The translations under genes were made by a program, and so were the position numbers. Under the pieces are notes generated by a model. That model was not told the DNA's origin. It did not search any database and saw only the letters and a list, made by a program, of their open reading frames with translations. A stretch of 64,000 nt of DNA from Verrucomicrobiales bacterium. GTDB taxonomy: Bacteria > Verrucomicrobiota > Verrucomicrobiia > Verrucomicrobiales > DEV007. The number at the start of each line of letters is the position of its first letter. Position 1 is the stretch's first letter. Below are positions 1 to 64,000 of the stretch, one piece after another. The DNA is taken from positions 62,001-126,000 of the forward strand of contig DUBC01000007.1 of assembly GCA_012960505.1 (NCBI GenBank). Direction: 5' to 3'.

Positions 1-2286
1 TGATTCATTGAGGATCTTTTCTGCTAAATCCAATGAACCAATAGATAAAGACCTTTCAAATATCTGAGCGATGACGGCAAAGCTTGAGGCGTCTAGAACT
101 CCTGAGCTGATATTTTGGTAGCATTGGGATAACGATTCGTTAGAGGTTAAGTCAGTGCTGGCAAATGCACCGTAAGTCTGTATAGCGGATACAATTCTAG
201 GGTTTTTTCTGTCGAGGAGAGGGTGTGTTATTGCGTGTGTTATGTCTCTTTTTCGGGACATTGTCAGTGCTTCATCCATAGAAAAAACAAGAAGCAATTG
301 AATTAGTTGCTGTGGGAATCGGTCGTCTGAAATTAAATCACGCAACATTTTTCTAGCAGTCGAATATTTATCACAGCTTGAATAAATTTCAGTGAAGGCT
401 CTTTGAAATGAATCTTCTCTGAGTGTTCGAGGGTATTGCTTGGAGCTTGAGACTAACACATGTAGCTTCAAATGCTCTTCTCTTGATAGTTTAAATAACG
501 ATGGGTTTGCTAAAACTTTTTCGATATTAATATTTTTCAATCGGGCATCATCGAATCCGCTAGGAAGAGTAAAGTTAAGCCATTCAGGTGAGTGTGACTG
601 AACCCAATCTTGGATTGCTTTCGTGAATTCTTTGGTTGTGACTATACCGGAACTAATTTCGTTCAGTCTAGATGTGAGTGTCTGGTGAACTTGCTGATTG
701 GAGCGAATTTCGGGATCCTTCACTTCTTTTAAAAGAAGCTGCTCTTCTTTTGCATAGTCTTCAATTTTTCTATAAATTTGGGCTAGTGACAGCACTGTTT
801 GAGCTCTATTGCTTAGTTTTTTGTTTGAATCTAATAGATTTTTCAATGCATTTTTTGGTCCTTGAGTCTCCGTTTTCTCATTGATGGCAAGGTGAGCCCA
901 TAATCTTATAATGGTTTCAGTGACTTCATCATTTTCTGAGTCTTCATCCAAAAAGGTTTTTATGTTTTTGATGGCATTATTATGATCGTTAATAACTGAG
1001 AAGCTGATCGTTTTGTATAGCTTGGATCGTCTATCAAATTCCTTGTTACCTGAAAATGTTCCGTTACAGATTAGCATGAGCAGCTCATGAACATCCTTTT
1101 GCAGGTTATTTTGGATTTGTGGTAATAAGAAGCAAAGTGTAGTTCCCACTTCATTGAGAGATGAGGGGCACCATCTGAGGTTATGCATTAATAGATCGAG
1201 CTGATCATAGAAAAGAATGGCGTTATTAGTAGCTATGGATTGAGCAATGGTTTTTTGGATCTGTCCTGATTCAGTTAAATTGGAAATTCTTAGATCTTTT
1301 ATATTTAATTTGGCGCCTGAGGCCTTACGTAGGGCCAGCCATTTTGGCCACCAAGTTTTTGAATGGTCCCAATAGAGACTTAATTCATTTTCATTTGAGG
1401 CTAGTGATAAAAGTGTTTCTAGTGTCTTCGGTGAGGATGTGATCTTTCTTAATGAGGGTTTTGTATTCTTTAGTGAGAGTAATTTTTGGATAGCTTTTGC
1501 ATTCTGGCCTAATTCAAGGTGAATGATTGCTGACCTTAGAGTGAAGTTGATTGGCTGTGGATAGGAATCAATGCCGTCATTAGTGGAAGCATACAGGTCA
1601 AGTGCTTCAGTGAATAGTTCTTGGAATTCTTTTAATTTTCCAAGCTCTCCGATTGCAGTGTATCGAGCTGCGGGAGAAAGTTTGGGCCTCTTGAGGATTT
1701 CATTTAATACTTCCTCCTGTTTTTGGGATTCTCCATTTCGCCCATAATGTCTAGCTGATAGAAAACGACCCTCCAAATTAAAGGTGTTGTCTGGAGGTAG
1801 TTGACTGCAGGCGTTGATTAGTGCAGGGAAGAAAGGTTCGGTTAACAATCGGCATTTTTCGCTTTCTTCTCTTAGATCAACTATAGCGGCAAGTTTCCAT
1901 AGTCTTTCGGCATAAGTTGGATCGTTTGGGAATTTAATTAAATATGCTGCGCTATATATAATAAAATCATCAATTAGATTTGGGTTATCGAGTTGATTTA
2001 TTTTGTCTGAGAGTTTTTTTTGCGTGTCGAAATCTTTCAGTATTTTTAAAAACTCAATTTCTTTGCTCAGTTTAGCCTGCACGTAAGATTTAAGATTTCT
2101 GCTTATACGAATGCAGCTTTGTTTTAAGGCTTCATTTCCAGTCTCTGGGTTTAATAGCTTATCTATTGCTTTCTTGATGGAAGGCGGAGGTGATTGTGCT
2201 TTGCTTCGGTCTGTTAATAAGAAAACTGCTAACAGAGTGAAGGCAAGAGTGGCTGTCATTTTGTAGAATGATGGATTCAGTCGCAT
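1..2286 (-). CDS. secreted helical-repeat (TPR-like) protein, 3' end beyond window
   Basis: An uninterrupted minus-strand reading frame runs from an ATG at 2286 to the window edge, giving 762 residues without a stop. It is easy to miss because no stop codon is visible. The N-terminus (MRLNPSFYKMTATLAFTLLA, then a hydrophobic run and TDRSKAQS) looks like a Sec signal peptide with a cleavage site near residue 31. The rest is rich in Leu, Glu, Lys and Ala helices of the kind seen in TPR/Sel1-like solenoids (for example around LSLAQIYRKIEDYAKEEQ), with no catalytic motif I recognise. It is probably a periplasmic or envelope scaffold protein; the exact function is unknown. It is followed upstream by rsmI in the same direction. 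Confidence 0.75.
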   Translation of the reverse strand, partial: MRLNPSFYKMTATLAFTLLAVFLLTDRSKAQSPPPSIKKAIDKLLNPETGNEALKQSCIRISRNLKSYVQAKLSKEIEFLKILKDFDTQKKLSDKINQLDNPNLIDDFIIYSAAYLIKFPNDPTYAERLWKLAAIVDLREESEKCRLLTEPFFPALINACSQLPPDNTFNLEGRFLSARHYGRNGESQKQEEVLNEILKRPKLSPAARYTAIGELGKLKEFQELFTEALDLYASTNDGIDSYPQPINFTLRSAIIHLELGQNAKAIQKLLSLKNTKPSLRKITSSPKTLETLLSLASNENELSLYWDHSKTWWPKWLALRKASGAKLNIKDLRISNLTESGQIQKTIAQSIATNNAILFYDQLDLLMHNLRWCPSSLNEVGTTLCFLLPQIQNNLQKDVHELLMLICNGTFSGNKEFDRRSKLYKTISFSVINDHNNAIKNIKTFLDEDSENDEVTETIIRLWAHLAINEKTETQGPKNALKNLLDSNKKLSNRAQTVLSLAQIYRKIEDYAKEEQLLLKEVKDPEIRSNQQVHQTLTSRLNEISSGIVTTKEFTKAIQDWVQSHSPEWLNFTLPSGFDDARLKNINIEKVLANPSLFKLSREEHLKLHVLVSSSKQYPRTLREDSFQRAFTEIYSSCDKYSTARKMLRDLISDDRFPQQLIQLLLVFSMDEALTMSRKRDITHAITHPLLDRKNPRIVSAIQTYGAFASTDLTSNESLSQCYQNISSGVLDASSFAVIAQIFERSLSIGSLDLAEKILNES

Positions 2287-2324
2287 TAATTAATTTTTAA
2301 GTTATTGGTATAGATATAGCAATA

Positions 2325-3038
2325 TTAGGTTTGCTTTGAATTTAGCCAACGTGGGGGGCTCTCTCCACTAATAACAATAACGATTTCACCTTTTACTGGT
2401 TTTTGTGAAAATAAATTAGCGACTTCAAGTGTGTTTCCTCTTTTGAATTCTTCGAATCTTTTAGTTAATTCTCGCGCTACAACTATGGGTCTTTCTGGTT
2501 CAAGTGCGGATAGGATTTCAAGTGTAGATACGATGCGGTAGGGAGAATCAAAGAAAATTGAAGTTTCCGCTCTTTGTAATGCTTGTTGCAGTTCGTCTTG
2601 GCGGGCTTTCTTCTTGGTGGATAAGAAGCCACCGAAATAAAAACGATCAGCAGGAAAACCTGATCCGGCTAGGGCTGCGGTTACTGCTGATGGCCCCGGG
2701 ATAACTACGACTTCACAATCTTCTGATGAGGCGAGATGAACGAGTCTTGAGCCGGGGTCAGAGATTAATGGCGTCCCTGCGTCAGTTATATAAGCTACAT
2801 CATAACCGCTTTTCATCTTTCCAATGAGATGAGCAGTCCGTGACGCCTCATTATGTTTGTGTAGACTTATTCTGTTGGTATCAATTTCGTATTTACTTAA
2901 CAATTTTCCGCTGTGTCGGGTATCCTCACACGCGATAATGTCGACAGCTTTTAAGCATTCGATTGCTCTAGGTGAAATATCCAATAAATTTCCGATTGGT
3001 GTGGAAACTATGAATAGTGTGCCTCGTTGGCTCTCCAT
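2325..3038 (-). CDS. rsmI: 16S rRNA (cytidine-1402-2'-O)-methyltransferase RsmI
   Basis: This 237-residue protein is a tetrapyrrole-methylase-fold enzyme that uses S-adenosylmethionine to 2'-O-methylate C1402 in the decoding centre of 16S rRNA. Family motifs are clear: VSTPIGNLLD near residue 12, ACEDTRHSGKLL, the glycine-rich AYITDAGTPLISDPGSRLV, and IPGPSAVTAALAGSG. The length is slightly below the usual 270-290 residues because the C-terminal extension is short. The gene lies 38 bp from the secreted helical-repeat gene and 15 bp from the lptE-like gene, all on the minus strand, so co-transcription is likely. Confidence 0.93.
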   Translation of the reverse strand: MESQRGTLFIVSTPIGNLLDISPRAIECLKAVDIIACEDTRHSGKLLSKYEIDTNRISLHKHNEASRTAHLIGKMKSGYDVAYITDAGTPLISDPGSRLVHLASSEDCEVVVIPGPSAVTAALAGSGFPADRFYFGGFLSTKKKARQDELQQALQRAETSIFFDSPYRIVSTLEILSALEPERPIVVARELTKRFEEFKRGNTLEVANLFSQKPVKGEIVIVISGESPPRWLNSKQT

Positions 3039-3053
3039 TAAGATTATGAATAA

Positions 3054-3560
3054 TTAGAAACCTTCACTTATGCGAGCCGATATTTTTTTTGCTAAATCAT
3101 TAGCGGCTAGCTGTATAGCTTGTCGTTTAGTTAGTTGAAAGTTTGAATCTAAATAACTAGTGCTACGCCCTATGATTGAACCTTTGTCTAATATTTTACC
3201 AGTAAGGTTTTCTTCAAGAGAAATAATGACTTCAATAATGATTTCAATTTCTTTGGTTTTTAAAACGTTTTCACGAGTGGATCTTAATTGTCTTCTCGAA
3301 ATATTTTTAATGGTAGCAAATAAGGTGGCATCAGAATGGGCTGGTTTGGATATCCGATAAGCACCAGTTTGTTGAAGGGCTTTGATTGTGGCATTCGTTA
3401 CTAGTGGTTGGAGGCGGGGTTCGAGTGTCTCATTTTTGAATATTGGGACAGTGACTGAGTTCACCTTTTGTAGGTGAGCGGGTTTATTGTTTCCAAGTTT
3501 ATACCCTACGCATGAGCTCATTCCAATCAGGATAATGATAGAATTTATAGCGAATTGCAT
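3054..3560 (-). CDS. LptE-like LPS-assembly lipoprotein
   Basis: LptE is the outer-membrane lipoprotein that plugs the LptD barrel and helps insert lipopolysaccharide. I chose the ATG at 3560, which gives a compact lipoprotein signal (MQFAINSIIILIGMSSC) with the lipidated Cys at residue 17; a TTG at 3584 would add eight residues. The body (VGYKLG, VTVPIFKNETLEPRLQPLVT, a two-strand sheet flanked by helices, then RQAIQLAANDLAKKI) matches the LptE/RlpB fold seen in PVC bacteria. LptD is not in this window. It is the middle gene of the minus-strand group with rsmI and a BamD-like gene. Confidence 0.72.
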   Translation of the reverse strand: MQFAINSIIILIGMSSCVGYKLGNNKPAHLQKVNSVTVPIFKNETLEPRLQPLVTNATIKALQQTGAYRISKPAHSDATLFATIKNISRRQLRSTRENVLKTKEIEIIIEVIISLEENLTGKILDKGSIIGRSTSYLDSNFQLTKRQAIQLAANDLAKKISARISEGF

Positions 3561-3626
3561 TCCTTTTAATTTATATAATGTCAAAGCTGAAATTTATTAA
3601 GCGGCTCTAATTAACGGAAATCGAAT

Positions 3627-4784
3627 TTAACTTTCTGAAGATGGAGGTGGGAGTATTACTGGCCTCTTCTTCTCATTGGATATTGTTTCCTCTGACTCTT
3701 TGGGTGGTGAAGGTGGTAAATCTTTTTTTGGCTCTTTTGTTTTTTGTTCTTTCTTTATCGGGGCTTTTTCTTTTGATGTTTTCTGTGCGGGGGAATTCTT
3801 TTGAATTGATGTAAGTTTCTTTAAAGCATTGCTGCGAATTGTAGCGTCTTTGGCAGTAGATGCTTTTTCGTAATAGATTACGGCACTTCTTAATTGATTT
3901 TGTTTTTCGTAGAATAAACCTGTCTCATAAAATTGTTTTGCTTCAATTGATTCAAATTTAGCTAGTGCGATTTTGGCTTCTTTTGCTCTGGGGCTATTTT
4001 CATAAGCGACGATGACATCTTCCATGGCGTTTCTTGCTGATACAATGTTTGCATGGTCTCTGCTGCCAGCTTCGATTTTTTGTTGAGCAATTTCTCCGAT
4101 TCTAAATTGTGCTTCTGGTGACTTTGGGTGATTAGGATGTTTGTCCACTAGTGACTGGTAAGCTGAGATTGCTAAGGATGGCTTATCATCTGCTTGATAA
4201 AGTTCAGCTATAGCGAATTGAGCAAGTGGTGCTAGAGTCGAGAACGGGGCGTTGTCTATAATTGACGTAAACCATTCAAGGAGGTCGGATTGTTGAAACT
4301 TTTTTGGCAGAAAAAATATTTTATGTTTGCTGTTCTGCTCTTGTGCAGAACGCGCAATGTAGTATTGGGCTTGAATTGCCTTTATGTAATAAGGACTTGA
4401 TTTGTATTTGTCTACAAAGTCCTGAAAAGAAGAGAAAGATTTCTTCAATTTCCCCTTTTCCATGAAATGTTCTGCCATTTTAAATTGGCTTGTTGGTGCT
4501 GAGGAGGTGAATGGGTAATTTTTGACGATGTATTGATATTGAGAGATGGCTTTGGATTTCATGCCATTCTTTTCATAATTCAAAGCTTGAGCTAATTTCT
4601 TCTTAGCCAGAGGTTCCTGGGCGCTAAGTTTTTCTTTGGTTGGTACTTTAGAAAGATCTTTTTTAAAGTAGTCTAGGATTTTTGCATGAGATGAAGGTGC
4701 CGCACATACAAAGAAGAACGAATGAACCAAAAAAAGGATTAAACTGAGTTGGCTTTTGGTCATTCTAGATCGTATTTGAATCAT
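3627..4784 (-). CDS. BamD/YfiO-like TPR protein, exported
   Basis: The protein has 385 residues with an N-terminal signal (hydrophobic residues about 13-30, SHA-K cleavage site). TPR units follow between residues about 60 and 310, with typical repeats such as AISQYQYIVKNYPF, FSSFQDFVDKYKSSPYY and AISAYQSLVDKHPNHPKSPEAQFRIGEIA. This is the arrangement of BamD, the outer-membrane lipoprotein of the beta-barrel assembly machine, but no lipobox Cys is obvious, so it may be a soluble periplasmic relative. The last 65 residues are a Lys/Pro/Glu-rich, probably disordered tail. Downstream on the same strand come the lptE-like gene and rsmI, which fits an outer-membrane biogenesis role. Confidence 0.7.
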   Translation of the reverse strand: MIQIRSRMTKSQLSLILFLVHSFFFVCAAPSSHAKILDYFKKDLSKVPTKEKLSAQEPLAKKKLAQALNYEKNGMKSKAISQYQYIVKNYPFTSSAPTSQFKMAEHFMEKGKLKKSFSSFQDFVDKYKSSPYYIKAIQAQYYIARSAQEQNSKHKIFFLPKKFQQSDLLEWFTSIIDNAPFSTLAPLAQFAIAELYQADDKPSLAISAYQSLVDKHPNHPKSPEAQFRIGEIAQQKIEAGSRDHANIVSARNAMEDVIVAYENSPRAKEAKIALAKFESIEAKQFYETGLFYEKQNQLRSAVIYYEKASTAKDATIRSNALKKLTSIQKNSPAQKTSKEKAPIKKEQKTKEPKKDLPPSPPKESEETISNEKKRPVILPPPSSES

Positions 4785-4994
4785 TGGATAAAATCAAGGC
4801 AGAGTAGTGATGAGATTTAACACAATTATGCACCTTATTAATGATGCTTTCGCATCTATTTGATTACAAAATTTTTAATTAAGCGGTTACTATGAGGTGT
4901 TTTAATGTACATCCTATATTATTAGTGTAGTTGCTGTATTTGCGTTTTGGCGTAATTAAACTAAAGATCTTCTTGCTGAAAACAGGTAATTAAC

Positions 4995-6038
4995 TTGAAA
5001 AAAAGACAATTTGTTGATCATGTCCGAATTTACGTAAGGGCAGGTGACGGAGGTAATGGCATAGTGCATTTCCGAAGAGAAAAATATGTCCCTAAGGGAG
5101 GACCCGATGGTGGAGATGGGGGTGACGGTGGAGATGTTGTTTTGAAGGTAGCTTCAGACACAGACAATCTGACTCATTTGTTTTTTAAATCACGATTAAT
5201 AGCTAAATCTGGAGCTCATGGTCAGGGCAGGGGGAAGCATGGTAAGTCTGGCAGAGAACTTGTTGTTAGGGTGCCCCCTGGAACACTTATTTATGAGTCC
5301 GATCGGCCTGGGATTTCGATAGAGGATCTCAAACTCGAAGGGAAACCTATAGCTGACCTGACAACGAATGGTGAGCAATTTGTTATTGCGAAAGCTGGAA
5401 AGGGAGGGAAAGGGAATGTCCATTTTAAATCCTCCACTAACCAAGCTCCTCAGGAGCATACCCTTGGTGAAAAAGGAGAAGAGGGATTCTTCTATCTTGA
5501 GTTACGACAGATCGGTGATGCTGGGTTTGTTGGATTTCCTAATGCTGGTAAATCGAGTCTTTTGAGTGTGTTGTCCGCGGCAAAGCCCAAGGTTGCTAAT
5601 TATCCATTTACGACACTCCAGCCCTCAATAGGAGTTGTTGAATTTAATAGTGTGCGGCGCGCTACTGTTGCGGACATACCAGGTATCATTGAGGGTGCTC
5701 ATGAAAATGTGGGGCTTGGGCATGATTTTCTTCGCCACATTATGCGATGCAAATTACTGCTTTTTGTCGTCGATATTGCGGGCATTGATATGAGAGATCC
5801 GATCGAGGACATTCAAACCCTGAGGAAGGAAATTAAACTTTATAGTGATGAACTTGCTTCGAGGGATTGGATAATTATTGCCAATAAAATGGACATTGAT
5901 GGAGCTGAGGCAAATTTTGGTATCTTAAAATCCAGATTTTCCCGAATAGAAATTATTGGGGTGTCAGCGCTTACTCGTCATGGAATTGAGTCACTTAAAG
6001 GCAGACTCGAGGAATTGATAGGTAAGGAGGTTAGCTAG
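4995..6038 (+). CDS. obgE: Obg-family GTPase (ribosome assembly)
   Basis: ObgE/CgtA is an essential GTPase that binds the 50S subunit and links ribosome maturation to growth. The 347-residue product has the glycine-rich Obg fold at residues 1-160 (GDGGNGIVHFRREKYVPKGG, GGDGGDGGDVV), then the G domain with P-loop GFPNAGKSS near 180, switch II ADIPGIIEG near 227 and NKMD near 297. The start is TTG at 4995, giving MKKRQFVDHV, which matches the family N-terminus; no in-frame ATG fits. The usual rplU-rpmA partners are not upstream. The 3' end overlaps the convergent transporter gene by 8 bp. Confidence 0.96.
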   Translation: MKKRQFVDHVRIYVRAGDGGNGIVHFRREKYVPKGGPDGGDGGDGGDVVLKVASDTDNLTHLFFKSRLIAKSGAHGQGRGKHGKSGRELVVRVPPGTLIYESDRPGISIEDLKLEGKPIADLTTNGEQFVIAKAGKGGKGNVHFKSSTNQAPQEHTLGEKGEEGFFYLELRQIGDAGFVGFPNAGKSSLLSVLSAAKPKVANYPFTTLQPSIGVVEFNSVRRATVADIPGIIEGAHENVGLGHDFLRHIMRCKLLLFVVDIAGIDMRDPIEDIQTLRKEIKLYSDELASRDWIIIANKMDIDGAEANFGILKSRFSRIEIIGVSALTRHGIESLKGRLEELIGKEVS

Positions 6039-6921
6039 ACAGAACCATTCCGATTACTCCAATGATGGCGAAAATGCCTCCAAGAAAGGATAAAATTGTT
6101 GGTTTGTCTTTTTCAAAGACGAATGCCAATGGAATTAAGATTATGGGACTCGTTGCAACGATGGCCATTGATTCTCCGCTAGTCATTGTTTGTAATGATG
6201 CTTGGAAGCAGCTCACTCCTAGTACAGGGCCGAATAAGGTTGCAAAAATTAGCCAGTGAATTGGTTTTTTGGCAACGGTTGAGCGAATCTCTCCACGGGC
6301 AGTAAATTTCTTGATAAGAAAAATTATTAATAGAAATATAAAGCCTGCAAAGACTCTTTGGAAAGCTTGACTTATACCCCCAATGGTAACTTCGTTATAA
6401 TCTGCAATGATGGTGGCGTGGCGACTGATGGATGCCCCTATTCCTTGACCGAAGCCAGCGATTGTGGCGGCGATAATTCCTATTTTATATGAGTTAGTAT
6501 TATTTGATCCTAGAGATTTTGGGTAAAGTGCTATAGAGAGTCCTGCAAGGATGCAAAATATATAGATGAGAGTTTCTGCCTTAATTGCATCACCTAGCCA
6601 AATCCAGTCTGATAAGGCTCCTACTAATGTTGCTGTACAAAAATTAATTAGAATAGTTAGTCTTGAGCCAATTTTTGAAAGAGCGATAAAGAGAGCGATA
6701 TCACCAATCCCAAATCCTACTATGCCGCTGAATATTAGCCATTTAGAAGCATCCGAATGAAAACTTCTAGGCTCAATAATTAAGGTCATAGCGCCTAAAA
6801 TGAATGTTGCAATTAGAAGTCTAATTAGGTTTGCGGTGATTTGATCCATCATCCGCGAGACCTTTGTGTTACAGATTGCTGAAAAGGCAAATAATATAGC
6901 AGTTGAAATGGCAAAACTCAT
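6031..6921 (-). CDS. EamA/DMT-family membrane transporter
   Basis: The 296-residue protein is almost wholly hydrophobic with about ten predicted transmembrane segments arranged as two EamA repeats of five, the hallmark of the drug/metabolite transporter superfamily. Recognisable pieces are the first repeat (LIFSGIVGFGIGDIALFIAL) and the second repeat ending with LGGIFAIIGVIGMVLSS. Substrate cannot be inferred; relatives export amino acids, nucleotide precursors or drugs. The gene stands alone on the minus strand and its stop codon region overlaps obgE tail to tail. Confidence 0.85.
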   Translation of the reverse strand: MSFAISTAILFAFSAICNTKVSRMMDQITANLIRLLIATFILGAMTLIIEPRSFHSDASKWLIFSGIVGFGIGDIALFIALSKIGSRLTILINFCTATLVGALSDWIWLGDAIKAETLIYIFCILAGLSIALYPKSLGSNNTNSYKIGIIAATIAGFGQGIGASISRHATIIADYNEVTIGGISQAFQRVFAGFIFLLIIFLIKKFTARGEIRSTVAKKPIHWLIFATLFGPVLGVSCFQASLQTMTSGESMAIVATSPIILIPLAFVFEKDKPTILSFLGGIFAIIGVIGMVLSS

Positions 6922-7028
6922 AAGATTTGATTTAAGTCATTCGCAATAAGGATTAGCAGAAATGAACTCTTTATGATAGGGAAGTTTAAGATACGACGTA
7001 TTAAGTAAATATACTACAATTCTAAAAA

Positions 7029-7895
7029 ATGAATCCAGGTGATCAGAGCGCTCATAATAAATTGTGGCTAAATGGGAGCATCGTAGCTGAAGAAGAGGCC
7101 AGGATATCTCCATTTGATCATGGTCTTTTGACTGGTGACGGCGTCTTTGAAACTTTGATATCTTATGATGGAATTAAACCATTCGCTTTTTCTAGGCACC
7201 TTGAGCGTTTGATCAAATCAGCCCAACCCTTTGGTTTGAATGTGCCCAGATCTGAACTCTTAAGTGATGCATGCGAGGCAGTTCTTGCTTTAAATAATGC
7301 GGTTCCTGCCCGTTTAAGAATTACGATTACAGCAGGAAGAGCTCCGCTTGGTTCCGAGAAGGGGTCGGATTCTGAGAATGTTATTGTAGCATCTTCACAA
7401 GCTTCTGAACAGCCGCCACATAGTAAAGTTATTACTGTACCATATGTAAGAAACGAGCGTGGGGCTCTAGTTGGACTAAAGACTACATCATATGGAGAAA
7501 ATGTTGTTGCTTTGGCGCTTGCTCACTCTAAAGGAGCCAGAGAAGCTATTTTTGGCAATGTTTCCGGTAACTTATGCGAAGGATCCGGCAGTAACATTTT
7601 CATTGTTTCCAATGGCCAATTAATAACTCCACCTCTTTCATCAGGATGTTTGCCAGGAGTCACTCGAGCTCTGGCGCTTGAGATATGCAATAGAATAGGG
7701 ATCACTGTAAATCAGATTAATTTTCCTATAACTGATCTCACTAGTGTCGATTCGGCATTTTTAACTTCAACGCTGAGACAAATACAGTCAATTGAGAGCA
7801 TTGATGGAGTGCCGTTAAATGTGATGGAAAGCAATGACTTCTTGAAGATAAAAAATGAATTTAATCGATTGGTTCAAAGCGAGATTGATCCTTAG
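7029..7895 (+). CDS. class IV PLP aminotransferase (PabC/IlvE/Dat-like)
   Basis: The 288-residue protein has the fold-type IV PLP architecture: N-terminal LWLNGSIV, ISPFDHGLLTGDGVFETL and the RHLERL helix, the Schiff-base lysine K151 in VGLKTTSYGEN, and the cofactor-binding NVSGNLCEGSGSNIF plus SGCLPGVTR segments. The family includes branched-chain aminotransferase, D-alanine aminotransferase and 4-amino-4-deoxychorismate lyase (PabC). The window is rich in folate genes, so a PabC role is possible, but the sequence alone does not decide between these. The gene is monocistronic and shares its last 4 bp with the convergent MFS gene. Confidence 0.85.
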   Translation: MNPGDQSAHNKLWLNGSIVAEEEARISPFDHGLLTGDGVFETLISYDGIKPFAFSRHLERLIKSAQPFGLNVPRSELLSDACEAVLALNNAVPARLRITITAGRAPLGSEKGSDSENVIVASSQASEQPPHSKVITVPYVRNERGALVGLKTTSYGENVVALALAHSKGAREAIFGNVSGNLCEGSGSNIFIVSNGQLITPPLSSGCLPGVTRALALEICNRIGITVNQINFPITDLTSVDSAFLTSTLRQIQSIESIDGVPLNVMESNDFLKIKNEFNRLVQSEIDP

Positions 7896-9076
7896 TAAGA
7901 GCCTTCAGTTTTATGGTCTGTTTTTAGGAAAATAAAAATTATAAGCATTCCAAAAGCAGAAAGGACAGAGCCAGCGTAAATAACTTCTTTCGCGCCGTAG
8001 ACGCGAGCGATTTCTCCTGCAATGACAAATCCTAGAAGGCGGGAAGGCACAGTTATTAGGATGGTAAATGCGCCTTGGATTGAATTTCGGAATCCTGCCC
8101 CGGACACTTGGTCAAGATACATTATAGGAAGAACGAACATGGAAAGGATTTCTAAACCGTGGAAGAGCTGAATGATTAACGCTGTTTGTAGTGTTGGAAA
8201 CGTGGCTAAGATTGACAATCTGATAGCCATTGAAGTTAGGCCTACAGTCATTACTCCACGAAATCCTAGCCATTTTTTTAGCTTCGTAAGATTGAGAAGA
8301 TAAATAATTTCGATAGCAACACCAATAGAAGTTATTGCGGTGATGTGATTGTTTTGAATTCCTATTGATTCTTTGAAGAAGACTGAGAGGTAAGGATAGT
8401 AGCAGTTTGCTGCAGTGTAGGAAAAGAAGATGCCGATGCAAAATGGTATTAGTCGTGGTGATAGAAGAACGCGGAAAGCTTCTGTAGTTGGTTTCTTTAC
8501 GGTGACCTTTTTAGAGGAAACGGGGCTTTGCATTAAGTAGGTTGCAAGTAATGACAGGATGCAAAATGTAACTGCGCACCAAAGTGAATTTGCTATATCC
8601 TTTTCCCCGCTAAGAGTAAAAAATAAAATTACACTTGGTGCAATGAATCCAATTGATCCCCAGATTCTAATCTTTTGGTACTCGAGACCCTTCTCTCCAC
8701 GATCTTTGAGTTGTTGGTTGTGATTGAAAAAGTACCCATCTAGTAGTGGTAGAGTAGGAATGAATGCTATGCTATAGACGGACCAGCTTATAGTTACATG
8801 AAATGGATCATTTAAATAATAAACAGCAATTAGCGATCCTGCTGTAATTGAAAAAATGAATCTTAAAATTTTGCGTGAATCAATTGACTTGTCTGCGAGG
8901 TAAGTCATCAAAGCTGGAGTGAAGAGCATTCCAATACTTGATACGCTCAGAGTGAGAGCGATTTGTCTTGGACTGAAATCTTTTGCTTCCTTTAGCAGAA
9001 GAGCCATCAAAGGGGCTATGCTACCAAGGGCAGCGTAGCTCAGAAAGAATTGAATCTTAATTGGGTAAAGATTCAT
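7892..9076 (-). CDS. MFS transporter, nucleoside/HcaT-like
   Basis: The 394-residue integral membrane protein has about twelve transmembrane segments in two six-helix halves separated by a Lys-rich loop (SSKKVTVKKP near residue 190). The loop between helices 2 and 3 (TYLADKSIDSRK) corresponds to the GxLaDrxGRr motif of the major facilitator superfamily. The overall look (start IKIQFFLSYAALGSIAPLMAL, GLEYQKIRIWGSIGF, YLSVFFKESIG) matches the MFS_1-like group that includes HcaT and nucleoside transporters. Substrate is unknown. It is 8 bp downstream of the D-2-hydroxyacid dehydrogenase gene, so the two may form an operon for uptake and use of a carboxylic acid. Confidence 0.82.
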   Translation of the reverse strand: MNLYPIKIQFFLSYAALGSIAPLMALLLKEAKDFSPRQIALTLSVSSIGMLFTPALMTYLADKSIDSRKILRFIFSITAGSLIAVYYLNDPFHVTISWSVYSIAFIPTLPLLDGYFFNHNQQLKDRGEKGLEYQKIRIWGSIGFIAPSVILFFTLSGEKDIANSLWCAVTFCILSLLATYLMQSPVSSKKVTVKKPTTEAFRVLLSPRLIPFCIGIFFSYTAANCYYPYLSVFFKESIGIQNNHITAITSIGVAIEIIYLLNLTKLKKWLGFRGVMTVGLTSMAIRLSILATFPTLQTALIIQLFHGLEILSMFVLPIMYLDQVSGAGFRNSIQGAFTILITVPSRLLGFVIAGEIARVYGAKEVIYAGSVLSAFGMLIIFIFLKTDHKTEGSY

Positions 9077-9084
9077 AAATGAAC

Positions 9085-10053
9085 CTAAGCGACTCTATTG
9101 GAAGGACTGCCTGAAAGGAATGATTGGATGTTCCCGATCACGCCTTCGAGGAGACGTTTCCTCGCTTCTAGTGATATCCAAGCGATATGAGGAGTGATGA
9201 GTAGATTCGAGATATGATCACTCATTAAGGGGTGAGCTTTTCCTGGGGGTTCTGTAGAAAGGACGTCGAGTGCTGCGCCAGCAATAGTACTGGATCTGAG
9301 GGCGTCAGCGAGGTCATTTTCATTTACTAGACCTCCTCTACTTGTGTTAATAATGAATGAGGTTGGCTTCATTTGTCCTAGAGTATAAGAGTTGATCATA
9401 TGTTCATTCTCTTTGGTCAATGGACAGTGCAGACTTATAACGTCGCTTTTTGAAAAGAAATCTTCCTTGTTAATTCTAGGCCATTCTGGGTGATTCGAAG
9501 CAGAAGATTGACCTCTAGATAAAATATGTATTCTCATCCCCATTTGTTCTGAGATTTCGCCTACTAGAGATCCTATATTCCCAGCACCGGCAATACCCAT
9601 CATCTTGCCGTTTAATTCCGTCACTGGATGAGCCAATCTGGTGAAAATTGGACTCTCCGGCCACAAATCTTTTTCGCCTAAATACTTATAAGTGTTTCCA
9701 CAAAGGTTAAGTAAAAGTGCAAGAGTGTGCTGTGCGACGATTGGTGTAGAGTAATTGGCTACGTTGCTGACAATGATCTCGCTGTCCTTGGCTGCATTCA
9801 GATCAATGTTATTTACGCCAGTAGCACATACAACGATTAGCTTCAAAGATGCGGATTGGCCGATGATGCTTGAGTTAATGTTTACTTTGTTAGTAATCAC
9901 AATTTCGGCATCTTTAATGTTGGCTAAGGTTTCCTCTTCATTTGTGGTTTGATGGAAAGTGCAATCGCCAAATTCATTTAAAGCGCTTAAGTCCAAGTCT
10001 CCAGGGTCAATTGTGGCTGAATCGAGAAATGTGATTTTTGGTTTTTTTGTCAT
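9085..10053 (-). CDS. D-2-hydroxyacid dehydrogenase (glycerate dehydrogenase-like)
   Basis: An NAD(P)-dependent enzyme that interconverts 2-oxoacids and D-2-hydroxyacids, such as hydroxypyruvate and glycerate. The 322-residue protein shows the Rossmann nucleotide motif GIAGAGNIGSLVG, the substrate/catalytic Arg in NTSRGGLVNENDL, Glu in DVLSTEPP and His in LITPHIAWIS, in that order and spacing. DVLSTEPP with ITPHIAW is typical of the HprA/glycerate dehydrogenase branch. The MFS transporter gene follows after 8 bp; a divergent DUF423 gene lies upstream. Confidence 0.9.
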   Translation of the reverse strand: MTKKPKITFLDSATIDPGDLDLSALNEFGDCTFHQTTNEEETLANIKDAEIVITNKVNINSSIIGQSASLKLIVVCATGVNNIDLNAAKDSEIIVSNVANYSTPIVAQHTLALLLNLCGNTYKYLGEKDLWPESPIFTRLAHPVTELNGKMMGIAGAGNIGSLVGEISEQMGMRIHILSRGQSSASNHPEWPRINKEDFFSKSDVISLHCPLTKENEHMINSYTLGQMKPTSFIINTSRGGLVNENDLADALRSSTIAGAALDVLSTEPPGKAHPLMSDHISNLLITPHIAWISLEARKRLLEGVIGNIQSFLSGSPSNRVA

Positions 10054-10105
10054 TTTATGATTTGGATATCAAGGTATAATTAAGCGGATTTAATTTTTGC
10101 AAACA

Positions 10106-10489
10106 ATGGTAAATAGAGAGAATGATTTATTAACAGTCGCATCTGGATGGAGGAAAAAAATTATTGTTGTTATCGGTGCGCTTGGTGTGGTTTTGGGAGC
10201 ATTCGGGGCACATGTTTTGAATGGGACGCTAGAAGCAAATGGGACCCTTGATGTCTGGAAAACTGCTGTCTTTTATCATTTGATTCATGCTGTGGTCTTA
10301 TTGGTAATTACGTTTTCTCTAAAGGAATTTAATAAGTATTCATGGTTTTGTTTTGTTTTTGGAATAATTCTTTTCAGTGGAAGTTTATATTTGCTGGCTC
10401 TTTATCAATTTTCCCATCTTCTAGGCCCTGTAACACCTTTTGGTGGAGCCCTTTTAATTGGAGGTTGGATTTCTTTATTGAGGTCTTAG
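10106..10489 (+). CDS. DUF423 family membrane protein
   Basis: A small integral membrane protein of about 127 residues with four predicted transmembrane helices. It carries the DUF423 (YgdD/TMEM256-like) signature: GALGVVLGAFGAH near the N-terminus, VWKTAVFYHLIHAV in the middle, GSLYLLAL, and the C-terminal TPFGGALLIGGW. The function of the family is not established. I take the ATG at 10106; a TTG at 10097 would add three residues. It is convergent with rlmD, 4 bp apart. Confidence 0.88.
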   Translation: MVNRENDLLTVASGWRKKIIVVIGALGVVLGAFGAHVLNGTLEANGTLDVWKTAVFYHLIHAVVLLVITFSLKEFNKYSWFCFVFGIILFSGSLYLLALYQFSHLLGPVTPFGGALLIGGWISLLRS

Positions 10490-10493
10490 CCGG

Positions 10494-11732
10494 TTAATGG
10501 TTGTTTCGGCTAAGTGTCATAACGCATTCGAGATGCTTGGTTTGTGGGAAAAGGTCAAATGGCATTACCCTTTTTAGTTGAAATCCAGATTTAAGAAATA
10601 ATTTAAGATCTCTCATTTGAGTCGCCGGGTTGCATGAAACATATATTACCGTATCTGGTGAGAAGGCGAAAAGCTGATCTAGAAAATCTTTGCTACAACC
10701 CTTTCTTGGAGGATCTATTACAATGGTCGTTTCATCTCCTGTAACATCTACACCTTTGAATAAATCTTCTACTTTGCCTGCAAGGAACGATGCGTTTGAT
10801 ATTTGATTAATCTTTGCATTGAATTTCGCCCATTTGATCGAATGTACAGAGACTTCAATTCCAATCACGCTCTTAAATTCACTGGCTGAAGTTAATGAGA
10901 ATAGTCCGGCTCCACAATAAGCATCGACAAGATGTTTCTGCCCAGAAGATTTTGCCTCTGATTTAACATAATTGGTGAAATCCTCTAATATTGATGCGTT
11001 GTTCTGAAAAAAACTGCCTGCAGGGAAATGAAATTCCATGGGCCCCACTTTTTCGACGGCAATGGAGTCAGGTTTTGTGTGTATTTGTCCATTTGAATCG
11101 ACCCTAATGAGAAGAGTTGATCCTCTTTTGTATGTGTTTGAATTCTCTGTGACTTCTTTTCTTATATTTTTCAGGTTGTCGTTAATTGTTTGGTGTGCAA
11201 TTGGGCAAACCTCCACGTCTACCAGTGACCTTCTTCCAGGTTGTTGAAAGCCAATTGATCCGATCACACCATCTTTCGGTTTATTGAAGTGTGGAGTTAA
11301 TTTGGTTCGATAAGAATATTGCTGAGGAGATTGGGTGACTTCATCTACTTTGCATGTAATGCCAGCCATGTGTAAGAGTAGCTCTTCTACTTGAATTTTT
11401 TTCCATCTTAATTGTTCAGGGTATTTAATATGTTGATACTGACATCCACCACATGATCCAAAGATTTTACATTCCGGATGGACTCTTTCAGGTGAAGGTG
11501 AAATGACCTTTAGTAAATCTGCTTCGCTGTAATTTTTTTGATTGCTATAAATGCGGGCGACTACCTTTTCTCCAGGCACACAGAAAGGGACTAAGATAAC
11601 CCAGTTTTTGTCAGTTCTTGCAATTCCTTGCCCCATATTTGTCAGGCTGGAAATTTCCACTTCTATTTCTTCGTGATATTCAAATGGGCCTGGTTTAAAT
11701 CTGTTTTTCTTTTTGGGATTGTTTTGGGTCAT
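10494..11732 (-). CDS. 23S rRNA (uracil-C5)-methyltransferase, RlmD/TrmA family
   Basis: The 412-residue enzyme combines an N-terminal TRAM RNA-binding domain (residues about 18-80, EVEISSLTNMGQGIAR) with iron-sulfur-binding cysteines (CKIFGSCGGCQYQHI and the later VCPIAHQ) and a C-terminal SAM-dependent methyltransferase domain with DAYCGAGLFSL, IDPPRKGC and the catalytic YVSCNPATQMRDL. This is the arrangement of RlmD/RumA, which methylates U1939 of 23S rRNA; the RlmCD and TrmA relatives cannot be wholly excluded. It is monocistronic. Confidence 0.9.
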   Translation of the reverse strand: MTQNNPKKKNRFKPGPFEYHEEIEVEISSLTNMGQGIARTDKNWVILVPFCVPGEKVVARIYSNQKNYSEADLLKVISPSPERVHPECKIFGSCGGCQYQHIKYPEQLRWKKIQVEELLLHMAGITCKVDEVTQSPQQYSYRTKLTPHFNKPKDGVIGSIGFQQPGRRSLVDVEVCPIAHQTINDNLKNIRKEVTENSNTYKRGSTLLIRVDSNGQIHTKPDSIAVEKVGPMEFHFPAGSFFQNNASILEDFTNYVKSEAKSSGQKHLVDAYCGAGLFSLTSASEFKSVIGIEVSVHSIKWAKFNAKINQISNASFLAGKVEDLFKGVDVTGDETTIVIDPPRKGCSKDFLDQLFAFSPDTVIYVSCNPATQMRDLKLFLKSGFQLKRVMPFDLFPQTKHLECVMTLSRNNH

Positions 11733-11787
11733 GCGTGCTAATTATTTTTAATGAAGTTACTCCTAGATTGTGTAATGGTTAAATCTG

Positions 11788-12162
11788 ATGTATTTCCCAA
11801 AATATTTTTATCTTTTAATGGTCATTTGCGTGATTATTTCCATTGGGATTGTTATATTTTTTGCTAAAAGACATCGCAATCCAAGACTTAGGCCTAAGAA
11901 AGGCGAAGTATTATTGGTCGCAATTATTTTATTCATGGGATCAGGTTTCTTTTCCCATTTTACAGCAGAGTTATTAACAACAGACTTTGATGAGGAAAGA
12001 ATCAAAAATAAAATGAAAGCGGCTCAAGCTCGTGGATTAAGTGATCCGAGAGGTTCAGGGGTAAGGGTTGACAGAGTAAATGAACAAGGTTCTGAGGAAG
12101 GCGGTGCTGTTGATGTGCCTTCAGACACTCCTGAGGAATTTAGAGAAATACTTCAGGAGTAG
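11788..12162 (+). CDS. hypothetical small membrane protein
   Basis: A 124-residue protein with two predicted transmembrane helices (residues about 7-25 and 40-57) joined by a basic loop (AKRHRNPRLRPKKGE), so the loop is probably cytoplasmic and both ends periplasmic. The second half is hydrophilic and acidic (SEEGGAVDVPSDTPEEF) and probably disordered. I recognise no family. It stands alone between rlmD (divergent) and the DUF58 gene (convergent, 5 bp apart), so its context gives no functional hint. Confidence 0.6.
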   Translation: MYFPKYFYLLMVICVIISIGIVIFFAKRHRNPRLRPKKGEVLLVAIILFMGSGFFSHFTAELLTTDFDEERIKNKMKAAQARGLSDPRGSGVRVDRVNEQGSEEGGAVDVPSDTPEEFREILQE

Positions 12163-12167
12163 TTGAG

Positions 12168-13046
12168 TTAGAGTCTTCTTTTTTTGAAAAACTTTCTTAG
12201 GGACAGGGCTATGTTTGGCTCATTGTCAGTGCTAAGAGTGATTTTATCAACGCCATTGCTCTCAAATATTCGATTAAGATTTGTTTGCCATCGATCTCGA
12301 TTCTTAGAGTAAATCTGACGAATATTCTTTGAGTTAGTTTTTACGGTTTGAGATTTACCGGTTTCGGGTTCGGTTAAGCGAACTTTACCAACTCTGGGAA
12401 GCTCTCGTTCAGCAGGATCAACTAATTGAATTGCGATGATGTCATTTTTTGATGAGGAAACCTTTAAAGATTGTTCGAAGTCGGTGCATAAAAAATCGGA
12501 GGCAAGAAGAATTAAAGATTGGCGGGATTGGTGATTGAGCAAGAACTCAAGTGCGCATCCTGGATTGCTTTCTTTGTTTTTGTGCGGAAAGAGAAGAGCT
12601 TCTCTGAGAATTCTCATGCAGTTAGCTGATCCCTTTTTGGCGGCAGAGAAAAATTCAACTGTGTTGCTAAAGAGTATTAGCCCTACCTTGTCGCCATTTT
12701 TTGCTGCGCTTAATGAGAATATTGCAGAAATGATAGCGGCAATTTTTCTTTTACTGAACTTTATACTTCCGTAATTAGACGAAGAACTGATGTCGATCGC
12801 AATGTATATGTTTAGTTCACGCCTTTCGATGAACTGTTTAACATAGGGCTCTGCAGTTCTGGCGGTAGTGTTCCAGTCAATTGATCTAACGTCATCGCCG
12901 TGAGTGTATTCACGTAAATCGTGGAAGTCGATGCCTCTGCCCTTGAATGAACTGCGGTATTCTCCGCTAAATTCATTTGAAACCATGCCTCTAGCGCGAA
13001 CTTCAATTTTGCGTGCTTCTCTTAATATCTGATTCAGTTCGTCCAT
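12168..13046 (-). CDS. DUF58 domain protein (MoxR-associated, vWA-like)
   Basis: The 292-residue soluble protein has the DUF58 signature in FKGRGIDFHDLREYTHGDDVRSIDWNTTAR and a von Willebrand A-like fold with a metal-site motif DISSSS (DxSxS) near residue 93. DUF58 proteins are usually encoded next to MoxR AAA ATPases and are thought to act with them in the folding or maturation of envelope or metal-containing proteins. Here moxR ends only 4 bp upstream, so the two are surely co-transcribed. The bat/vWA membrane genes that often follow are absent; the next gene is convergent. Confidence 0.92.
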   Translation of the reverse strand: MDELNQILREARKIEVRARGMVSNEFSGEYRSSFKGRGIDFHDLREYTHGDDVRSIDWNTTARTAEPYVKQFIERRELNIYIAIDISSSSNYGSIKFSKRKIAAIISAIFSLSAAKNGDKVGLILFSNTVEFFSAAKKGSANCMRILREALLFPHKNKESNPGCALEFLLNHQSRQSLILLASDFLCTDFEQSLKVSSSKNDIIAIQLVDPAERELPRVGKVRLTEPETGKSQTVKTNSKNIRQIYSKNRDRWQTNLNRIFESNGVDKITLSTDNEPNIALSLRKFFKKRRL

Positions 13047-13050
13047 TAGA

Positions 13051-14082
13051 TTAGGGAACAGGGACCCCCTCTAATATCTGACTAACGATCTGGTCGTTAG
13101 TAATCCGTTCTGCCTCGGCTTCATATGTTAATAAAACTCTATGCCTAAGTATTTCTGGGGCAACTTTTTTGACGTCAGTTGGTGTGACGAATCCTCTCCC
13201 TTGAATGAAAGCGTTGGCCTTTGAGGCAAGGGTAAGATTTATGGTTGCCCGGGGAGAGGCTCCGCATCGGATATAAGACTTGAGGTCCTTATTAATCTTT
13301 GATGGTTCTCTAGTAGATACGACTAATGATACAATATAATCTTTGATACTTTCATCAACATAGATTGAATCGGTGATTATTCTCGATTCGGCTATCTGCT
13401 CCTTTGTGAGTATTTGATTCGTTTTTAAATTAACAGTTGAATTGCCCATGCGCTCTAGAATTGATCGTTCTTCATCAGGGTTAGGGTAATCAATTATTAC
13501 TTTCAGTAGGAACCGATCGAGCTGAGCTTCAGGCAGTTGGTAAGTGCCTTCCTGATCTAATGGGTTTTGGGTGGCCATTACTAGAAAAGGATCGGGTAAT
13601 TTATATGAAGTATCACCGATAGTGACCTGGCGCTCTTGCATGGCCTCTAAGAGTGCGCTTTGAACCTTTGCTGGAGCTCTGTTGATTTCGTCGGCTAGTA
13701 ACAGATTAGTAAAAACTGGCCCTAGCCTTGGTGAAAAATCCCCGTTCTGAGGACTGTAAATAAGTGTCCCTATAACATCGGCAGGGAGTAAATCTGGTGT
13801 GAACTGGATTCTTTTGAATTCGGCATTGAGACAACCAGCAAGTGTATTAACTGTTAGTGTTTTTGCTAGGCCTGGCACTCCTTCAATTAGTAGATGACCT
13901 TTGGTAAGTAGAGCTATTATTAGGCTGTCTACTAGTGAATGTTGGCCAATTAGAACGCGGGCCATTTCCTCTCTAAGTGGATTGATCCACTTGCCGGCCC
14001 TTTCAACTTCGGCAGTGATTTCAATCGTATCGACCATGTGAACAGGTAGCTTTATGGTTTTGGATTGATTATCAACTGACAT
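13051..14082 (-). CDS. MoxR family AAA+ ATPase
   Basis: MoxR ATPases are chaperone-like AAA+ enzymes. The 343-residue protein has Walker A GVPGLAKT near residue 68, Walker B LLLADEINRA, the sensor 1 segment ATQNPLDQEGTYQLPEAQLDRFL and the sensor 2 region GASPRATINL near the C-terminus, all classic for the MoxR group. It forms a two-gene unit with the DUF58 gene 4 bp downstream. An N-terminal extension of about 30 residues precedes the AAA domain. Confidence 0.93.
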   Translation of the reverse strand: MSVDNQSKTIKLPVHMVDTIEITAEVERAGKWINPLREEMARVLIGQHSLVDSLIIALLTKGHLLIEGVPGLAKTLTVNTLAGCLNAEFKRIQFTPDLLPADVIGTLIYSPQNGDFSPRLGPVFTNLLLADEINRAPAKVQSALLEAMQERQVTIGDTSYKLPDPFLVMATQNPLDQEGTYQLPEAQLDRFLLKVIIDYPNPDEERSILERMGNSTVNLKTNQILTKEQIAESRIITDSIYVDESIKDYIVSLVVSTREPSKINKDLKSYIRCGASPRATINLTLASKANAFIQGRGFVTPTDVKKVAPEILRHRVLLTYEAEAERITNDQIVSQILEGVPVP

Positions 14083-14104
14083 CAGAATATTATGACAATG
14101 GGTT

Positions 14105-15334
14105 TTATGTAGTTTGAATGGGTTCTTCTATAGGTATTTTACTTTGGATATTTTGTTCCCATATGTAGCGCTGAAATAGAACTTTAATTGAAGCGGTAAT
14201 TGGTACTGCGAGTAAGGCTCCAAGTATTCCTCCAATAACCAAAGACCAGCAGAGCACAGAAAAAATTATGGTCAATGCGTGTAATCCTACGGATTCACCA
14301 ACTATCTTTGGTTGAATTATAAGACCGTCAAATTGTTGGACGACGATGAATACTGCTAATACGACAAGAGCAGAGGGGCCATCCTGTTGAGCTACCGCTA
14401 TAAGTAATGCGGGGATAGCTGTTAAAATAAACCCAACAAATGGAATTACGCCAAGAATCGCCAGAGAAACTCCAATGATTAGTGCGTAATCTAGTCCTAG
14501 AATCATTAAAATTACTCCTGTAAGCGCTCCATCAATAAAGCTTACAACGACTTGGCCTCGAAAATAAGCAGCTAAGTATACGTTTATTTCTTTAACTACA
14601 CTTACGATTTCATCTTTAAATGATGAATCCTTGAGCGGGATGTATTTGTCCCAGTATCTCTCAATGAAGGCTGAATCTCTAAGGAAGAAGAACAAATAAA
14701 CGGGAATGAGAAAAAGTCCGATCAGATATCCTAACACGCCGATGAAACCATTTGCAGCCTTGCCAACAAAGTTAATTAATGAGGACGTCGTTTCGGGGCT
14801 GTTAGTCCAATCAATAAATTTGTTCCATAATTGACTCTCTTCTGTTTTGGTTTCCTCCGTTGAAGATGGATTGTTGTTCCTCGCTCCAAAAATGTCCTCA
14901 AGAGAGGCGAGGCCACTATTGAACTTCGTTAATTGCTTTTGAGCATTTTCAATAATTTCAGCTTTCTTGTCAAAAAGCTGCCCAAGCTCATGAGATGCGG
15001 GAATGATTATTGATAAAGCAACGAGAAGGCCAATGATTGAAGTGATAGTAAAAACAATGAGGATTGCCCAAGTTCGAGAGTTCTTAATATTTTTCAGTAA
15101 TCGTCTTCTAGTCCAATTGACTATGGGTGCTAGCAGATATGACAAGATGGCTGCAATTGCTAACGGAACTAATACTGGTTGGAGTACGCTTAATATTTTA
15201 CCCAGAATACTTATGGCGCTAACTAATAATATAGCGATAACAGACATTGAAAGACCGGTTATGGCTTTCCATAACGTTCGCTTTTGAAACGAACTTGGGG
15301 AATTTGTAGATTCCTTTTTATCTGCGGTTTCCAT
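14105..15334 (-). CDS. AI-2E family transporter (PerM/UPF0118)
   Basis: The 409-residue membrane protein has about eight transmembrane helices. The long central soluble region (residues about 120-190, including an Asn/Ser/Glu-rich stretch) and the C-terminal membrane part with AYFRGQVVVSFIDGALTGV, GLDYALIIGVSLAILGVIPFVG and GLHALTIIFSVL are typical of the AI-2E exporter/PerM family. Members have been linked to autoinducer-2 release or Na+/H+ antiport; the substrate here is unknown. It is 59 bp downstream of thiS and 22 bp upstream of moxR on the same strand, so read-through transcription is possible. Confidence 0.88.
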   Translation of the reverse strand: METADKKESTNSPSSFQKRTLWKAITGLSMSVIAILLVSAISILGKILSVLQPVLVPLAIAAILSYLLAPIVNWTRRRLLKNIKNSRTWAILIVFTITSIIGLLVALSIIIPASHELGQLFDKKAEIIENAQKQLTKFNSGLASLEDIFGARNNNPSSTEETKTEESQLWNKFIDWTNSPETTSSLINFVGKAANGFIGVLGYLIGLFLIPVYLFFFLRDSAFIERYWDKYIPLKDSSFKDEIVSVVKEINVYLAAYFRGQVVVSFIDGALTGVILMILGLDYALIIGVSLAILGVIPFVGFILTAIPALLIAVAQQDGPSALVVLAVFIVVQQFDGLIIQPKIVGESVGLHALTIIFSVLCWSLVIGGILGALLAVPITASIKVLFQRYIWEQNIQSKIPIEEPIQTT

Positions 15335-15393
15335 TTAGTAATATCTAAACAAAATAGCAGTACTTTTAGAGATTAGGAATTGAAAATTTAGTA

Positions 15394-15597
15394 TTATCCT
15401 CCAGCTGCGATTTGGATTATTTCAATAATTGCACCATCATCAACATTTGTAGATGAGAATTCACTCTTTCTAAGTGCGATACCGTTAAGTTCAACGAGAA
15501 CTGGTACCTCTATTAAATTAAGGCAGGATAAGAGCTTATCGATCGACATAGGTTCTTCATATGTGCTATTTTTCTTGCCATTGAGAGTAATCGTCAT
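15394..15597 (-). CDS. thiS: sulfur carrier protein ThiS
   Basis: A 67-residue ubiquitin-like beta-grasp protein that is thiocarboxylated at its C-terminal glycine and delivers sulfur to the thiazole ring of thiamine. It begins MTITLNGKK, has the central VPVLVELNGIALRKSEF strand region, and ends IIQIAAGG, the required Gly-Gly tail. It sits 25 bp downstream of thiH on the same strand. The thiazole synthase gene thiG, often next to these genes, is not in the window. Confidence 0.93.
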   Translation of the reverse strand: MTITLNGKKNSTYEEPMSIDKLLSCLNLIEVPVLVELNGIALRKSEFSSTNVDDGAIIEIIQIAAGG

Positions 15598-15622
15598 TGA
15601 TTTAATCTTTTCAAGAATTCTG

Positions 15623-16765
15623 TTAATTGGTACATAGAATTGATTGGTCCCAATCTTTCCATACTGGATCGAGTTGATTCTCTATGAGCATTTCGCATAT
15701 TTGATTTGGGCTTCGATCATCATTTATTTCAAACTGTTCAGTGGCTAATTGTGCAGAGCAAAGTGATTCTGAATCGTTCTTGTTATCAACATCAACTCGT
15801 CTTCCTCTAACTGTGTAATGAAGGTCATCGGCTCCTTCTCCTGTATAGCCTCCTGGTTCAGTGTGGCTGCCAGCGCTCATAGAGGTGATCCCAAGTTTCG
15901 ATAAGTTGTCTCGGAGGGGCTTTGATTCGCGGGTGCTTAAGATTATGCCGACCTCGGGAAATGTGATGCGGAAAGCAAAGATGAGTTGGAGAAAATCTTT
16001 GTCGGTTAAGTTATGATTGGGGTTAAATCCACCTGCTGCGGGACGAATCCGAGGAAAGCTTACAGTGTAGTTAACCTTCCAGCAATTTTGTTGCAGGTAA
16101 GCGAGGTGTGATGCTAGCGCCAATGCTTCATTTCTCCATTCACTTAAACCAAATAAAGCGCCAATGCCTATTCTGCGGAAACCACCACGATATGCTCTTT
16201 CAGGGCACTCCAGCCTCCAATTGAAATCTTTTTTGGGTCCGCTAGTGTGGAGTTTAGTATATGTGTTTCGGTTATAAGTTTCCTGATACACAACGAGGGT
16301 CTCACATCCTGCTTCGACCATGTTACTATATTCAGGAGTTTCCATTGGCCCCACTTCGAGAGCAATGGAAGGGATGAGATCTCGAATTGCTTTAATGCAT
16401 TCCCCCAAATACCCCTCCGAAACGAATTTTGGGTGCTCGCCAGCGACAAGGAGAAGACTCCTGAAGCCCAGTGAGTGTAAATGTGATGCCTCTGTAACGA
16501 CCTGATCTATGTTCAGTGTTACTCGTAGTATTGCGTTGCTACGAGAGAATCCGCAATAAGTGCAATTGTTAACACATTCATTTGATAGGTAAAGAGGAGC
16601 AAATAGTCGCATCGTATGCCCGAAATGTTGTCTGGTTATGCTTGCCGACAGTCGTGCAAGTTCCTCAAGCTCTTCAGCGTTTACGGGGTTTAAAAGCTGT
16701 TTAAACTTTCTTGTTGAAGGAATTAGACAATTAGCGTGATTGTCGAATGTGTTTACAAAGCTCAT
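15623..16765 (-). CDS. thiH: 2-iminoacetate synthase ThiH (radical SAM)
   Basis: ThiH cleaves tyrosine to p-cresol and dehydroglycine, which ThiG condenses with deoxyxylulose phosphate and ThiS-thiocarboxylate to give thiamine thiazole. The 380-residue protein has the radical-SAM cluster cysteines C64-x3-C68-x2-C71 (ECVNNCTYCGFSRSN), then LLVAGEHP, ALEVGPMETPEY, VYQETYN, YRGGFRRIGIGALFGL and SFPRIRPAAGG, all typical of ThiH, with length close to the usual 370-380. No TPP riboswitch is evident in its 85-bp upstream gap. The pair thiH-thiS is probably an operon. Confidence 0.95.
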   Translation of the reverse strand: MSFVNTFDNHANCLIPSTRKFKQLLNPVNAEELEELARLSASITRQHFGHTMRLFAPLYLSNECVNNCTYCGFSRSNAILRVTLNIDQVVTEASHLHSLGFRSLLLVAGEHPKFVSEGYLGECIKAIRDLIPSIALEVGPMETPEYSNMVEAGCETLVVYQETYNRNTYTKLHTSGPKKDFNWRLECPERAYRGGFRRIGIGALFGLSEWRNEALALASHLAYLQQNCWKVNYTVSFPRIRPAAGGFNPNHNLTDKDFLQLIFAFRITFPEVGIILSTRESKPLRDNLSKLGITSMSAGSHTEPGGYTGEGADDLHYTVRGRRVDVDNKNDSESLCSAQLATEQFEINDDRSPNQICEMLIENQLDPVWKDWDQSILCTN

Positions 16766-16853
16766 CTTTTTTTTAAAACTTAAACTTTACTGAACGGACT
16801 CGCAAGGCAGTGAGAGCTTGCTAGATTGAAAACTTAGGATTTATTCATATTTG

Positions 16854-17819
16854 ATGACATCATCTGAAAAAATAATTTGCCGAGTAGCTTTTTGGTATTA
16901 CCGGAGAATGGCTCTTATGCTATTGCTGACCGTGGGAGGTGGAGGATGGTTTTTCTATGATGGTAAATTTGCTTGGCCGGCAAAGAATATTGTTTTTTTC
17001 GCTAAAGAAGCTTTCGATTCAGGAGGAATAGGAGAAAGTTGGCCTGAATTTAATGAAAGTTTATCCAAAATAGCTCAAAATACAACTATATGTGAAGATT
17101 CAATGAACTTACTTCAGAAGGCTCATTCTGATGGTGGTGAAGATCAAACTTGGTTGGAATTTTCAAAGTCCACAAAAGGCAAAAGTGTTTTAAATAAAGT
17201 TAAAGAATCCACAGCTCAAGAAGCCTTTATAAATGGGCAAAAAAGTAATGTTACTTGGGACGATTATGCGAAATTAAAACAATACCCTAAGGATAAGAAG
17301 TCAGCAATGCAGCGTGGGGAGGATGGCTTAAATCAATTTGAGGGATGTTACAATGCATTTGCTGCGGCAACAGCCAAACGAGATTGGGCAGTTTATGGTG
17401 TTGTCTCATCGGGGCAACAAGGTTGGGAAGTCAAGAATCCAAAATTTCATTCTGCGTCTGAAATTAAAGGCCAGATCACTATTGCTTTTTGTCTTTGGGT
17501 CGGTGCGTTTTGGATATTAGTTAATGCATTAATAAATAGCCGAAGAGTATTAATTGCGGATGCGAATAATTTTATTTCTGAAAAAGGAGAGATTATTTCC
17601 TTCCAGTCTATTTATCGGATTGATACTAGAAAGTGGGCAAAGAAAGGTTTAGCTTACGTGTTTTATGACGAAGGTGAGGCTTCAAAAAAGAGAGCAATAG
17701 TAGACGATTTAAAGTTTGTTGGAGCAGATTTGATACTTGATCGACTGAAGGATAGAGTTTCAGGTGAAATCGTTGAGTTTGTTGAAGCTGAGGAGAAAGT
17801 TTATGAGAAGGAATCGTAG
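16854..17819 (+). CDS. hypothetical two-helix membrane protein
   Basis: A protein of about 321 residues that I do not recognise. An N-terminal transmembrane helix (MALMLLLTVGGGGWFF) is followed by a mostly hydrophilic Lys/Ser-rich region with a few Cys (residues about 40-200), a second transmembrane helix (ITIAFCLWVGAFWILVNALI), and a soluble C-terminal part (RVLIADANNFISEKGEIISFQSIYRIDTRKW) that resembles a small beta-rich PH-like domain. I start it at the ATG at 16854, since the codon at 16851 is TTG. It is the first gene of the plus-strand group leading to acpP, 145 bp away. Confidence 0.6.
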   Translation: MTSSEKIICRVAFWYYRRMALMLLLTVGGGGWFFYDGKFAWPAKNIVFFAKEAFDSGGIGESWPEFNESLSKIAQNTTICEDSMNLLQKAHSDGGEDQTWLEFSKSTKGKSVLNKVKESTAQEAFINGQKSNVTWDDYAKLKQYPKDKKSAMQRGEDGLNQFEGCYNAFAAATAKRDWAVYGVVSSGQQGWEVKNPKFHSASEIKGQITIAFCLWVGAFWILVNALINSRRVLIADANNFISEKGEIISFQSIYRIDTRKWAKKGLAYVFYDEGEASKKRAIVDDLKFVGADLILDRLKDRVSGEIVEFVEAEEKVYEKES

Positions 17820-17964
17820 GGTTTAGCTTTCTGGGGAAACATTTATTAACATCTTTCTTTTTATTGTTTTTTTTAAAAATACTAAAATCTTTCATTTAAT
17901 TGATTGATAAAAGGTATTGCTGACAGTATAGCCAACAAGTTAACATAACTAAAATATATTTTAT

Positions 17965-18207
17965 ATGGCTGATAATATTGCAGATAAAGTTAAAGATATA
18001 ATTGTTCAAAACTTGAATGTACCTGAAGAGCAAGTGACTCCTGAAGCGAAGTTCATTGAAGACTTGGGTGCTGATTCATTAGATACCGTCGAGTTAGTGA
18101 TGGCTTTTGAGGAGGAGTTCGGTATTGAAGTTCCTGATGAAGAAGCTGAGAAATTGATAAGCGTTGGAGCTGTCATAAGTCATATCGAATCAATTAAGGG
18201 GGACTAA
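17965..18207 (+). CDS. acpP: acyl carrier protein
   Basis: An 80-residue acidic four-helix protein that carries acyl intermediates in type II fatty acid synthesis on a 4'-phosphopantetheine arm. The arm attaches to Ser38 in [19 protein letters not shown], which is a perfect match to the family. It ends IESIKGD. The accA gene lies 1.5 kb downstream on the same strand, with two unrelated-looking genes between. The 145-bp upstream gap probably holds its own promoter. Confidence 0.97.
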
Positions 18208-18321
18208 TAAAATTCTCCGGAAAGCTGGTACGGTTGCCGGTTAGTTTGCTTTACGTTGATTCTCCTATCATTGGATCGATTTAACTGTGTCTATATCCAT
18301 TTTTAGGCGTAAATATTAATA

Positions 18322-18846
18322 ATGTATTCTCAAGATGACATACAATATGCGTTAGAGTCCACAGAGGTTCTATTAGAACCTGACCGCCGAATTGATACTT
18401 TCGGAAGTACATCATTTGAGTTTCACCTTATCTCCGAATTAATGGACAGCGTTAACGAGACCAGAGTTCGAGAGGGGGTTTTACATGCCGATCGTCCAAC
18501 AATCATAAAACCAGAAGCTTATTCTGATCTTGAATTTGAGGGGTTTGGAGAACAAGCCGAGGCTTTTTCTCAATGGTTACATGAGAATGCTGCGGACCTA
18601 TCAATTTTGAAATATGGATTCAGCTTTCGTAAGGACAAAGTTCGAGAGGATGTTGTTAATGAGCCTTTTAATGACGTTAGGGATAAAGTGTTGGAAAGGG
18701 CCAATAGAAATTCGAACCCGCTATCAGCTGTGATACATGGTGTTGATGATGCTTGGGAAGTTTGTTTGTTAAAGTTCACTGTCGAAATGATAGGGAAGTC
18801 CCAAGGCATAAATGTTTTTGATTTTCAGCGTCGAGGATTGCTTTAA
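18322..18846 (+). CDS. conserved protein of unknown function
   Basis: A 174-residue soluble protein with no known catalytic motif. Its features are the segment DTFGSTSFEFHLISELMDSV, the phrase VREGVLHADRPTIIKPEAY, and FGEQAEAFSQWLHENAADL followed by LKYGFSFRKD. From memory, very similar sequences occur as uncharacterised proteins in Planctomycetes and Verrucomicrobia, which suggests a conserved PVC role, but I cannot name it. It lies 114 bp after acpP and 15 bp before the LysM gene, so it is probably co-transcribed with the latter. Confidence 0.65.
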   Translation: MYSQDDIQYALESTEVLLEPDRRIDTFGSTSFEFHLISELMDSVNETRVREGVLHADRPTIIKPEAYSDLEFEGFGEQAEAFSQWLHENAADLSILKYGFSFRKDKVREDVVNEPFNDVRDKVLERANRNSNPLSAVIHGVDDAWEVCLLKFTVEMIGKSQGINVFDFQRRGLL

Positions 18847-18861
18847 TTACCTATAACCTAA

Positions 18862-19713
18862 GTGAAAGTCTATTTGAGGCTCCTGTTTGCATTTGTTTCA
18901 TTAGGTGTTTTATCTCTATGCGTTGTTGCTGTTTATTATATATGGAACAAGAAAATTGAGCCTGAGCGCAAATTGCAAATCCAGGTAAATGAAATAAAAA
19001 AACTACCTAAAATCAAGGTGGATCATGGTTCTCACCTGTACGAGCAGGCAGTTTCGTTAATACAAACTGGAGAATTAATTGGAGGGATTGAAAAGTTATA
19101 CGAATTAATAAAGTATTATCCCGAATCTAAGTATTTTGAAGAATCCAATCGAATAATTGGTGAGGTTAATTCTGATCATTTGCTTTCAAGAGATAGCGGT
19201 GAGGGTAAGCAAGAGTACACTGTTAAAAGAGGGGATGCACTACAGTTGATAGCTCAAAAACATCAGACTACAGTTGGATACATAATACATGTAAATGGCA
19301 GGATGGGATCTAAATTGCAACCAGGGGATCAATTGATAGTTTGCCCTTTACACTTCAGCGTACTGATCAATATGAAGGCTAAAACCATATCGTTAAGAAA
19401 TTCTCAAGATAAGCTTTTTAAAAATTATGAATTGGTTGGAAGCAGGCTTCCACAGGGGTGTCCTTCTTCCCTGGACTCCACAGTTGAAGGATTGGTAGTT
19501 GGGGACGGGTCTCGATTCATTGAAATTGGTTCTTCTGAATATGTTAATGCGCCCAAGGAAATTAGGTGCCAACGTAGGGGCGTCCCTATACGTTCTTTGA
19601 CTGGAAATGAAGAGAAGGATAAGTATGCGACAGGTTTTTTTGTTTCGAATGATGACATCGAAGAGCTTGCCCTTTTAGTTCGACCTGGATCCCCGATTCA
19701 CGTTAGAAATTAA
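18862..19713 (+). CDS. LysM protein with degenerate L,D-transpeptidase-like domain
   Basis: The 283-residue protein has an N-terminal membrane anchor or signal (LLFAFVSLGVLSLCVVAVYYIW), a short helical/TPR-like segment, a LysM peptidoglycan-binding domain at about residues 117-160 (YTVKRGDALQLIAQKHQTTV), and a C-terminal domain that resembles YkuD L,D-transpeptidases. The canonical HGCIRxxxxDIxxLxxLVxxGTPV segment appears here as TGFFVSNDDIEELALLVRPG, so the catalytic Cys is Phe and the His and Arg are gone. It is probably a non-catalytic cell-wall-binding protein. The start is GTG at 18862. accA follows after 21 bp. Confidence 0.72.
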   Translation: MKVYLRLLFAFVSLGVLSLCVVAVYYIWNKKIEPERKLQIQVNEIKKLPKIKVDHGSHLYEQAVSLIQTGELIGGIEKLYELIKYYPESKYFEESNRIIGEVNSDHLLSRDSGEGKQEYTVKRGDALQLIAQKHQTTVGYIIHVNGRMGSKLQPGDQLIVCPLHFSVLINMKAKTISLRNSQDKLFKNYELVGSRLPQGCPSSLDSTVEGLVVGDGSRFIEIGSSEYVNAPKEIRCQRRGVPIRSLTGNEEKDKYATGFFVSNDDIEELALLVRPGSPIHVRN

Positions 19714-19734
19714 TTAACCGCTCACGAGATAAAT

Positions 19735-20583
19735 ATGGGTACAAAGAAAACACCAAAGAAGAAAATCTCACCGAAAAAGAAATATGCTATTTCTTCATGG
19801 AAGAGGGTTGAAATAGCTAGGCATCCTAGGCGACCTATGATGCTGGATTATGTGGCATCATGCTTTGATGATTTCATAGAATTACATGGGGATCGACACA
19901 TAGGTGATGATGGCGCTATGCCGGCGGGGTTAATTCGCGTAGATGGCATTAAATGTGTAGTTATTGGACATGAAAAGGGGCGAGGTACTGATGAAAAGTT
20001 GAAACGGAATTTTGGTAGTGCAGGGCCTGAAGGTTATCGAAAAGCACTGAGGATGATGAAAATTGCTGAAAAATTTAAGTTGCCAGTGATTTCTATAATT
20101 GATACTCCAGGGGCTTATCCAGGCGTTGAAGCAGAAGAAAGGAACATTGCAGAATCCATTGCTTATAATTTAAGGGAAATGATGCTGTTAAGGACTCAAA
20201 TTATAGCCATAGTCATTGGTGAGGGTGGGTCAGGAGGTGCGCTGGGTATTGGTGTTGCTGACAGAGTGATGATGATGGAAAATTCTTATTATTCAGTAAT
20301 TAGCCCTGAAGGATGCGCGGCCATTTTGTGGAAAGATAGAAAGTATGCACCTGATGCAGCTAATGCAATGAGGTTGGATGCTAAGAATTTGAAACGGCTA
20401 GGTATCATTGACCGAATTATCCGTGAGCCTTCGAAGGGTGCTCATACTAATCCATCTTTAGCATCTAAAAATTTGAAAGATTCAATTCTTGATGGTATCA
20501 AAGAGCTTTCAAGTGTGCCGATAGATCAATTGCTAGAGCAGAGATACAAGAAGTATAGGGCCATGGGTGAATTTATTGGCTAG
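19735..20583 (+). CDS. accA: acetyl-CoA carboxylase carboxyltransferase subunit alpha
   Basis: AccA is one half of the carboxyltransferase that moves the carboxyl group from biotin to acetyl-CoA, the first step of fatty acid synthesis. The 282-residue sequence has the N-terminal helix WKRVEIARHPRRPMMLDYV, FIELHGDRHIGDD, and the crotonase-fold core IIDTPGAYPGVEAEERNIAESIA and GEGGSGGALGIGVADRVMMM. SPEGCAAILWKD is also conserved. The first 15 residues are Lys-rich. The partner accD and the biotin genes accB/accC are not in this window. Confidence 0.96.
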   Translation: MGTKKTPKKKISPKKKYAISSWKRVEIARHPRRPMMLDYVASCFDDFIELHGDRHIGDDGAMPAGLIRVDGIKCVVIGHEKGRGTDEKLKRNFGSAGPEGYRKALRMMKIAEKFKLPVISIIDTPGAYPGVEAEERNIAESIAYNLREMMLLRTQIIAIVIGEGGSGGALGIGVADRVMMMENSYYSVISPEGCAAILWKDRKYAPDAANAMRLDAKNLKRLGIIDRIIREPSKGAHTNPSLASKNLKDSILDGIKELSSVPIDQLLEQRYKKYRAMGEFIG

Positions 20584-20621
20584 TAGTATTCCGCCCTAAA
20601 GTGGGCATCAAGCACAGAAGA

Positions 20622-21395
20622 TTAAATTGATCGAATGTACTTTTTTACGGCTGATGAAATTTCATCGGCAATATTACACAGAGGCTTTGCAAATGGTGGG
20701 GTGAACCATGGAAAGTTACCAGTTATGTCATGAATGACTCTGATCTGCCCATCGCAATTAGTGCCAGATCCTATTCCTATTGTGGGAATTTTTAATGTTT
20801 CAGTGATTTCAGCAGCCAGATCACTTACTATGCTCTCTAGAACGACAGCGGCGACTCCTGCTTTTTCTAAGCATATGGCGTCTGAAAGGATTTTTGAATA
20901 TTCATCAGAACTTTTGCCTTTTTTCTTATAACCTCCCTCGCTTTCTATACTTTGAGGTAAGAATCCAATATGTCCTATTACAGGGATGCTGGTTTCTATG
21001 ATGGCGGTAATTTGAGGAATTATTTCTGATCCTCCTTCTAGTTTAATTCCATCGGCTCCAGCCTGAATGAGTGAATTGCTTGATGCAATGGCCTGTTTTG
21101 GAGTTTCATATGATTCGTAAGGTAAATCAGCTACGAGCGCGGCATTATTAATTGCAGGTCTGCATGCAGATGTGTGGTGGACCATCATGTCAATAGTGAC
21201 GTTTGTAGTGTCATTATGCCCCAGCACAACCATGCCAAGAGAGTCCCCAACTAAGATGAGGTCAATTCCATTCTCGTCTAGGATTCTAGCGGTTGGGTAA
21301 TCGTAAGCGGTTAATGCAGATATTGGAGTATCTCGATCCTTAGAGCTTAATGCTGTAACTCTTGATGGTTGAGATTGGTGAATTTGATTTACCAT
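20622..21395 (-). CDS. panB: 3-methyl-2-oxobutanoate hydroxymethyltransferase
   Basis: PanB makes ketopantoate from 2-oxoisovalerate using 5,10-methylene-tetrahydrofolate, the first committed step to pantothenate and coenzyme A. The 257-residue barrel enzyme shows SALTAYDYPTARILDENGID, the metal-binding LVGDSLGMVVLGHNDT, ADLPYESYETP, IKLEGG, VIGHIGFLPQS and IGIGSGTNCDGQIRVIHD. Its start codon overlaps the stop of folK by one base (TAATG), so the two are translationally coupled. It is the last gene of the trpA-dap-folK-panB operon. Confidence 0.95.
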   Translation of the reverse strand: MVNQIHQSQPSRVTALSSKDRDTPISALTAYDYPTARILDENGIDLILVGDSLGMVVLGHNDTTNVTIDMMVHHTSACRPAINNAALVADLPYESYETPKQAIASSNSLIQAGADGIKLEGGSEIIPQITAIIETSIPVIGHIGFLPQSIESEGGYKKKGKSSDEYSKILSDAICLEKAGVAAVVLESIVSDLAAEITETLKIPTIGIGSGTNCDGQIRVIHDITGNFPWFTPPFAKPLCNIADEISSAVKKYIRSI

Positions 21396-21907
21396 TACCA
21401 GATATTAGTAATTTCTTTTAAAGGAGGCTCAGAGGATTCTATATCATGAAGGTGCTGTAGTATTGTTTTTTTTTGGTTTGTCAAAACGAGTGTCGGCATA
21501 ATTGTAGATAATGGTTCGAGCACAAACCTTCGTTCGTATAATTTCGGATGAGGAATTGTTAGGTTTTTTGAATCATGTATAAGTGATCCAGCGTAAATTA
21601 TATCAAGATCAATTGTCCTCGGAGTATTTTGCTCCCTCTTGTCTGGCCGAGCAAATGTAGATTCAATTTTTATACACAGATTTAGCGCGTCTTCAGGGAG
21701 TAGAGACAACGGCAGGTTGGCTGCTGCGTTTAAAAAATTGTTAGTTTCTAACGCACAATCAACAGGTTGAGTTTCATATATCGGAGAGAATGTTGCCTCT
21801 TTAGGGCTTGGGCAATGATGAAGTAGTAACCTTTTGGCTTGTCGAAGATTTGAGAGCCTATTGCCAAGATTGCTTCCAAAAGCAATGCCGTAATTAATCT
21901 GATTCAC
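21395..21907 (-). CDS. folK: 2-amino-4-hydroxy-6-hydroxymethyldihydropteridine pyrophosphokinase
   Basis: HPPK transfers pyrophosphate from ATP to 6-hydroxymethyl-dihydropterin in folate synthesis. The 170-residue protein has GIAFGSNLGNR, the FSPIYETQPVD loop, LNAAANLPLSLLPEDAL, the ATP/Mg site RTIDLDIIYAG and IPHPKLYERRFVLEPL. FolB, the preceding enzyme of the pathway, is at 61.5 kb, and FolP is not in the window. It overlaps panB by one base. Confidence 0.95.
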   Translation of the reverse strand: MNQINYGIAFGSNLGNRLSNLRQAKRLLLHHCPSPKEATFSPIYETQPVDCALETNNFLNAAANLPLSLLPEDALNLCIKIESTFARPDKREQNTPRTIDLDIIYAGSLIHDSKNLTIPHPKLYERRFVLEPLSTIMPTLVLTNQKKTILQHLHDIESSEPPLKEITNIW

Positions 21908-21925
21908 CAGATCATTTTGCTATTT

Positions 21926-22669
21926 TTAGTTTAGGTCGAGGACATCTTGCATGTCATATAGGCCAGCGCCACGACCGGACAGCCATTTAGCCGCATGTAT
22001 TGCTCCATTTGCAAAGGTGTTACGGCTTGAAGCTTTGTGAGTTAATTCTATCCGCTCACCATCATTTGAATAAATTACTGTATGATCTCCAACGACATCG
22101 CCTCCTCTTAATGAATGCATGCCTATTTCTTTAGCTGTTCTTTGACCTGTGATCCCCTGTCTTCCGTGAACAGTATCATCCGCGTAGGAGACTCCTCTGC
22201 TTTCAGCTAATATTTCGCCGAGTCTCTTTGCTGTGCCGCTAGGTGCATCGATTTTCATTCTGTGATGCATTTCAACAACTTCCAAATCAAAATTGTTGCC
22301 GAGAATTTGAGTCGTCTTTTGTGTGAGCCAGAAAAGTGTATTAACGCCTATGCTGAAGTTTGGCGCCATGACAATTGATAGATTTTCAGATGCTTTATTG
22401 ATTGATGAGAGGTCGTCATCAGAATGTCCGGTCGTTCCTATTACTAGAGGCTTTCCGTAATTAAGGGATTCGCTAAGGAGGTCGCTAGTAAATATGTGTG
22501 AACTGAAATCTATGATTACATCACATGAATCAATATGGTCTGCTATAGGGTCGCCAACATCAATGCTGCCAGAAACATTTACCTGACTATCATTATTACA
22601 GCAATCGATGACGGCCATTCCCATTCGTCCTTGGGAGCCAGTAACTAAAATATTTAGTGGTTCATTCAT
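21926..22669 (-). CDS. dapB: 4-hydroxy-tetrahydrodipicolinate reductase
   Basis: DapB reduces the DapA product to tetrahydrodipicolinate in the lysine/diaminopimelate pathway that feeds peptidoglycan. The 247-residue protein has the nucleotide motif VTGSQGRMGMAV at the N-terminus, VIGTTGHSDDD, APNFSIGVN and the catalytic EMHHRMKIDAPSGTA followed by GRQGITGQR and HSLRGGDVVGDHTV. It is 20 bp after dapA and 18 bp before folK, within one minus-strand operon. Confidence 0.96.
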   Translation of the reverse strand: MNEPLNILVTGSQGRMGMAVIDCCNNDSQVNVSGSIDVGDPIADHIDSCDVIIDFSSHIFTSDLLSESLNYGKPLVIGTTGHSDDDLSSINKASENLSIVMAPNFSIGVNTLFWLTQKTTQILGNNFDLEVVEMHHRMKIDAPSGTAKRLGEILAESRGVSYADDTVHGRQGITGQRTAKEIGMHSLRGGDVVGDHTVIYSNDGERIELTHKASSRNTFANGAIHAAKWLSGRGAGLYDMQDVLDLN

Positions 22670-22689
22670 GTTGAAATACTAGGTTGAAT

Positions 22690-23568
22690 TCAAATAAGAC
22701 CAAGGTTCTTGAGTAAACTAATGAGATCAGCTTTAGCTGTTTTATTGAGGCCCACTAGGGGTAATCGAAATTCATTAGTGATTTTTCCTGTTAGCGCCAT
22801 GGCTTCTTTGATTGGAATGGGATTAGTGTCGAGACCAAGCAAACTTTCAAAGAGGGTTTTGCATTCAGTGTTAATGTTTTCAGCTTCAACAGATTTGCCA
22901 TCTAAAATGGCTCTGACAAGTGACGCGAGTTGCGAAGGTATAATGTTTGATGCGACGCTGACCACCCCTACAGCACCCTTATTCATGAACGGTAATGTAA
23001 GGGCATCGTCACCGCTTAAAACCTCATATGATGAGGGCAAAGCGTTTCTGATTTCCTCTACACGGGCCACATCACCACCTGCTTCTTTCATTGCGCAAAT
23101 ATTGGGGCATTCTTCATGGAGACGTGCTTGAGTTTCAACAGATATTTCGATAACTGAACGCCCAGGAATATTGTAAAGCATGATGGGTAATGAGGATTCC
23201 TTAGCGATCGATTTATAATGCTGAAAAAGTCCTTCTTGAGATGGTTTATTATAATATGGGCATACTAAAAGGGCTGCACTTGCACCGGACTTTTCAGCAA
23301 ATTGAGTCATTTCGATTGCTTCACGAGTGCAGTTGGATCCAGTTCCAGCAATTACAAGACCTCTGTCATTTGTTGTATCAACTGAAATTTCAATGATGCG
23401 CTTATGCTCCGAGTCTCTTAGAGTCGGGGATTCACCTGTGGTGCCGCAAGGAACGATTCCGCTTATGCCGTTATTGAACTGAAAATCAATCAGTTCGCGT
23501 AATGAATCTTCATCAACTTTATTATTGTTGAATGGTGTAACGAGTGCTGTGTGTGCTCCTTCAAACAT
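22690..23568 (-). CDS. dapA: 4-hydroxy-tetrahydrodipicolinate synthase
   Basis: DapA condenses pyruvate with aspartate semialdehyde, the first lysine-specific step. The TIM-barrel protein of about 292 residues contains VPCGTTGESPTL, VCPYYNKPSQEGLFQHY, the Schiff-base lysine in ICAMKEAGGD and VLSGDDALTLPFM. I chose the ATG at 23568 over the in-frame TTG at 23583 because an AAGGA Shine-Dalgarno sequence lies a few bases upstream of the ATG and the product then begins MFEGAHTALVTPF like its relatives. It overlaps the end of dapF by 8 bp. Confidence 0.96.
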   Translation of the reverse strand: MFEGAHTALVTPFNNNKVDEDSLRELIDFQFNNGISGIVPCGTTGESPTLRDSEHKRIIEISVDTTNDRGLVIAGTGSNCTREAIEMTQFAEKSGASAALLVCPYYNKPSQEGLFQHYKSIAKESSLPIMLYNIPGRSVIEISVETQARLHEECPNICAMKEAGGDVARVEEIRNALPSSYEVLSGDDALTLPFMNKGAVGVVSVASNIIPSQLASLVRAILDGKSVEAENINTECKTLFESLLGLDTNPIPIKEAMALTGKITNEFRLPLVGLNKTAKADLISLLKNLGLI

Positions 23569-24367
23569 TAATTTTTCCTTCAAAAACGATTTCAGCAGGT
23601 CCTGTTAGTGTAACATTTTTATAAGAATCTTTTTCTTTCTCCCAAGAGATTTTTAATGTTTCGCCTCCTTTTACATTAACAAAAACTGGTGGATTTATAT
23701 TATTTAGTTGTTCATGAATGAGGGCGTTTGCAACTATGCCTGTCCCGCAAGCAAGCGTTTCATCTTCAACGCCACGTTCATATGTCCGAATGGATAGAGT
23801 ATCTGATGTTTCTATTTTTTGAAAATTGACGTTGGTTCCTTCTGGGGAAAATGCGGAATGATGCCGTATCGCTGATCCTGTTTTCTTTATATTAATTGAT
23901 TCGAGTTCATCAACTAATAATACAGCATGGGGAACGCCTGTGTTAATAAAGTGAATGAGTTCAGGTTGTCCGTTTATTTCAATTGGAATGTTTAGCTTAA
24001 GATTAAATGGATTGCTAAGCATTATTTGCACTTCGGGGTCTAGTATTTCAGCGACGACAATTCCTGCCACAGTTTCGATTTTTATTGTTTCGCTCTCCTG
24101 CTCCTGCAGATTGTAAACAAAGCGAGCAAAGCATCTCGCTCCATTTCCGCACATCTCAGCTTCGTTGCCGTCAGAATTATAATACCGCATTCTATAGTTG
24201 CCATTGGATTGGGGTGGTTCAACCGCCATAAATCCATCTGCTCCAATTCCCCTGTGACGATTACAGAGGCTTTCTATTTTATTCTTTTCTAGCTCATAAT
24301 TGAGATCGCGATTGTCAATTATAACGAAGTCATTTCCAGCTCCGTTCATTTTGGTAAAATTTAGCAT
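23561..24367 (-). CDS. dapF: diaminopimelate epimerase
   Basis: DapF converts LL- to meso-diaminopimelate with two cysteines acting as acid and base. Both are present: MCGNGARCFARF and LACGTGIVANAL. Other family features are FTKMNGAGNDFVIIDNR near the start, GADGFM, NSDGNEAEMC and the GVPHAVLL and EGTNVNF segments. I start it at the ATG at 24367 (MLNFTKMNGAGND), which matches the family; an ATG at 24394 would add nine residues and overlap trpA. It lies between trpA and dapA in the same operon. Confidence 0.95.
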   Translation of the reverse strand: MLNFTKMNGAGNDFVIIDNRDLNYELEKNKIESLCNRHRGIGADGFMAVEPPQSNGNYRMRYYNSDGNEAEMCGNGARCFARFVYNLQEQESETIKIETVAGIVVAEILDPEVQIMLSNPFNLKLNIPIEINGQPELIHFINTGVPHAVLLVDELESINIKKTGSAIRHHSAFSPEGTNVNFQKIETSDTLSIRTYERGVEDETLACGTGIVANALIHEQLNNINPPVFVNVKGGETLKISWEKEKDSYKNVTLTGPAEIVFEGKINV

Positions 24368-24374
24368 TTCAAAA

Positions 24375-25178
24375 TTAATCAGATTTGGAGGCATCAGCCA
24401 GAGGTTTTACAAAATCATGCACGAGTTCATTAAGATTTGCCTGATTCTGATTTTGTGAAATAAAATCAACGATTGCGCTTCCAACAACAACACCATCGGA
24501 CATGCTTGCAACGTCTTTGGATTGTTCAGGTGATGATATTCCAAAACCAACCACGATTGGCAAGTCGGTTAGTTTTTTAATGGATAAGATTTGTTCCTGT
24601 ATCCCTTCGGCGAGGTTTGTTTGCTTTCCAGTGACGCCTTCTCTCGATACGTAATAGATGAAACCTAGGCCGCTTTCTGCTATTTGTGAAATTCTAGCTT
24701 TTGGAGTTGTGGGTGCAATTATACGAATGGGGAGGAGGCCTTTTGCATGGCAGAGCTCTTCATTGATGCTTTCCTCTGAGGGTGGAAGATCAAGAGTTAA
24801 TATGCCGTCGGCTCCAGCGATTGAAGCATCTTGATGGAAGCGTTCATACCCATAATTATATATTGGATTGAGGTAGGTGAATATGACTAAGGGTGTCTGA
24901 GAATGCTTTCTAAAGCTCTTAATGAGATCTATAATATGAGGAACTGTAGTTCCAGCATTAAGAGCTCTGCTTGCTGCCATCTGATTTACGACGCCATCGG
25001 CTAAAGGGTCTGAAAAAGGAATGCCGATTTCAATAATATCAGCGCCTGCTTTATCGATGGAGAGTAATATTTCTAATGATTTATCTATAGTGGGGTCTCC
25101 TCCACAAACATAGGCAACGAATGCTGCCTTTTTGTCATTTTTAAGCAGGTCAAATTTCTGTTCTATGCGATTCTTCAT
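24375..25178 (-). CDS. trpA: tryptophan synthase alpha subunit
   Basis: TrpA splits indole-3-glycerol phosphate to indole and glyceraldehyde 3-phosphate. The TIM barrel has AFVAYVCGGDP, the catalytic Glu in DIIEIGIPFSDPLADG, the catalytic Asp in DGILTLDLPP, FIYYVSREGVTG and VVGFGISSPEQS. I start it at the ATG at 25178 (MKNRIEQKF), as in the family; an in-frame TTG at 25223 would add fifteen atypical residues. trpB is not adjacent; trpA instead heads a lysine/folate/pantothenate operon. Confidence 0.94.
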   Translation of the reverse strand: MKNRIEQKFDLLKNDKKAAFVAYVCGGDPTIDKSLEILLSIDKAGADIIEIGIPFSDPLADGVVNQMAASRALNAGTTVPHIIDLIKSFRKHSQTPLVIFTYLNPIYNYGYERFHQDASIAGADGILTLDLPPSEESINEELCHAKGLLPIRIIAPTTPKARISQIAESGLGFIYYVSREGVTGKQTNLAEGIQEQILSIKKLTDLPIVVGFGISSPEQSKDVASMSDGVVVGSAIVDFISQNQNQANLNELVHDFVKPLADASKSD

Positions 25179-25745
25179 AGGGCTTAATTGCTGGAATGTT
25201 AGCTTCTCATTTAGATTGGGCAAGAACGCTTAACTTTATCTATTAATTATATGTGAAAATGGATCGAGAATTGCTTATTTACGGTCATAATTTAGATGAG
25301 AGCATTTTTTTTCATAAAGCTTGCTAAATATTGTCTTAAGCAAATTCGAATTAATACTCCTATTCTGATTTACTTAATTATATAAACTATTTCATAAAAT
25401 CCGACGCAGTGCCGAAAGTTATAAAATTTTTGGAGTGTATTTAACAGTTGTTTTGTTTGAATCGATTTAAGAATTTCTTATATAAGGCTATCTTTCTAGG
25501 AAAATTGGAGAACTTACATAAGTTGTTGTAAATTATTAAACTGCAAAAGTTTTTAAAACTATTTAAAAATTACTCTTACTTATATTTTTCAATTTTATGG
25601 GATTAATGCTCTGAAAATAAAAAAAAATGGTATTTATAGTCTTTTTAGCTTTTTTGTTGGTTGACCTTTCATAAAATTGTATAAGTTAATATATATTTAA
25701 GAACTCTTAAGGGAGACTCATCACAACTAACAATAAAGAAATACC
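25179..25745. other. AT-rich intergenic region between trpA and HU gene
   Basis: About 565 bp without a convincing gene on either strand. The sequence is markedly more AT-rich than the neighbouring genes, with many A and T tracts. It should hold the divergent promoters for the trpA operon and for the HU-like gene. I see a TTGACC at 25661-25666 and a TAATAT at 25687-25692 but with a 20-base spacer, which is longer than ideal, and a 14-bp palindrome at 25697-25710. Confidence 0.6.
25697..25710. promoter_or_regulatory. palindrome upstream of HU gene
   Basis: TTAAGA-AC-TCTTAA is a perfect 6-bp inverted repeat with a 2-base centre, 35 bp before the HU start codon and close to where transcription should begin if the TAATAT at 25687 is the -10 box. 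The loop is too small for a stable RNA hairpin, so a protein-binding site is the more likely reading. Chance occurrence in such AT-rich DNA cannot be excluded. Confidence 0.25.
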
Positions 25746-26057
25746 ATGGCAGTTAAACCACCTAGCAAAACACAAGTTTTAAACAGCATTGCTGAACAGA
25801 CTGGACTCAAAAAACAAGATGTTATCAGTGTTTTAGACTCGTTAACTAATCAAATTTCCGCTTCAATCAATGGAGAAGCGGGTGCATTCACAATTCCAGG
25901 ACTATGTAAGATCGTTAGACAGATCAAGCCTGCAACTGAAGAAAGGGAGATGAAGAGCCCATTTACTGGGGAAATGATCACAGTTTCAGCTAAGCCTGAG
26001 CGTAAAGTAGTCAAGATTCGTCCTTTGAAAAATCTAAAGGATATGGTCGCTGGATAA
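25746..26057 (+). CDS. HU-family DNA-binding protein
   Basis: A 103-residue basic protein with the HU/IHF fold: helices KTQVLNSIAEQTGLKKQDVISVLDSL at residues 8-35, then the beta-arm region GAFTIPGLCKIVRQIKP and a longer tail ending KVVKIRPLKNLKDMVAG. The family packs and bends DNA as a dimer. The arm replaces the usual RNPxTG motif with SPFTGEMITVSAKP, as in the variant HU proteins of PVC bacteria. It is monocistronic, with a long AT-rich leader and a strong terminator, which fits an abundant nucleoid protein. Confidence 0.88.
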   Translation: MAVKPPSKTQVLNSIAEQTGLKKQDVISVLDSLTNQISASINGEAGAFTIPGLCKIVRQIKPATEEREMKSPFTGEMITVSAKPERKVVKIRPLKNLKDMVAG

Positions 26058-26080
26058 ATTACAGATTGATTAAGTTAATT

Positions 26081-26118
26081 AAACCGTACCCTCTCGATAG
26101 GGGGTGCGGTTTTTTTTT
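26081..26118 (+). terminator. rho-independent terminator of the HU gene
   Basis: A 13-bp stem (AACCG, T-G wobble, ACCCTCT pairing with AGGGGGT, then CGGTT) with a 4-base CGAT loop is followed directly by a run of T. It begins 24 bp after the HU stop codon. This is the only unambiguous intrinsic terminator I found in the window. Confidence 0.93.
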
Positions 26119-26290
26119 GTCTAATTAATCTCGGCTTAATAAGTGGGGGGTACTCTTGTTTTGGATTTTTAGCAATAAAGAGTAAAATACGAATTATATT
26201 GCCCTAGGAGAAAAATGATAAGGCAATGATTTTGAAAAATAATGAATCTTAAGTGTGATTTCTTTGGCATAAAAAATAGAATTTTCTCGA

Positions 26291-29200
26291 ATGAAGATTG
26301 AGCCCCCTATAGGTCTGATCCCTTTGCTGGGATGTTGTGCAATAATTAATTTCGCATCGTATAAAGCCGAAGCAAAATTGGTGATCAATGAAATTAATTA
26401 TTCCGTAAAGGATGAGGATGGAGTTGAGGATTTCAGCAAAGAGTGGGTTGAGATATATAATTCAGGTCCGCAAGAAATTGCTCTTCAGGGTTGGCGTATT
26501 AGCGCTGGCGTGAGTTATGAATTTCCCAATTATGTTATTGCTCCTGAATCTTTTGTAGTTGTTGCTGCGGATCCAGATAAGTTTTCGTCATTTTATCCTG
26601 ATGCCCCAGAAGCATTAGGCCCTTGGGTCGGGAGATTGTCAAATACTGGAGAAACAATACGAATAAGAGACGGTTCGAATAAAGAAATAGATCAAGTTGA
26701 TTATGCTGATGAAGGTTTTTGGGCTTCAAGAAAAACTGGACCCGAGGATCGTGGGCATGAAGGTTGGGTTTGGGAAGCTTTGCATGATAGTGGGGGAAGG
26801 TCTTTAGAGTTGGTTAACTGGGCTGACAAAAATAATAATGGGCAAAATTGGCGTTCTTCTATTCTTGAAGGAGGAACTCCTGGCCAACAAAATTCAGTCT
26901 ATGATTCAAAATTAGTCCCATTAATAGAAAGTATTAGCCATTTTCCGTTACTACCAAAATCAACGGAGCCTGTTGGGATAACTCTTAAAATTGATAATTC
27001 TTCACGTTTTGAGGATCTCAGGCTGGAACTGTTTTGGAAGGTAGATGGTGCCGCTGATAATTTTGCTTCAATGGGTATGAAAACTAATGGGGAGGGGGCT
27101 TATTTCGCTGAAATTCCAGAGCAGTCGGACAAATCGGTTATTGAGTTTTTCTTTGTCGTTGGCGTTGGCGAAAATGAATCTACACAGTGGCCGCCTCCGA
27201 TACTTGGTAAGGGTAATGTGTGTAATTATTTGTATATGGTGGATGATGGCTACGAGCATATCGATTCGGTGCCTAGTTATTATGTGATCATGACTGACGC
27301 TGAACGAGCTGAGCTCGAACAGATTGGGCGTCGATCCAGTCAATCTGATAGTAATGCTGAAATGAATTGTACTTTCATTAGCTTTGACGGAAAAGGGGGT
27401 CGAGTGAGGTACTTGTCTTCAATTCGCAACCGAGGAGCAAGTAGCAGGAATGGCCCTCCAAACAATCATTTAATTAAATTTAGATCAGATGATCCTTGGA
27501 ACGGACAGGAATCAATAAAATTTAATTGTCAGTACACGCATTCTCAAGTCGTAGGGAGTTGGCTTTATCAATGGTTGGGTGTAAAGGCAGCTGACAGCAT
27601 TCCTGTTAAGCTTCATGTTAATGGAGAAGACCTCGCGGAGTCCGGTGGGCCACGAATGTTCGGTTACTATGCCAGAACAGAGTCTCTCGATTCAAATTTC
27701 GTTGAGGCTCACTGGCCTGAAGATTCTGGTGGTAACATATACCAAGTAAGAGATGATGAGGATAATGGAGATGAGGGGGACCTTAAATATGAAGGGGAGC
27801 AGGCTGACTCTTATCGTAATACTTATTTCAAGAAGACAAACAGATCAGTAGATGATTGGTCGGATATTATTAATCTAACGAAAACTTTGAACAGTGATGA
27901 AGATCCTGATTACCTTGAGCGATTGTCTGAAGTTATAGACATTGATCAGTGGCTACATTTCTTAGCTGTGGATTCACTGATAGGAAATAGGGAGGGGGGG
28001 CTTACTACGGGTAAAGGTGATGATTATGTATTATTCAGAGGAGAGAGCGATCAACGATTTCAGTTAGTTCCCCATGATTTAGATACGGTATTAGATCAGG
28101 GAACGAGATCAGGGAGTCCTAACTTGTCAATTTTTACATATACAGGCGTTGATGGTCTTAGTGAGTTTTTGTCTCATCCTGATATCATTCCCCGTTATTA
28201 CGCCAAGTTCATTCAGATAATTGAGAGCAAATATAGGCCAGAGTTAATCAACCCAATCATTGATAGGGCAATAGGATCGTTTTTTCCTTCAGATGTTCTA
28301 AATGAGATGAAGGAGTTTGTTGTTGATCGTAGGCGTGGAGTTTTAGCTCAAATTCAGACAAATTATTCAGTAGAGGTGGATTTGCCCGAATCAAGTGATG
28401 GGTATTACCGCACAGTTAATGGAGAGGCTAGGCTCAGTGGAGATTTTCATGTTGGAAAGGTTAAATCCGTAAAAGTTAATGCAATAGATGCAGATCTTAA
28501 CCCTCGGGAAGGGGGGTGGAATTTAACTCTTCGTTCATTTGCAAATGGAGGTGCTTTAATGCCAGGTTTAAACAGGATTAGAGTCGCGTTTTATGACGGC
28601 CCTGATGGTCAGGTGTTGAATGAAGAGTATATAAAATTATGGAATGACACAGGAAAAGTTACAGAGGTTTCAGGAGACCTAACGGGCACCTCTATTAGAG
28701 GCAACGTATTTTTAACAACTCGAGGTTCATATATCCCTAAGGTTCCATTTCTTGTGCGTGTAGATGTAAGAGACTCTAATGGTTCTTATTTAAGAGAAGT
28801 TTGGGACACTTCAGTGACTCTCACTGCAAATAGGCCTGGAATTAGAATAAGTCCTAATGTTGTTAATCTTAGAAATGGATTGGGAAGTGCATTAGTTACT
28901 GTGCAGGGTGGTGGATTAGAAGAGGAAGTAGTTTTCATTTCAGAGGGTGCTATATGGAGCTATCTCGATAATGGATCGGACCAGGGCGCCCTTTGGCAGG
29001 GAGTGAATTTTGATGATTCGGGATGGCAACAAGGCAGGGCTGAATTGGGGTATGGTGATGATGATGAAGTTACTGAGTTGAGTTTTGGGCCGGACTCAAG
29101 AAATAAATACGCCACAACATATTTTCGATCTGAGTTTTATGTCGATGACATTGAAAACATTTCTACATTGGGAATGAGATTAAAGTATGACGATGGGGCT

Positions 29201-32200
29201 ATTATTTATATTAATGGCAAGGAATTCTTTAAGACTTCTAACATGGAGTCAGGAATGGCTTTTGATGAGTTTACGGTTGATGGTGATGATACTCCCACAG
29301 AGAACTTCCAGGAATTCTCACAACTGTCACCAGACTTACTCGTTTTAGGGAAAAACGTTATTGCTGTAGAAATAAAGCAAGGCGATGATCGAAGTTCGGA
29401 CGTTAGTTTTGATCTTCAGTTAAGTGCTCTTATTTCTGGCCCCTCTATAGATCCTGGCGATTTAAACTTAAATGTTGAAATGGGACAGCAGAGAGTTGCT
29501 AAAAGTATCATTAGTTTGGGTCCCTCTCCTGATTCCATCGAAGTTTCAGGGGTGTTAGAGGGCGCTGTAACTAATTGGTCTGAGGTGGTTCGTATCATAG
29601 GGGATGTGACTGTTCCGAAAAGTCATATTCTCAATATTTTACCTGGTACCATTATTTTGTTAAGTGGTGATGAGGAGCTTCAGAGTTCTGCTGGGTCAGA
29701 CCTAATAATTGCCGGTAGTATTAATTGCGTTGGTAATAGTGAGGAGCCTATAACGTTTACTTCTTCCTCCGCTGGGGAAGTGTGGGGGCAGATACTATTT
29801 GATGAATCAGAAGATGTTATTTTTAAATTCACAAACATTCACCATGGAGGTCATTCGCCAAAAGGTGGTCATACAGATCATGGGAGGGTATTGAGAGTTC
29901 TTGGATCAAGTGTAGTTTTTGAAGATTGTACGATATCAGATAATAGAGGGAAAGTTGGTCAGGCAAATGCACAAAATGGAATGGGTTCTAGTTTGGTGTT
30001 CCGCAGGTGTCATTGGGCAAGATCAGTGATGGGTTTTGAGACTTTTGATACGGGTGTGCTATTAGAGGATTCTTACATAACCGATATGCTGGGTGATTAT
30101 AGAGAAGATAATGTTACTGACGACAATGATGCTATATATTTGCATGAAGCAAGGCCAGGACAGGAGTTGATTCTTAAGAATGTTACAGTGGCGTATATGG
30201 ATGATGATGGGATAGATACCCTTGGAGCTGACGTTCTGGCTGAAGGTGTTATTTGTAGAAACTGTTCGGATAAAGGGATTAGTGTATTTGGAGGATCTTT
30301 TCAATTAAATGGTGGGCTCTTGGTCAATAATGTTATTGGAATTTCGGCTAAGGATGATGCTGATGTCGTTCTTAACAATGTTACTGTCTCTGGGAATGAT
30401 GGGGTTGGGTTGCAGGTCGAAAATAAGGACGGGGATGATGAACCTAGTCGGTATTTGGTCGATAATTGTATTTTATGGGGTAATGGAGTGTCTGTTCGTA
30501 CTGATTATAGTGACGAAGATATATTAGTTAACGGTTCCATAGTTGAAGGAGGATGGGAAGAGAACCAAAGTTTAGACCCTCTTTTTAGGAATTCAGAGAC
30601 TGGAGACTTCAGGCTTTCTGTAAACTCGCCAGCAATAGTAGAAGATTCAGATGAGGGAAAGGAAAAGGATGTAGGGTTTTATGATTTTGTTGTACTTGGA
30701 GGTGAAGTGCGTTGGGAATTAGATGGATCTCCTTACTACGTTACTGATGATGTGAAAGTGCCAGACGGAGTCGATTTTTATTTGGAAGCAGGAGTATCTG
30801 TTTATGTTGCTGAAGGTGTAAAAATTGAAGTTGAAGGTAAGGCTTCAATTGTTGGTGATCCAGAACGCAGAATTCAATTTTCTCATTTTCCTGGAGCACA
30901 ATTTGTGAAGGACGAAGCAGGTGATGGAGAATTGCCTGACGGACCTCCAAAATGGAGGGGCTTGAAATTGATTAACACACTAGATCTAGAAAATACAATC
31001 ATGTGTACTGATTTTGAAAGTGCTCAAGACGAAGAGGGTGCTATTGGTGTGATAAAATCACAATGTGTAATTGATGATGTTTCTTTTAGTAGAACTCACA
31101 TAAGGATGATTTATACCGAGGATGCTTCAATTATTATAAGGAATACAAAGTTTCCTGACATGTTCACTGAAGAGGAGAAGCCCGCGGAGCTTGGTCTTGA
31201 TAATATTAGTGAGCATATAAAAGGGATAGGAGAAATTCCTGAAGGTGGCAGGTACATTATAAGAAATAACTATTTTGGAAGAAACAAGGGTCATAACGAT
31301 GTAATCGATGTCGATAGTGGGTGGAGACCTGATCCAATAGTTCAAATTATAGGCAACTATTTTGCAGGTGCAGGCGATGAACTGTGTGATCTTGGAGGAG
31401 ATGTTTATTTATCAGAAAATGTATTTCTTAATGTTTTCAAGGATGATGAAACCTCAGATAGAGGTTATGCCAATGCAATCTCTACAGGTGATGTTGGTCC
31501 TGGGGCTACTTTCTCTATATCCAGAAATATCTTTTCTGATGTTGATCATGCTATCAGCTTAAAAATCGAGAGTGCTGCTATTTTTGAGAATAATACCGTT
31601 TATAAAATTCATCCCGATTTTGATGATAAGTTTGATAATCCGAGCGTTGCGTCTGTGGTAAATCTATTCATACCCACAGATACTGATTCTCGAGCCACTC
31701 ACGGAAAAGGAGCGTATCTTACTGACAATATTCTAGTCACTCCGAGAGTCTTTAGTGGCGCGGATGATGCTAAAGAACCACCGTATCCAGTAACGCCATT
31801 GGAATTGGTTCAAAATCTATTAGATCCGCAGTTATCAGATTTAGATATAGGAAGGAATCATGAAGGTGTGAGCGTTTTGGATCTGGGAGAGAAAAACACA
31901 ATTGATTTTCCGTTATTTACTGATCCTGAGTCCCAAGATTTCAAGTTGCATCCTGCGTCCCCTGCAAGAGGTTCTGGAAGATTTGGTCAAGATCTCGGGG
32001 CCTTGGTTCCTTCTGGAATATTTATATCTGGAGAACCTCCTTCAGTTACAACAGATCAAGAAGCTGTATTGATGGTTGGGGGTCCGGGATACTTTGCTTA
32101 TCGTTGGAGATTTAAAGATGCAGAATGGAGTGAGGTAATTGAAATAGGGGATGGTTTTAATCCACTTGGCTCCACTGTTCGCAGCGGGAAGATACTGTTA

Positions 32201-33982
32201 AAAGATCTGTTGCCGGGTATTTGTTCAGTTGAAGTTTTTGGGCAAGATTTTGCGGGGAATTGGCAGGAAGCACCAACTCAATCAGAACAATGGGAGATAG
32301 TCGAATCCTATCCCGACAGACTTGTTCTGAATGAGGTTTTAATTTTGAATGAAGGAGCCTATGAATCTGATGGCGGTAATCCTTCATATATTGAACTATT
32401 CAATTCAAGCCCTAAGGCGATTAGCTTGGATGGTTATTATGTCAGTTCATCGATCGGTGGTGATTCACGGATAGATCTTGACCAAATTACTGAGATTGAA
32501 GCGTGGAGTTATTTGGTAATTGAGATTAATTCTTCTAACGATTCTATAGATATAAATAAGGAAGGAGGTTCGTTCTATTTATTTGATTCAGATGAGATAT
32601 TAGATTCGATTGATTTTGGTTACCAGGCAGCCAATTACTCCATTGGTAGATATGGAAGGGATTCTTTGTGGGTGCTAAATGTTCCAACTCCTGGGGTAGA
32701 GAATAGGGAGGTGATGAATGGTGATCCTTCTGGTCTTAGGATAAGTGAATGGCTTGCTAATCCAGGGCCATTAAATGGGAGTGAATTTATTGAATTGGTT
32801 AACAATTCATCATTTCCCGTCACGTTAACAGGAATCAGTCTTTCTGACTCTCAAGCGCAGGGTGAAAATTCGATGGTACTTCCTGAATTAAGTTTTATTG
32901 CTCCAAATCATTATGTAACTATTAAACCTAAGGGATTTAAGCTTTCTACTGACTTGGATCAAATTGTGCTCACGGATAGAGATGGTTCACTTCTAGATAA
33001 TGTTATATATGGCCCACAGATCGAAGGATTATCAGAAGGGAAGATTGTAGGAAGTGATTCCTATCAGAAATTCATAGTGCCTACTCCGGGTGTTGAGCAG
33101 CCAGTAAAAGGATCAGATGAGTATTTGGAATATGAGAGATTGTTGGAAATTTATAACTCTCTTAGGATAATAGAAATTATGTACAACCCTCTGGGTGGAT
33201 CTGAGTACGAGTTCATTGAGTTACAGAATGTTGGAGATGAAACATTAAATCTAAATGGAATTAGTTTTGTAAAAGGCATTGAGTATACCTTTGACGAAAT
33301 ATTGCTTTCACCTAAGGAGTCAGTGGTTCTTGCGTCTAATTTAAACGCGTTCACTTCTAGATATGGTGAGGTAAACCATTTAATTGATGAGTATGCAGGA
33401 AGATTAAATAATGGAGGCGAAGAATTAATTCTTCAGTTACCAGATCCTTATCGATTTAATATGGTTAGATTTTCATTTAATGATCAATGGTACAGCCAAA
33501 CGGATGGTGAAGGGCATTCATTAGAATTGAGGAATTTAACGATTAATCCTTCCGATTATAATTCTAGGGAATCTTGGATAATCGGTAGCTATCTTGGGAG
33601 TCCGCATGGAATAATTTTGAAGGAGACTTATAAAATGTGGTCTGACGATAATAAGGTTGGACTTCCATATGGTGACGATGACGGAGACGGATTAATCAAC
33701 GCTTTAGAATATGTTCTTGGAGGGGGAGTTGAAGGATTTGATCAAATTGAGTTGCCGCGATTTGACATTGAGATGAATGCAATGATATGGGAAGTTGGCA
33801 CGAGGTTGGCCGCAAATGACTACAGAGTTATTTTCGAGTATTCTGATGACCTGAAGCAATGGAATGAGTTGCCTTCTGATCAAGTCAAAATTGGATCTCT
33901 AATGAGGAAAAATGTAATTCGGTTACCGTCAATTTCTCAAAAGGCATTTTTGCGCTTAAGATTAGACAGCAGTTTTGAATAG
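26291..33982 (+). CDS. giant exported CotH / lamin-tail / beta-helix protein
   Basis: A 2563-residue acidic protein with a possible signal peptide (hydrophobic residues 7-24, ending KAEA). Domain order by eye: lamin-tail domain at about 29-200; CotH-type kinase-like domain at about 330-690, with SIRNRGASSR and the metal-site LVPHDLDTV near 593; a galactose-binding-like domain at about 886-1047 (YINGKEFF, LVLGKNVIAVEI); two right-handed beta-helix regions at about 1100-1425 and 1470-1900; an Ig-like segment at about 1917-2007; three more lamin-tail domains at about 2010-2440; and a C-terminal DDDGDGLINALEYVLGG motif. CotH domains phosphorylate spore-coat proteins in Bacillus; in this phylum the target is unknown. 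It is probably a surface or secreted protein, encoded alone. Confidence 0.85.
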   Translation: MKIEPPIGLIPLLGCCAIINFASYKAEAKLVINEINYSVKDEDGVEDFSKEWVEIYNSGPQEIALQGWRISAGVSYEFPNYVIAPESFVVVAADPDKFSSFYPDAPEALGPWVGRLSNTGETIRIRDGSNKEIDQVDYADEGFWASRKTGPEDRGHEGWVWEALHDSGGRSLELVNWADKNNNGQNWRSSILEGGTPGQQNSVYDSKLVPLIESISHFPLLPKSTEPVGITLKIDNSSRFEDLRLELFWKVDGAADNFASMGMKTNGEGAYFAEIPEQSDKSVIEFFFVVGVGENESTQWPPPILGKGNVCNYLYMVDDGYEHIDSVPSYYVIMTDAERAELEQIGRRSSQSDSNAEMNCTFISFDGKGGRVRYLSSIRNRGASSRNGPPNNHLIKFRSDDPWNGQESIKFNCQYTHSQVVGSWLYQWLGVKAADSIPVKLHVNGEDLAESGGPRMFGYYARTESLDSNFVEAHWPEDSGGNIYQVRDDEDNGDEGDLKYEGEQADSYRNTYFKKTNRSVDDWSDIINLTKTLNSDEDPDYLERLSEVIDIDQWLHFLAVDSLIGNREGGLTTGKGDDYVLFRGESDQRFQLVPHDLDTVLDQGTRSGSPNLSIFTYTGVDGLSEFLSHPDIIPRYYAKFIQIIESKYRPELINPIIDRAIGSFFPSDVLNEMKEFVVDRRRGVLAQIQTNYSVEVDLPESSDGYYRTVNGEARLSGDFHVGKVKSVKVNAIDADLNPREGGWNLTLRSFANGGALMPGLNRIRVAFYDGPDGQVLNEEYIKLWNDTGKVTEVSGDLTGTSIRGNVFLTTRGSYIPKVPFLVRVDVRDSNGSYLREVWDTSVTLTANRPGIRISPNVVNLRNGLGSALVTVQGGGLEEEVVFISEGAIWSYLDNGSDQGALWQGVNFDDSGWQQGRAELGYGDDDEVTELSFGPDSRNKYATTYFRSEFYVDDIENISTLGMRLKYDDGAIIYINGKEFFKTSNMESGMAFDEFTVDGDDTPTENFQEFSQLSPDLLVLGKNVIAVEIKQGDDRSSDVSFDLQLSALISGPSIDPGDLNLNVEMGQQRVAKSIISLGPSPDSIEVSGVLEGAVTNWSEVVRIIGDVTVPKSHILNILPGTIILLSGDEELQSSAGSDLIIAGSINCVGNSEEPITFTSSSAGEVWGQILFDESEDVIFKFTNIHHGGHSPKGGHTDHGRVLRVLGSSVVFEDCTISDNRGKVGQANAQNGMGSSLVFRRCHWARSVMGFETFDTGVLLEDSYITDMLGDYREDNVTDDNDAIYLHEARPGQELILKNVTVAYMDDDGIDTLGADVLAEGVICRNCSDKGISVFGGSFQLNGGLLVNNVIGISAKDDADVVLNNVTVSGNDGVGLQVENKDGDDEPSRYLVDNCILWGNGVSVRTDYSDEDILVNGSIVEGGWEENQSLDPLFRNSETGDFRLSVNSPAIVEDSDEGKEKDVGFYDFVVLGGEVRWELDGSPYYVTDDVKVPDGVDFYLEAGVSVYVAEGVKIEVEGKASIVGDPERRIQFSHFPGAQFVKDEAGDGELPDGPPKWRGLKLINTLDLENTIMCTDFESAQDEEGAIGVIKSQCVIDDVSFSRTHIRMIYTEDASIIIRNTKFPDMFTEEEKPAELGLDNISEHIKGIGEIPEGGRYIIRNNYFGRNKGHNDVIDVDSGWRPDPIVQIIGNYFAGAGDELCDLGGDVYLSENVFLNVFKDDETSDRGYANAISTGDVGPGATFSISRNIFSDVDHAISLKIESAAIFENNTVYKIHPDFDDKFDNPSVASVVNLFIPTDTDSRATHGKGAYLTDNILVTPRVFSGADDAKEPPYPVTPLELVQNLLDPQLSDLDIGRNHEGVSVLDLGEKNTIDFPLFTDPESQDFKLHPASPARGSGRFGQDLGALVPSGIFISGEPPSVTTDQEAVLMVGGPGYFAYRWRFKDAEWSEVIEIGDGFNPLGSTVRSGKILLKDLLPGICSVEVFGQDFAGNWQEAPTQSEQWEIVESYPDRLVLNEVLILNEGAYESDGGNPSYIELFNSSPKAISLDGYYVSSSIGGDSRIDLDQITEIEAWSYLVIEINSSNDSIDINKEGGSFYLFDSDEILDSIDFGYQAANYSIGRYGRDSLWVLNVPTPGVENREVMNGDPSGLRISEWLANPGPLNGSEFIELVNNSSFPVTLTGISLSDSQAQGENSMVLPELSFIAPNHYVTIKPKGFKLSTDLDQIVLTDRDGSLLDNVIYGPQIEGLSEGKIVGSDSYQKFIVPTPGVEQPVKGSDEYLEYERLLEIYNSLRIIEIMYNPLGGSEYEFIELQNVGDETLNLNGISFVKGIEYTFDEILLSPKESVVLASNLNAFTSRYGEVNHLIDEYAGRLNNGGEELILQLPDPYRFNMVRFSFNDQWYSQTDGEGHSLELRNLTINPSDYNSRESWIIGSYLGSPHGIILKETYKMWSDDNKVGLPYGDDDGDGLINALEYVLGGGVEGFDQIELPRFDIEMNAMIWEVGTRLAANDYRVIFEYSDDLKQWNELPSDQVKIGSLMRKNVIRLPSISQKAFLRLRLDSSFE

Positions 33983-33989
33983 AAGATTG

Positions 33990-36900
33990 TTAAGCAATGA
34001 CCAGAAGTAAGTCACCGGTGTCAACATTGTCGCCTGAAGAGACTTCAATTGTTTCTACGGTTCCAGAGTGAGGAGAGGGCACTGTAGTGTACATCTTCAT
34101 TGCTTCTAATGTTAATAGAGGGTCACCTTCATCGACTTTATTGCCTATGCTGACATTGAGTTCAGCGACGAGGCCAGGCATTGGTGCTCCAATCTGACTT
34201 AGATCAGCTTTATCAGCTTTTTTGCGAGATTTTGCAGTAGGAGTAAGAGTTCTGTCCGTGATTAAGGCATGTCGTGATGATCCGTTGAGTTCGAAAATCA
34301 CATTGCGATTTGCGTTCTCGTCAGGTTCACCCACATTGATAAGTTTGACGAACAGTGTTTTTCCGACTTCGATATCTATGCTGATTTCTTCACCAATTTG
34401 TGCGCCATAAAAATATGCTGGCGTAGGCAATACGCTGAGGTCACTAAATTGGTTGTTGCTCGCTATGAAATCGAGAAAGACCTGTGGATACATTAAATAA
34501 CTCCAAATCTCATCTTCGGTTGGGGTTCGATTTATTAGAGCTTTCAAATCTTCCCTTATTTCATCAAGATTTACTTGATTTGCATGGTCGCCAGGTCTGT
34601 CAGTTATTGGGTCTTTATCTCCTAAGATTACTTTTTGGACGTCTGCAGGCCAACCGCCGATAGGTTGACCCAATCCACCTCCGAGCATATCAACAACAGA
34701 TTCTGGAAATGCTGTCCCTTTAGGAAGGTTGACTACATCAGCGGGGGTGATGCCTTGTGTTACTAAAAACATTGTCATATCACCAACGACTTTGCTGGAA
34801 GGTGTTACTTTGACAATGTCTCCAAAGAGATCATTTACTTCCGCATAACATTGCGCTATTTCCGGCCATCGGGATCCTAAGCCCATGGCTTCTGCTTGTT
34901 CTTTGAGGTTGGTGAATTGCCCTCCTGGCATTTCGTGTAAATAGACTTCAGCAGTGCCATGAGGTGGAGATGTATCAAATGGGAAGTAATATTTCCTAAT
35001 TTCCTCCCAATAATCTGAGAATTCATCTAGTGCGCGGAGATTTAGTGAGGATTCTCTTTCAGTATTTTCTAATGCGGCAACAATTGAATTTAGACATGGC
35101 TGGCTGGTTGATCCAGACATTGAAGAAAGGGCTGCGTCAGCTATGTCAACTCCAGCTTCAGATGCTTTCAATATTGATGAGGCATTGATGCCGCTCGTGT
35201 CGTGTGTATGGAAATGTATCGGGAGGCCTACTTCTTCTTTGAGTGTTCGTACTAGCTTTTCTGCAGCGTATGGGCGGCAAAGACCTGCCATATCTTTAAT
35301 GCATAAAATGTGTGCTCCCATGAGCTTTAATTCGTGGGCTAAATCAACGTAATATTTTAATGAATATTTGTCCCTTTTTTCATCTAGGATGTCGCCTGTA
35401 TAACAAATCGCAGCTTCACAAATTGAGCTTTCAGTCTCGCGGACCGCTTCAATGGCCGCTTTCATGTTTGGAGTGTAGTTGAGTGAATCAAAGACTCGAA
35501 ATATATCCATTCCTCGTTCCGCTGCATGATGGACAAAACCTTTCACGACGTTGTCGGGATAATTTGAATATCCAACGGCATTGGATCCGCGGAATAACAT
35601 TTGGAAAAGGATGTTGGGAACTTTCTCTCTCAATTGTGTGAGTCTTTGCCAAGGGTCCTCTTTTAGAAATCTCATTGAGGAGTCAAATGTGGCTCCTCCC
35701 CACATCTCAAGCGAAAAAAGTGAAGGAGTTTTTCTTGCGATTGCATCCGCTATGGCAAGCATGTCATAGCTTCTTACTCGCGTTGCCAATAATGATTGAT
35801 GAGCGTCGCGGAGAGTCGTGTCCGTAATTAGGAGTTCTTTCTGTTCTAATATCCACTCTGAGAACTTTTCAGGACCAAGCTCGCTGAGCAAATCCTTTGT
35901 TCCCTTGGGTCTTTGCTCCTTTAGATCTGCATCGGGGAGCCTTACTTGTTCTAGTGTTTTTGAAGGGGTCTGATCTTTAGCATTGGGGTTACCGTTAACG
36001 ATCACATCGCCTAGAAAATTGAGAAGTTTTGTAGCTCGGTCCTTCCTGGGCTTGAAGTCAAATAGGGAGGGGGTCGTATCAATTAGTCTTGTCGTAGCAT
36101 TACCTGAACTGAATTTATCATTGCTAATGACGTTTAAAAGAAAAGGTATGTTTGTTTTAACGCCACGTATTCTAAATTCTCTCAAAGCTCTTCTGACTCT
36201 TTGTATTGCAATATCAAATGTAGGTGCATGCGTCGTAAGCTTGACTAACAGTGAGTCATAAAATGGCGTTACTGTGGCTCCAGTGGTTCCAAGGCCGCCA
36301 TCAAGTCTGATCCCATGCCCCGAAGCGGATCGGTAGGTTAGAATTTTGCCTGTGTCAGGTGTAAATTTGTTTTCTGGGTCCTCTGTTGTGATTCGGCATT
36401 GAACTGCTACCCCATTTCTATCAATGTTTTCCTGGCTTGGCATGGCGATCTCTTTGGAGTGCATTTCATGTCCCTGAGCGATCAATATTTGAGTTCTGAC
36501 AATGTCTATATTTGTGATTTCTTCAGTGACCGTATGCTCTACTTGAATTCTGGGATTCATTTCAATGAAGAACCATTCCTGAGAATCTATATCTATTAAG
36601 AACTCTACAGTCCCCGCATTATCGTATTTGATGGATTCTGCAATTTTTACTGCGGCTTCGCATAGGTCTGTTCTGATTCTATCAGAAATGTTAATTGAAG
36701 GTGCAATCTCAATGACCTTTTGATGTCTCCTTTGAACGGAGCAATCTCGTTCATGGAGGTGAACCACATTTCCGTGCTGGTCACCGATGATTTGTACTTC
36801 TATGTGTTTAGCATTTTTGACGAAACGTTCCAAGAAAACTGAATCATCTCCAAAAGCATTTAGGGCTTCTGTCTGAGCTTCATTAAGGAGGTCCGGCAAT

Positions 36901-37460
36901 GATTTCTCATCATTTACAACTCGCATTCCTCTGCCTCCGCCACCAAATGCAGCTTTAATTATTAATGGGAATCCTATCTCTCGAGCAATTTCGAGGGCCT
37001 CATCCTTATCCTTAATGGGATTAGGATTTCCTGCAAGAGTTGGGATGTCTAGTATTGCTGCTTGTTTTCTAGCTGCAATCTTATCGCCCATTCCTGCGAG
37101 CACTTCGGATCTAGGACCAACAAAGATAATATCATTTTCTTCACACTTTTTAGCAAATTCAGCATTTTCAGATAAAAATCCATACCCAGGATGAATGGCA
37201 TCTACATTACGCTCTTTGGCGATAGAAATAATTCCCTCTATATCTAAGTAAGCACCTACAGGTCCTTTTTCTTTGCGTAATTTATAGGCTTCATCAGCTT
37301 TAAATCGATGTACGCAAAAGCGATCCTCTTCAGCAAATATAGCGACTGTGTTGAGGCCGAGCTCTGTGGCGCCTCTGAATATCCGTGTTGCTATCTCGCT
37401 TCGATTCGCAGCTAATAGTTTTTTTATCGGCCGGCGTTTTACTTCTGTGGCGTCGGACAT
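33990..37460 (-). CDS. pyc: pyruvate carboxylase
   Basis: A single-chain, 1156-residue biotin enzyme that carboxylates pyruvate to oxaloacetate. The biotin carboxylase domain is at about 10-470 (LLAANRSEIATRIFRGATELG, IKAAFGGGGRGMRVV, FIEMNPRIQVEHTVTEE). The carboxyltransferase domain is at about 545-1000 (LITDTTLRDAHQSLLATRVRS, EMWGGATFD, HFHTHDTSG). The biotinyl domain ends with EAMKM, whose Lys is residue 1122. All expected motifs are present, so it should be active and anaplerotic. It converges on the CotH gene, 7 bp apart, and is preceded by two hairpins. Confidence 0.97.
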   Translation of the reverse strand: MSDATEVKRRPIKKLLAANRSEIATRIFRGATELGLNTVAIFAEEDRFCVHRFKADEAYKLRKEKGPVGAYLDIEGIISIAKERNVDAIHPGYGFLSENAEFAKKCEENDIIFVGPRSEVLAGMGDKIAARKQAAILDIPTLAGNPNPIKDKDEALEIAREIGFPLIIKAAFGGGGRGMRVVNDEKSLPDLLNEAQTEALNAFGDDSVFLERFVKNAKHIEVQIIGDQHGNVVHLHERDCSVQRRHQKVIEIAPSINISDRIRTDLCEAAVKIAESIKYDNAGTVEFLIDIDSQEWFFIEMNPRIQVEHTVTEEITNIDIVRTQILIAQGHEMHSKEIAMPSQENIDRNGVAVQCRITTEDPENKFTPDTGKILTYRSASGHGIRLDGGLGTTGATVTPFYDSLLVKLTTHAPTFDIAIQRVRRALREFRIRGVKTNIPFLLNVISNDKFSSGNATTRLIDTTPSLFDFKPRKDRATKLLNFLGDVIVNGNPNAKDQTPSKTLEQVRLPDADLKEQRPKGTKDLLSELGPEKFSEWILEQKELLITDTTLRDAHQSLLATRVRSYDMLAIADAIARKTPSLFSLEMWGGATFDSSMRFLKEDPWQRLTQLREKVPNILFQMLFRGSNAVGYSNYPDNVVKGFVHHAAERGMDIFRVFDSLNYTPNMKAAIEAVRETESSICEAAICYTGDILDEKRDKYSLKYYVDLAHELKLMGAHILCIKDMAGLCRPYAAEKLVRTLKEEVGLPIHFHTHDTSGINASSILKASEAGVDIADAALSSMSGSTSQPCLNSIVAALENTERESSLNLRALDEFSDYWEEIRKYYFPFDTSPPHGTAEVYLHEMPGGQFTNLKEQAEAMGLGSRWPEIAQCYAEVNDLFGDIVKVTPSSKVVGDMTMFLVTQGITPADVVNLPKGTAFPESVVDMLGGGLGQPIGGWPADVQKVILGDKDPITDRPGDHANQVNLDEIREDLKALINRTPTEDEIWSYLMYPQVFLDFIASNNQFSDLSVLPTPAYFYGAQIGEEISIDIEVGKTLFVKLINVGEPDENANRNVIFELNGSSRHALITDRTLTPTAKSRKKADKADLSQIGAPMPGLVAELNVSIGNKVDEGDPLLTLEAMKMYTTVPSPHSGTVETIEVSSGDNVDTGDLLLVIA

Positions 37461-37527
37461 TTAATTTTATTAAGGATATGGACCGAGTTTTCTTCAATTT
37501 AATACTTGAAGGAAACAGTAGGTGATT

Positions 37528-37571
37528 ATTGTTTATTAAACAATTCTGGGAGTGATTGCTACCACTTCCAG
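37528..37571 (-). terminator. tandem hairpins between oxidoreductase and pyc
   Basis: Two adjacent inverted repeats fill the 135-bp gap. One is at 37546-37571 with a 9-bp stem (one G-T pair) and an 8-base loop. The other is at 37528-37544, ATTGTTT-ATT-AAACAAT, a 7-bp stem. Read on the minus strand they come just after the oxidoreductase stop codon and before pyc. They could end the upstream transcript, although no long T run follows, or act in the pyc leader. Confidence 0.4.
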
Positions 37572-37595
37572 AAATTTATATGCCTGTGTATAATT

Positions 37596-39068
37596 TTAAA
37601 CAGATTCGGGAATTCTAAATCCTTCCCTATAATCACCTTTTACTAGCTTATTGGCTTGTTCAGAAAGATCTCCGGTGAATTGTTCTTTGTCAGGGTCAAA
37701 ATTCAAGAGCGGACCCAAAGTTGTTTGTGTCTTCTCTATGTTGATATCGTTGTTCTCAAGGTGTTGAGCGAATCTGTTGAATACTTCTTCTTTCATCTTA
37801 TCGCCTTTCAAGGATTCCTTGCAGGCTTGAGGTGTTGAGTTTTTGCCAATGTAATAAGAAATATTGGCCATATGACCTAGAGCAGCAGAAATGTGACCAG
37901 TGTGAGCAGAAAGTTCATGTTCATGCTTGCCTTCCTTTATGCCTTCTTCAATTGAAGTTATCCAGTTTTCAAAATGGCCACGGCCATTTGTGATTCCGAA
38001 TTTCTTAATGCTTTTTCCTTTGTTGTCGTATGCTTTGGATTCACTGATGTAGCCACCTTCAAACTCAATGACATTTCCTACTCTAGCCCCTTTATAATTG
38101 GACATGCCTTTGCCCCAATCGAGTCCTTTTTCAGGGAGTCCACGCACTTCAAAAATCAATGGTACTGGCTTGTAGTCAAAGAATGCGATTTGCGTATTTG
38201 CAGTGTCGCCATCATCGTCATATCCAAACCTTCCGCCAATACTTAGTACGGTAGGGGCACATTTTTCCTGACCTAATGCCCATCTAGCTACATCCATTTG
38301 GTGTGGGCCTTGGTTACCAATGTCTCCGTTGCCGTATTGGCGTTGCCAATGCCAATCATAATGGAATCGATCGCGTCTGATTGGTAAGATTTGTCTAGGT
38401 CCGGACCATAAATCGTAATTGATTTCTGCTGGTGGCTGTTTGGGCTCTTGTACTTTGCCGATGCTCTTTCTGGGTTTATAGCAAAAGCCTCTGCTCACGA
38501 TCATCTCTCCTAAAGGCTTGTCTTTTATCCACTCAATTACTTCACGCCATCCTGAATCTGAGCGGCGTTGCATTCCGTGTTGAACAATAACTCCTTTTTT
38601 GCCGTATTTAACTGATGTTTCGACTAACTTTCGTCCTTCCCATATATTATGTGAAACTGGCTTTTCAACATATACATGTTTACCATTTTGAGCGGCCAGG
38701 ATTGCAATCAATGAATGCAGATGATTGGGTGTTGCAATCATAACTGCGTCAATATTCTTATCAGCACATAGTTCCCTATAGTCTTCGTATTGTTTGGGCT
38801 TTGATCCTTGCTTATCCTTTACCCGATTTGCATTAGCTTCATTGCGTTTATAATCAGCATCACATACGCCCGTTACCCTGACTTTTCCGTTACCTAGGCA
38901 GGCATTAACGTGTCCGCCACCGCGTCCCCCGACGCCGATTACAGCGACCCGAACATCACTATTGGCTCCTTTTACTTTGGCTTTTGCAGGAAGACTGCAG
39001 AAGGTGCTTGTTCCGGCAGCGCCGTACAGCGAGCCCTTGATAAATTTTCTACGGGTAGGTTGTTTCAT
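37596..39068 (-). CDS. Gfo/Idh/MocA oxidoreductase, Tat-exported
   Basis: The 490-residue protein starts with a twin-arginine signal (TRRKFIKGSLYGAAGTSTF), so it is folded with its NAD(P) cofactor before export. The Rossmann motif AVIGVGGRGGGHVNAC is at about residue 45, followed by the family signature YVEKPVSHN, FHYDWHWQRQYGNGDIGNQGPHQMDVARWAL and the C-terminal substrate domain. Such exported oxidoreductases are multiplied in Planctomycetes and Verrucomicrobia and are thought to act on sugars. A sulfatase gene lies divergently 292 bp upstream, and the pair may take part in degrading sulfated polysaccharide, although this is inference. Confidence 0.9.
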   Translation of the reverse strand: MKQPTRRKFIKGSLYGAAGTSTFCSLPAKAKVKGANSDVRVAVIGVGGRGGGHVNACLGNGKVRVTGVCDADYKRNEANANRVKDKQGSKPKQYEDYRELCADKNIDAVMIATPNHLHSLIAILAAQNGKHVYVEKPVSHNIWEGRKLVETSVKYGKKGVIVQHGMQRRSDSGWREVIEWIKDKPLGEMIVSRGFCYKPRKSIGKVQEPKQPPAEINYDLWSGPRQILPIRRDRFHYDWHWQRQYGNGDIGNQGPHQMDVARWALGQEKCAPTVLSIGGRFGYDDDGDTANTQIAFFDYKPVPLIFEVRGLPEKGLDWGKGMSNYKGARVGNVIEFEGGYISESKAYDNKGKSIKKFGITNGRGHFENWITSIEEGIKEGKHEHELSAHTGHISAALGHMANISYYIGKNSTPQACKESLKGDKMKEEVFNRFAQHLENNDINIEKTQTTLGPLLNFDPDKEQFTGDLSEQANKLVKGDYREGFRIPESV

Positions 39069-39360
39069 GTGATTGATTATTACTTAACAAATTAAATTAT
39101 AGTATGCCATAAAAACTCTCAAGTCATTGATCTATCGAGATCGTGGAATATTAGTTATATTGATATCAAGGGTATATTAAATTTTAATTAGAATTATTAA
39201 ATCAATAATTGAATTTATTAGGTTCCTTGGCCTGTTGACTAGAAAGTGCATCGATATTCTGACTGTGCCAACTTTGGGGCAAGGCAACCGAATTTCAAAA
39301 TCATTGGTTCACATACCAAACAATTGGGTTCGCATTTTTTATTAGGGGTAGTTTACTAGA

Positions 39361-40872
39361 ATGATGACTATAGGATTAAGGTTAATCGTTTTTATCGCAA
39401 TAACTGTTGTTCAAGCTGAACTTCTTTATGGGGCATTGCCGAATGTGATTTTAGTTATGGCCGATGACCTTGGTATAGGTGACGTAACTCCAACGAATTC
39501 CAATTCAAAAATAAAGACCCCTCATTTGCAAAAGATGGCAAACGAAGGGATGACTTTCTTGGATGCTCATTCGCCGAGTTCAGTTTGCACGCCAACTCGT
39601 TATGGTCTTTTAACGGGCCGTTACTGTTGGAGAACAAGAATAGCTCGCGGAGTTTTAAACGGTAGGAGTGAACATTTAATACCAAAAGACCGAGCAACAT
39701 TGGGGCATCTTATGAAAGGTGCGGGTTACAATACGGCCATGATTGGCAAGTGGCACTTGGGTTGGGATTGGGCAAAGAAGAATAATAAGATTGATTTCAC
39801 TCAATCCGTAAAGAATGGGCCTGATATAAATGGTTTTGACTACTACTATGGCCATTGCGGTTCATTGGATATGCCACCCTATGTTTGGGTTGATACGGGC
39901 AAAATAACGGCGCAGCCAAACGGGAATGAGGGAGTAACGAAATCTCAAGACAGATACGGGTGGTACAGAAAAGGACCAATAGGCGCTGACTTTAAAATTA
40001 ATGAGGTCCTTCCTCACCTGTTTGAAAAGTCATTTAATTATATAGAAAATCATTCAGCTGAAGCAAAAAAGGATCAACGGTTCTTTGTGTACTTGCCATT
40101 GCCAGCACCGCACACTCCTATTGTTCCAGTGCCTCCATTCAAGGGAGCAAGCGGTTTAAACCCTTATGCTGATTTTGTTATGCAAATTGATTATCACATG
40201 GGCGAACTGTTCAAGGTTCTTCGTAAAACACGATTAGATGAAAACACTATTGTCATTTTCACCAGTGATAACGGGTGTTCTCCTGAGGCTAATTTTAAAT
40301 TATTGAAAGATAAAGGGCATGATCCGAGTGGCGGATTCCGCGGGCACAAAGCTGATATATATGAAGGAGGGCACCGAGTACCATTGGTCGTGAGATGGCC
40401 AGGTCGTATAGATGGGGGAACATTCAATAAGTCTACTGTTTCTTTAACTGATATATATAAAACCCTAGAAGAGCTTTCCGGACAGAAAAACAAAACAAAA
40501 GGGGGAGAGGATGGTTTTAGCCTTGTGCCGTTATTAAATGGGGCAAAATCAAATGATCGTAAATCTATTATCAATCATTCAATCGGTGGCTCATTTGCTA
40601 TAAGGGTAGGGGATTGGAAATTGTGCCTTTCAAGTGGAAGCGGTGGGTGGAGTGCTCCTAGAGAGTCTGACGCAAAAAAGAAAGGGCTTCCCAGTATGCA
40701 GCTCTTTAACTTGCAAGATGATCCAATGGAAAAAAACAACTTAGTTGGCATTCACACTACTAAGGTTGCTTCACTGTTACAATTACTTGAATCTCAAGTT
40801 GAGAGAGGCAGATCTACGCCTGGAGCACAACTTTCGAATGATAGGAAAATAACGTTCTTACCGAAAAAATAG
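39361..40872 (+). CDS. exported formylglycine-dependent sulfatase
   Basis: The 503-residue arylsulfatase-family enzyme hydrolyses sulfate esters after its active-site Cys is oxidised to formylglycine. Cys76 sits in the signature SVCTPTRYGLLTGRY. The N-terminal metal ligands are in VILVMADDLGIGD, and later conserved parts are MIGKWHLG, FVYLPLPAPHTP, VIFTSDNGC and GGFRGHKADIYEGGHRVPLVVRWPG. The first 25 residues form a Sec signal peptide (GLRLIVFIAITVVQA). The substrate is unknown; marine relatives act on algal polysaccharides. It is convergent with thiD, 4 bp apart. Confidence 0.94.
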   Translation: MMTIGLRLIVFIAITVVQAELLYGALPNVILVMADDLGIGDVTPTNSNSKIKTPHLQKMANEGMTFLDAHSPSSVCTPTRYGLLTGRYCWRTRIARGVLNGRSEHLIPKDRATLGHLMKGAGYNTAMIGKWHLGWDWAKKNNKIDFTQSVKNGPDINGFDYYYGHCGSLDMPPYVWVDTGKITAQPNGNEGVTKSQDRYGWYRKGPIGADFKINEVLPHLFEKSFNYIENHSAEAKKDQRFFVYLPLPAPHTPIVPVPPFKGASGLNPYADFVMQIDYHMGELFKVLRKTRLDENTIVIFTSDNGCSPEANFKLLKDKGHDPSGGFRGHKADIYEGGHRVPLVVRWPGRIDGGTFNKSTVSLTDIYKTLEELSGQKNKTKGGEDGFSLVPLLNGAKSNDRKSIINHSIGGSFAIRVGDWKLCLSSGSGGWSAPRESDAKKKGLPSMQLFNLQDDPMEKNNLVGIHTTKVASLLQLLESQVERGRSTPGAQLSNDRKITFLPKK

Positions 40873-40876
40873 AAAC

Positions 40877-41698
40877 TTACTGACGAGGATTAGAGTCGCT
40901 GGTATCGTGATTCAATGAAAAGTGACCTGATGTTAACTCAAAAGACTGGGCAATTGCTTGGGTAATATAATCTTTTGATTTCAATATTGAGTCATGAAGG
41001 TTAAGGCCTTTTGCCATGCAGGCGCAAATAGATGCTGAATAGGTGCAGCCTGTTCCATGCGCGGGTGTTTTTTTTGAAAATGGTTTTGAAAAGTTTTTAA
41101 TTCCTGAGTCATCGACTAAGAAATCAGTGGCGTCAGTTGATTTAAAGTGGCCGCCTTTAAGCAATACGGAGGTTTTATATTTTTCATATAAGAGATTAGC
41201 GCACTCCGATGGATTTTTTATGTCTTCAGATTCAATGCCAAGTAGGATTGCTGCTTCAGATAAGTTAGGCGTATACAGGGTTGATCTTGGTATGAGCTCT
41301 TCAATATAAAGTGCTAAAGCGTCACGATTTAACAATTGTGATCCGCTAGTGGAAACCATGACAGGATCAACTACAAGCGGAGCTTGAATGTGATAATTGT
41401 CTAAGGATGATAATAGAACCTTAATTAAATCCGATGAAAATAGGAGGCCTGTTTTTATTGCCGATATTTTATATTCACTGAATAAAACATCGACTTGAGT
41501 TTTAAGTGCGCTGATGCTGACAGGTTCTATATTTAGTACTTTACCAGGAACCTGTGAGGTTACGCAAGTGATCGCTGTTAAGCCATGAACTCCGAACGAG
41601 TGGAATGTTTTTATATCGGCTTGGATCCCAGCCCCTCCAGACGGATCTGACCCTGCTATGCTGAGAACAATTGGCTTCGATTGTGAGGGTGGCAACAT
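40877..41698 (-). CDS. thiD: hydroxymethylpyrimidine/phosphomethylpyrimidine kinase
   Basis: ThiD phosphorylates HMP and HMP-phosphate to make the pyrimidine half of thiamine. The 273-residue ribokinase-fold protein has SIAGSDPSGGAGIQADIKTFHSFGVHG, AITCVTSQ, IKTGLLFS, LVVDPVMVSTSG and the catalytic THGTGCTYS-like loop (here TPAHGTGCTYSASICA). The other thiamine genes, thiS and thiH, are 25 kb away. No TPP riboswitch-like structure is visible in the 70 bp upstream. Confidence 0.95.
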   Translation of the reverse strand: MLPPSQSKPIVLSIAGSDPSGGAGIQADIKTFHSFGVHGLTAITCVTSQVPGKVLNIEPVSISALKTQVDVLFSEYKISAIKTGLLFSSDLIKVLLSSLDNYHIQAPLVVDPVMVSTSGSQLLNRDALALYIEELIPRSTLYTPNLSEAAILLGIESEDIKNPSECANLLYEKYKTSVLLKGGHFKSTDATDFLVDDSGIKNFSKPFSKKTPAHGTGCTYSASICACMAKGLNLHDSILKSKDYITQAIAQSFELTSGHFSLNHDTSDSNPRQ

Positions 41699-41769
41699 AT
41701 GTTTTTTGATGCTTCCAAGTTTTAATTTGTTTGATTAGTTTAAAGTAAATAAACCCATATCTATTTTAA

Positions 41770-42150
41770 TTGGAAATCATAGAACTTTCAGGACTGGACG
41801 TCATTATTGATGATGTCATTTATATGCCAAGCCTAGAAGCTCCGGCTGACAAACCGCATCCATTTGTTTATTTTGTTACAATTAAAAATAATTCTGATAC
41901 AGCAGTCAAAATATGTGGAAGGAAATGGGTCATTACTCTCCTAAATGGTGACAAAACTATAGTTGAGGGTGATGGTGTTGTTGGGCAATTTCCCAAGATT
42001 AGTACTGGGGAAAACTTTAGCTACAATAGTTATCACGTAGTGGATTCTGATTGTGTTGTCGACGGTTCATTTTTTGGTGAAACTGATACAGGGGTTCCTG
42101 TTTTTACTCGTATACCAAGCTTTGAGTTGGATGTTCCTAAGTGGACGTGA
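41770..42150 (+). CDS. apaG: ApaG domain protein
   Basis: A 126-residue protein made of the ApaG/FnIII-like beta-sandwich fold. The signature is FVYFVTIKNNSDTAVKICGRKWVI followed by VEGDGVVGQFPKISTGENFSYNSYH and the C-terminal DTGVPVFTRIPSFELDVP. ApaG is linked to cation handling and pyrophosphate binding, with no settled biochemical role. The start must be TTG at 41770, since a stop codon lies directly upstream in frame and the first ATG falls inside the domain. It stands alone. Confidence 0.88.
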   Translation: MEIIELSGLDVIIDDVIYMPSLEAPADKPHPFVYFVTIKNNSDTAVKICGRKWVITLLNGDKTIVEGDGVVGQFPKISTGENFSYNSYHVVDSDCVVDGSFFGETDTGVPVFTRIPSFELDVPKWT

Positions 42151-42161
42151 GTAGATCTTGA

Positions 42162-42728
42162 TTATTCAGTTATTAGTAAATCAACTGACATGTCATGAGT
42201 TTCTGTTCGCATTGTAGCTAGTACTTGCAAATTGAAAGCAACTCCAATCTTAAGTGTTTGCGATAAAGGATTATCAAGGAATTTATCATAAAAGCCACCG
42301 CCTCGACCAAGCCTTTTTCCGTCATGAGTGAATCCAATACCTGGAACTAAAATAAAATCAATTTCCGTCGGGCTGATTTTATTATTGGAAGTCCCAGGTT
42401 CTAATATTCCCATGGAAGAACGGATTAAATTCTCCGTTTTACTTACTTCGTAACTTTCAATATGATCTCCCTCAACTTTAGGTAGGCACACTCGGAAATT
42501 TGATTTGAGCCAATGTTGTATGGTAGGTAGAATGTCTGGTTCTGATTGAAGTGGGTAGTAACAAAGGACAGTGGAATGGTCTCTGACCAGTTTTATAAGT
42601 TTATTTGATATAGCTTCGCTAGCTTTGCGTTTAATTTCAGGGTCTAGAGTGTCGATGCCTTTGATGATGGCTTTTCGGAGTGTTTCTTTTTCAGTTCTTA
42701 TTGATTTACGATGCATTGAATCGCTCAT
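42162..42728 (-). CDS. 5-formyltetrahydrofolate cyclo-ligase
   Basis: The 188-residue enzyme uses ATP to convert 5-formyl-THF to 5,10-methenyl-THF, returning a storage folate to one-carbon metabolism. Family features are LRKAIIKGIDTL, VLCYYPLQSEPDILP, VCLPKVEG, FILVPGIGFTHDGKRLGRGGGFYDKFL and the C-terminal VGVAFNLQVL-like strand. It starts within the last bases of lspA (4-bp ATGA overlap) and fits the many folate genes in the window. Confidence 0.92.
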   Translation of the reverse strand: MSDSMHRKSIRTEKETLRKAIIKGIDTLDPEIKRKASEAISNKLIKLVRDHSTVLCYYPLQSEPDILPTIQHWLKSNFRVCLPKVEGDHIESYEVSKTENLIRSSMGILEPGTSNNKISPTEIDFILVPGIGFTHDGKRLGRGGGFYDKFLDNPLSQTLKIGVAFNLQVLATMRTETHDMSVDLLITE

Positions 42729-43207
42729 TTATCTTCTGTTTTAGTGTTGGTGCTTTCTTTGGTGAAAGCTGAAATGAAAATAAGTGAGGCTGCTACACAT
42801 ATGCATGAATCCGCAACATTGAATGAGGGCCAATGGCTGTTTCCAACATAGAAATCTAAAAAATCTACAACATAACCATGAAGGATCCGATCAGTAACGT
42901 TGCCTGCAACTCCAGCTGTTATAAGTGCAACTGCAAATTGATTTAGTTTTCCGGGGAAGTGTCCTCGTATCCAGAAAAATATAATACCCAAAAATGCGAG
43001 CAAAGATATTATCGCAAAAATTATATTTGAGCCATCACCATCATTAAATTTACCAAAAGCTATACCAGTGTTATGAACTCTTACTAAATTAAAAAAATCA
43101 GGTATTACTGTTTTTTGGTCTCCTAGTACGAAATTATTTAAGACGAGTATTTTTGTTAATTGGTCGAGAAAAAATAACGGAATCGTTAGTTTGTATAGCA
43201 AACTCAT
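42725..43207 (-). CDS. lspA: lipoprotein signal peptidase (signal peptidase II)
   Basis: An integral membrane aspartic protease that cleaves the signal peptide of prolipoproteins after lipid attachment. The 160-residue protein has four transmembrane helices and the catalytic pair of Asp residues in GVAGNVTDRILHGYVVDFLDFY and FNVADSCICVA, with the conserved VRVHNTGIAFG loop. It is translationally coupled to the folate cyclo-ligase gene by a 4-bp overlap. Its presence agrees with the LptE-like lipoprotein at 3 kb. Confidence 0.95.
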   Translation of the reverse strand: MSLLYKLTIPLFFLDQLTKILVLNNFVLGDQKTVIPDFFNLVRVHNTGIAFGKFNDGDGSNIIFAIISLLAFLGIIFFWIRGHFPGKLNQFAVALITAGVAGNVTDRILHGYVVDFLDFYVGNSHWPSFNVADSCICVAASLIFISAFTKESTNTKTEDK

Positions 43208-43249
43208 GTCTTGTTGATTTAAAAGTAAATATATTAATGTATTTCATTT

Positions 43250-43267
43250 ATAAGGGCAGCCCCTTAT
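43250..43267. repeat. inverted repeat between lspA and rnhB
   Basis: ATAAGGG-CAGC-CCCTTAT is a perfect 7-bp inverted repeat with a 4-base loop, 18 bp upstream of the rnhB start codon and in the divergent promoter gap. It has no T run, so it may be an operator or a leader hairpin that limits rnhB translation rather than a terminator. Confidence 0.45.
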
Positions 43268-43285
43268 TTACAAGTATTATCAGTT

Positions 43286-43903
43286 ATGCCTGATTTTTTA
43301 ATTGAAGAAGAACTAATTAAAAAGGGTCATGAATATATAGCCGGAATTGATGAGGCCGGTAGGGGCCCATTGGCTGGCCCTGTTGTCGCTGCTGCAGTCA
43401 TTTTGCCAAGGGTTTATGCTTCTGATGTTCTTAATGATTCAAAAAAAATAAGCCCTAAGCTCAGAGAGAAACTTTATGAAGAGCTTACGAATCCTCTGTC
43501 TGGCGTTGTTTGGAGTTTTTCTGTTATCAATCATGAAATAATTGATGAGATTAATATTCTTAACGCGACTTATAGAGCGATGTCAGAATCTGCGTTGAGC
43601 CTTGAGAGAGAGCCCTCCTTTTCTATAATTGATGGGAAGCCTGTGAAGGGGTTTCCTTACCCATATCAATCAGTTATTAAAGGTGATGAGAAGTGTTTGT
43701 CGATTGCTGCAGCTAGTATCATTGCTAAAGTGGAGCGTGATCGACTGATGTTAAAATATGCTGAAGAATATCCGCAATATGGGTTTGATCGACATAAAGG
43801 GTATGGGACTAAGTTACATTTGGATGCTCTTAAAGAATTTGGAGCATGTCCAATTCATCGACAATCCTTTGCTCCTGTTAGAAAGGCTCAGGGATTAAGT
43901 TAA
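43286..43903 (+). CDS. rnhB: ribonuclease HII
   Basis: RNase HII removes RNA from RNA/DNA hybrids and misincorporated ribonucleotides. The 205-residue protein shows the catalytic AGIDEAGRGPLAGPVVAAAVIL, NDSKKISPKLRE, IIDGKPV, SIAAASIIAKVERDRLM and GFDRHKGYGTKLHLDAL. All acidic active-site positions look intact. It is divergent from lspA and convergent with gatA, 11 bp apart. Confidence 0.96.
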   Translation: MPDFLIEEELIKKGHEYIAGIDEAGRGPLAGPVVAAAVILPRVYASDVLNDSKKISPKLREKLYEELTNPLSGVVWSFSVINHEIIDEINILNATYRAMSESALSLEREPSFSIIDGKPVKGFPYPYQSVIKGDEKCLSIAAASIIAKVERDRLMLKYAEEYPQYGFDRHKGYGTKLHLDALKEFGACPIHRQSFAPVRKAQGLS

Positions 43904-43914
43904 TTGTTTTCTGT

Positions 43915-45369
43915 TTATGGCCGTTGCTTGTGCCAGTCGGTGGCTTTTTCAAAAGCGTCGGAAACTTTTAAAATCGTAGATTCTTGAAGGGCCGGCCCAA
44001 GTATTTGCAATCCAATAGGCAATCTATTATCGGCATCTTCTGTGGCGAATCCACAAGGAGTACTAATTCCACATATGCCTGCTAAATTTGCTGCGATGGT
44101 GAAAATATCGGCAAGATACATTTGAAGCGGATCGTTGCACATTTCTCCAATTTTGAAAGCTGGAGTCGGAGCCGTAGGTGAAACGATGACGTCAACTTTT
44201 TCAAAAGCTTTGGTAAAGTCATTTCTTATCAGGGTCCTTACTTTTTGAGCCTTTACATAATAAGCGTCATTGTAACCTGAGCTGAGGACGTAAGTTCCAA
44301 GGATAATACGCCTTTTGACTTCTTCTCCAAAACCTTGAGCTCTGGATTTTCTATAATGTTCGATGATGTTTGTTGGATCAGAGACTCTATTTCCATACCT
44401 TACGGCATCGAAACGTGCCAGATTGGCTGAGGCTTCAGCTGTTGCAATTATGTAGTAAGTTGATACTGCGAATTCAGTATGAGGTAATGATATGTCAATA
44501 ATTTCTGCGCCTAGCTCTCTAAGTGTTTCTATTCCTTTATGAATGCTCGAAAGAACCTCTGGGTTGATTCCGTCAGTAAAATATTCTTTAGGCATTCCTA
44601 TCCGAAGACCTTTAATTTCGCCGTTCATGGATTCCAGATAATTTGGAACATCAGAATCAAGTGATGTTGAGTCTAGAGGATCCTTTCCGGCTATTGCATT
44701 AAGGATAATGGCGGCATCTTCACTGGTTTTAGTGACAGGTCCGATCTGATCAAGAGATGAGGCAAAAGCCACGAGGCCATAACGTGAAACTCTGCCATAA
44801 CTAGGTTTTAAGCCAACAGTTCCACAAAATGATGAGGGCTGCCTGATTGACCCTCCAGTATCTGAACCAAGTGAGGCAATCGCAGTGTCATTAGCTACAG
44901 AGGCAGCCGATCCACCGCTGCTGCCACCGGGAATCCTTTTCAAATCCCAGGGATTTTTTGTGATTTGGATTCCTGAATTTTCAGTTGATGAACCCATTGC
45001 GAATTCATCCATATTGACCCTGCCGAGCGGTATAGCTCCGGCTTCTTTTAACTTTTTTATAACAGTGGCATCATAGGTTGATACGTATGAATCTTTAAGG
45101 ATTTTAGAGCCACATGAACATGGTTGTCCTTCAACGTTAATTAGGTCCTTTATTGATATAGGTATGCCTCCTAGGGGTTTGGAAGTGTCTGCATCTTTTG
45201 CGCTTTTGATTGCCTCTTCAGCGTTGATAGATAAGTAGGCTCCTACTTCGGAGTCTTTGTTATTAATCGATTCTATGACATCATTTACAATGTCAACTGG
45301 TGAAATGTGCCCAGTTTTAAGTTCGTTTTGTAATTGTCTTATGGTAAGAGAGGCAAGGGATGTGCTCAT
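43915..45369 (-). CDS. gatA: Asp/Glu-tRNA amidotransferase subunit A
   Basis: GatA releases ammonia from glutamine for amidation of mischarged Glu-tRNA(Gln) or Asp-tRNA(Asn). The 484-residue amidase-signature protein has the catalytic Lys in ISIKDLINVEG, the cis-Ser region RIPGGSSGGSAASVA and the nucleophile Ser in SLGSDTGGSIRQP, plus TVGLKPSYGRVSRYGLVAFASSLDQIGP. It overlaps gatC by 4 bp. The third subunit gene gatB is not in the window. Confidence 0.96.
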   Translation of the reverse strand: MSTSLASLTIRQLQNELKTGHISPVDIVNDVIESINNKDSEVGAYLSINAEEAIKSAKDADTSKPLGGIPISIKDLINVEGQPCSCGSKILKDSYVSTYDATVIKKLKEAGAIPLGRVNMDEFAMGSSTENSGIQITKNPWDLKRIPGGSSGGSAASVANDTAIASLGSDTGGSIRQPSSFCGTVGLKPSYGRVSRYGLVAFASSLDQIGPVTKTSEDAAIILNAIAGKDPLDSTSLDSDVPNYLESMNGEIKGLRIGMPKEYFTDGINPEVLSSIHKGIETLRELGAEIIDISLPHTEFAVSTYYIIATAEASANLARFDAVRYGNRVSDPTNIIEHYRKSRAQGFGEEVKRRIILGTYVLSSGYNDAYYVKAQKVRTLIRNDFTKAFEKVDVIVSPTAPTPAFKIGEMCNDPLQMYLADIFTIAANLAGICGISTPCGFATEDADNRLPIGLQILGPALQESTILKVSDAFEKATDWHKQRP

Positions 45370-45656
45370 GATTCAACGACTCGAGTGACCTTAAATTGAT
45401 TGTTGCTAGTCATTGGTGCATTAAGAAGAGCTGTGTCAGTACCGAATCCTGGTCTACTAACATCATCTCTCATGACATCGTATACTGGAGATGCATGGGC
45501 CATAGGCTCGATTGAATCGGTCTCAAGCTTTTCAAGTTGCTTGATGAAATCAATGACTTTGTTGAGCTGTTCTGAAAATCGCTCGCATTCGTCTTCTGTT
45601 AACTCGAGGCGGGCAAGATCTGCAACGTAATTTACATCTATACTTTTATCTTGCAT
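45366..45656 (-). CDS. gatC: Asp/Glu-tRNA amidotransferase subunit C
   Basis: A 96-residue linker subunit that holds GatA and GatB together. It has the family pattern VNYVADLARLELTEDECERFSEQLNKVIDFI, followed by PMAHASPVYDVMRDDV and the C-terminal NNQFKVTRVVES. Its stop overlaps the start of gatA (ATGA), so expression is coupled. Confidence 0.93.
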   Translation of the reverse strand: MQDKSIDVNYVADLARLELTEDECERFSEQLNKVIDFIKQLEKLETDSIEPMAHASPVYDVMRDDVSRPGFGTDTALLNAPMTSNNQFKVTRVVES

Positions 45657-45707
45657 TTATATGAAAGAGTTAGCCGATAGAATCTAAAAGGCTAGAAAAA
45701 ATCTTAA

Positions 45708-46001
45708 CTATAGAGCGATATATAATAAATAAGTTACTGTACCAAAAAGAAGTAAAGCGAAGACAAATGTGATGAAGTTTTTTAAAGTAGTAGATCTTAA
45801 TTCAGCTATTTGAGTTCTGCTTAAGCGAGGATTGTTGTCTGTGGTTATAACCTTATGTTCGTGGTAGGCAGATTTAGGTGATGCATCTATTAATGACTCT
45901 AACTCTTTAATTCTCAGATTAAGGTCAGCTTGTTTGTGACTGAGTTTTTCCGATAATTTAATAGAATTCAATGTTTCAGAATTTGAGTCAATTACGGTCA
46001 T
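45708..46001 (-). CDS. hypothetical tail-anchored small protein
   Basis: A 97-residue protein with a coiled-coil-like helix (SHKQADLNLRIKELESLI, residues about 22-40), a short polar stretch and one C-terminal transmembrane helix (FITFVFALLLFGTVTYLLYIAL). It has no signal peptide, so it is probably anchored by its tail with the helix in the cytoplasm. It resembles the next gene upstream in design (coiled coil then C-terminal helix). I recognise no family and can assign no function. Confidence 0.6.
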   Translation of the reverse strand: MTVIDSNSETLNSIKLSEKLSHKQADLNLRIKELESLIDASPKSAYHEHKVITTDNNPRLSRTQIAELRSTTLKNFITFVFALLLFGTVTYLLYIAL

Positions 46002-46040
46002 AACCAGCAGAGGTTAAAGAGTTATATAGTTGTATTTACG

Positions 46041-46703
46041 CTACACAAGTAAAAATCTATAGGCAAGATATGCTACTGTCGCAAAAACTATTAAAGGTAG
46101 GGAAAAAGCAAATCCACTTCTAAACCAATAAAAAAAGTTTGTTGGAGACTTAGAGGAGGTTTTTAAATTTGAGGAGGATTCATCGCCGGCTAATTCGTCT
46201 GAAGAATTAAGGCTGTCCAAGTGTTTTAGAGTTCGAACATACTCTTCACGGGCGTCCTCGATTACATTACCTGCGATTTCAAGCTGTGAATGTAGCTCTG
46301 AATGGGTTGATTCATCTGGGCTCAGAGATGTTATTTCTTCTAAGGTTCTATTGAAAATTGACTGAGCCCTCGTGTATTGAAGTATTTTTTGTTCTGCATC
46401 TAATCTTTCACGTTCTAGTAAAGTTATTGCATGCTGTAAATTGTCTGTCATTTCAACCTTGCCACGATTGAATGTGCTTTGCATTTGTCTCAAATGCTCA
46501 AGTTCAGTTTTTTGTTTTTCGATTTCTTCCTCTTGTTTTTTGAGTTCTTTAAGTTGCAGTTGAGCGCTTGCGAGTTGCTCATCGAATTCTAAACTGGATA
46601 CCCTTTGAGGTTCTTCAATTATTGAAGAGTCTAATGAGCCATCGGGTTCAAGTTCGAGGAAATTAGGATCCTCATAAACTGCATTGTAGTTACCTCTATC
46701 CAT
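46041..46703 (-). CDS. hypothetical tail-anchored coiled-coil protein
   Basis: A 220-residue protein with an acidic N-terminus, a long coiled coil at about residues 38-120 (ASAQLQLKELKKQEEEIEKQ and following heptads), a second helical part to about 170, and a single C-terminal transmembrane helix (FAFSLPLIVFATVAYLAYRFLL). The design suggests a membrane-tethered rod facing the cytoplasm. It is followed after 39 bp by the small tail-anchored gene, and the two likely form an operon. No function is known to me. Confidence 0.62.
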   Translation of the reverse strand: MDRGNYNAVYEDPNFLELEPDGSLDSSIIEEPQRVSSLEFDEQLASAQLQLKELKKQEEEIEKQKTELEHLRQMQSTFNRGKVEMTDNLQHAITLLERERLDAEQKILQYTRAQSIFNRTLEEITSLSPDESTHSELHSQLEIAGNVIEDAREEYVRTLKHLDSLNSSDELAGDESSSNLKTSSKSPTNFFYWFRSGFAFSLPLIVFATVAYLAYRFLLV

Positions 46704-46758
46704 TCGTATGTATTGACTTTGGATAATGTAACTGAAATCTATTAAATTTCTATTTATA

Positions 46759-48525
46759 TTATAGGTTTCTTAAATATCTTAAATCTCTTGTCTTTTTTAA
46801 GGCAATTTTTAAAGGAATGAAGCTAATGATGACGGTTAATGCTAAAGAAAATAATAGAGCAACTGTTGTCGCGATCCCTTCAGTGTATGCCGATAAGGTT
46901 CCTGTTTTAGATAATTTTACAGCTACTGGGAAAGTTAAAAATGCAATCATTGAGAGGATGTAAAGAAAGCTGACTATTAGACACAGGGTGCCACCAAATC
47001 CTGATACGATTTTTGCGGGATTAGTTTCACGATCATTTGGGAATATTGTTCCAAGGGAAATTGCAATTGAGTTAAGTCCGACACAAATGAGGATTATTGC
47101 GATGGAGTATAGGATGGTGAGTTCTATACTCATCTTTAAGAGCATGCTCGAAAGGAACATTAGTATTGCGGTTATGGATCCGGTTATGCAGCAAGATGTA
47201 ACAAATTTCTGTATCAAAATCCTTTCTATTGGGATTGGGCACATGGATAATATCCATAATCTTTTTCCTTCTAAGCTGAATTGAGGGAAGACGAATCTTG
47301 TCGTTAATGTAGAGAGAGCAAGGGAGCAGACTCCAAGATTAAGTAATGAAATTATTTCTATCCAGAATGGGGTTTGATAATCAACTCCCATGTTCCTTAC
47401 ATTAAGAACGTAAAGAAAAAGCAAACTAAAAACGACAGTGACCTGTACCCATTGAGCGGGATCTCTTCGAAACGTTAAGAGATCCTTTTGCGCTAATGCT
47501 CTATAAGCAATTTTTGGTTTCAAATGGCTTAAAACGGAATTTCTTCGAGATTTAATGTTGATTGGATTGCTTTCATTAATCCCTTTTTTACTTCTTTTTT
47601 TCCAAGATGAGTGAGCATTTCTTCTCATGCTTAAACTCAGTCCTGAATGGTAAAAGCGCCAGGTTATATAAAGCGTTATCCATAAACCTATCCCTGCATG
47701 CGAAGCCATAAGCATAGCATATTGCATTGAATTGCTGTTAAATGGTCTAGTCCATCCTGCTAGGGCATTACTCATCCATGTGCTTGGTATAAATGGGTTA
47801 ACGCTTAATTCAGTATGCCTTAGTACGTGATTGACGGTGTTGAAGATGCTGTTTTTTAGTAGTGGAGGTTCCACGGGTGGAGTCATCAGGGAAATTGAAA
47901 TGATTATTGCTCCGTAGATAAAGCCAGCAATTAAGAATGCTGAGAGCCAACGTTTAAAATATCTTACAGATAAAACTACAATCAGTCCTGCTATTGAGGC
48001 CGGAATGATTACAAATGGGAAAGAGGCAAGGCTCGCGCCAATGTAGAAGGAGATAGGCGCAGACTTTATGCTGCCGTACGCACACAATAGAGGCGCGCTA
48101 ATAATGATAAAGCCCCAACTAGACAAGGTCATTGTTTCGATGAATTTCCAGAAATATATAGACTGGTTGCTAATTGGTAATGAATGAAGCCAGCGAGCTT
48201 CTTTGCTCCTGTATAGTGCGGCATAACCAATTGCTGCATTAGAAAAAACAAGCATTAAAAAGATAAAAAAAAACAGTAGGTAATAAATTCGCTCAGAAAG
48301 AATTGGCCCGAGTCCTGGAAATTTTTCAATATATCCTAGACCGCCTTTAAACATGAGGTAGCCGATGGTGATATAGCCGATGATGAAGCACGTTATGGTT
48401 AAAACCATCAGTTTAGATGATTTTAAAAGTGAGAGGAGCCTTTGCTGGTTTATGCGGATATTGGCTCTGGCGAGGATTCTGAAATGATATACAAAATTGG
48501 ATCTTGGCGATTCTGTGATTTGCAT
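46759..48525 (-). CDS. ABC-2-type permease-like membrane protein
   Basis: A protein of about 588 residues with some twelve to fourteen hydrophobic helices in two halves separated by a basic cytoplasmic loop (SMRRNAHSSWKKRSKKGI, then a Lys/Arg-rich stretch). The pattern ALYRSKEARWLHSLPIS before a helix and SLEGKRLWILSMCPIPIERI before another, each a cytoplasmic loop followed by a hydrophobic hairpin, is typical of large ABC-2 exporter subunits. No ATPase gene is adjacent. I start at the ATG at 48525, one base after the RlmI stop; a TTG at 48549 would overlap that gene by 23 bp. Confidence 0.7.
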   Translation of the reverse strand: MQITESPRSNFVYHFRILARANIRINQQRLLSLLKSSKLMVLTITCFIIGYITIGYLMFKGGLGYIEKFPGLGPILSERIYYLLFFFIFLMLVFSNAAIGYAALYRSKEARWLHSLPISNQSIYFWKFIETMTLSSWGFIIISAPLLCAYGSIKSAPISFYIGASLASFPFVIIPASIAGLIVVLSVRYFKRWLSAFLIAGFIYGAIIISISLMTPPVEPPLLKNSIFNTVNHVLRHTELSVNPFIPSTWMSNALAGWTRPFNSNSMQYAMLMASHAGIGLWITLYITWRFYHSGLSLSMRRNAHSSWKKRSKKGINESNPINIKSRRNSVLSHLKPKIAYRALAQKDLLTFRRDPAQWVQVTVVFSLLFLYVLNVRNMGVDYQTPFWIEIISLLNLGVCSLALSTLTTRFVFPQFSLEGKRLWILSMCPIPIERILIQKFVTSCCITGSITAILMFLSSMLLKMSIELTILYSIAIILICVGLNSIAISLGTIFPNDRETNPAKIVSGFGGTLCLIVSFLYILSMIAFLTFPVAVKLSKTGTLSAYTEGIATTVALLFSLALTVIISFIPLKIALKKTRDLRYLRNL

Positions 48526-48526
48526 T

Positions 48527-49702
48527 TTACCAAGAAGGTAGGACTTCAAATGAATAGCCCTTAAGGTAAGATGTTTCAGGAATCAGAGGATTCACTGGAT
48601 GGTCAGCTCTTTGGTTGTATTCTGCTATTAGTCGAAGATTTCTTTTTGAATCAACCGATGCACTTTTGATCATGTCTAGAAAGGCTCGATCAGATACATG
48701 GTGTGAACAGGTGAATGTAGTCAGAATGCCACCTGGTTGTAAAATTTTTAAAGATCTTAGATGTATTTCTTTATAACCACGCATCGCATCTGATAAAGAT
48801 TTTTTATTCCGCGTAAATGAAGGTGGATCAAGTATTATTAAATCGAAATTACGTCCTTCTGAGTCATATTTTTTGAGTTCATCAAAAACATTACCTTGTA
48901 GCCAATTGATATTTTTTGCTCCTGATTTATCGGCGTTGATTTCCGCGGCTTGAATTGCTCTTTCACTTATATCAATTGCTGTGACTGAAGTGGCACCATT
49001 TAATGAGCAGTTAAGTGCGAATCCTCCCTGATTAGTGAAACAGTCTAAGACATTCTTTTCATGAGCTAATTCTGCAATTTTTTTGTAATTATCTAACTGA
49101 TCTAGGTAAAGTCCTGTTTTTTGGCCAGATAATAAGTCGATAGTGAAATAGATTTTGTTATGGGTAAGGTGAAAGGTGTCAGGTTCGGTACCTCTAAGTA
49201 TCTTTGTTTCTTGATCGAGTCCTTCTGCGATTCGGCTAGGCGAATCATTTCTTGCTATAATGGCTTTTGGTGAAAGTGTCTCCATCACCGCACTAGCAAT
49301 AATATCAATTCTTAAATCCATAGCTAGAGTCAGAGTTTGTATGACGGCATAATCACCGTATCGATCAATGATTACACCTGGGAGCCCATCGCTCTCGCTC
49401 CAGACAATTCTGCAAAGGCTAAGGTCTATGTTAGTTCTGTCAGTTCTCCAACTAATGGCTCGGTTTATTCTTCTAGTGAAGAAGTCAGTATCGAGATCTT
49501 GTTTGCGTCTAGAAAATCTTCGAGCAACGATCTGTGATTTGGGGTTATAAATAGCAGACCCTAGTGGTCTGTCTCTAAAGTCCTTAAGTGATACCACGTC
49601 ACCGGGATTAGGATTTCCAAAGGTTTTTTTTATTTCACTAGAATACACCCATTCGTGACCATGGAAGATTCGTGCGCGTGGTTTGATGATGAGTCCCGGC
49701 AT
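48527..49702 (-). CDS. 23S rRNA (cytosine-C5)-methyltransferase RlmI-like
   Basis: The 391-residue enzyme has an N-terminal PUA domain (KPRARIFHGHEWVYSSEI, GDVVSLKDFRDRPLGSAIYNPKSQI) and a SAM-dependent methyltransferase domain with KTGLYLDQLDNY, LDCFTNQGGFALNCSLNGATSVTAIDIS, LDPPSFTRNKKSL and FTCSHHVSD. This is the RlmI/YccW architecture, which methylates C1962 of 23S rRNA. It is 8 bp downstream of the lysine aminomutase gene and directly followed by the ABC-2-like permease gene. Confidence 0.9.
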   Translation of the reverse strand: MPGLIIKPRARIFHGHEWVYSSEIKKTFGNPNPGDVVSLKDFRDRPLGSAIYNPKSQIVARRFSRRKQDLDTDFFTRRINRAISWRTDRTNIDLSLCRIVWSESDGLPGVIIDRYGDYAVIQTLTLAMDLRIDIIASAVMETLSPKAIIARNDSPSRIAEGLDQETKILRGTEPDTFHLTHNKIYFTIDLLSGQKTGLYLDQLDNYKKIAELAHEKNVLDCFTNQGGFALNCSLNGATSVTAIDISERAIQAAEINADKSGAKNINWLQGNVFDELKKYDSEGRNFDLIILDPPSFTRNKKSLSDAMRGYKEIHLRSLKILQPGGILTTFTCSHHVSDRAFLDMIKSASVDSKRNLRLIAEYNQRADHPVNPLIPETSYLKGYSFEVLPSW

Positions 49703-49710
49703 TCCGGTAA

Positions 49711-50904
49711 TTATTCATGCATCATTGCGCTTGGTTCAAGCGGAGACATGACGGGAATTTTAGGTTCAGGGTAGATGAAAGATTTTCCTTCGTAATTTCT
49801 AATAACTAGTTTGGTCTCGTCTCGTTCGATGACGTATTCGGGATTAATTGGAACCTTGCCGCCACCGCCAGGCGCATCAATAACAAATTGGGGGATGGCG
49901 TACCCTGTAGTGTGACCTCGTAATCCTTCGATTATTTCAATGCCTTTAGAGGCTGATGTTCTTAAGTGAGCTGAGCCGCTTATGAGGTCGCACTGGTATA
50001 AGTAATAGGGGCGTACCCTGCACTGAAGGAGTTTGTGAACGAGCGCCCGCATTGTTGGAATGTCATCATTTACTCCTTTAAGTAATACGCTTTGATTGCC
50101 TAAAGGGATTCCTGCATCAGCTAGTCTGCCCAACGCTTCAGCGACTTCTGTAGTGATTTCTCGAGGATGATTTGAGTGAACGCTCATCCAGAGTGGGTGA
50201 TATTTCTTTAGCATGGAGCACAGTTCCGAAGTTATTCGTTGTGGAAGAAAAATAGGAATCCTAGTTCCGATCCTAATGAATTCAATATGATCAATTGAGC
50301 GTAACCTTTTCAGGATTGCTTCTAGTTTGGAGTCAGAGAATAGAAGGGGGTCGCCACCGGAGAGTAAAACGTCTCGGATCGAGGTGTTGTTTTTGAGGTA
50401 TTCGAATGCCGCTTCATAATTAGTTTCAAATTCTTGATCTCCGGCACCGCTAACTACTCTGCTTCTAGTACAATATCGGCAGTAACTGGCACAACGATCA
50501 GTGACAAGGAAAAGAACGCGATCAGGATACCTGTGAACTAATCCAGGGACTGGCATATGGCTGTCCTCTTCACATGGATCAGTCATTTCTTCAGGACTCG
50601 TTGTTATTTCTTCAATGCTTGGAATGACTTGTTTTCTAATCGGGCAATTATGATCATCAGTATCAATTAAATTTAAAAAGTAGGGAGTAATGGATAAGGC
50701 GAGTTTGTCACCGGATAAAAGCACTCCGTTACGTTCGTCGGAAGTTAAATTAAGGTGCTTTTCTAATGTGTTTAGATTAGTGATCCTATTTTTCAATTGC
50801 CATTTGTAATCACTCCAAGTTTCCTCAATGGGTTCTTCATTTTTCCAATAACCTATTCCAGCAGAATTGAATTCCGAATCTTGATGGGTTCTTGAGTTTT
50901 TCAT
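49711..50904 (-). CDS. kamA: lysine 2,3-aminomutase (radical SAM)
   Basis: The enzyme converts L-lysine to beta-lysine using PLP and a radical SAM cluster. The cluster cysteines are Cys138, Cys142 and Cys145 (DRCASYCRYCTRS) and the PLP lysine is Lys350 in DAPGGGGKVP. Asp306 (QCDLISG) and Asp343 (DAPGG) are 37 residues apart, the same spacing as the two substrate-binding Asp residues (293 and 330) in the clostridial enzyme; glutamate mutases have other residues there. At 397 residues it is KamA-like, longer than EpmB. No beta-lysine acetyltransferase or lysine fermentation gene is adjacent. Confidence 0.9.
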   Translation of the reverse strand: MKNSRTHQDSEFNSAGIGYWKNEEPIEETWSDYKWQLKNRITNLNTLEKHLNLTSDERNGVLLSGDKLALSITPYFLNLIDTDDHNCPIRKQVIPSIEEITTSPEEMTDPCEEDSHMPVPGLVHRYPDRVLFLVTDRCASYCRYCTRSRVVSGAGDQEFETNYEAAFEYLKNNTSIRDVLLSGGDPLLFSDSKLEAILKRLRSIDHIEFIRIGTRIPIFLPQRITSELCSMLKKYHPLWMSVHSNHPREITTEVAEALGRLADAGIPLGNQSVLLKGVNDDIPTMRALVHKLLQCRVRPYYLYQCDLISGSAHLRTSASKGIEIIEGLRGHTTGYAIPQFVIDAPGGGGKVPINPEYVIERDETKLVIRNYEGKSFIYPEPKIPVMSPLEPSAMMHE

Positions 50905-50920
50905 TACAAATGACTAATCC

Positions 50921-50948
50921 ATACTAATTTGTACTAAAACTATGTCAA
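50921..50948 (-). promoter_or_regulatory. putative promoter of kamA
   Basis: Read on the minus strand, TTGACA occupies 50948-50943 (a full match to the -35 consensus) and TAGTAT occupies 50926-50921 (four of six matches) with a 16-base spacer. The start codon at 50904 is 17 bp further, so the leader would be about 10 bases or less. Similarity only; no start site is known. Confidence 0.35.
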
Positions 50949-50992
50949 ACTTGGCTAATATTAATTTAAAAGAAAAAAAATATTAAGCATTC

Positions 50993-51021
50993 TTGACAAA
51001 ATAGATACGTTTCGATAGGAG
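50993..51021 (+). promoter_or_regulatory. putative promoter of SufR-like regulator
   Basis: TTGACA at 50993-50998 is a perfect -35 box, 45 bp from the oppositely oriented TTGACA of kamA. A 17-base spacer leads to TAGGAG at 51016-51021, a weak -10 box. An AGGAGG at 51017-51022 lies too far from the start codon at 51067 to be its ribosome-binding site. Confidence 0.25.
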
Positions 51022-51066
51022 GATGTATGGTGTTGCATAAGTAGCACCTAATCAAAATGATAGAGC

Positions 51067-51702
51067 ATGTTTTTCAAAGTTCTACGTGACATAGCAAAAC
51101 CTCAGTGGTTTAATATTATTTCTACATTGAAGAAGTCAACAGGCCTTTCTGTTGCAGAATTATCTGAATCGCTTGGAATGAGCTATATGGGTATAAAGCA
51201 ACATTGTGTGGAATTACACAAAAGGGGGTATCTTGATACTTGGAGGAGGCCTAAGGCTATAGGAAGGCCAGAAAAGGCATACAGGCTAACAAATAAGGCA
51301 GAACCGCTGTTTGTTGAATTAGGTGCTGAGTTTGTCTTAGGCCTATTAAAAAATGTTGATAAGACTTATGGAGCCTCAGCTGCAGAAAAGTTATTATTTG
51401 GTTATTTCCATGAAATCGGAGCAAAATACCAGAAGAGAGTTAAGGGCGAAACGCTTTATGATAAAGCGGTGTCTTTTTCAAAGATAAGAGATCTGGAGGG
51501 TTGTCTTTCCAGTTGCGAAATCGATTCGGAGGGTTTGATGAAAATAACTGAGTATCATTCTCCTTACAGAAGCATTAGCTCGGAATATCCGATGATTTAT
51601 CGCATGGAAGAGCAAATGATCGCAAAGGTTCTTGGGGCTAATGTATCTCGCAATGAAGAGGAGGCTTCGGGGCTTCTGAAGTGTGAGTTTAATATTAATT
51701 AA
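51067..51702 (+). CDS. SufR-like winged-helix transcriptional regulator
   Basis: The 211-residue protein has an N-terminal winged helix (ISTLKKSTGLSVAELSESLG, MSYMGIKQHCVELHKRGYL) and the GRPEKAYRLTNKAEPLF wing typical of the SufR/DeoR-like group that represses iron-sulfur assembly genes. The C-terminal region keeps the SufR layout, but two of the three cluster-binding Cys are Ser165 and Tyr178; only Cys206 (LLKCEFNI) remains, at exactly the family spacing. It probably does not bind a normal [4Fe-4S] cluster. It is divergent from kamA and may control it. Confidence 0.75.
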   Translation: MFFKVLRDIAKPQWFNIISTLKKSTGLSVAELSESLGMSYMGIKQHCVELHKRGYLDTWRRPKAIGRPEKAYRLTNKAEPLFVELGAEFVLGLLKNVDKTYGASAAEKLLFGYFHEIGAKYQKRVKGETLYDKAVSFSKIRDLEGCLSSCEIDSEGLMKITEYHSPYRSISSEYPMIYRMEEQMIAKVLGANVSRNEEEASGLLKCEFNIN

Positions 51703-52316
51703 TCGAGAAGAGCATCAAGATTATCTAAGCAAATTTGGGACCAGGTTTCTAAATGTTCTCTTTCCGTAATCAGCTTGTCTTTATTTAAGAATTGCAGATC
51801 CTGTATGTTTGATTCTCCTGGACTAATGTCATTTCCAGTAAGGTCAAATAGATGAACAACGCCGATATGAACCATTCCGACTTCATTAGAATCGTCATTT
51901 AGGAGAGCGACTGCTTTTTGGGTGTAATCACAATTAAGTTCTAGTTCTTCATTTATTTCTCGATCGACTCCAGTCATATACGTGTCTCTTTCTAATGATG
52001 ATTGTTCTGCATCGTCTTGGTTTATATGGCCTCCAATTCCTACAGAAGACTTGCTAGCCAATCGCTGTTCTCCTGATTTTTTTCCTCTAACATATCTAAG
52101 GAGTGTGTCTTCGTGGCGGAAGATGGCGTAAGGTATAATTTGTTTGTATCTCGGATCGTCCTCAGCGCTTTCTCTGGGAAGAAAGAAGTTATTTGATGGG
52201 TCAAGAAACGAAGGAAGGTATTTGGTTGTATCCAAATTAATGCCCTGAAACGATCCGATTTTGTCAAACAGTTCTCGGGGAATTACTAGTACATTTTCAT
52301 CTTCATATTTAGCCAT
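51699..52316 (-). CDS. NUDIX domain hydrolase
   Basis: A 205-residue protein whose second half carries a NUDIX box: GGHINQDDAEQS... then GVDREINEELEL, with an insertion between the Gly pair and the REINEELEL helix relative to the standard motif. The enzyme probably hydrolyses a nucleoside diphosphate linked to another group. The first 60 residues (VLVIPRELFDKIGSFQG) form a cap-like domain seen in large NUDIX proteins. The substrate cannot be told. Its stop shares the TTAA at 51699-51702 with the SufR-like gene. Confidence 0.82.
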   Translation of the reverse strand: MAKYEDENVLVIPRELFDKIGSFQGINLDTTKYLPSFLDPSNNFFLPRESAEDDPRYKQIIPYAIFRHEDTLLRYVRGKKSGEQRLASKSSVGIGGHINQDDAEQSSLERDTYMTGVDREINEELELNCDYTQKAVALLNDDSNEVGMVHIGVVHLFDLTGNDISPGESNIQDLQFLNKDKLITEREHLETWSQICLDNLDALLD

Positions 52317-52362
52317 TATTTATAATTGATAGCGGTCCAGGCACTAGCTGGCAAGAGGATGC

Positions 52363-53625
52363 TCAATTTGTATTATCTTCGTAATCTTTTATTCCTAATA
52401 GGGTGGAGTCTCTGACTGGAGTTTTACTTTGATTTTCAGGGATTGGAATGGGGCTTAGCCATTCGTTTTCTGGAATTTCCCATATTCTCAGCGACCTTTT
52501 CCTGTATAGAGGGCCCATCCAAACGTTCGACATAGAATCAAGCGTATCGTCGTTAATTTCCAAATTAAATTGGAATGCATAATGGAAGCGCCCACCTATC
52601 AGATCTCCTTTATCGGATTTCCTTTTCTCACATAAATAAATGATTCCCATTATGTGGTTATCTGTATGGAAATTAATTAGTGGGTAGCGGAATTTCCAAG
52701 AGTTTTCATGTTCGGTTTCGATTAATTGTACTGAGTCAGTAATCGTATCTTTGGTCCAATGGAATTTTCCGGAATTCTTAGTGACATAAATTCCATCCAT
52801 GCGTTCTTTTTTCCAGAAATATTCAGCTGTGTTAGGTGAGCGTTTAATAGTTACTCTAATGAAAAGATTATCGGCTGAAACTTGTGAATCATAGTTGACT
52901 GATTGCCCTTCATTGTTACAGAGATCAATATAAAATTCAGCTGTTCTGTAGTTCCCTCCATTATATAAATTGGGGTTACGCTCATCATTTCCTCTATAGA
53001 ACGTAGATTTAAGGCTTGGATTGCCCTTTGAACGCGAAGGGATCAAAGGTTCTCCGTATTCAAGGAAAGTTGTAGAATGAAGTTTGTTTTCTAATTCTTT
53101 ATCCTTTGCGTTTATTGAGTGTGATAAGTGAGCATGGAGGACTTCTGCTGTAAGACAGCAGAGTATTAACAATTGTATAGATCTGGGTGTTGAAAATTTC
53201 CGAGTACATTTTGTTGTGAAGCGTGAGTTTGGAAATTTTGAGGACACGAATCGAAGTAAAAGTATCCCTATGCATGATATCAATAGGGCGCTGATGCCCG
53301 GGTATGAGAATACTGTATTCCAGGTGTCGTCAAAAATTTTCTGTAGTGCTGATTTGTTATCTTGACCGGATTTTATATTATTGAAATCGGCAATAGTATT
53401 TAGATAAGGCTTAGGGGTATCGTTGAAAATGGAAACGCAATCTTTGCAACAGAAGTAGATGGTATTTCCTTTGTAATTAGATTTGTACTTTGATACGGCT
53501 AACTCAGTTGGTTCAACAGGGCACCTCGTGTTATTTATGACGGTAGCGGGGAGTGGTGTGCTCGCGCTTAAAAAGCAAATTGTAATGAATCCCATTATGG
53601 GAAGTGTTTGCTTAGCATAGAGCAT
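52363..53625 (-). CDS. YHS-domain membrane protein of unknown function
   Basis: The 420-residue protein begins with a signal peptide (LPIMGFITICFLSASTP), then a YHS-like metal-binding module at about residues 35-75 (RCPVEPTEL, YKGNTIYFCCKDCVSIFNDTPKPYL) with Cys in a C...CCxxC arrangement. Two hydrophobic helices follow (ISALLISCIGILLLRF and SIQLLILCCLTAEVL), then a large C-terminal beta-rich soluble domain (FYIDLCNNE, FIRVTIKRSP, GRFHYAFQFNLEI) I cannot place. It may bind copper or another metal in the periplasm. It is on its own, between a NUDIX gene and the divergent PQQ propeller gene. Confidence 0.6.
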   Translation of the reverse strand: MLYAKQTLPIMGFITICFLSASTPLPATVINNTRCPVEPTELAVSKYKSNYKGNTIYFCCKDCVSIFNDTPKPYLNTIADFNNIKSGQDNKSALQKIFDDTWNTVFSYPGISALLISCIGILLLRFVSSKFPNSRFTTKCTRKFSTPRSIQLLILCCLTAEVLHAHLSHSINAKDKELENKLHSTTFLEYGEPLIPSRSKGNPSLKSTFYRGNDERNPNLYNGGNYRTAEFYIDLCNNEGQSVNYDSQVSADNLFIRVTIKRSPNTAEYFWKKERMDGIYVTKNSGKFHWTKDTITDSVQLIETEHENSWKFRYPLINFHTDNHIMGIIYLCEKRKSDKGDLIGGRFHYAFQFNLEINDDTLDSMSNVWMGPLYRKRSLRIWEIPENEWLSPIPIPENQSKTPVRDSTLLGIKDYEDNTN

Positions 53626-53715
53626 AATTGCGGCTATATTAACTTCGTCTATGATTAGTGCAAATATCGTCGCTTAACATTTGCATTTAGACTTGATTAA
53701 ATTTGCTGATTATTA

Positions 53716-55005
53716 ATGATTTGTATGATTATGAAGATTTTTTCAATTACAATGTTGTGTTTTTTAGCTTTTGTGTCGCAATTGGTTGGTGCTAATTGGC
53801 CTGCCTGGAGAGGCCCAACAGGTAATGGTTTGGCAGATAATGAGAAATTCCCATCTAGTTTTACAAACGAGAAAAATATTAAATGGAAAGTCGCATTGCC
53901 GGGCTCTGGAAGTTCAACTCCTGCAATATGGGATGATAATATATTTATTACTTCTGCTATAGACTCAAAAGATGGAGTCACATGTTTAGATAGGGATGGG
54001 AAAACGAAATGGTCTCATGCATTTGGTAATGAAAGAGGAGGCAAGCATAAGAATGGATCTGGCAGCAATCCTTCTCCTGTAACTGACGGTAAAAATGTAT
54101 TTGTTTATTATAAGACCGGGACGCTGGCCTCAGTTGATTTTCAAGGTAAGGAAATTTGGCAACGTAACTTACAAAAAGATTTTGGTGCGGATTCTTTGTG
54201 GTGGGATTTGGGAACTTCTCCTGTTTTGGTCGGAAATTTAATTGTAATTGCCGTAATGCAAGAATATGAAGGGGGAGATCCTAAGACTGAAGAGGACTCT
54301 TACCTAGTCGCACTTTCCAAATCTAATGGTAAGCTTAAATGGAAAACAAATAGGACGTATAAAGTTAAGGCAGAAACAGGTCAGTCGTATACAACACCGC
54401 TAGTGGTTGGGGAGAAGGGTAAAGAAACAATCATTACATTTGGTTCGGATCATCTCACTGGGCACAGGGCTTCAGATGGTAAGCTTCTTTGGGATTGCGG
54501 GGGATATAATCCTACAAATAAAGCAATGTGGAGAGTTATAGCTTCTCCTTCCATTTCTGATGGGATAGTTGTTGTTCCATATGGAAGGAAAGGACATTTC
54601 GCAGCAGTTAAAGCGACAGGTTCTGGAGATATAACAAAAACAAATAGACTATGGGTTCATGATGTGGGAGCTGACGTGCCAAGTCCGATAGCAACAAATG
54701 GAAAGGCTTATCTTATCACGGATCGGGGTGAGGTTTTTTGTTTTGACCTCAAGAGTGGAGACTTAGCTTGGCAGCAGAAGCTTCCAAGAGCGAGCGCTAG
54801 CTATTACTCGTCACCTGTTATAGCAGGTGATAGAATGATTTTATCAAGAGAAGATGGAGTCGTAATGGTGATGAGGTTGCTCGATAGTGGATTTGAGTTG
54901 TTGTCTAAGAATAACATGGGCGAAAGGTTGATAGCTAGCCCTGTCCCCCTAGATGGTGCTCTCTATTTGAGGGGTTCGAAGCACCTTTTTTGTATTGGAG
55001 AATAG
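53716..55005 (+). CDS. exported PQQ-like beta-propeller protein
   Basis: A 429-residue protein with a signal peptide ending near VSQLVGA and then WPAWRGPTGNG, the usual start of verrucomicrobial and planctomycetal PQQ-binding-like (WD40/YVTN) propellers. Repeats with the W-docking pattern are visible: VTCLDRDGKTKWSHAFG, LASVDFQGKEIWQRNL, LVALSKSNGKLKWKTNR, GHRASDGKLLWDCGG and VFCFDLKSGDLAWQQKLP. No dehydrogenase cofactor cysteine pair or heme domain is present, so catalytic activity is doubtful; relatives are used as secreted binding scaffolds. It is convergent with folA. Confidence 0.88.
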   Translation: MICMIMKIFSITMLCFLAFVSQLVGANWPAWRGPTGNGLADNEKFPSSFTNEKNIKWKVALPGSGSSTPAIWDDNIFITSAIDSKDGVTCLDRDGKTKWSHAFGNERGGKHKNGSGSNPSPVTDGKNVFVYYKTGTLASVDFQGKEIWQRNLQKDFGADSLWWDLGTSPVLVGNLIVIAVMQEYEGGDPKTEEDSYLVALSKSNGKLKWKTNRTYKVKAETGQSYTTPLVVGEKGKETIITFGSDHLTGHRASDGKLLWDCGGYNPTNKAMWRVIASPSISDGIVVVPYGRKGHFAAVKATGSGDITKTNRLWVHDVGADVPSPIATNGKAYLITDRGEVFCFDLKSGDLAWQQKLPRASASYYSSPVIAGDRMILSREDGVVMVMRLLDSGFELLSKNNMGERLIASPVPLDGALYLRGSKHLFCIGE

Positions 55006-55023
55006 CGCTAAATTCGTTGCGTC

Positions 55024-55515
55024 TTAGGAGCGTAGATAATGGCATATCTCGAACTGGTCATTTACCAGTTCCTTTTTGTTTAACGCGAATTCCATTTCGA
55101 ATGGCGGGAATTTGGCGTCTCCATCGTAATCTTTATAAATATGTGTAAGAAATATTTCTCGAGTCATATTCATGAGAGTTGAGTAGATTTGAGCTCCTCC
55201 GATTATAAATATTGGGTCTGAGTGATCTTTGAAATCATCTATAAACTCCTCAATGCTTTTATATAGATCTATGCCTTGTGCTGGCTGATCCATTGTCTTG
55301 CTTAGTATGATGTTTTGTCTATTGGGCAATGGTCGCCCAATAGATTCATAGGTTTTTCTTCCCATAACGACGGAGTGCCCAGAGGTAAGTTTTTTGAAAA
55401 ATTTGAGATCTTCCGGAAAGTGCCAAGGCAGTGCACCCTTAGCGCCAATGACTCGGTTATTGCTCATTGCTGCAACTGCTATCAGATGCGGCAACTTGTC
55501 AGTGGCGTTACTCAT
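55024..55515 (-). CDS. folA: dihydrofolate reductase
   Basis: The 163-residue enzyme reduces dihydrofolate to tetrahydrofolate with NADPH. It contains [31 protein letters not shown], with the catalytic acid in the PEDL region, [24 protein letters not shown] and [13 protein letters not shown], all in the expected order. The start codon overlaps the thyA stop by 4 bp, coupling the reductase to the enzyme that makes dihydrofolate. Confidence 0.96.
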
Positions 55516-56312
55516 ACAGAAATTGGTGCAGAGATAGCCGGATGAGGATCATAGTTATTAAGTTTAAAGTCCTCGAAAGTGAAATTATCTATTTCTGAAA
55601 CTTGGGGATTAATCCACATTGTAGGCAGTTCTCGAGGATCTCTTGAAAGTTGAGTTTCAACTTGGTCAAGGTGGTTTAAATAAATGTGAAGGTCTCCAAA
55701 AGTGTGAACAAAATCTCCGGGCTTTAAAGAGCATACTTGCGCTACCATTAGTGTTAAAAGTGAATAGCTCGCAATGTTAAATGGAACTCCAAGGAAAAGG
55801 TCCGCGGATCTTTGGTAGAGCTGACAGCTTAATTCATTGGACTCAATATCAACATAGAATTGATAAAATGCATGACATGGAGGTAATGCCATCCTCTCTA
55901 CTTCTCCCGGATTCCAAGCGCATACAATGTGCCTCCTATCCGTAGGATTGTTTTTAATGCCGTCGATGAGATTTGCTACTTGGTCAATTGTTTGCCCTCT
56001 TGAGTTTTTCCACTTTCTCCATTGCTCTCCATAAACAGGCCCAAGATTACCGTCATCGTCAGCCCATTCGTCCCAAATCGTGACTTTGTTATCTTTAAGA
56101 TAACCAATGTTTGTGTCGCCTTTTAAGAACCATAAAAGTTCATGAATGATTGATCTTAAGTGAAGTTTTTTTGTAGTTAGGCAGGGAAATGTATCTCTTA
56201 AGTTAAATCTAGCTTGAGCTCCGAAGACAGACATTGTGCCTGTGCCTGTTCGATCACCGCGTTGCTTACCTTGATCTAGTACAAGTTTGAGAAGTCGGTG
56301 ATATTCCTTCAT
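55512..56312 (-). CDS. thyA: thymidylate synthase
   Basis: ThyA methylates dUMP with 5,10-methylene-THF, releasing dihydrofolate. The 266-residue protein has the N-terminal [24 protein letters not shown], the catalytic Cys146 in [12 protein letters not shown], and [21 protein letters not shown] followed by [15 protein letters not shown]. The C-terminus ends ISAPISV, close to the canonical Val-terminated tail. It forms a two-gene operon with folA; 89 bp separate it from the pseudopilin-like gene upstream. Confidence 0.97.
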
Positions 56313-56401
56313 AGAAAAAATGATTACTAATTTTGTTAAGTAAAGCTAGAGATCTAATCAAGTTAAATGTTTAAAGGAAACCAAATAATTGAGCCATAAT
56401 T

Positions 56402-56887
56402 TCATTTTCTTGTGTTTTTGACTGAAAAGTTTGGGAGAATGTCATCCTGATCACCATAGAGACCGTTCATTCCGTTTGAGCTGATACGTGTTCGATCATT
56501 TAATTTCCTGAAAATAATAGGTCTTTTCCAGTAATCTACTAGCCGCCCCTCTTTAACTAGCATGCTCCTTTTCCTTAGGTAAATTTTATTCCTAGAGTTG
56601 GTTCCAAGTAATGCATTTATAGTTTCAGTGGAATTGGTTAAAGTTTTAGATTCGGGGTAATCCGTTCTGTATCTTCTTAATGCATCATCGAGGATAATTA
56701 TTAGTTGAGAGGTTGCCTTAGATTGAACGCTGGGCCAGATGAAGAAGTAATATATGATGGATGTGATAAAAATGATAACAGAGCACCAAGTTATTGCGGA
56801 TACGCATCCCTTCCTCATTAAGAAGCTTTCTGTATTCGGTTGAAGAAATTGATCAATGAATTTAAGTAGTACTTTATCCCAATGCAC
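56402..56887 (-). CDS. pseudopilin (GspG)-like protein with unusual N-terminus
   Basis: The 161-residue protein has one transmembrane helix (SAITWCSVIIFITSIIYYFFIW) near residue 30 and a C-terminal half that ends YWKRPIIFRKLNDRTRISSNGMNGLYGDQDDILP, the equivalent of the GspG pattern DPWGxPYxY...SxGxDGxxGTxDDI with its Asp-rich calcium loop. The N-terminus lacks the prepilin cleavage site and GFTLIE motif, so it is not a normal processed pseudopilin. It follows the broken cupredoxin gene after 19 bp and is the last gene of the hemQ-led operon. Confidence 0.65.
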   Translation of the reverse strand: MHWDKVLLKFIDQFLQPNTESFLMRKGCVSAITWCSVIIFITSIIYYFFIWPSVQSKATSQLIIILDDALRRYRTDYPESKTLTNSTETINALLGTNSRNKIYLRKRSMLVKEGRLVDYWKRPIIFRKLNDRTRISSNGMNGLYGDQDDILPNFSVKNTRK

Positions 56888-56906
56888 ATTAGAAAGTAAG
56901 CTTCGC

Positions 56907-57371
56907 TTATTTTTCTACTTTCAGGATAGCGTTCATTAAACGCCAGTGCCCTGGGAATGTGCAGATAATTGGATAGTCTCCAGCTTTTTTGATTGTGAAT
57001 TTTAATGTTTGATTTCCACCTGGGTTAATGAGTTTGCTGGAATGAAGGATGTCTGGACTAGTTGGGACATAGTTTTTTTTCATTGCCTCAGGATCGGTAA
57101 GCATTGCATCGGCTAGGGATCCTACTTTATCTTTTGTTCAGGGCTTTAGGATGAGCACGTTGTGCTGGAGAAGGTCAGGATTTTTAAATATTAATTCTAT
57201 AGGGACACCCGCCTTGGCTTTGATTTCCGACTGCGCGAACTTCATTTGTGCGGGAGGGTCAGCTTTAGCGGATAGTTTGATTACTTGGGTTTTATTCTTT
57301 TTTTCAGTAGCGCCAATACATGCTAATGATAATAAGATTAGAGTTGAGCAAATGAATTTCATATTGTGCAT
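56907..57371 (-). pseudogene. cupredoxin (azurin/auracyanin-like) split by an in-frame TGA
   Basis: Two short open frames in the same phase (56907-57104 and 57138-57371) join into one small blue copper protein of about 154 residues if the TGA at 57138-57140 is read through. It starts with a signal peptide (MKFICSTLILLSLACIG), then IKAKAGVPIELIFKNPDLLQHNVLILKP, the stop codon, TKDKVGSLADAM, YVPTSPDILHSSKLINPGG and ICTFPGHWRLMNAILKV. All type-1 copper ligands are present (His in LQHN, Cys in CTF, His in GHW, Met in RLM). Relatives carry KPG at this point, so TGA probably replaces GGA (Gly). It may be a recent nonsense mutation or a sequence error. It is 6 bp after the Ahb-like gene. Confidence 0.8.
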
Positions 57372-57377
57372 TTATTT

Positions 57378-58475
57378 TTAATCATATTTTTGATGCCATT
57401 CCTTATAAATTTCTGGTGAAATTTCTGATGGTTTGATCTCACTGCGCCCACCCCAAAAGACATTCGTGTATAAGAGATCAATTCCTACTTCTTTAAGATG
57501 TGAATCTATGGCTTGTTTGTGCTCAAGGATCTTGTTTTTGTCTGTCCCATGGACAACCCCCATTACATTTACATTCCCGAAATTATCACCACCTTCTCGC
57601 CAATAGCAATGAGTAAGGATATGGTGTCTTCCGATTTCTGAGCCTGCTTTGAGTTGCATTCCTTCTCGTACCCTCCAATGAAATAAGCCATTGAAGCGAG
57701 TGACTCTTTTGCCGGTGGAGGAAGGCTTAGTGTGTTCAAGGAAAGTTGAAAAACGACCTATAACTTTTTTCTGGTTAAGAGCTTCTGCGATTTCGAAAAA
57801 TTTTTCTAATGGTATATTGAGTCGTTCGGCACGGGCATTCCATGGTTCAGGGCAAATTTCCTCTTGTTTCAGCTCTTCCTTTAATGAAAGTAAAACTTCC
57901 CATTCAATTGGGGAGAGTTCTACTACCTTTGTTGTCATCATTTCGGCTAGAGAATCAGACTTTGATCCTAGTGACATATTTTTCCTTCTAACATGACCTA
58001 CACCTAGAGTGAAAACGCCCTTGGCTGGCATTAGAATATATTTTTCAGCTCCGATGATGTTTTTGATTTTGTTTGCGTGATCTTCTAATGATTCACCTTG
58101 TGGAACTTTAAGGGTTGTCCATAGTTTGAATTCTGATCCGGTGATTTCTCTGTCAGTTGAACGGATTACTACATGCCCGCTGAATGGGTCTTCCTTGAAC
58201 ATGAAGTCAAATGCTTCATCGATCTTGTCATTATCGATTTTCCAAGCGCAAAGAGCGCCGTGAGCGAGTTTAGTTGAAAGTAATGTTTGTCGCACCCTGC
58301 GTATAATACCCGCATGCAGCATGTTTTTTATTCTTTCGATTACGATATCAAGTTCAATTCCTGATTGTTCAGAAATTAGATGGAATGGTTGTCTTTGAAA
58401 TCCTCTGACTAGATCTTCTGAGATTTCTAAGATTTTAGCGTTTATAGGGTCGTCGTGTTCGACAGGAATGATCAT
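57378..58475 (-). CDS. two-halved Lrp/AsnC siroheme-decarboxylase-like protein (AhbA/AhbB)
   Basis: The 365-residue protein consists of two Lrp-like halves. Each has a winged-helix region (QPFHLISEQSGIELDIVIERI near residue 30; WNARAERLNIPLEKFFEIAEAL near 205) and a beta-sheet domain. The second half shows the Ahb/Nir motif HCYWREGGDNFGNVNVMGVVHG. AhbA and AhbB normally are separate chains that together remove two acetate groups from siroheme in the alternative heme pathway; here they seem fused. The neighbour hemQ, 16 bp upstream, belongs to a different heme route, so this protein may be a heme-linked regulator or decarboxylase. Confidence 0.78.
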   Translation of the reverse strand: MIIPVEHDDPINAKILEISEDLVRGFQRQPFHLISEQSGIELDIVIERIKNMLHAGIIRRVRQTLLSTKLAHGALCAWKIDNDKIDEAFDFMFKEDPFSGHVVIRSTDREITGSEFKLWTTLKVPQGESLEDHANKIKNIIGAEKYILMPAKGVFTLGVGHVRRKNMSLGSKSDSLAEMMTTKVVELSPIEWEVLLSLKEELKQEEICPEPWNARAERLNIPLEKFFEIAEALNQKKVIGRFSTFLEHTKPSSTGKRVTRFNGLFHWRVREGMQLKAGSEIGRHHILTHCYWREGGDNFGNVNVMGVVHGTDKNKILEHKQAIDSHLKEVGIDLLYTNVFWGGRSEIKPSEISPEIYKEWHQKYD

Positions 58476-58491
58476 TTATAAGAAATTTGAT

Positions 58492-59325
58492 TTATAGATC
58501 AACCCTTCTAAAGAGCTGATCGAGTGGAAGTTGTAAGCCTATGTAGAAATCTCCAAATTCAGCGTATTTTACAGACACTTCATCATATCTCATTTTATAC
58601 ACGATCCCTTTGATGTCATAGCTGTTGTTGGCAAATAGCGTAACGCCCCACTCTGAGTCATCGAGACCGACGGACCCGGTTATTAGTTGTCTGATTTTGC
58701 CAGCCCATTGGCGTCCGACCTTGCCGTGTTCGGCCATTAGTCTTTTACGTTCATCAAATGGTAGAGCGTACCAGTTAAATGATTCCCCGCGCCTTTTAGC
58801 CATACTGTAAAAACAAAAGACAGGCCAATCTGGCATGTTCGGATATAGCTTATCGTTAGAATATTTGGCCATGTGAGTTTTGAAATCATTGAGAGCGGTT
58901 TCATACTCATCAGAACCTTCCGTGAGATTACGATCAGATTTTAGCGTTTTTTCAGAATATTCTTCTTCAGTTGTCATATAATCACCAGTTTCAGTCATAG
59001 ATAAATAGCTGAAACTTGGAGTCAGAATGTCTGCGCCAAGTGCAAGGGTTAATTGCTTTTCAAATGTATTAGCTAAGTGGAGGTCATCAGTGAGCAGCAT
59101 AAATCCGATGTCTGCTTTAGGGGTCACTATGCTAAAGGAGAGTAATTGTGTCTTCGGAGTGCTTCTTATTTCTTGTATCAGTATGGATAAATCTGTTTTT
59201 GCTTTGAGTCGCTCTTCTTCGCTCAGTAGAGACCATTGTGTGTGATCAATTTGATAAAATAAATGAATTACGTGCCAACCTTCTGTGGGCACGATTGGCG
59301 TTGTCTGAGTGTCGTTGGTGCTCAT
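58492..59325 (-). CDS. hemQ: coproheme decarboxylase HemQ (chlorite dismutase family)
   Basis: HemQ (ChdC) converts coproheme to heme b with peroxide, the last step of the coproporphyrin-dependent pathway. The 277-residue protein has the chlorite-dismutase fold with SFNWYALPFDERKRLMAEHGKVGRQWAG, in which His200 is the expected heme ligand, followed by ITGSVGLDDSEWGVTLFANN and the C-terminal YKMRYDEVSVKYAEFGDFYIG. It heads a minus-strand operon with the Ahb-like gene, the cupredoxin and the pseudopilin-like gene. Confidence 0.9.
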   Translation of the reverse strand: MSTNDTQTTPIVPTEGWHVIHLFYQIDHTQWSLLSEEERLKAKTDLSILIQEIRSTPKTQLLSFSIVTPKADIGFMLLTDDLHLANTFEKQLTLALGADILTPSFSYLSMTETGDYMTTEEEYSEKTLKSDRNLTEGSDEYETALNDFKTHMAKYSNDKLYPNMPDWPVFCFYSMAKRRGESFNWYALPFDERKRLMAEHGKVGRQWAGKIRQLITGSVGLDDSEWGVTLFANNSYDIKGIVYKMRYDEVSVKYAEFGDFYIGLQLPLDQLFRRVDL

Positions 59326-59369
59326 ATATTTGAGTGTTTTGCAGAGTTATGAAGAAAGCAAATTGATTA

Positions 59370-60113
59370 TCATTGATTGGAACCACTTAGTTCGATTCCG
59401 GGAATTTCAAAAATGGCTAGAGTGGACCATTTTCCGTTTGTGCCGCTTTCCATAATGGTTGCGCTCCATGGACCAATGGAATTCTTGGTGTCTGCTATTT
59501 TATAAGAAGAAAAGTTTAGCATATTATTTAATCCGCTAGTGGACCTAACCATTAAATTATTTCCATTTTGATCCACAAATGAATTATTCTTTGATATGAA
59601 TTGGAATGTATTTGGGTCGCCTTGAATGGTGCCTTCAGAGTCTTTGAACACAACCTGAAGGTATCCGTCATTACCTGTTGTTTCTTTAATTTTGATAACC
59701 GGAACAATTACGCTCGGAGGGTTGAGCTTTTCAAGGTCAGGACTTAATTCCCAACCGCATTCAATTTTTTTTAATTGAAGTACTGATCCTTTTATGGTTT
59801 TGGGGACCTTCGCAGAGATTTTTTCTTTTGAATGACTGAATTTGTTTTTTGTATTACTGTATGTTTCAATTAGAGCAATGAGTGATGCCAAGCAAATAGC
59901 GAAAACCAATGCGGTGGTAAGTAGAGATAAAGGTGAGGTCTTATTTTTTCGTTTATTTTGACGCAGAGCGTTTGGATCTGGCTCTAGATCTGAGAGAACT
60001 CTACTCGGATCTGAAATGGGTTTTGGCAGTGAATCAGTTTCATCTTGTGCTGGCAATGAATAAGGGACATTGTCTGATCCATTTGAGTCGTTAGATTTTT
60101 TTTGATTTGGCAT
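59370..60113 (-). CDS. hypothetical single-pass membrane protein
   Basis: A 247-residue protein with a Ser/Asp/Pro-rich cytoplasmic N-terminus of about 55 residues, one transmembrane helix at about 62-82 (LSLLTTALVFAICLASLIALI), and a C-terminal domain with beta-strand character (IVPVIKIKETTGNDGYLQVVF, NSFVDQNGNNLMVRS, TNGKWSTLAIFEIPG). I recognise no family. It lies 44 bp upstream of hemQ on the same strand and may belong to that operon. Confidence 0.55.
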   Translation of the reverse strand: MPNQKKSNDSNGSDNVPYSLPAQDETDSLPKPISDPSRVLSDLEPDPNALRQNKRKNKTSPLSLLTTALVFAICLASLIALIETYSNTKNKFSHSKEKISAKVPKTIKGSVLQLKKIECGWELSPDLEKLNPPSVIVPVIKIKETTGNDGYLQVVFKDSEGTIQGDPNTFQFISKNNSFVDQNGNNLMVRSTSGLNNMLNFSSYKIADTKNSIGPWSATIMESGTNGKWSTLAIFEIPGIELSGSNQ

Positions 60114-60247
60114 TTATAATTCTCTATGGATTGTTTAATGAACTTAACGTGCATGCAAATCATTTTATCTTCAAAGCATTGTGTGAATTCATAAAAAAAA
60201 GATTGCTTCTCAGTTTTAACGACTAACTTATATTAAATTATTGGGCA

Positions 60248-60484
60248 ATGGCTGACAAAGAAGACAGTTACGAAGAAAATGCCAAAGGGCAGTACTATGT
60301 AGATGATCAATGCATCGATTGTGATCTTTGCAGGGAAACCTCGTCTGATAATTTCACGAGGCAAGAAGAGGGCGGATATTCTTACTTATATAAACAGCCT
60401 GAATCGGATGAAGAGAGGGAGCTTTGTGAAGAGGCGATGGAGGGATGTCCAGTCGAAGCGATTGGCAATGACGGTAACGATTAG
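60248..60484 (+). CDS. small 4Fe-4S ferredoxin
   Basis: A 78-residue acidic ferredoxin. The Cys pattern CIDCDLC (CxxCxxC) near residue 22 and the later GCPVEAIG provide four ligands for a single [4Fe-4S] cluster, with one further Cys in ELCEE. It is an electron carrier with no partner obvious here. A DciA-like gene starts one base after its stop, and the HAD and folB genes follow, so four genes are probably transcribed together. Confidence 0.88.
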   Translation: MADKEDSYEENAKGQYYVDDQCIDCDLCRETSSDNFTRQEEGGYSYLYKQPESDEERELCEEAMEGCPVEAIGNDGND

Positions 60485-60485
60485 A

Positions 60486-60863
60486 ATGGCTCGCAAGTTT
60501 AAAACTAAGCATTCTATTCTTCGGCAACAATTAATTGATGAGTGGCGGGGTCTAAAGTCTCCCGATGAAACTGATTCTCCTAAAGAAATTTCTGATGTGG
60601 TTTCTGCTGCACTCAAGGGTTTGGGGGTCAGTAATCTTTTGTCAGAGGATGATGTGGTGAGGGCTTGGAATCAAATAATGCCAGCAGTCATAACAGAGAA
60701 CACTAGGCCTACAGGTTACAGAAACGGAATGATTGAAGTGAGTGTGCTTCAGCCATCAATTCATTATACCCTTGATAGGCAAATGAAGCCCGAAATTGTC
60801 AAAAAGCTGCAGAATCTATTTGGCCGTGAAAAAATTAAGGGAATTATCTTTAGGGTGGGCTGA
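60486..60863 (+). CDS. DUF721/DciA-like protein
   Basis: The protein of 125 residues starts at the ATG at 60486, right after the ferredoxin stop; the frame can be extended upstream inside the ferredoxin gene but that part has no support. It shows the DUF721/DciA pattern ISDVVSAALKGLGVSNLLSEDDVVRAWNQIMP and IEVSVLQPSIHYTLDRQMKPEIVKKLQ. DciA recruits the replicative helicase DnaB in bacteria that lack DnaC or DnaI. Confidence 0.8.
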   Translation: MARKFKTKHSILRQQLIDEWRGLKSPDETDSPKEISDVVSAALKGLGVSNLLSEDDVVRAWNQIMPAVITENTRPTGYRNGMIEVSVLQPSIHYTLDRQMKPEIVKKLQNLFGREKIKGIIFRVG

Positions 60864-60875
60864 TTTTTTATTTCT

Positions 60876-61499
60876 GTGAGTAAGTTCAGAAATATAATTT
60901 TTGATTGGTCAGGTACATTAGTTGATGACTTGAGTCCTGTCGTAGATGCAACAAATAAGGTGCTAAAGCATTATGGGAAAGCATCGCTAACGAGAAAGGA
61001 ATTTTGTGACTCTTTTTGTCTCCCTTTCGTTGATTTTTACAAGAATGTATTGCCGGGTGTTCCGATGCCTGAACTCGAAGAGCTGTATACACATTTCTTC
61101 GATGAATCAGAGGAACTCGTTGAAGTTTTGCCTGGTGCAGTCGATTTGCTTAATTTCTGCAAAGAGTTCGGATTAGGGGCTTTTCTTTTAAGTTCCATCA
61201 AAAATGAGCATTATGTTAGACAGTCCGAATATCTAAACCTTAATATCTATTTTGAAAAAGTTTATACTGAGGCCCTTGATAAAAGAATATGGATCAGATC
61301 GCTGATTAATGAGTGCTCATTAAATCTACAAGAAACGATTTTTGTTGGTGATATGCAGCATGATATTGATGCTGGTCACAGTGCTGGAGTGTTTACAGTT
61401 GCGGTACTTGGTGGTTATAATAGTGAAGAGATACTATTAGAATCAGAGCCCGATTTAGTTATTGATAACTTGCATAAGCTCTCTGATTATTTGTCCTGA
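60876..61499 (+). CDS. HAD-superfamily hydrolase (phosphoglycolate phosphatase-like)
   Basis: The 207-residue protein has the HAD core: motif I FDWSGTLVDD (nucleophile Asp10; the usual second Asp is Ser12), motif II LLSSIKN, the Lys region and motif IV FVGDMQHDIDAGHSAGVFTVAVLGG. A small helical cap is inserted after motif I. The DWSGT form recalls the DWAGT of phosphonoacetaldehyde hydrolase, in which the +2 residue is also not Asp. Substrate unknown. The start is GTG at 60876, 12 bp after the DciA-like gene. Confidence 0.82.
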   Translation: MSKFRNIIFDWSGTLVDDLSPVVDATNKVLKHYGKASLTRKEFCDSFCLPFVDFYKNVLPGVPMPELEELYTHFFDESEELVEVLPGAVDLLNFCKEFGLGAFLLSSIKNEHYVRQSEYLNLNIYFEKVYTEALDKRIWIRSLINECSLNLQETIFVGDMQHDIDAGHSAGVFTVAVLGGYNSEEILLESEPDLVIDNLHKLSDYLS

Positions 61500-61516
61500 A
61501 GATAAAGATAGGATAT

Positions 61517-64000
<2,484 letters not shown>

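Follow-up and report, generated by a model that had tools for sequence, protein, structure and literature searches.

Interrupted cupredoxin gene

The window (the whole stretch of DNA analysed, 64,000 nucleotides, G000:C7:62001-126000, where G000 is the marine Verrucomicrobiales genome under study) contains a blue-copper protein gene that is divided by one in-frame TGA codon, and the question is whether this stop arose recently, is an error in the sequence or marks a read-through site. The list of three was drawn up in the first-pass annotation and stands, with read-through, including selenocysteine insertion, being the least supported of the three. The best explanation is a recent nonsense mutation of this single gene through a GGA-to-TGA change on the G000 lineage, with loss of function (probability of roughly 0.6). 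The gene is composed of the following features.

56907-57371, minus strand: cupredoxin gene with an internal stop, 154 residues on read-through (MHNMKFICS...ILKVEK)
57138-57140, minus strand: in-frame TGA in place of the orthologous GGA (Gly75), from minus-strand translation and orthologue codons
57138-57371, minus strand: first open piece, 77 amino acids, which carries the signal peptide and His67 as its sole copper ligand
56907-57104, minus strand: second open piece, 65 amino acids from an internal ATG, with Cys134, His139 and Met143 and without a signal peptide

The protein likely starts at the ATG at 57362, giving MKFICS..., and the orthologues begin at the equivalent MK; residues are numbered from this Met. 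Minus-strand translation of 57371-56907 yields a single internal TGA followed by a normal TAA terminus, as expected from the initial description of two same-phase frames divided by one TGA. The gene is not a single open reading frame because of the TGA at 57140-57138.

Two Pfam families are hit by the read-through product, PF13473 (Cupredoxin_1, E = 3.7e-9) and PF00127 (Copper-bind, E = 6.6e-9); both matches score over the gathering threshold and span the stop. The cupredoxin domain is preceded by a signal peptide, as judged by eye. The type 1 copper ligands His67, Cys134, His139 and Met143 are all kept, and their columns are invariant in the orthologue alignment. The joined product is thus the complete, signal peptide-bearing cupredoxin with His, Cys, His and Met ligands that the first-pass annotation had predicted.

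The closest solved structures by sequence are auracyanin A (2aan) and azurins. The structure-profile match covers positions 38-149 and aligns the His of QHN and the CTxPGHxxLM ligand motif with auracyanin A. The ligand motif is common to the window cupredoxin and the auracyanin A/azurin-type small blue copper proteins (PDB 2aan and 1rkr; PF00127, PF13473), but the window copy is broken at codon 75. Moreover, even the intact orthologue from the congener G008 falls far below the cut-off of the NCBIfam azurin equivalog TIGR02695 (30.2 versus 105.1 bits).

Orthologues and gene order

The TGA codon corresponds to GGA in four syntenic congeners (87, 77, 67 and 66% identity) and to AAT in a fifth congener (63% identity). 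Of the 39 homologue segments that are at least 45% identical, 35 have Gly in this column, four have Asn, Asp, Glu or Ser (one each) and none has Cys, which substantiates the earlier proposal that the TGA replaces a GGA glycine codon. No internal stop was observed elsewhere among the cupredoxin matches listed from 57 genomes. The GTDB-named relatives are Verrucomicrobiales metagenome-assembled and single-cell genomes, and no relatives were found among viral contigs. Compared with the G008 orthologue, the two 25-residue flanks of the stop are 92% and 84% identical, and this similarity on both sides indicates that the joined frame is not a chance product.

The cupredoxin gene is flanked by the following genes.

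58492-59325, minus strand: HemQ-like gene (chlorite dismutase family), upstream, NF008913 over cut-off
57378-58475, minus strand: fused AhbA/AhbB-like siroheme decarboxylase gene, upstream, with Pfam AsnC_trans_reg2 and NirdL-like HTH matches
56402-56887, minus strand: small membrane protein gene, downstream, without a family match and conserved in synteny

The order HemQ-like, fused AhbA/AhbB-like, cupredoxin, small membrane protein and ThyA is conserved in G001 and G003 and in genomes of another genus, and is partly visible in G002 and G008, where the contigs break off close by. Given the conserved synteny and the intact orthologues with GGA, the locus represents one orthologue with one changed base. 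Two separate genes are ruled out; comparison with sister genomes, which had been proposed as the test, revealed a single uninterrupted open reading frame in each orthologue.

Age of the stop and selective constraint

A codon model with a separate G000 branch gave an omega of 1.77 versus 0.058 elsewhere (P = 3.4e-5), a value that is not different from 1 and that rests on ∼14 changes of the mature region whose direction could be polarised. The neighbouring AhbAB-like gene has an omega of 0.07 on the same branch, and the cupredoxin omega is also raised, to 0.34, on the sister branch G002. By direct count, the G000 mature region contains five synonymous and nine residue-changing differences, not counting codon 51, which is ambiguous, and the codon change at Ser109 (Fisher test, P = 0.0075 versus the neighbouring gene and P = 0.063 versus G002). 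The raised nonsynonymous rate suggests that constraint loosened before the stop arose.

The codon model alone pointed to full neutrality of the cupredoxin over the whole branch, but the kinds of residues accepted contradict it. Eight of the nine G000-lineage changes lead to residues seen in homologues, compared with 33% if nonsynonymous changes fell at random (P = 0.0008). Downstream of the TGA, the same is true of five of six changes (29% expected, P = 0.009). A gene that had been unconstrained since the G002 split should have gathered ∼8-24 untolerated changes downstream of the TGA; the observed number is one. The unconstrained share of the branch is at most ∼20-57% (95% bounds), a rough range that depends on the synonymous rate used, and the tolerated-residue test depends on which homologues were sampled and on small numbers of changes. 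The residue changes fit a protein that was probably constrained until recently. The second half had earlier been described as undecayed, and this description holds with the caveat of the raised nonsynonymous rate. Since the accepted residues contradict full neutrality, they argue for loosened constraint and a recent stop rather than old decay. In our reading, constraint loosened somewhat before a recent stop, or the organism has no stop at all.

Base error as an alternative

The strongest rival holds that the T is a consensus error of the assembly and that the organism has an intact GGA gene and a functional cupredoxin. A single wrong base would suffice, the downstream sequence is undecayed, and nearly every observation fits this explanation as well as it fits a real mutation. 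A second assembly of the same species was looked for and not found.

The quality of the assembly bears on both sides. The stop and tRNA surveys span 1.56 of the 4.01 Mb of G000, and the stop survey uses non-overlapping open reading frames with 349 G008 orthologues and 134 thousand aligned residues. The surveyed 1.56 Mb contains 222 N, and ∼1% of the orthologues are broken. Three frameshift-like breaks were detected in each direction of the G000-G008 comparison (349 orthologues from the G000 side), so the assembly does contain breaks, whether genuine or artefactual. In contrast, the survey revealed no convincing internal nonsense codon in G000 other than the cupredoxin TGA; we read the remaining listed sites as antisense open reading frames or positions near gene ends. 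A single such codon in 134 thousand aligned residues means that substitution errors cannot be frequent. A base error also leaves unexplained the raised nonsynonymous rate, which is confined to the cupredoxin. A base error is possible but the less probable account, and the T is more likely real than not.

In the reverse survey, three of 351 G008 genes carry a single nonsense codon (TAG, TAA and TAA), indicating that a gene with a single nonsense codon is nothing unusual in these assemblies; disrupted genes form a background of ∼1% per assembly here. The three G008 codons lie at G008:C12:26443, G008:C15:42278 and G008:C10:22673 in otherwise conserved genes. A literature search on nonsense codons in metagenome-assembled genomes returned nothing.

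The cupredoxin gene resembles the single-nonsense pseudogenes of bacterial genomes, with one recent stop, no frameshift and intact neighbours and orthologues, and no difference from them was found. The stop is confined to the G000 lineage and the orthologues are intact at the position, as in a pseudogene. The cupredoxin stop is an ordinary one, whether recent, polymorphic or a base error. As one disrupted gene among ∼1% per assembly, it has little significance by itself.

Read-through and selenocysteine

Useful decoding of the UGA, by selenocysteine or a near-cognate tRNA, would give a full-length cupredoxin, possibly with selenocysteine at a non-redox position; this outcome is improbable. If it were true, a Sec-decoding member of the Verrucomicrobiales would translate an interrupted gene into a complete cupredoxin, which would be an unusual example of a metalloprotein that tolerates a stop codon.

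Programmed or leaky read-through by a near-cognate tRNA would insert Trp or another residue at the site and let part of the product reach full length. Basal UGA read-through occurs in bacteria, and the downstream half is preserved. However, the congeners have a sense codon at this position, so there is no conserved read-through site. A suppressor tRNA was not found by ARAGORN in the 1.56 Mb scanned, where the single tRNA with a UCA anticodon is tRNA-Sec. No significant structure lies downstream, and the base after the stop is A, not the C of a leaky context. These observations leave near-cognate read-through with little probability.

Selenocysteine insertion by the genome's own machinery, which would place Sec at position 75, is more doubtful still. 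Neither this machinery nor the Sec reading figured in the first-pass annotation. The genome encodes a tRNA-Sec (G000:C20:79697-79787, 61 bits versus a gathering score of 47) and SelB (G000:C36:19018-20904, 324.6 bits versus a cut-off of 242). Outside the window, a minus-strand gene for a DsbD-like membrane protein (G000:C7:141853) has a TGA in a WUxxC thioredoxin motif (TAVW-U-AVCK) that is shared with G008, and its product is probably a true selenoprotein of this Verrucomicrobiales genus. Based on the tRNA-Sec, SelB and the conserved DsbD-like UGA, selenocysteine decoding is probably real in this lineage. A hairpin is also located after the cupredoxin TGA.

57089-57124, minus strand: hairpin with arms UAGGAUC/GAUCCUG and a 3-bp upper stem

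The hairpin lies 26 nt past the UGA with a G at the second loop position. The bSECIS model specifies a loop of 3-9 nt, an upper stem of 4-16 bp, a G in the first two loop positions and a spacing of 16-37 nt (PMC13188914). The 3-bp upper stem falls short of this model, although the test is a weak one in that the DsbD-like control does not fit either and 32 of 250 random coding sites (13%) do. The arms looked right for a SECIS element, but the folding energy of the hairpin (-9.7 kcal/mol, z = -0.70) is no better than that of shuffled sequences. An Rfam search at the stop site returned no match.

The position itself also argues against selenocysteine. The cupredoxin shares with bacterial selenoproteins an in-frame UGA in an exported protein and a genome with tRNA-Sec and SelB. 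It differs from them in that the site is occupied in its homologues by Gly, Asn, Asp, Glu or Ser and never by Cys, whereas most selenoproteins from the Sargasso Sea have Cys homologues (PMC1088965). Position 75 is not a copper ligand, and the protein has neither a redox motif there nor a bSECIS element that fits the published model. An in-frame TGA in a Sec-decoding genome is, as a caution, not by itself a recoding site.

Genome-wide recoding, which the first-pass annotation had considered unlikely, is refuted. RF2 was detected in G000 (474.8 bits, over cut-off), and TGA terminates 84 of the 356 open reading frames supported by G008 orthologues. The two genes directly downstream of the cupredoxin end in TGA, in agreement with the earlier remark that TGA is a normal stop in the neighbours. 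The tRNA scan and the orthologue stop survey point the same way. Reassignment of UGA to glycine, which would suit the Gly replaced here and is a code that occurs in Gracilibacteria/SR1, is practically negated by RF2, the TGA-terminated frames and the lack of a second TGA opposite Gly in the 349 orthologues.

Predicted consequences of the stop

Under the preferred reading of a recent nonsense mutation, one GGA-to-TGA change would have placed a stop at codon 75 in the gene for an auracyanin/azurin-like cupredoxin, an exported electron-transfer protein. This gene would be the last in a HemQ-AhbAB operon, as the HemQ-like, AhbAB-like and cupredoxin genes probably form one transcription unit. RF2 would read the UGA, and translation would terminate at codon 75. 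The exported fragment would keep one of the four ligands, so a type 1 copper site could not form and function would be lost; judging from the sequence, the truncated product is presumably non-functional. Re-initiation at the ATG at 57104 would yield a cytoplasmic fragment without a signal peptide, and no ribosome site at normal spacing was seen by eye before this ATG. Because the downstream sequence is not decayed, the TGA would be recent or still polymorphic in the population. The loss may be tolerable because G000 contains eight other matches to the cupredoxin (the closest at 60% identity, all free of internal stops), and these paralogues may compensate for it.

Other observations in the window

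An apparent break in ligA at the edge of the window was dismissed; the listed open reading frame began at an internal ATG, and the frame runs on intact beyond the window. Each half of the fused AhbA/AhbB-like gene scores under its NCBIfam cut-off. At 57378-59325, the HemQ-like and AhbA/AhbB-like genes, which are parts of two different haem pathways, adjoin each other, and they do so in two genera.
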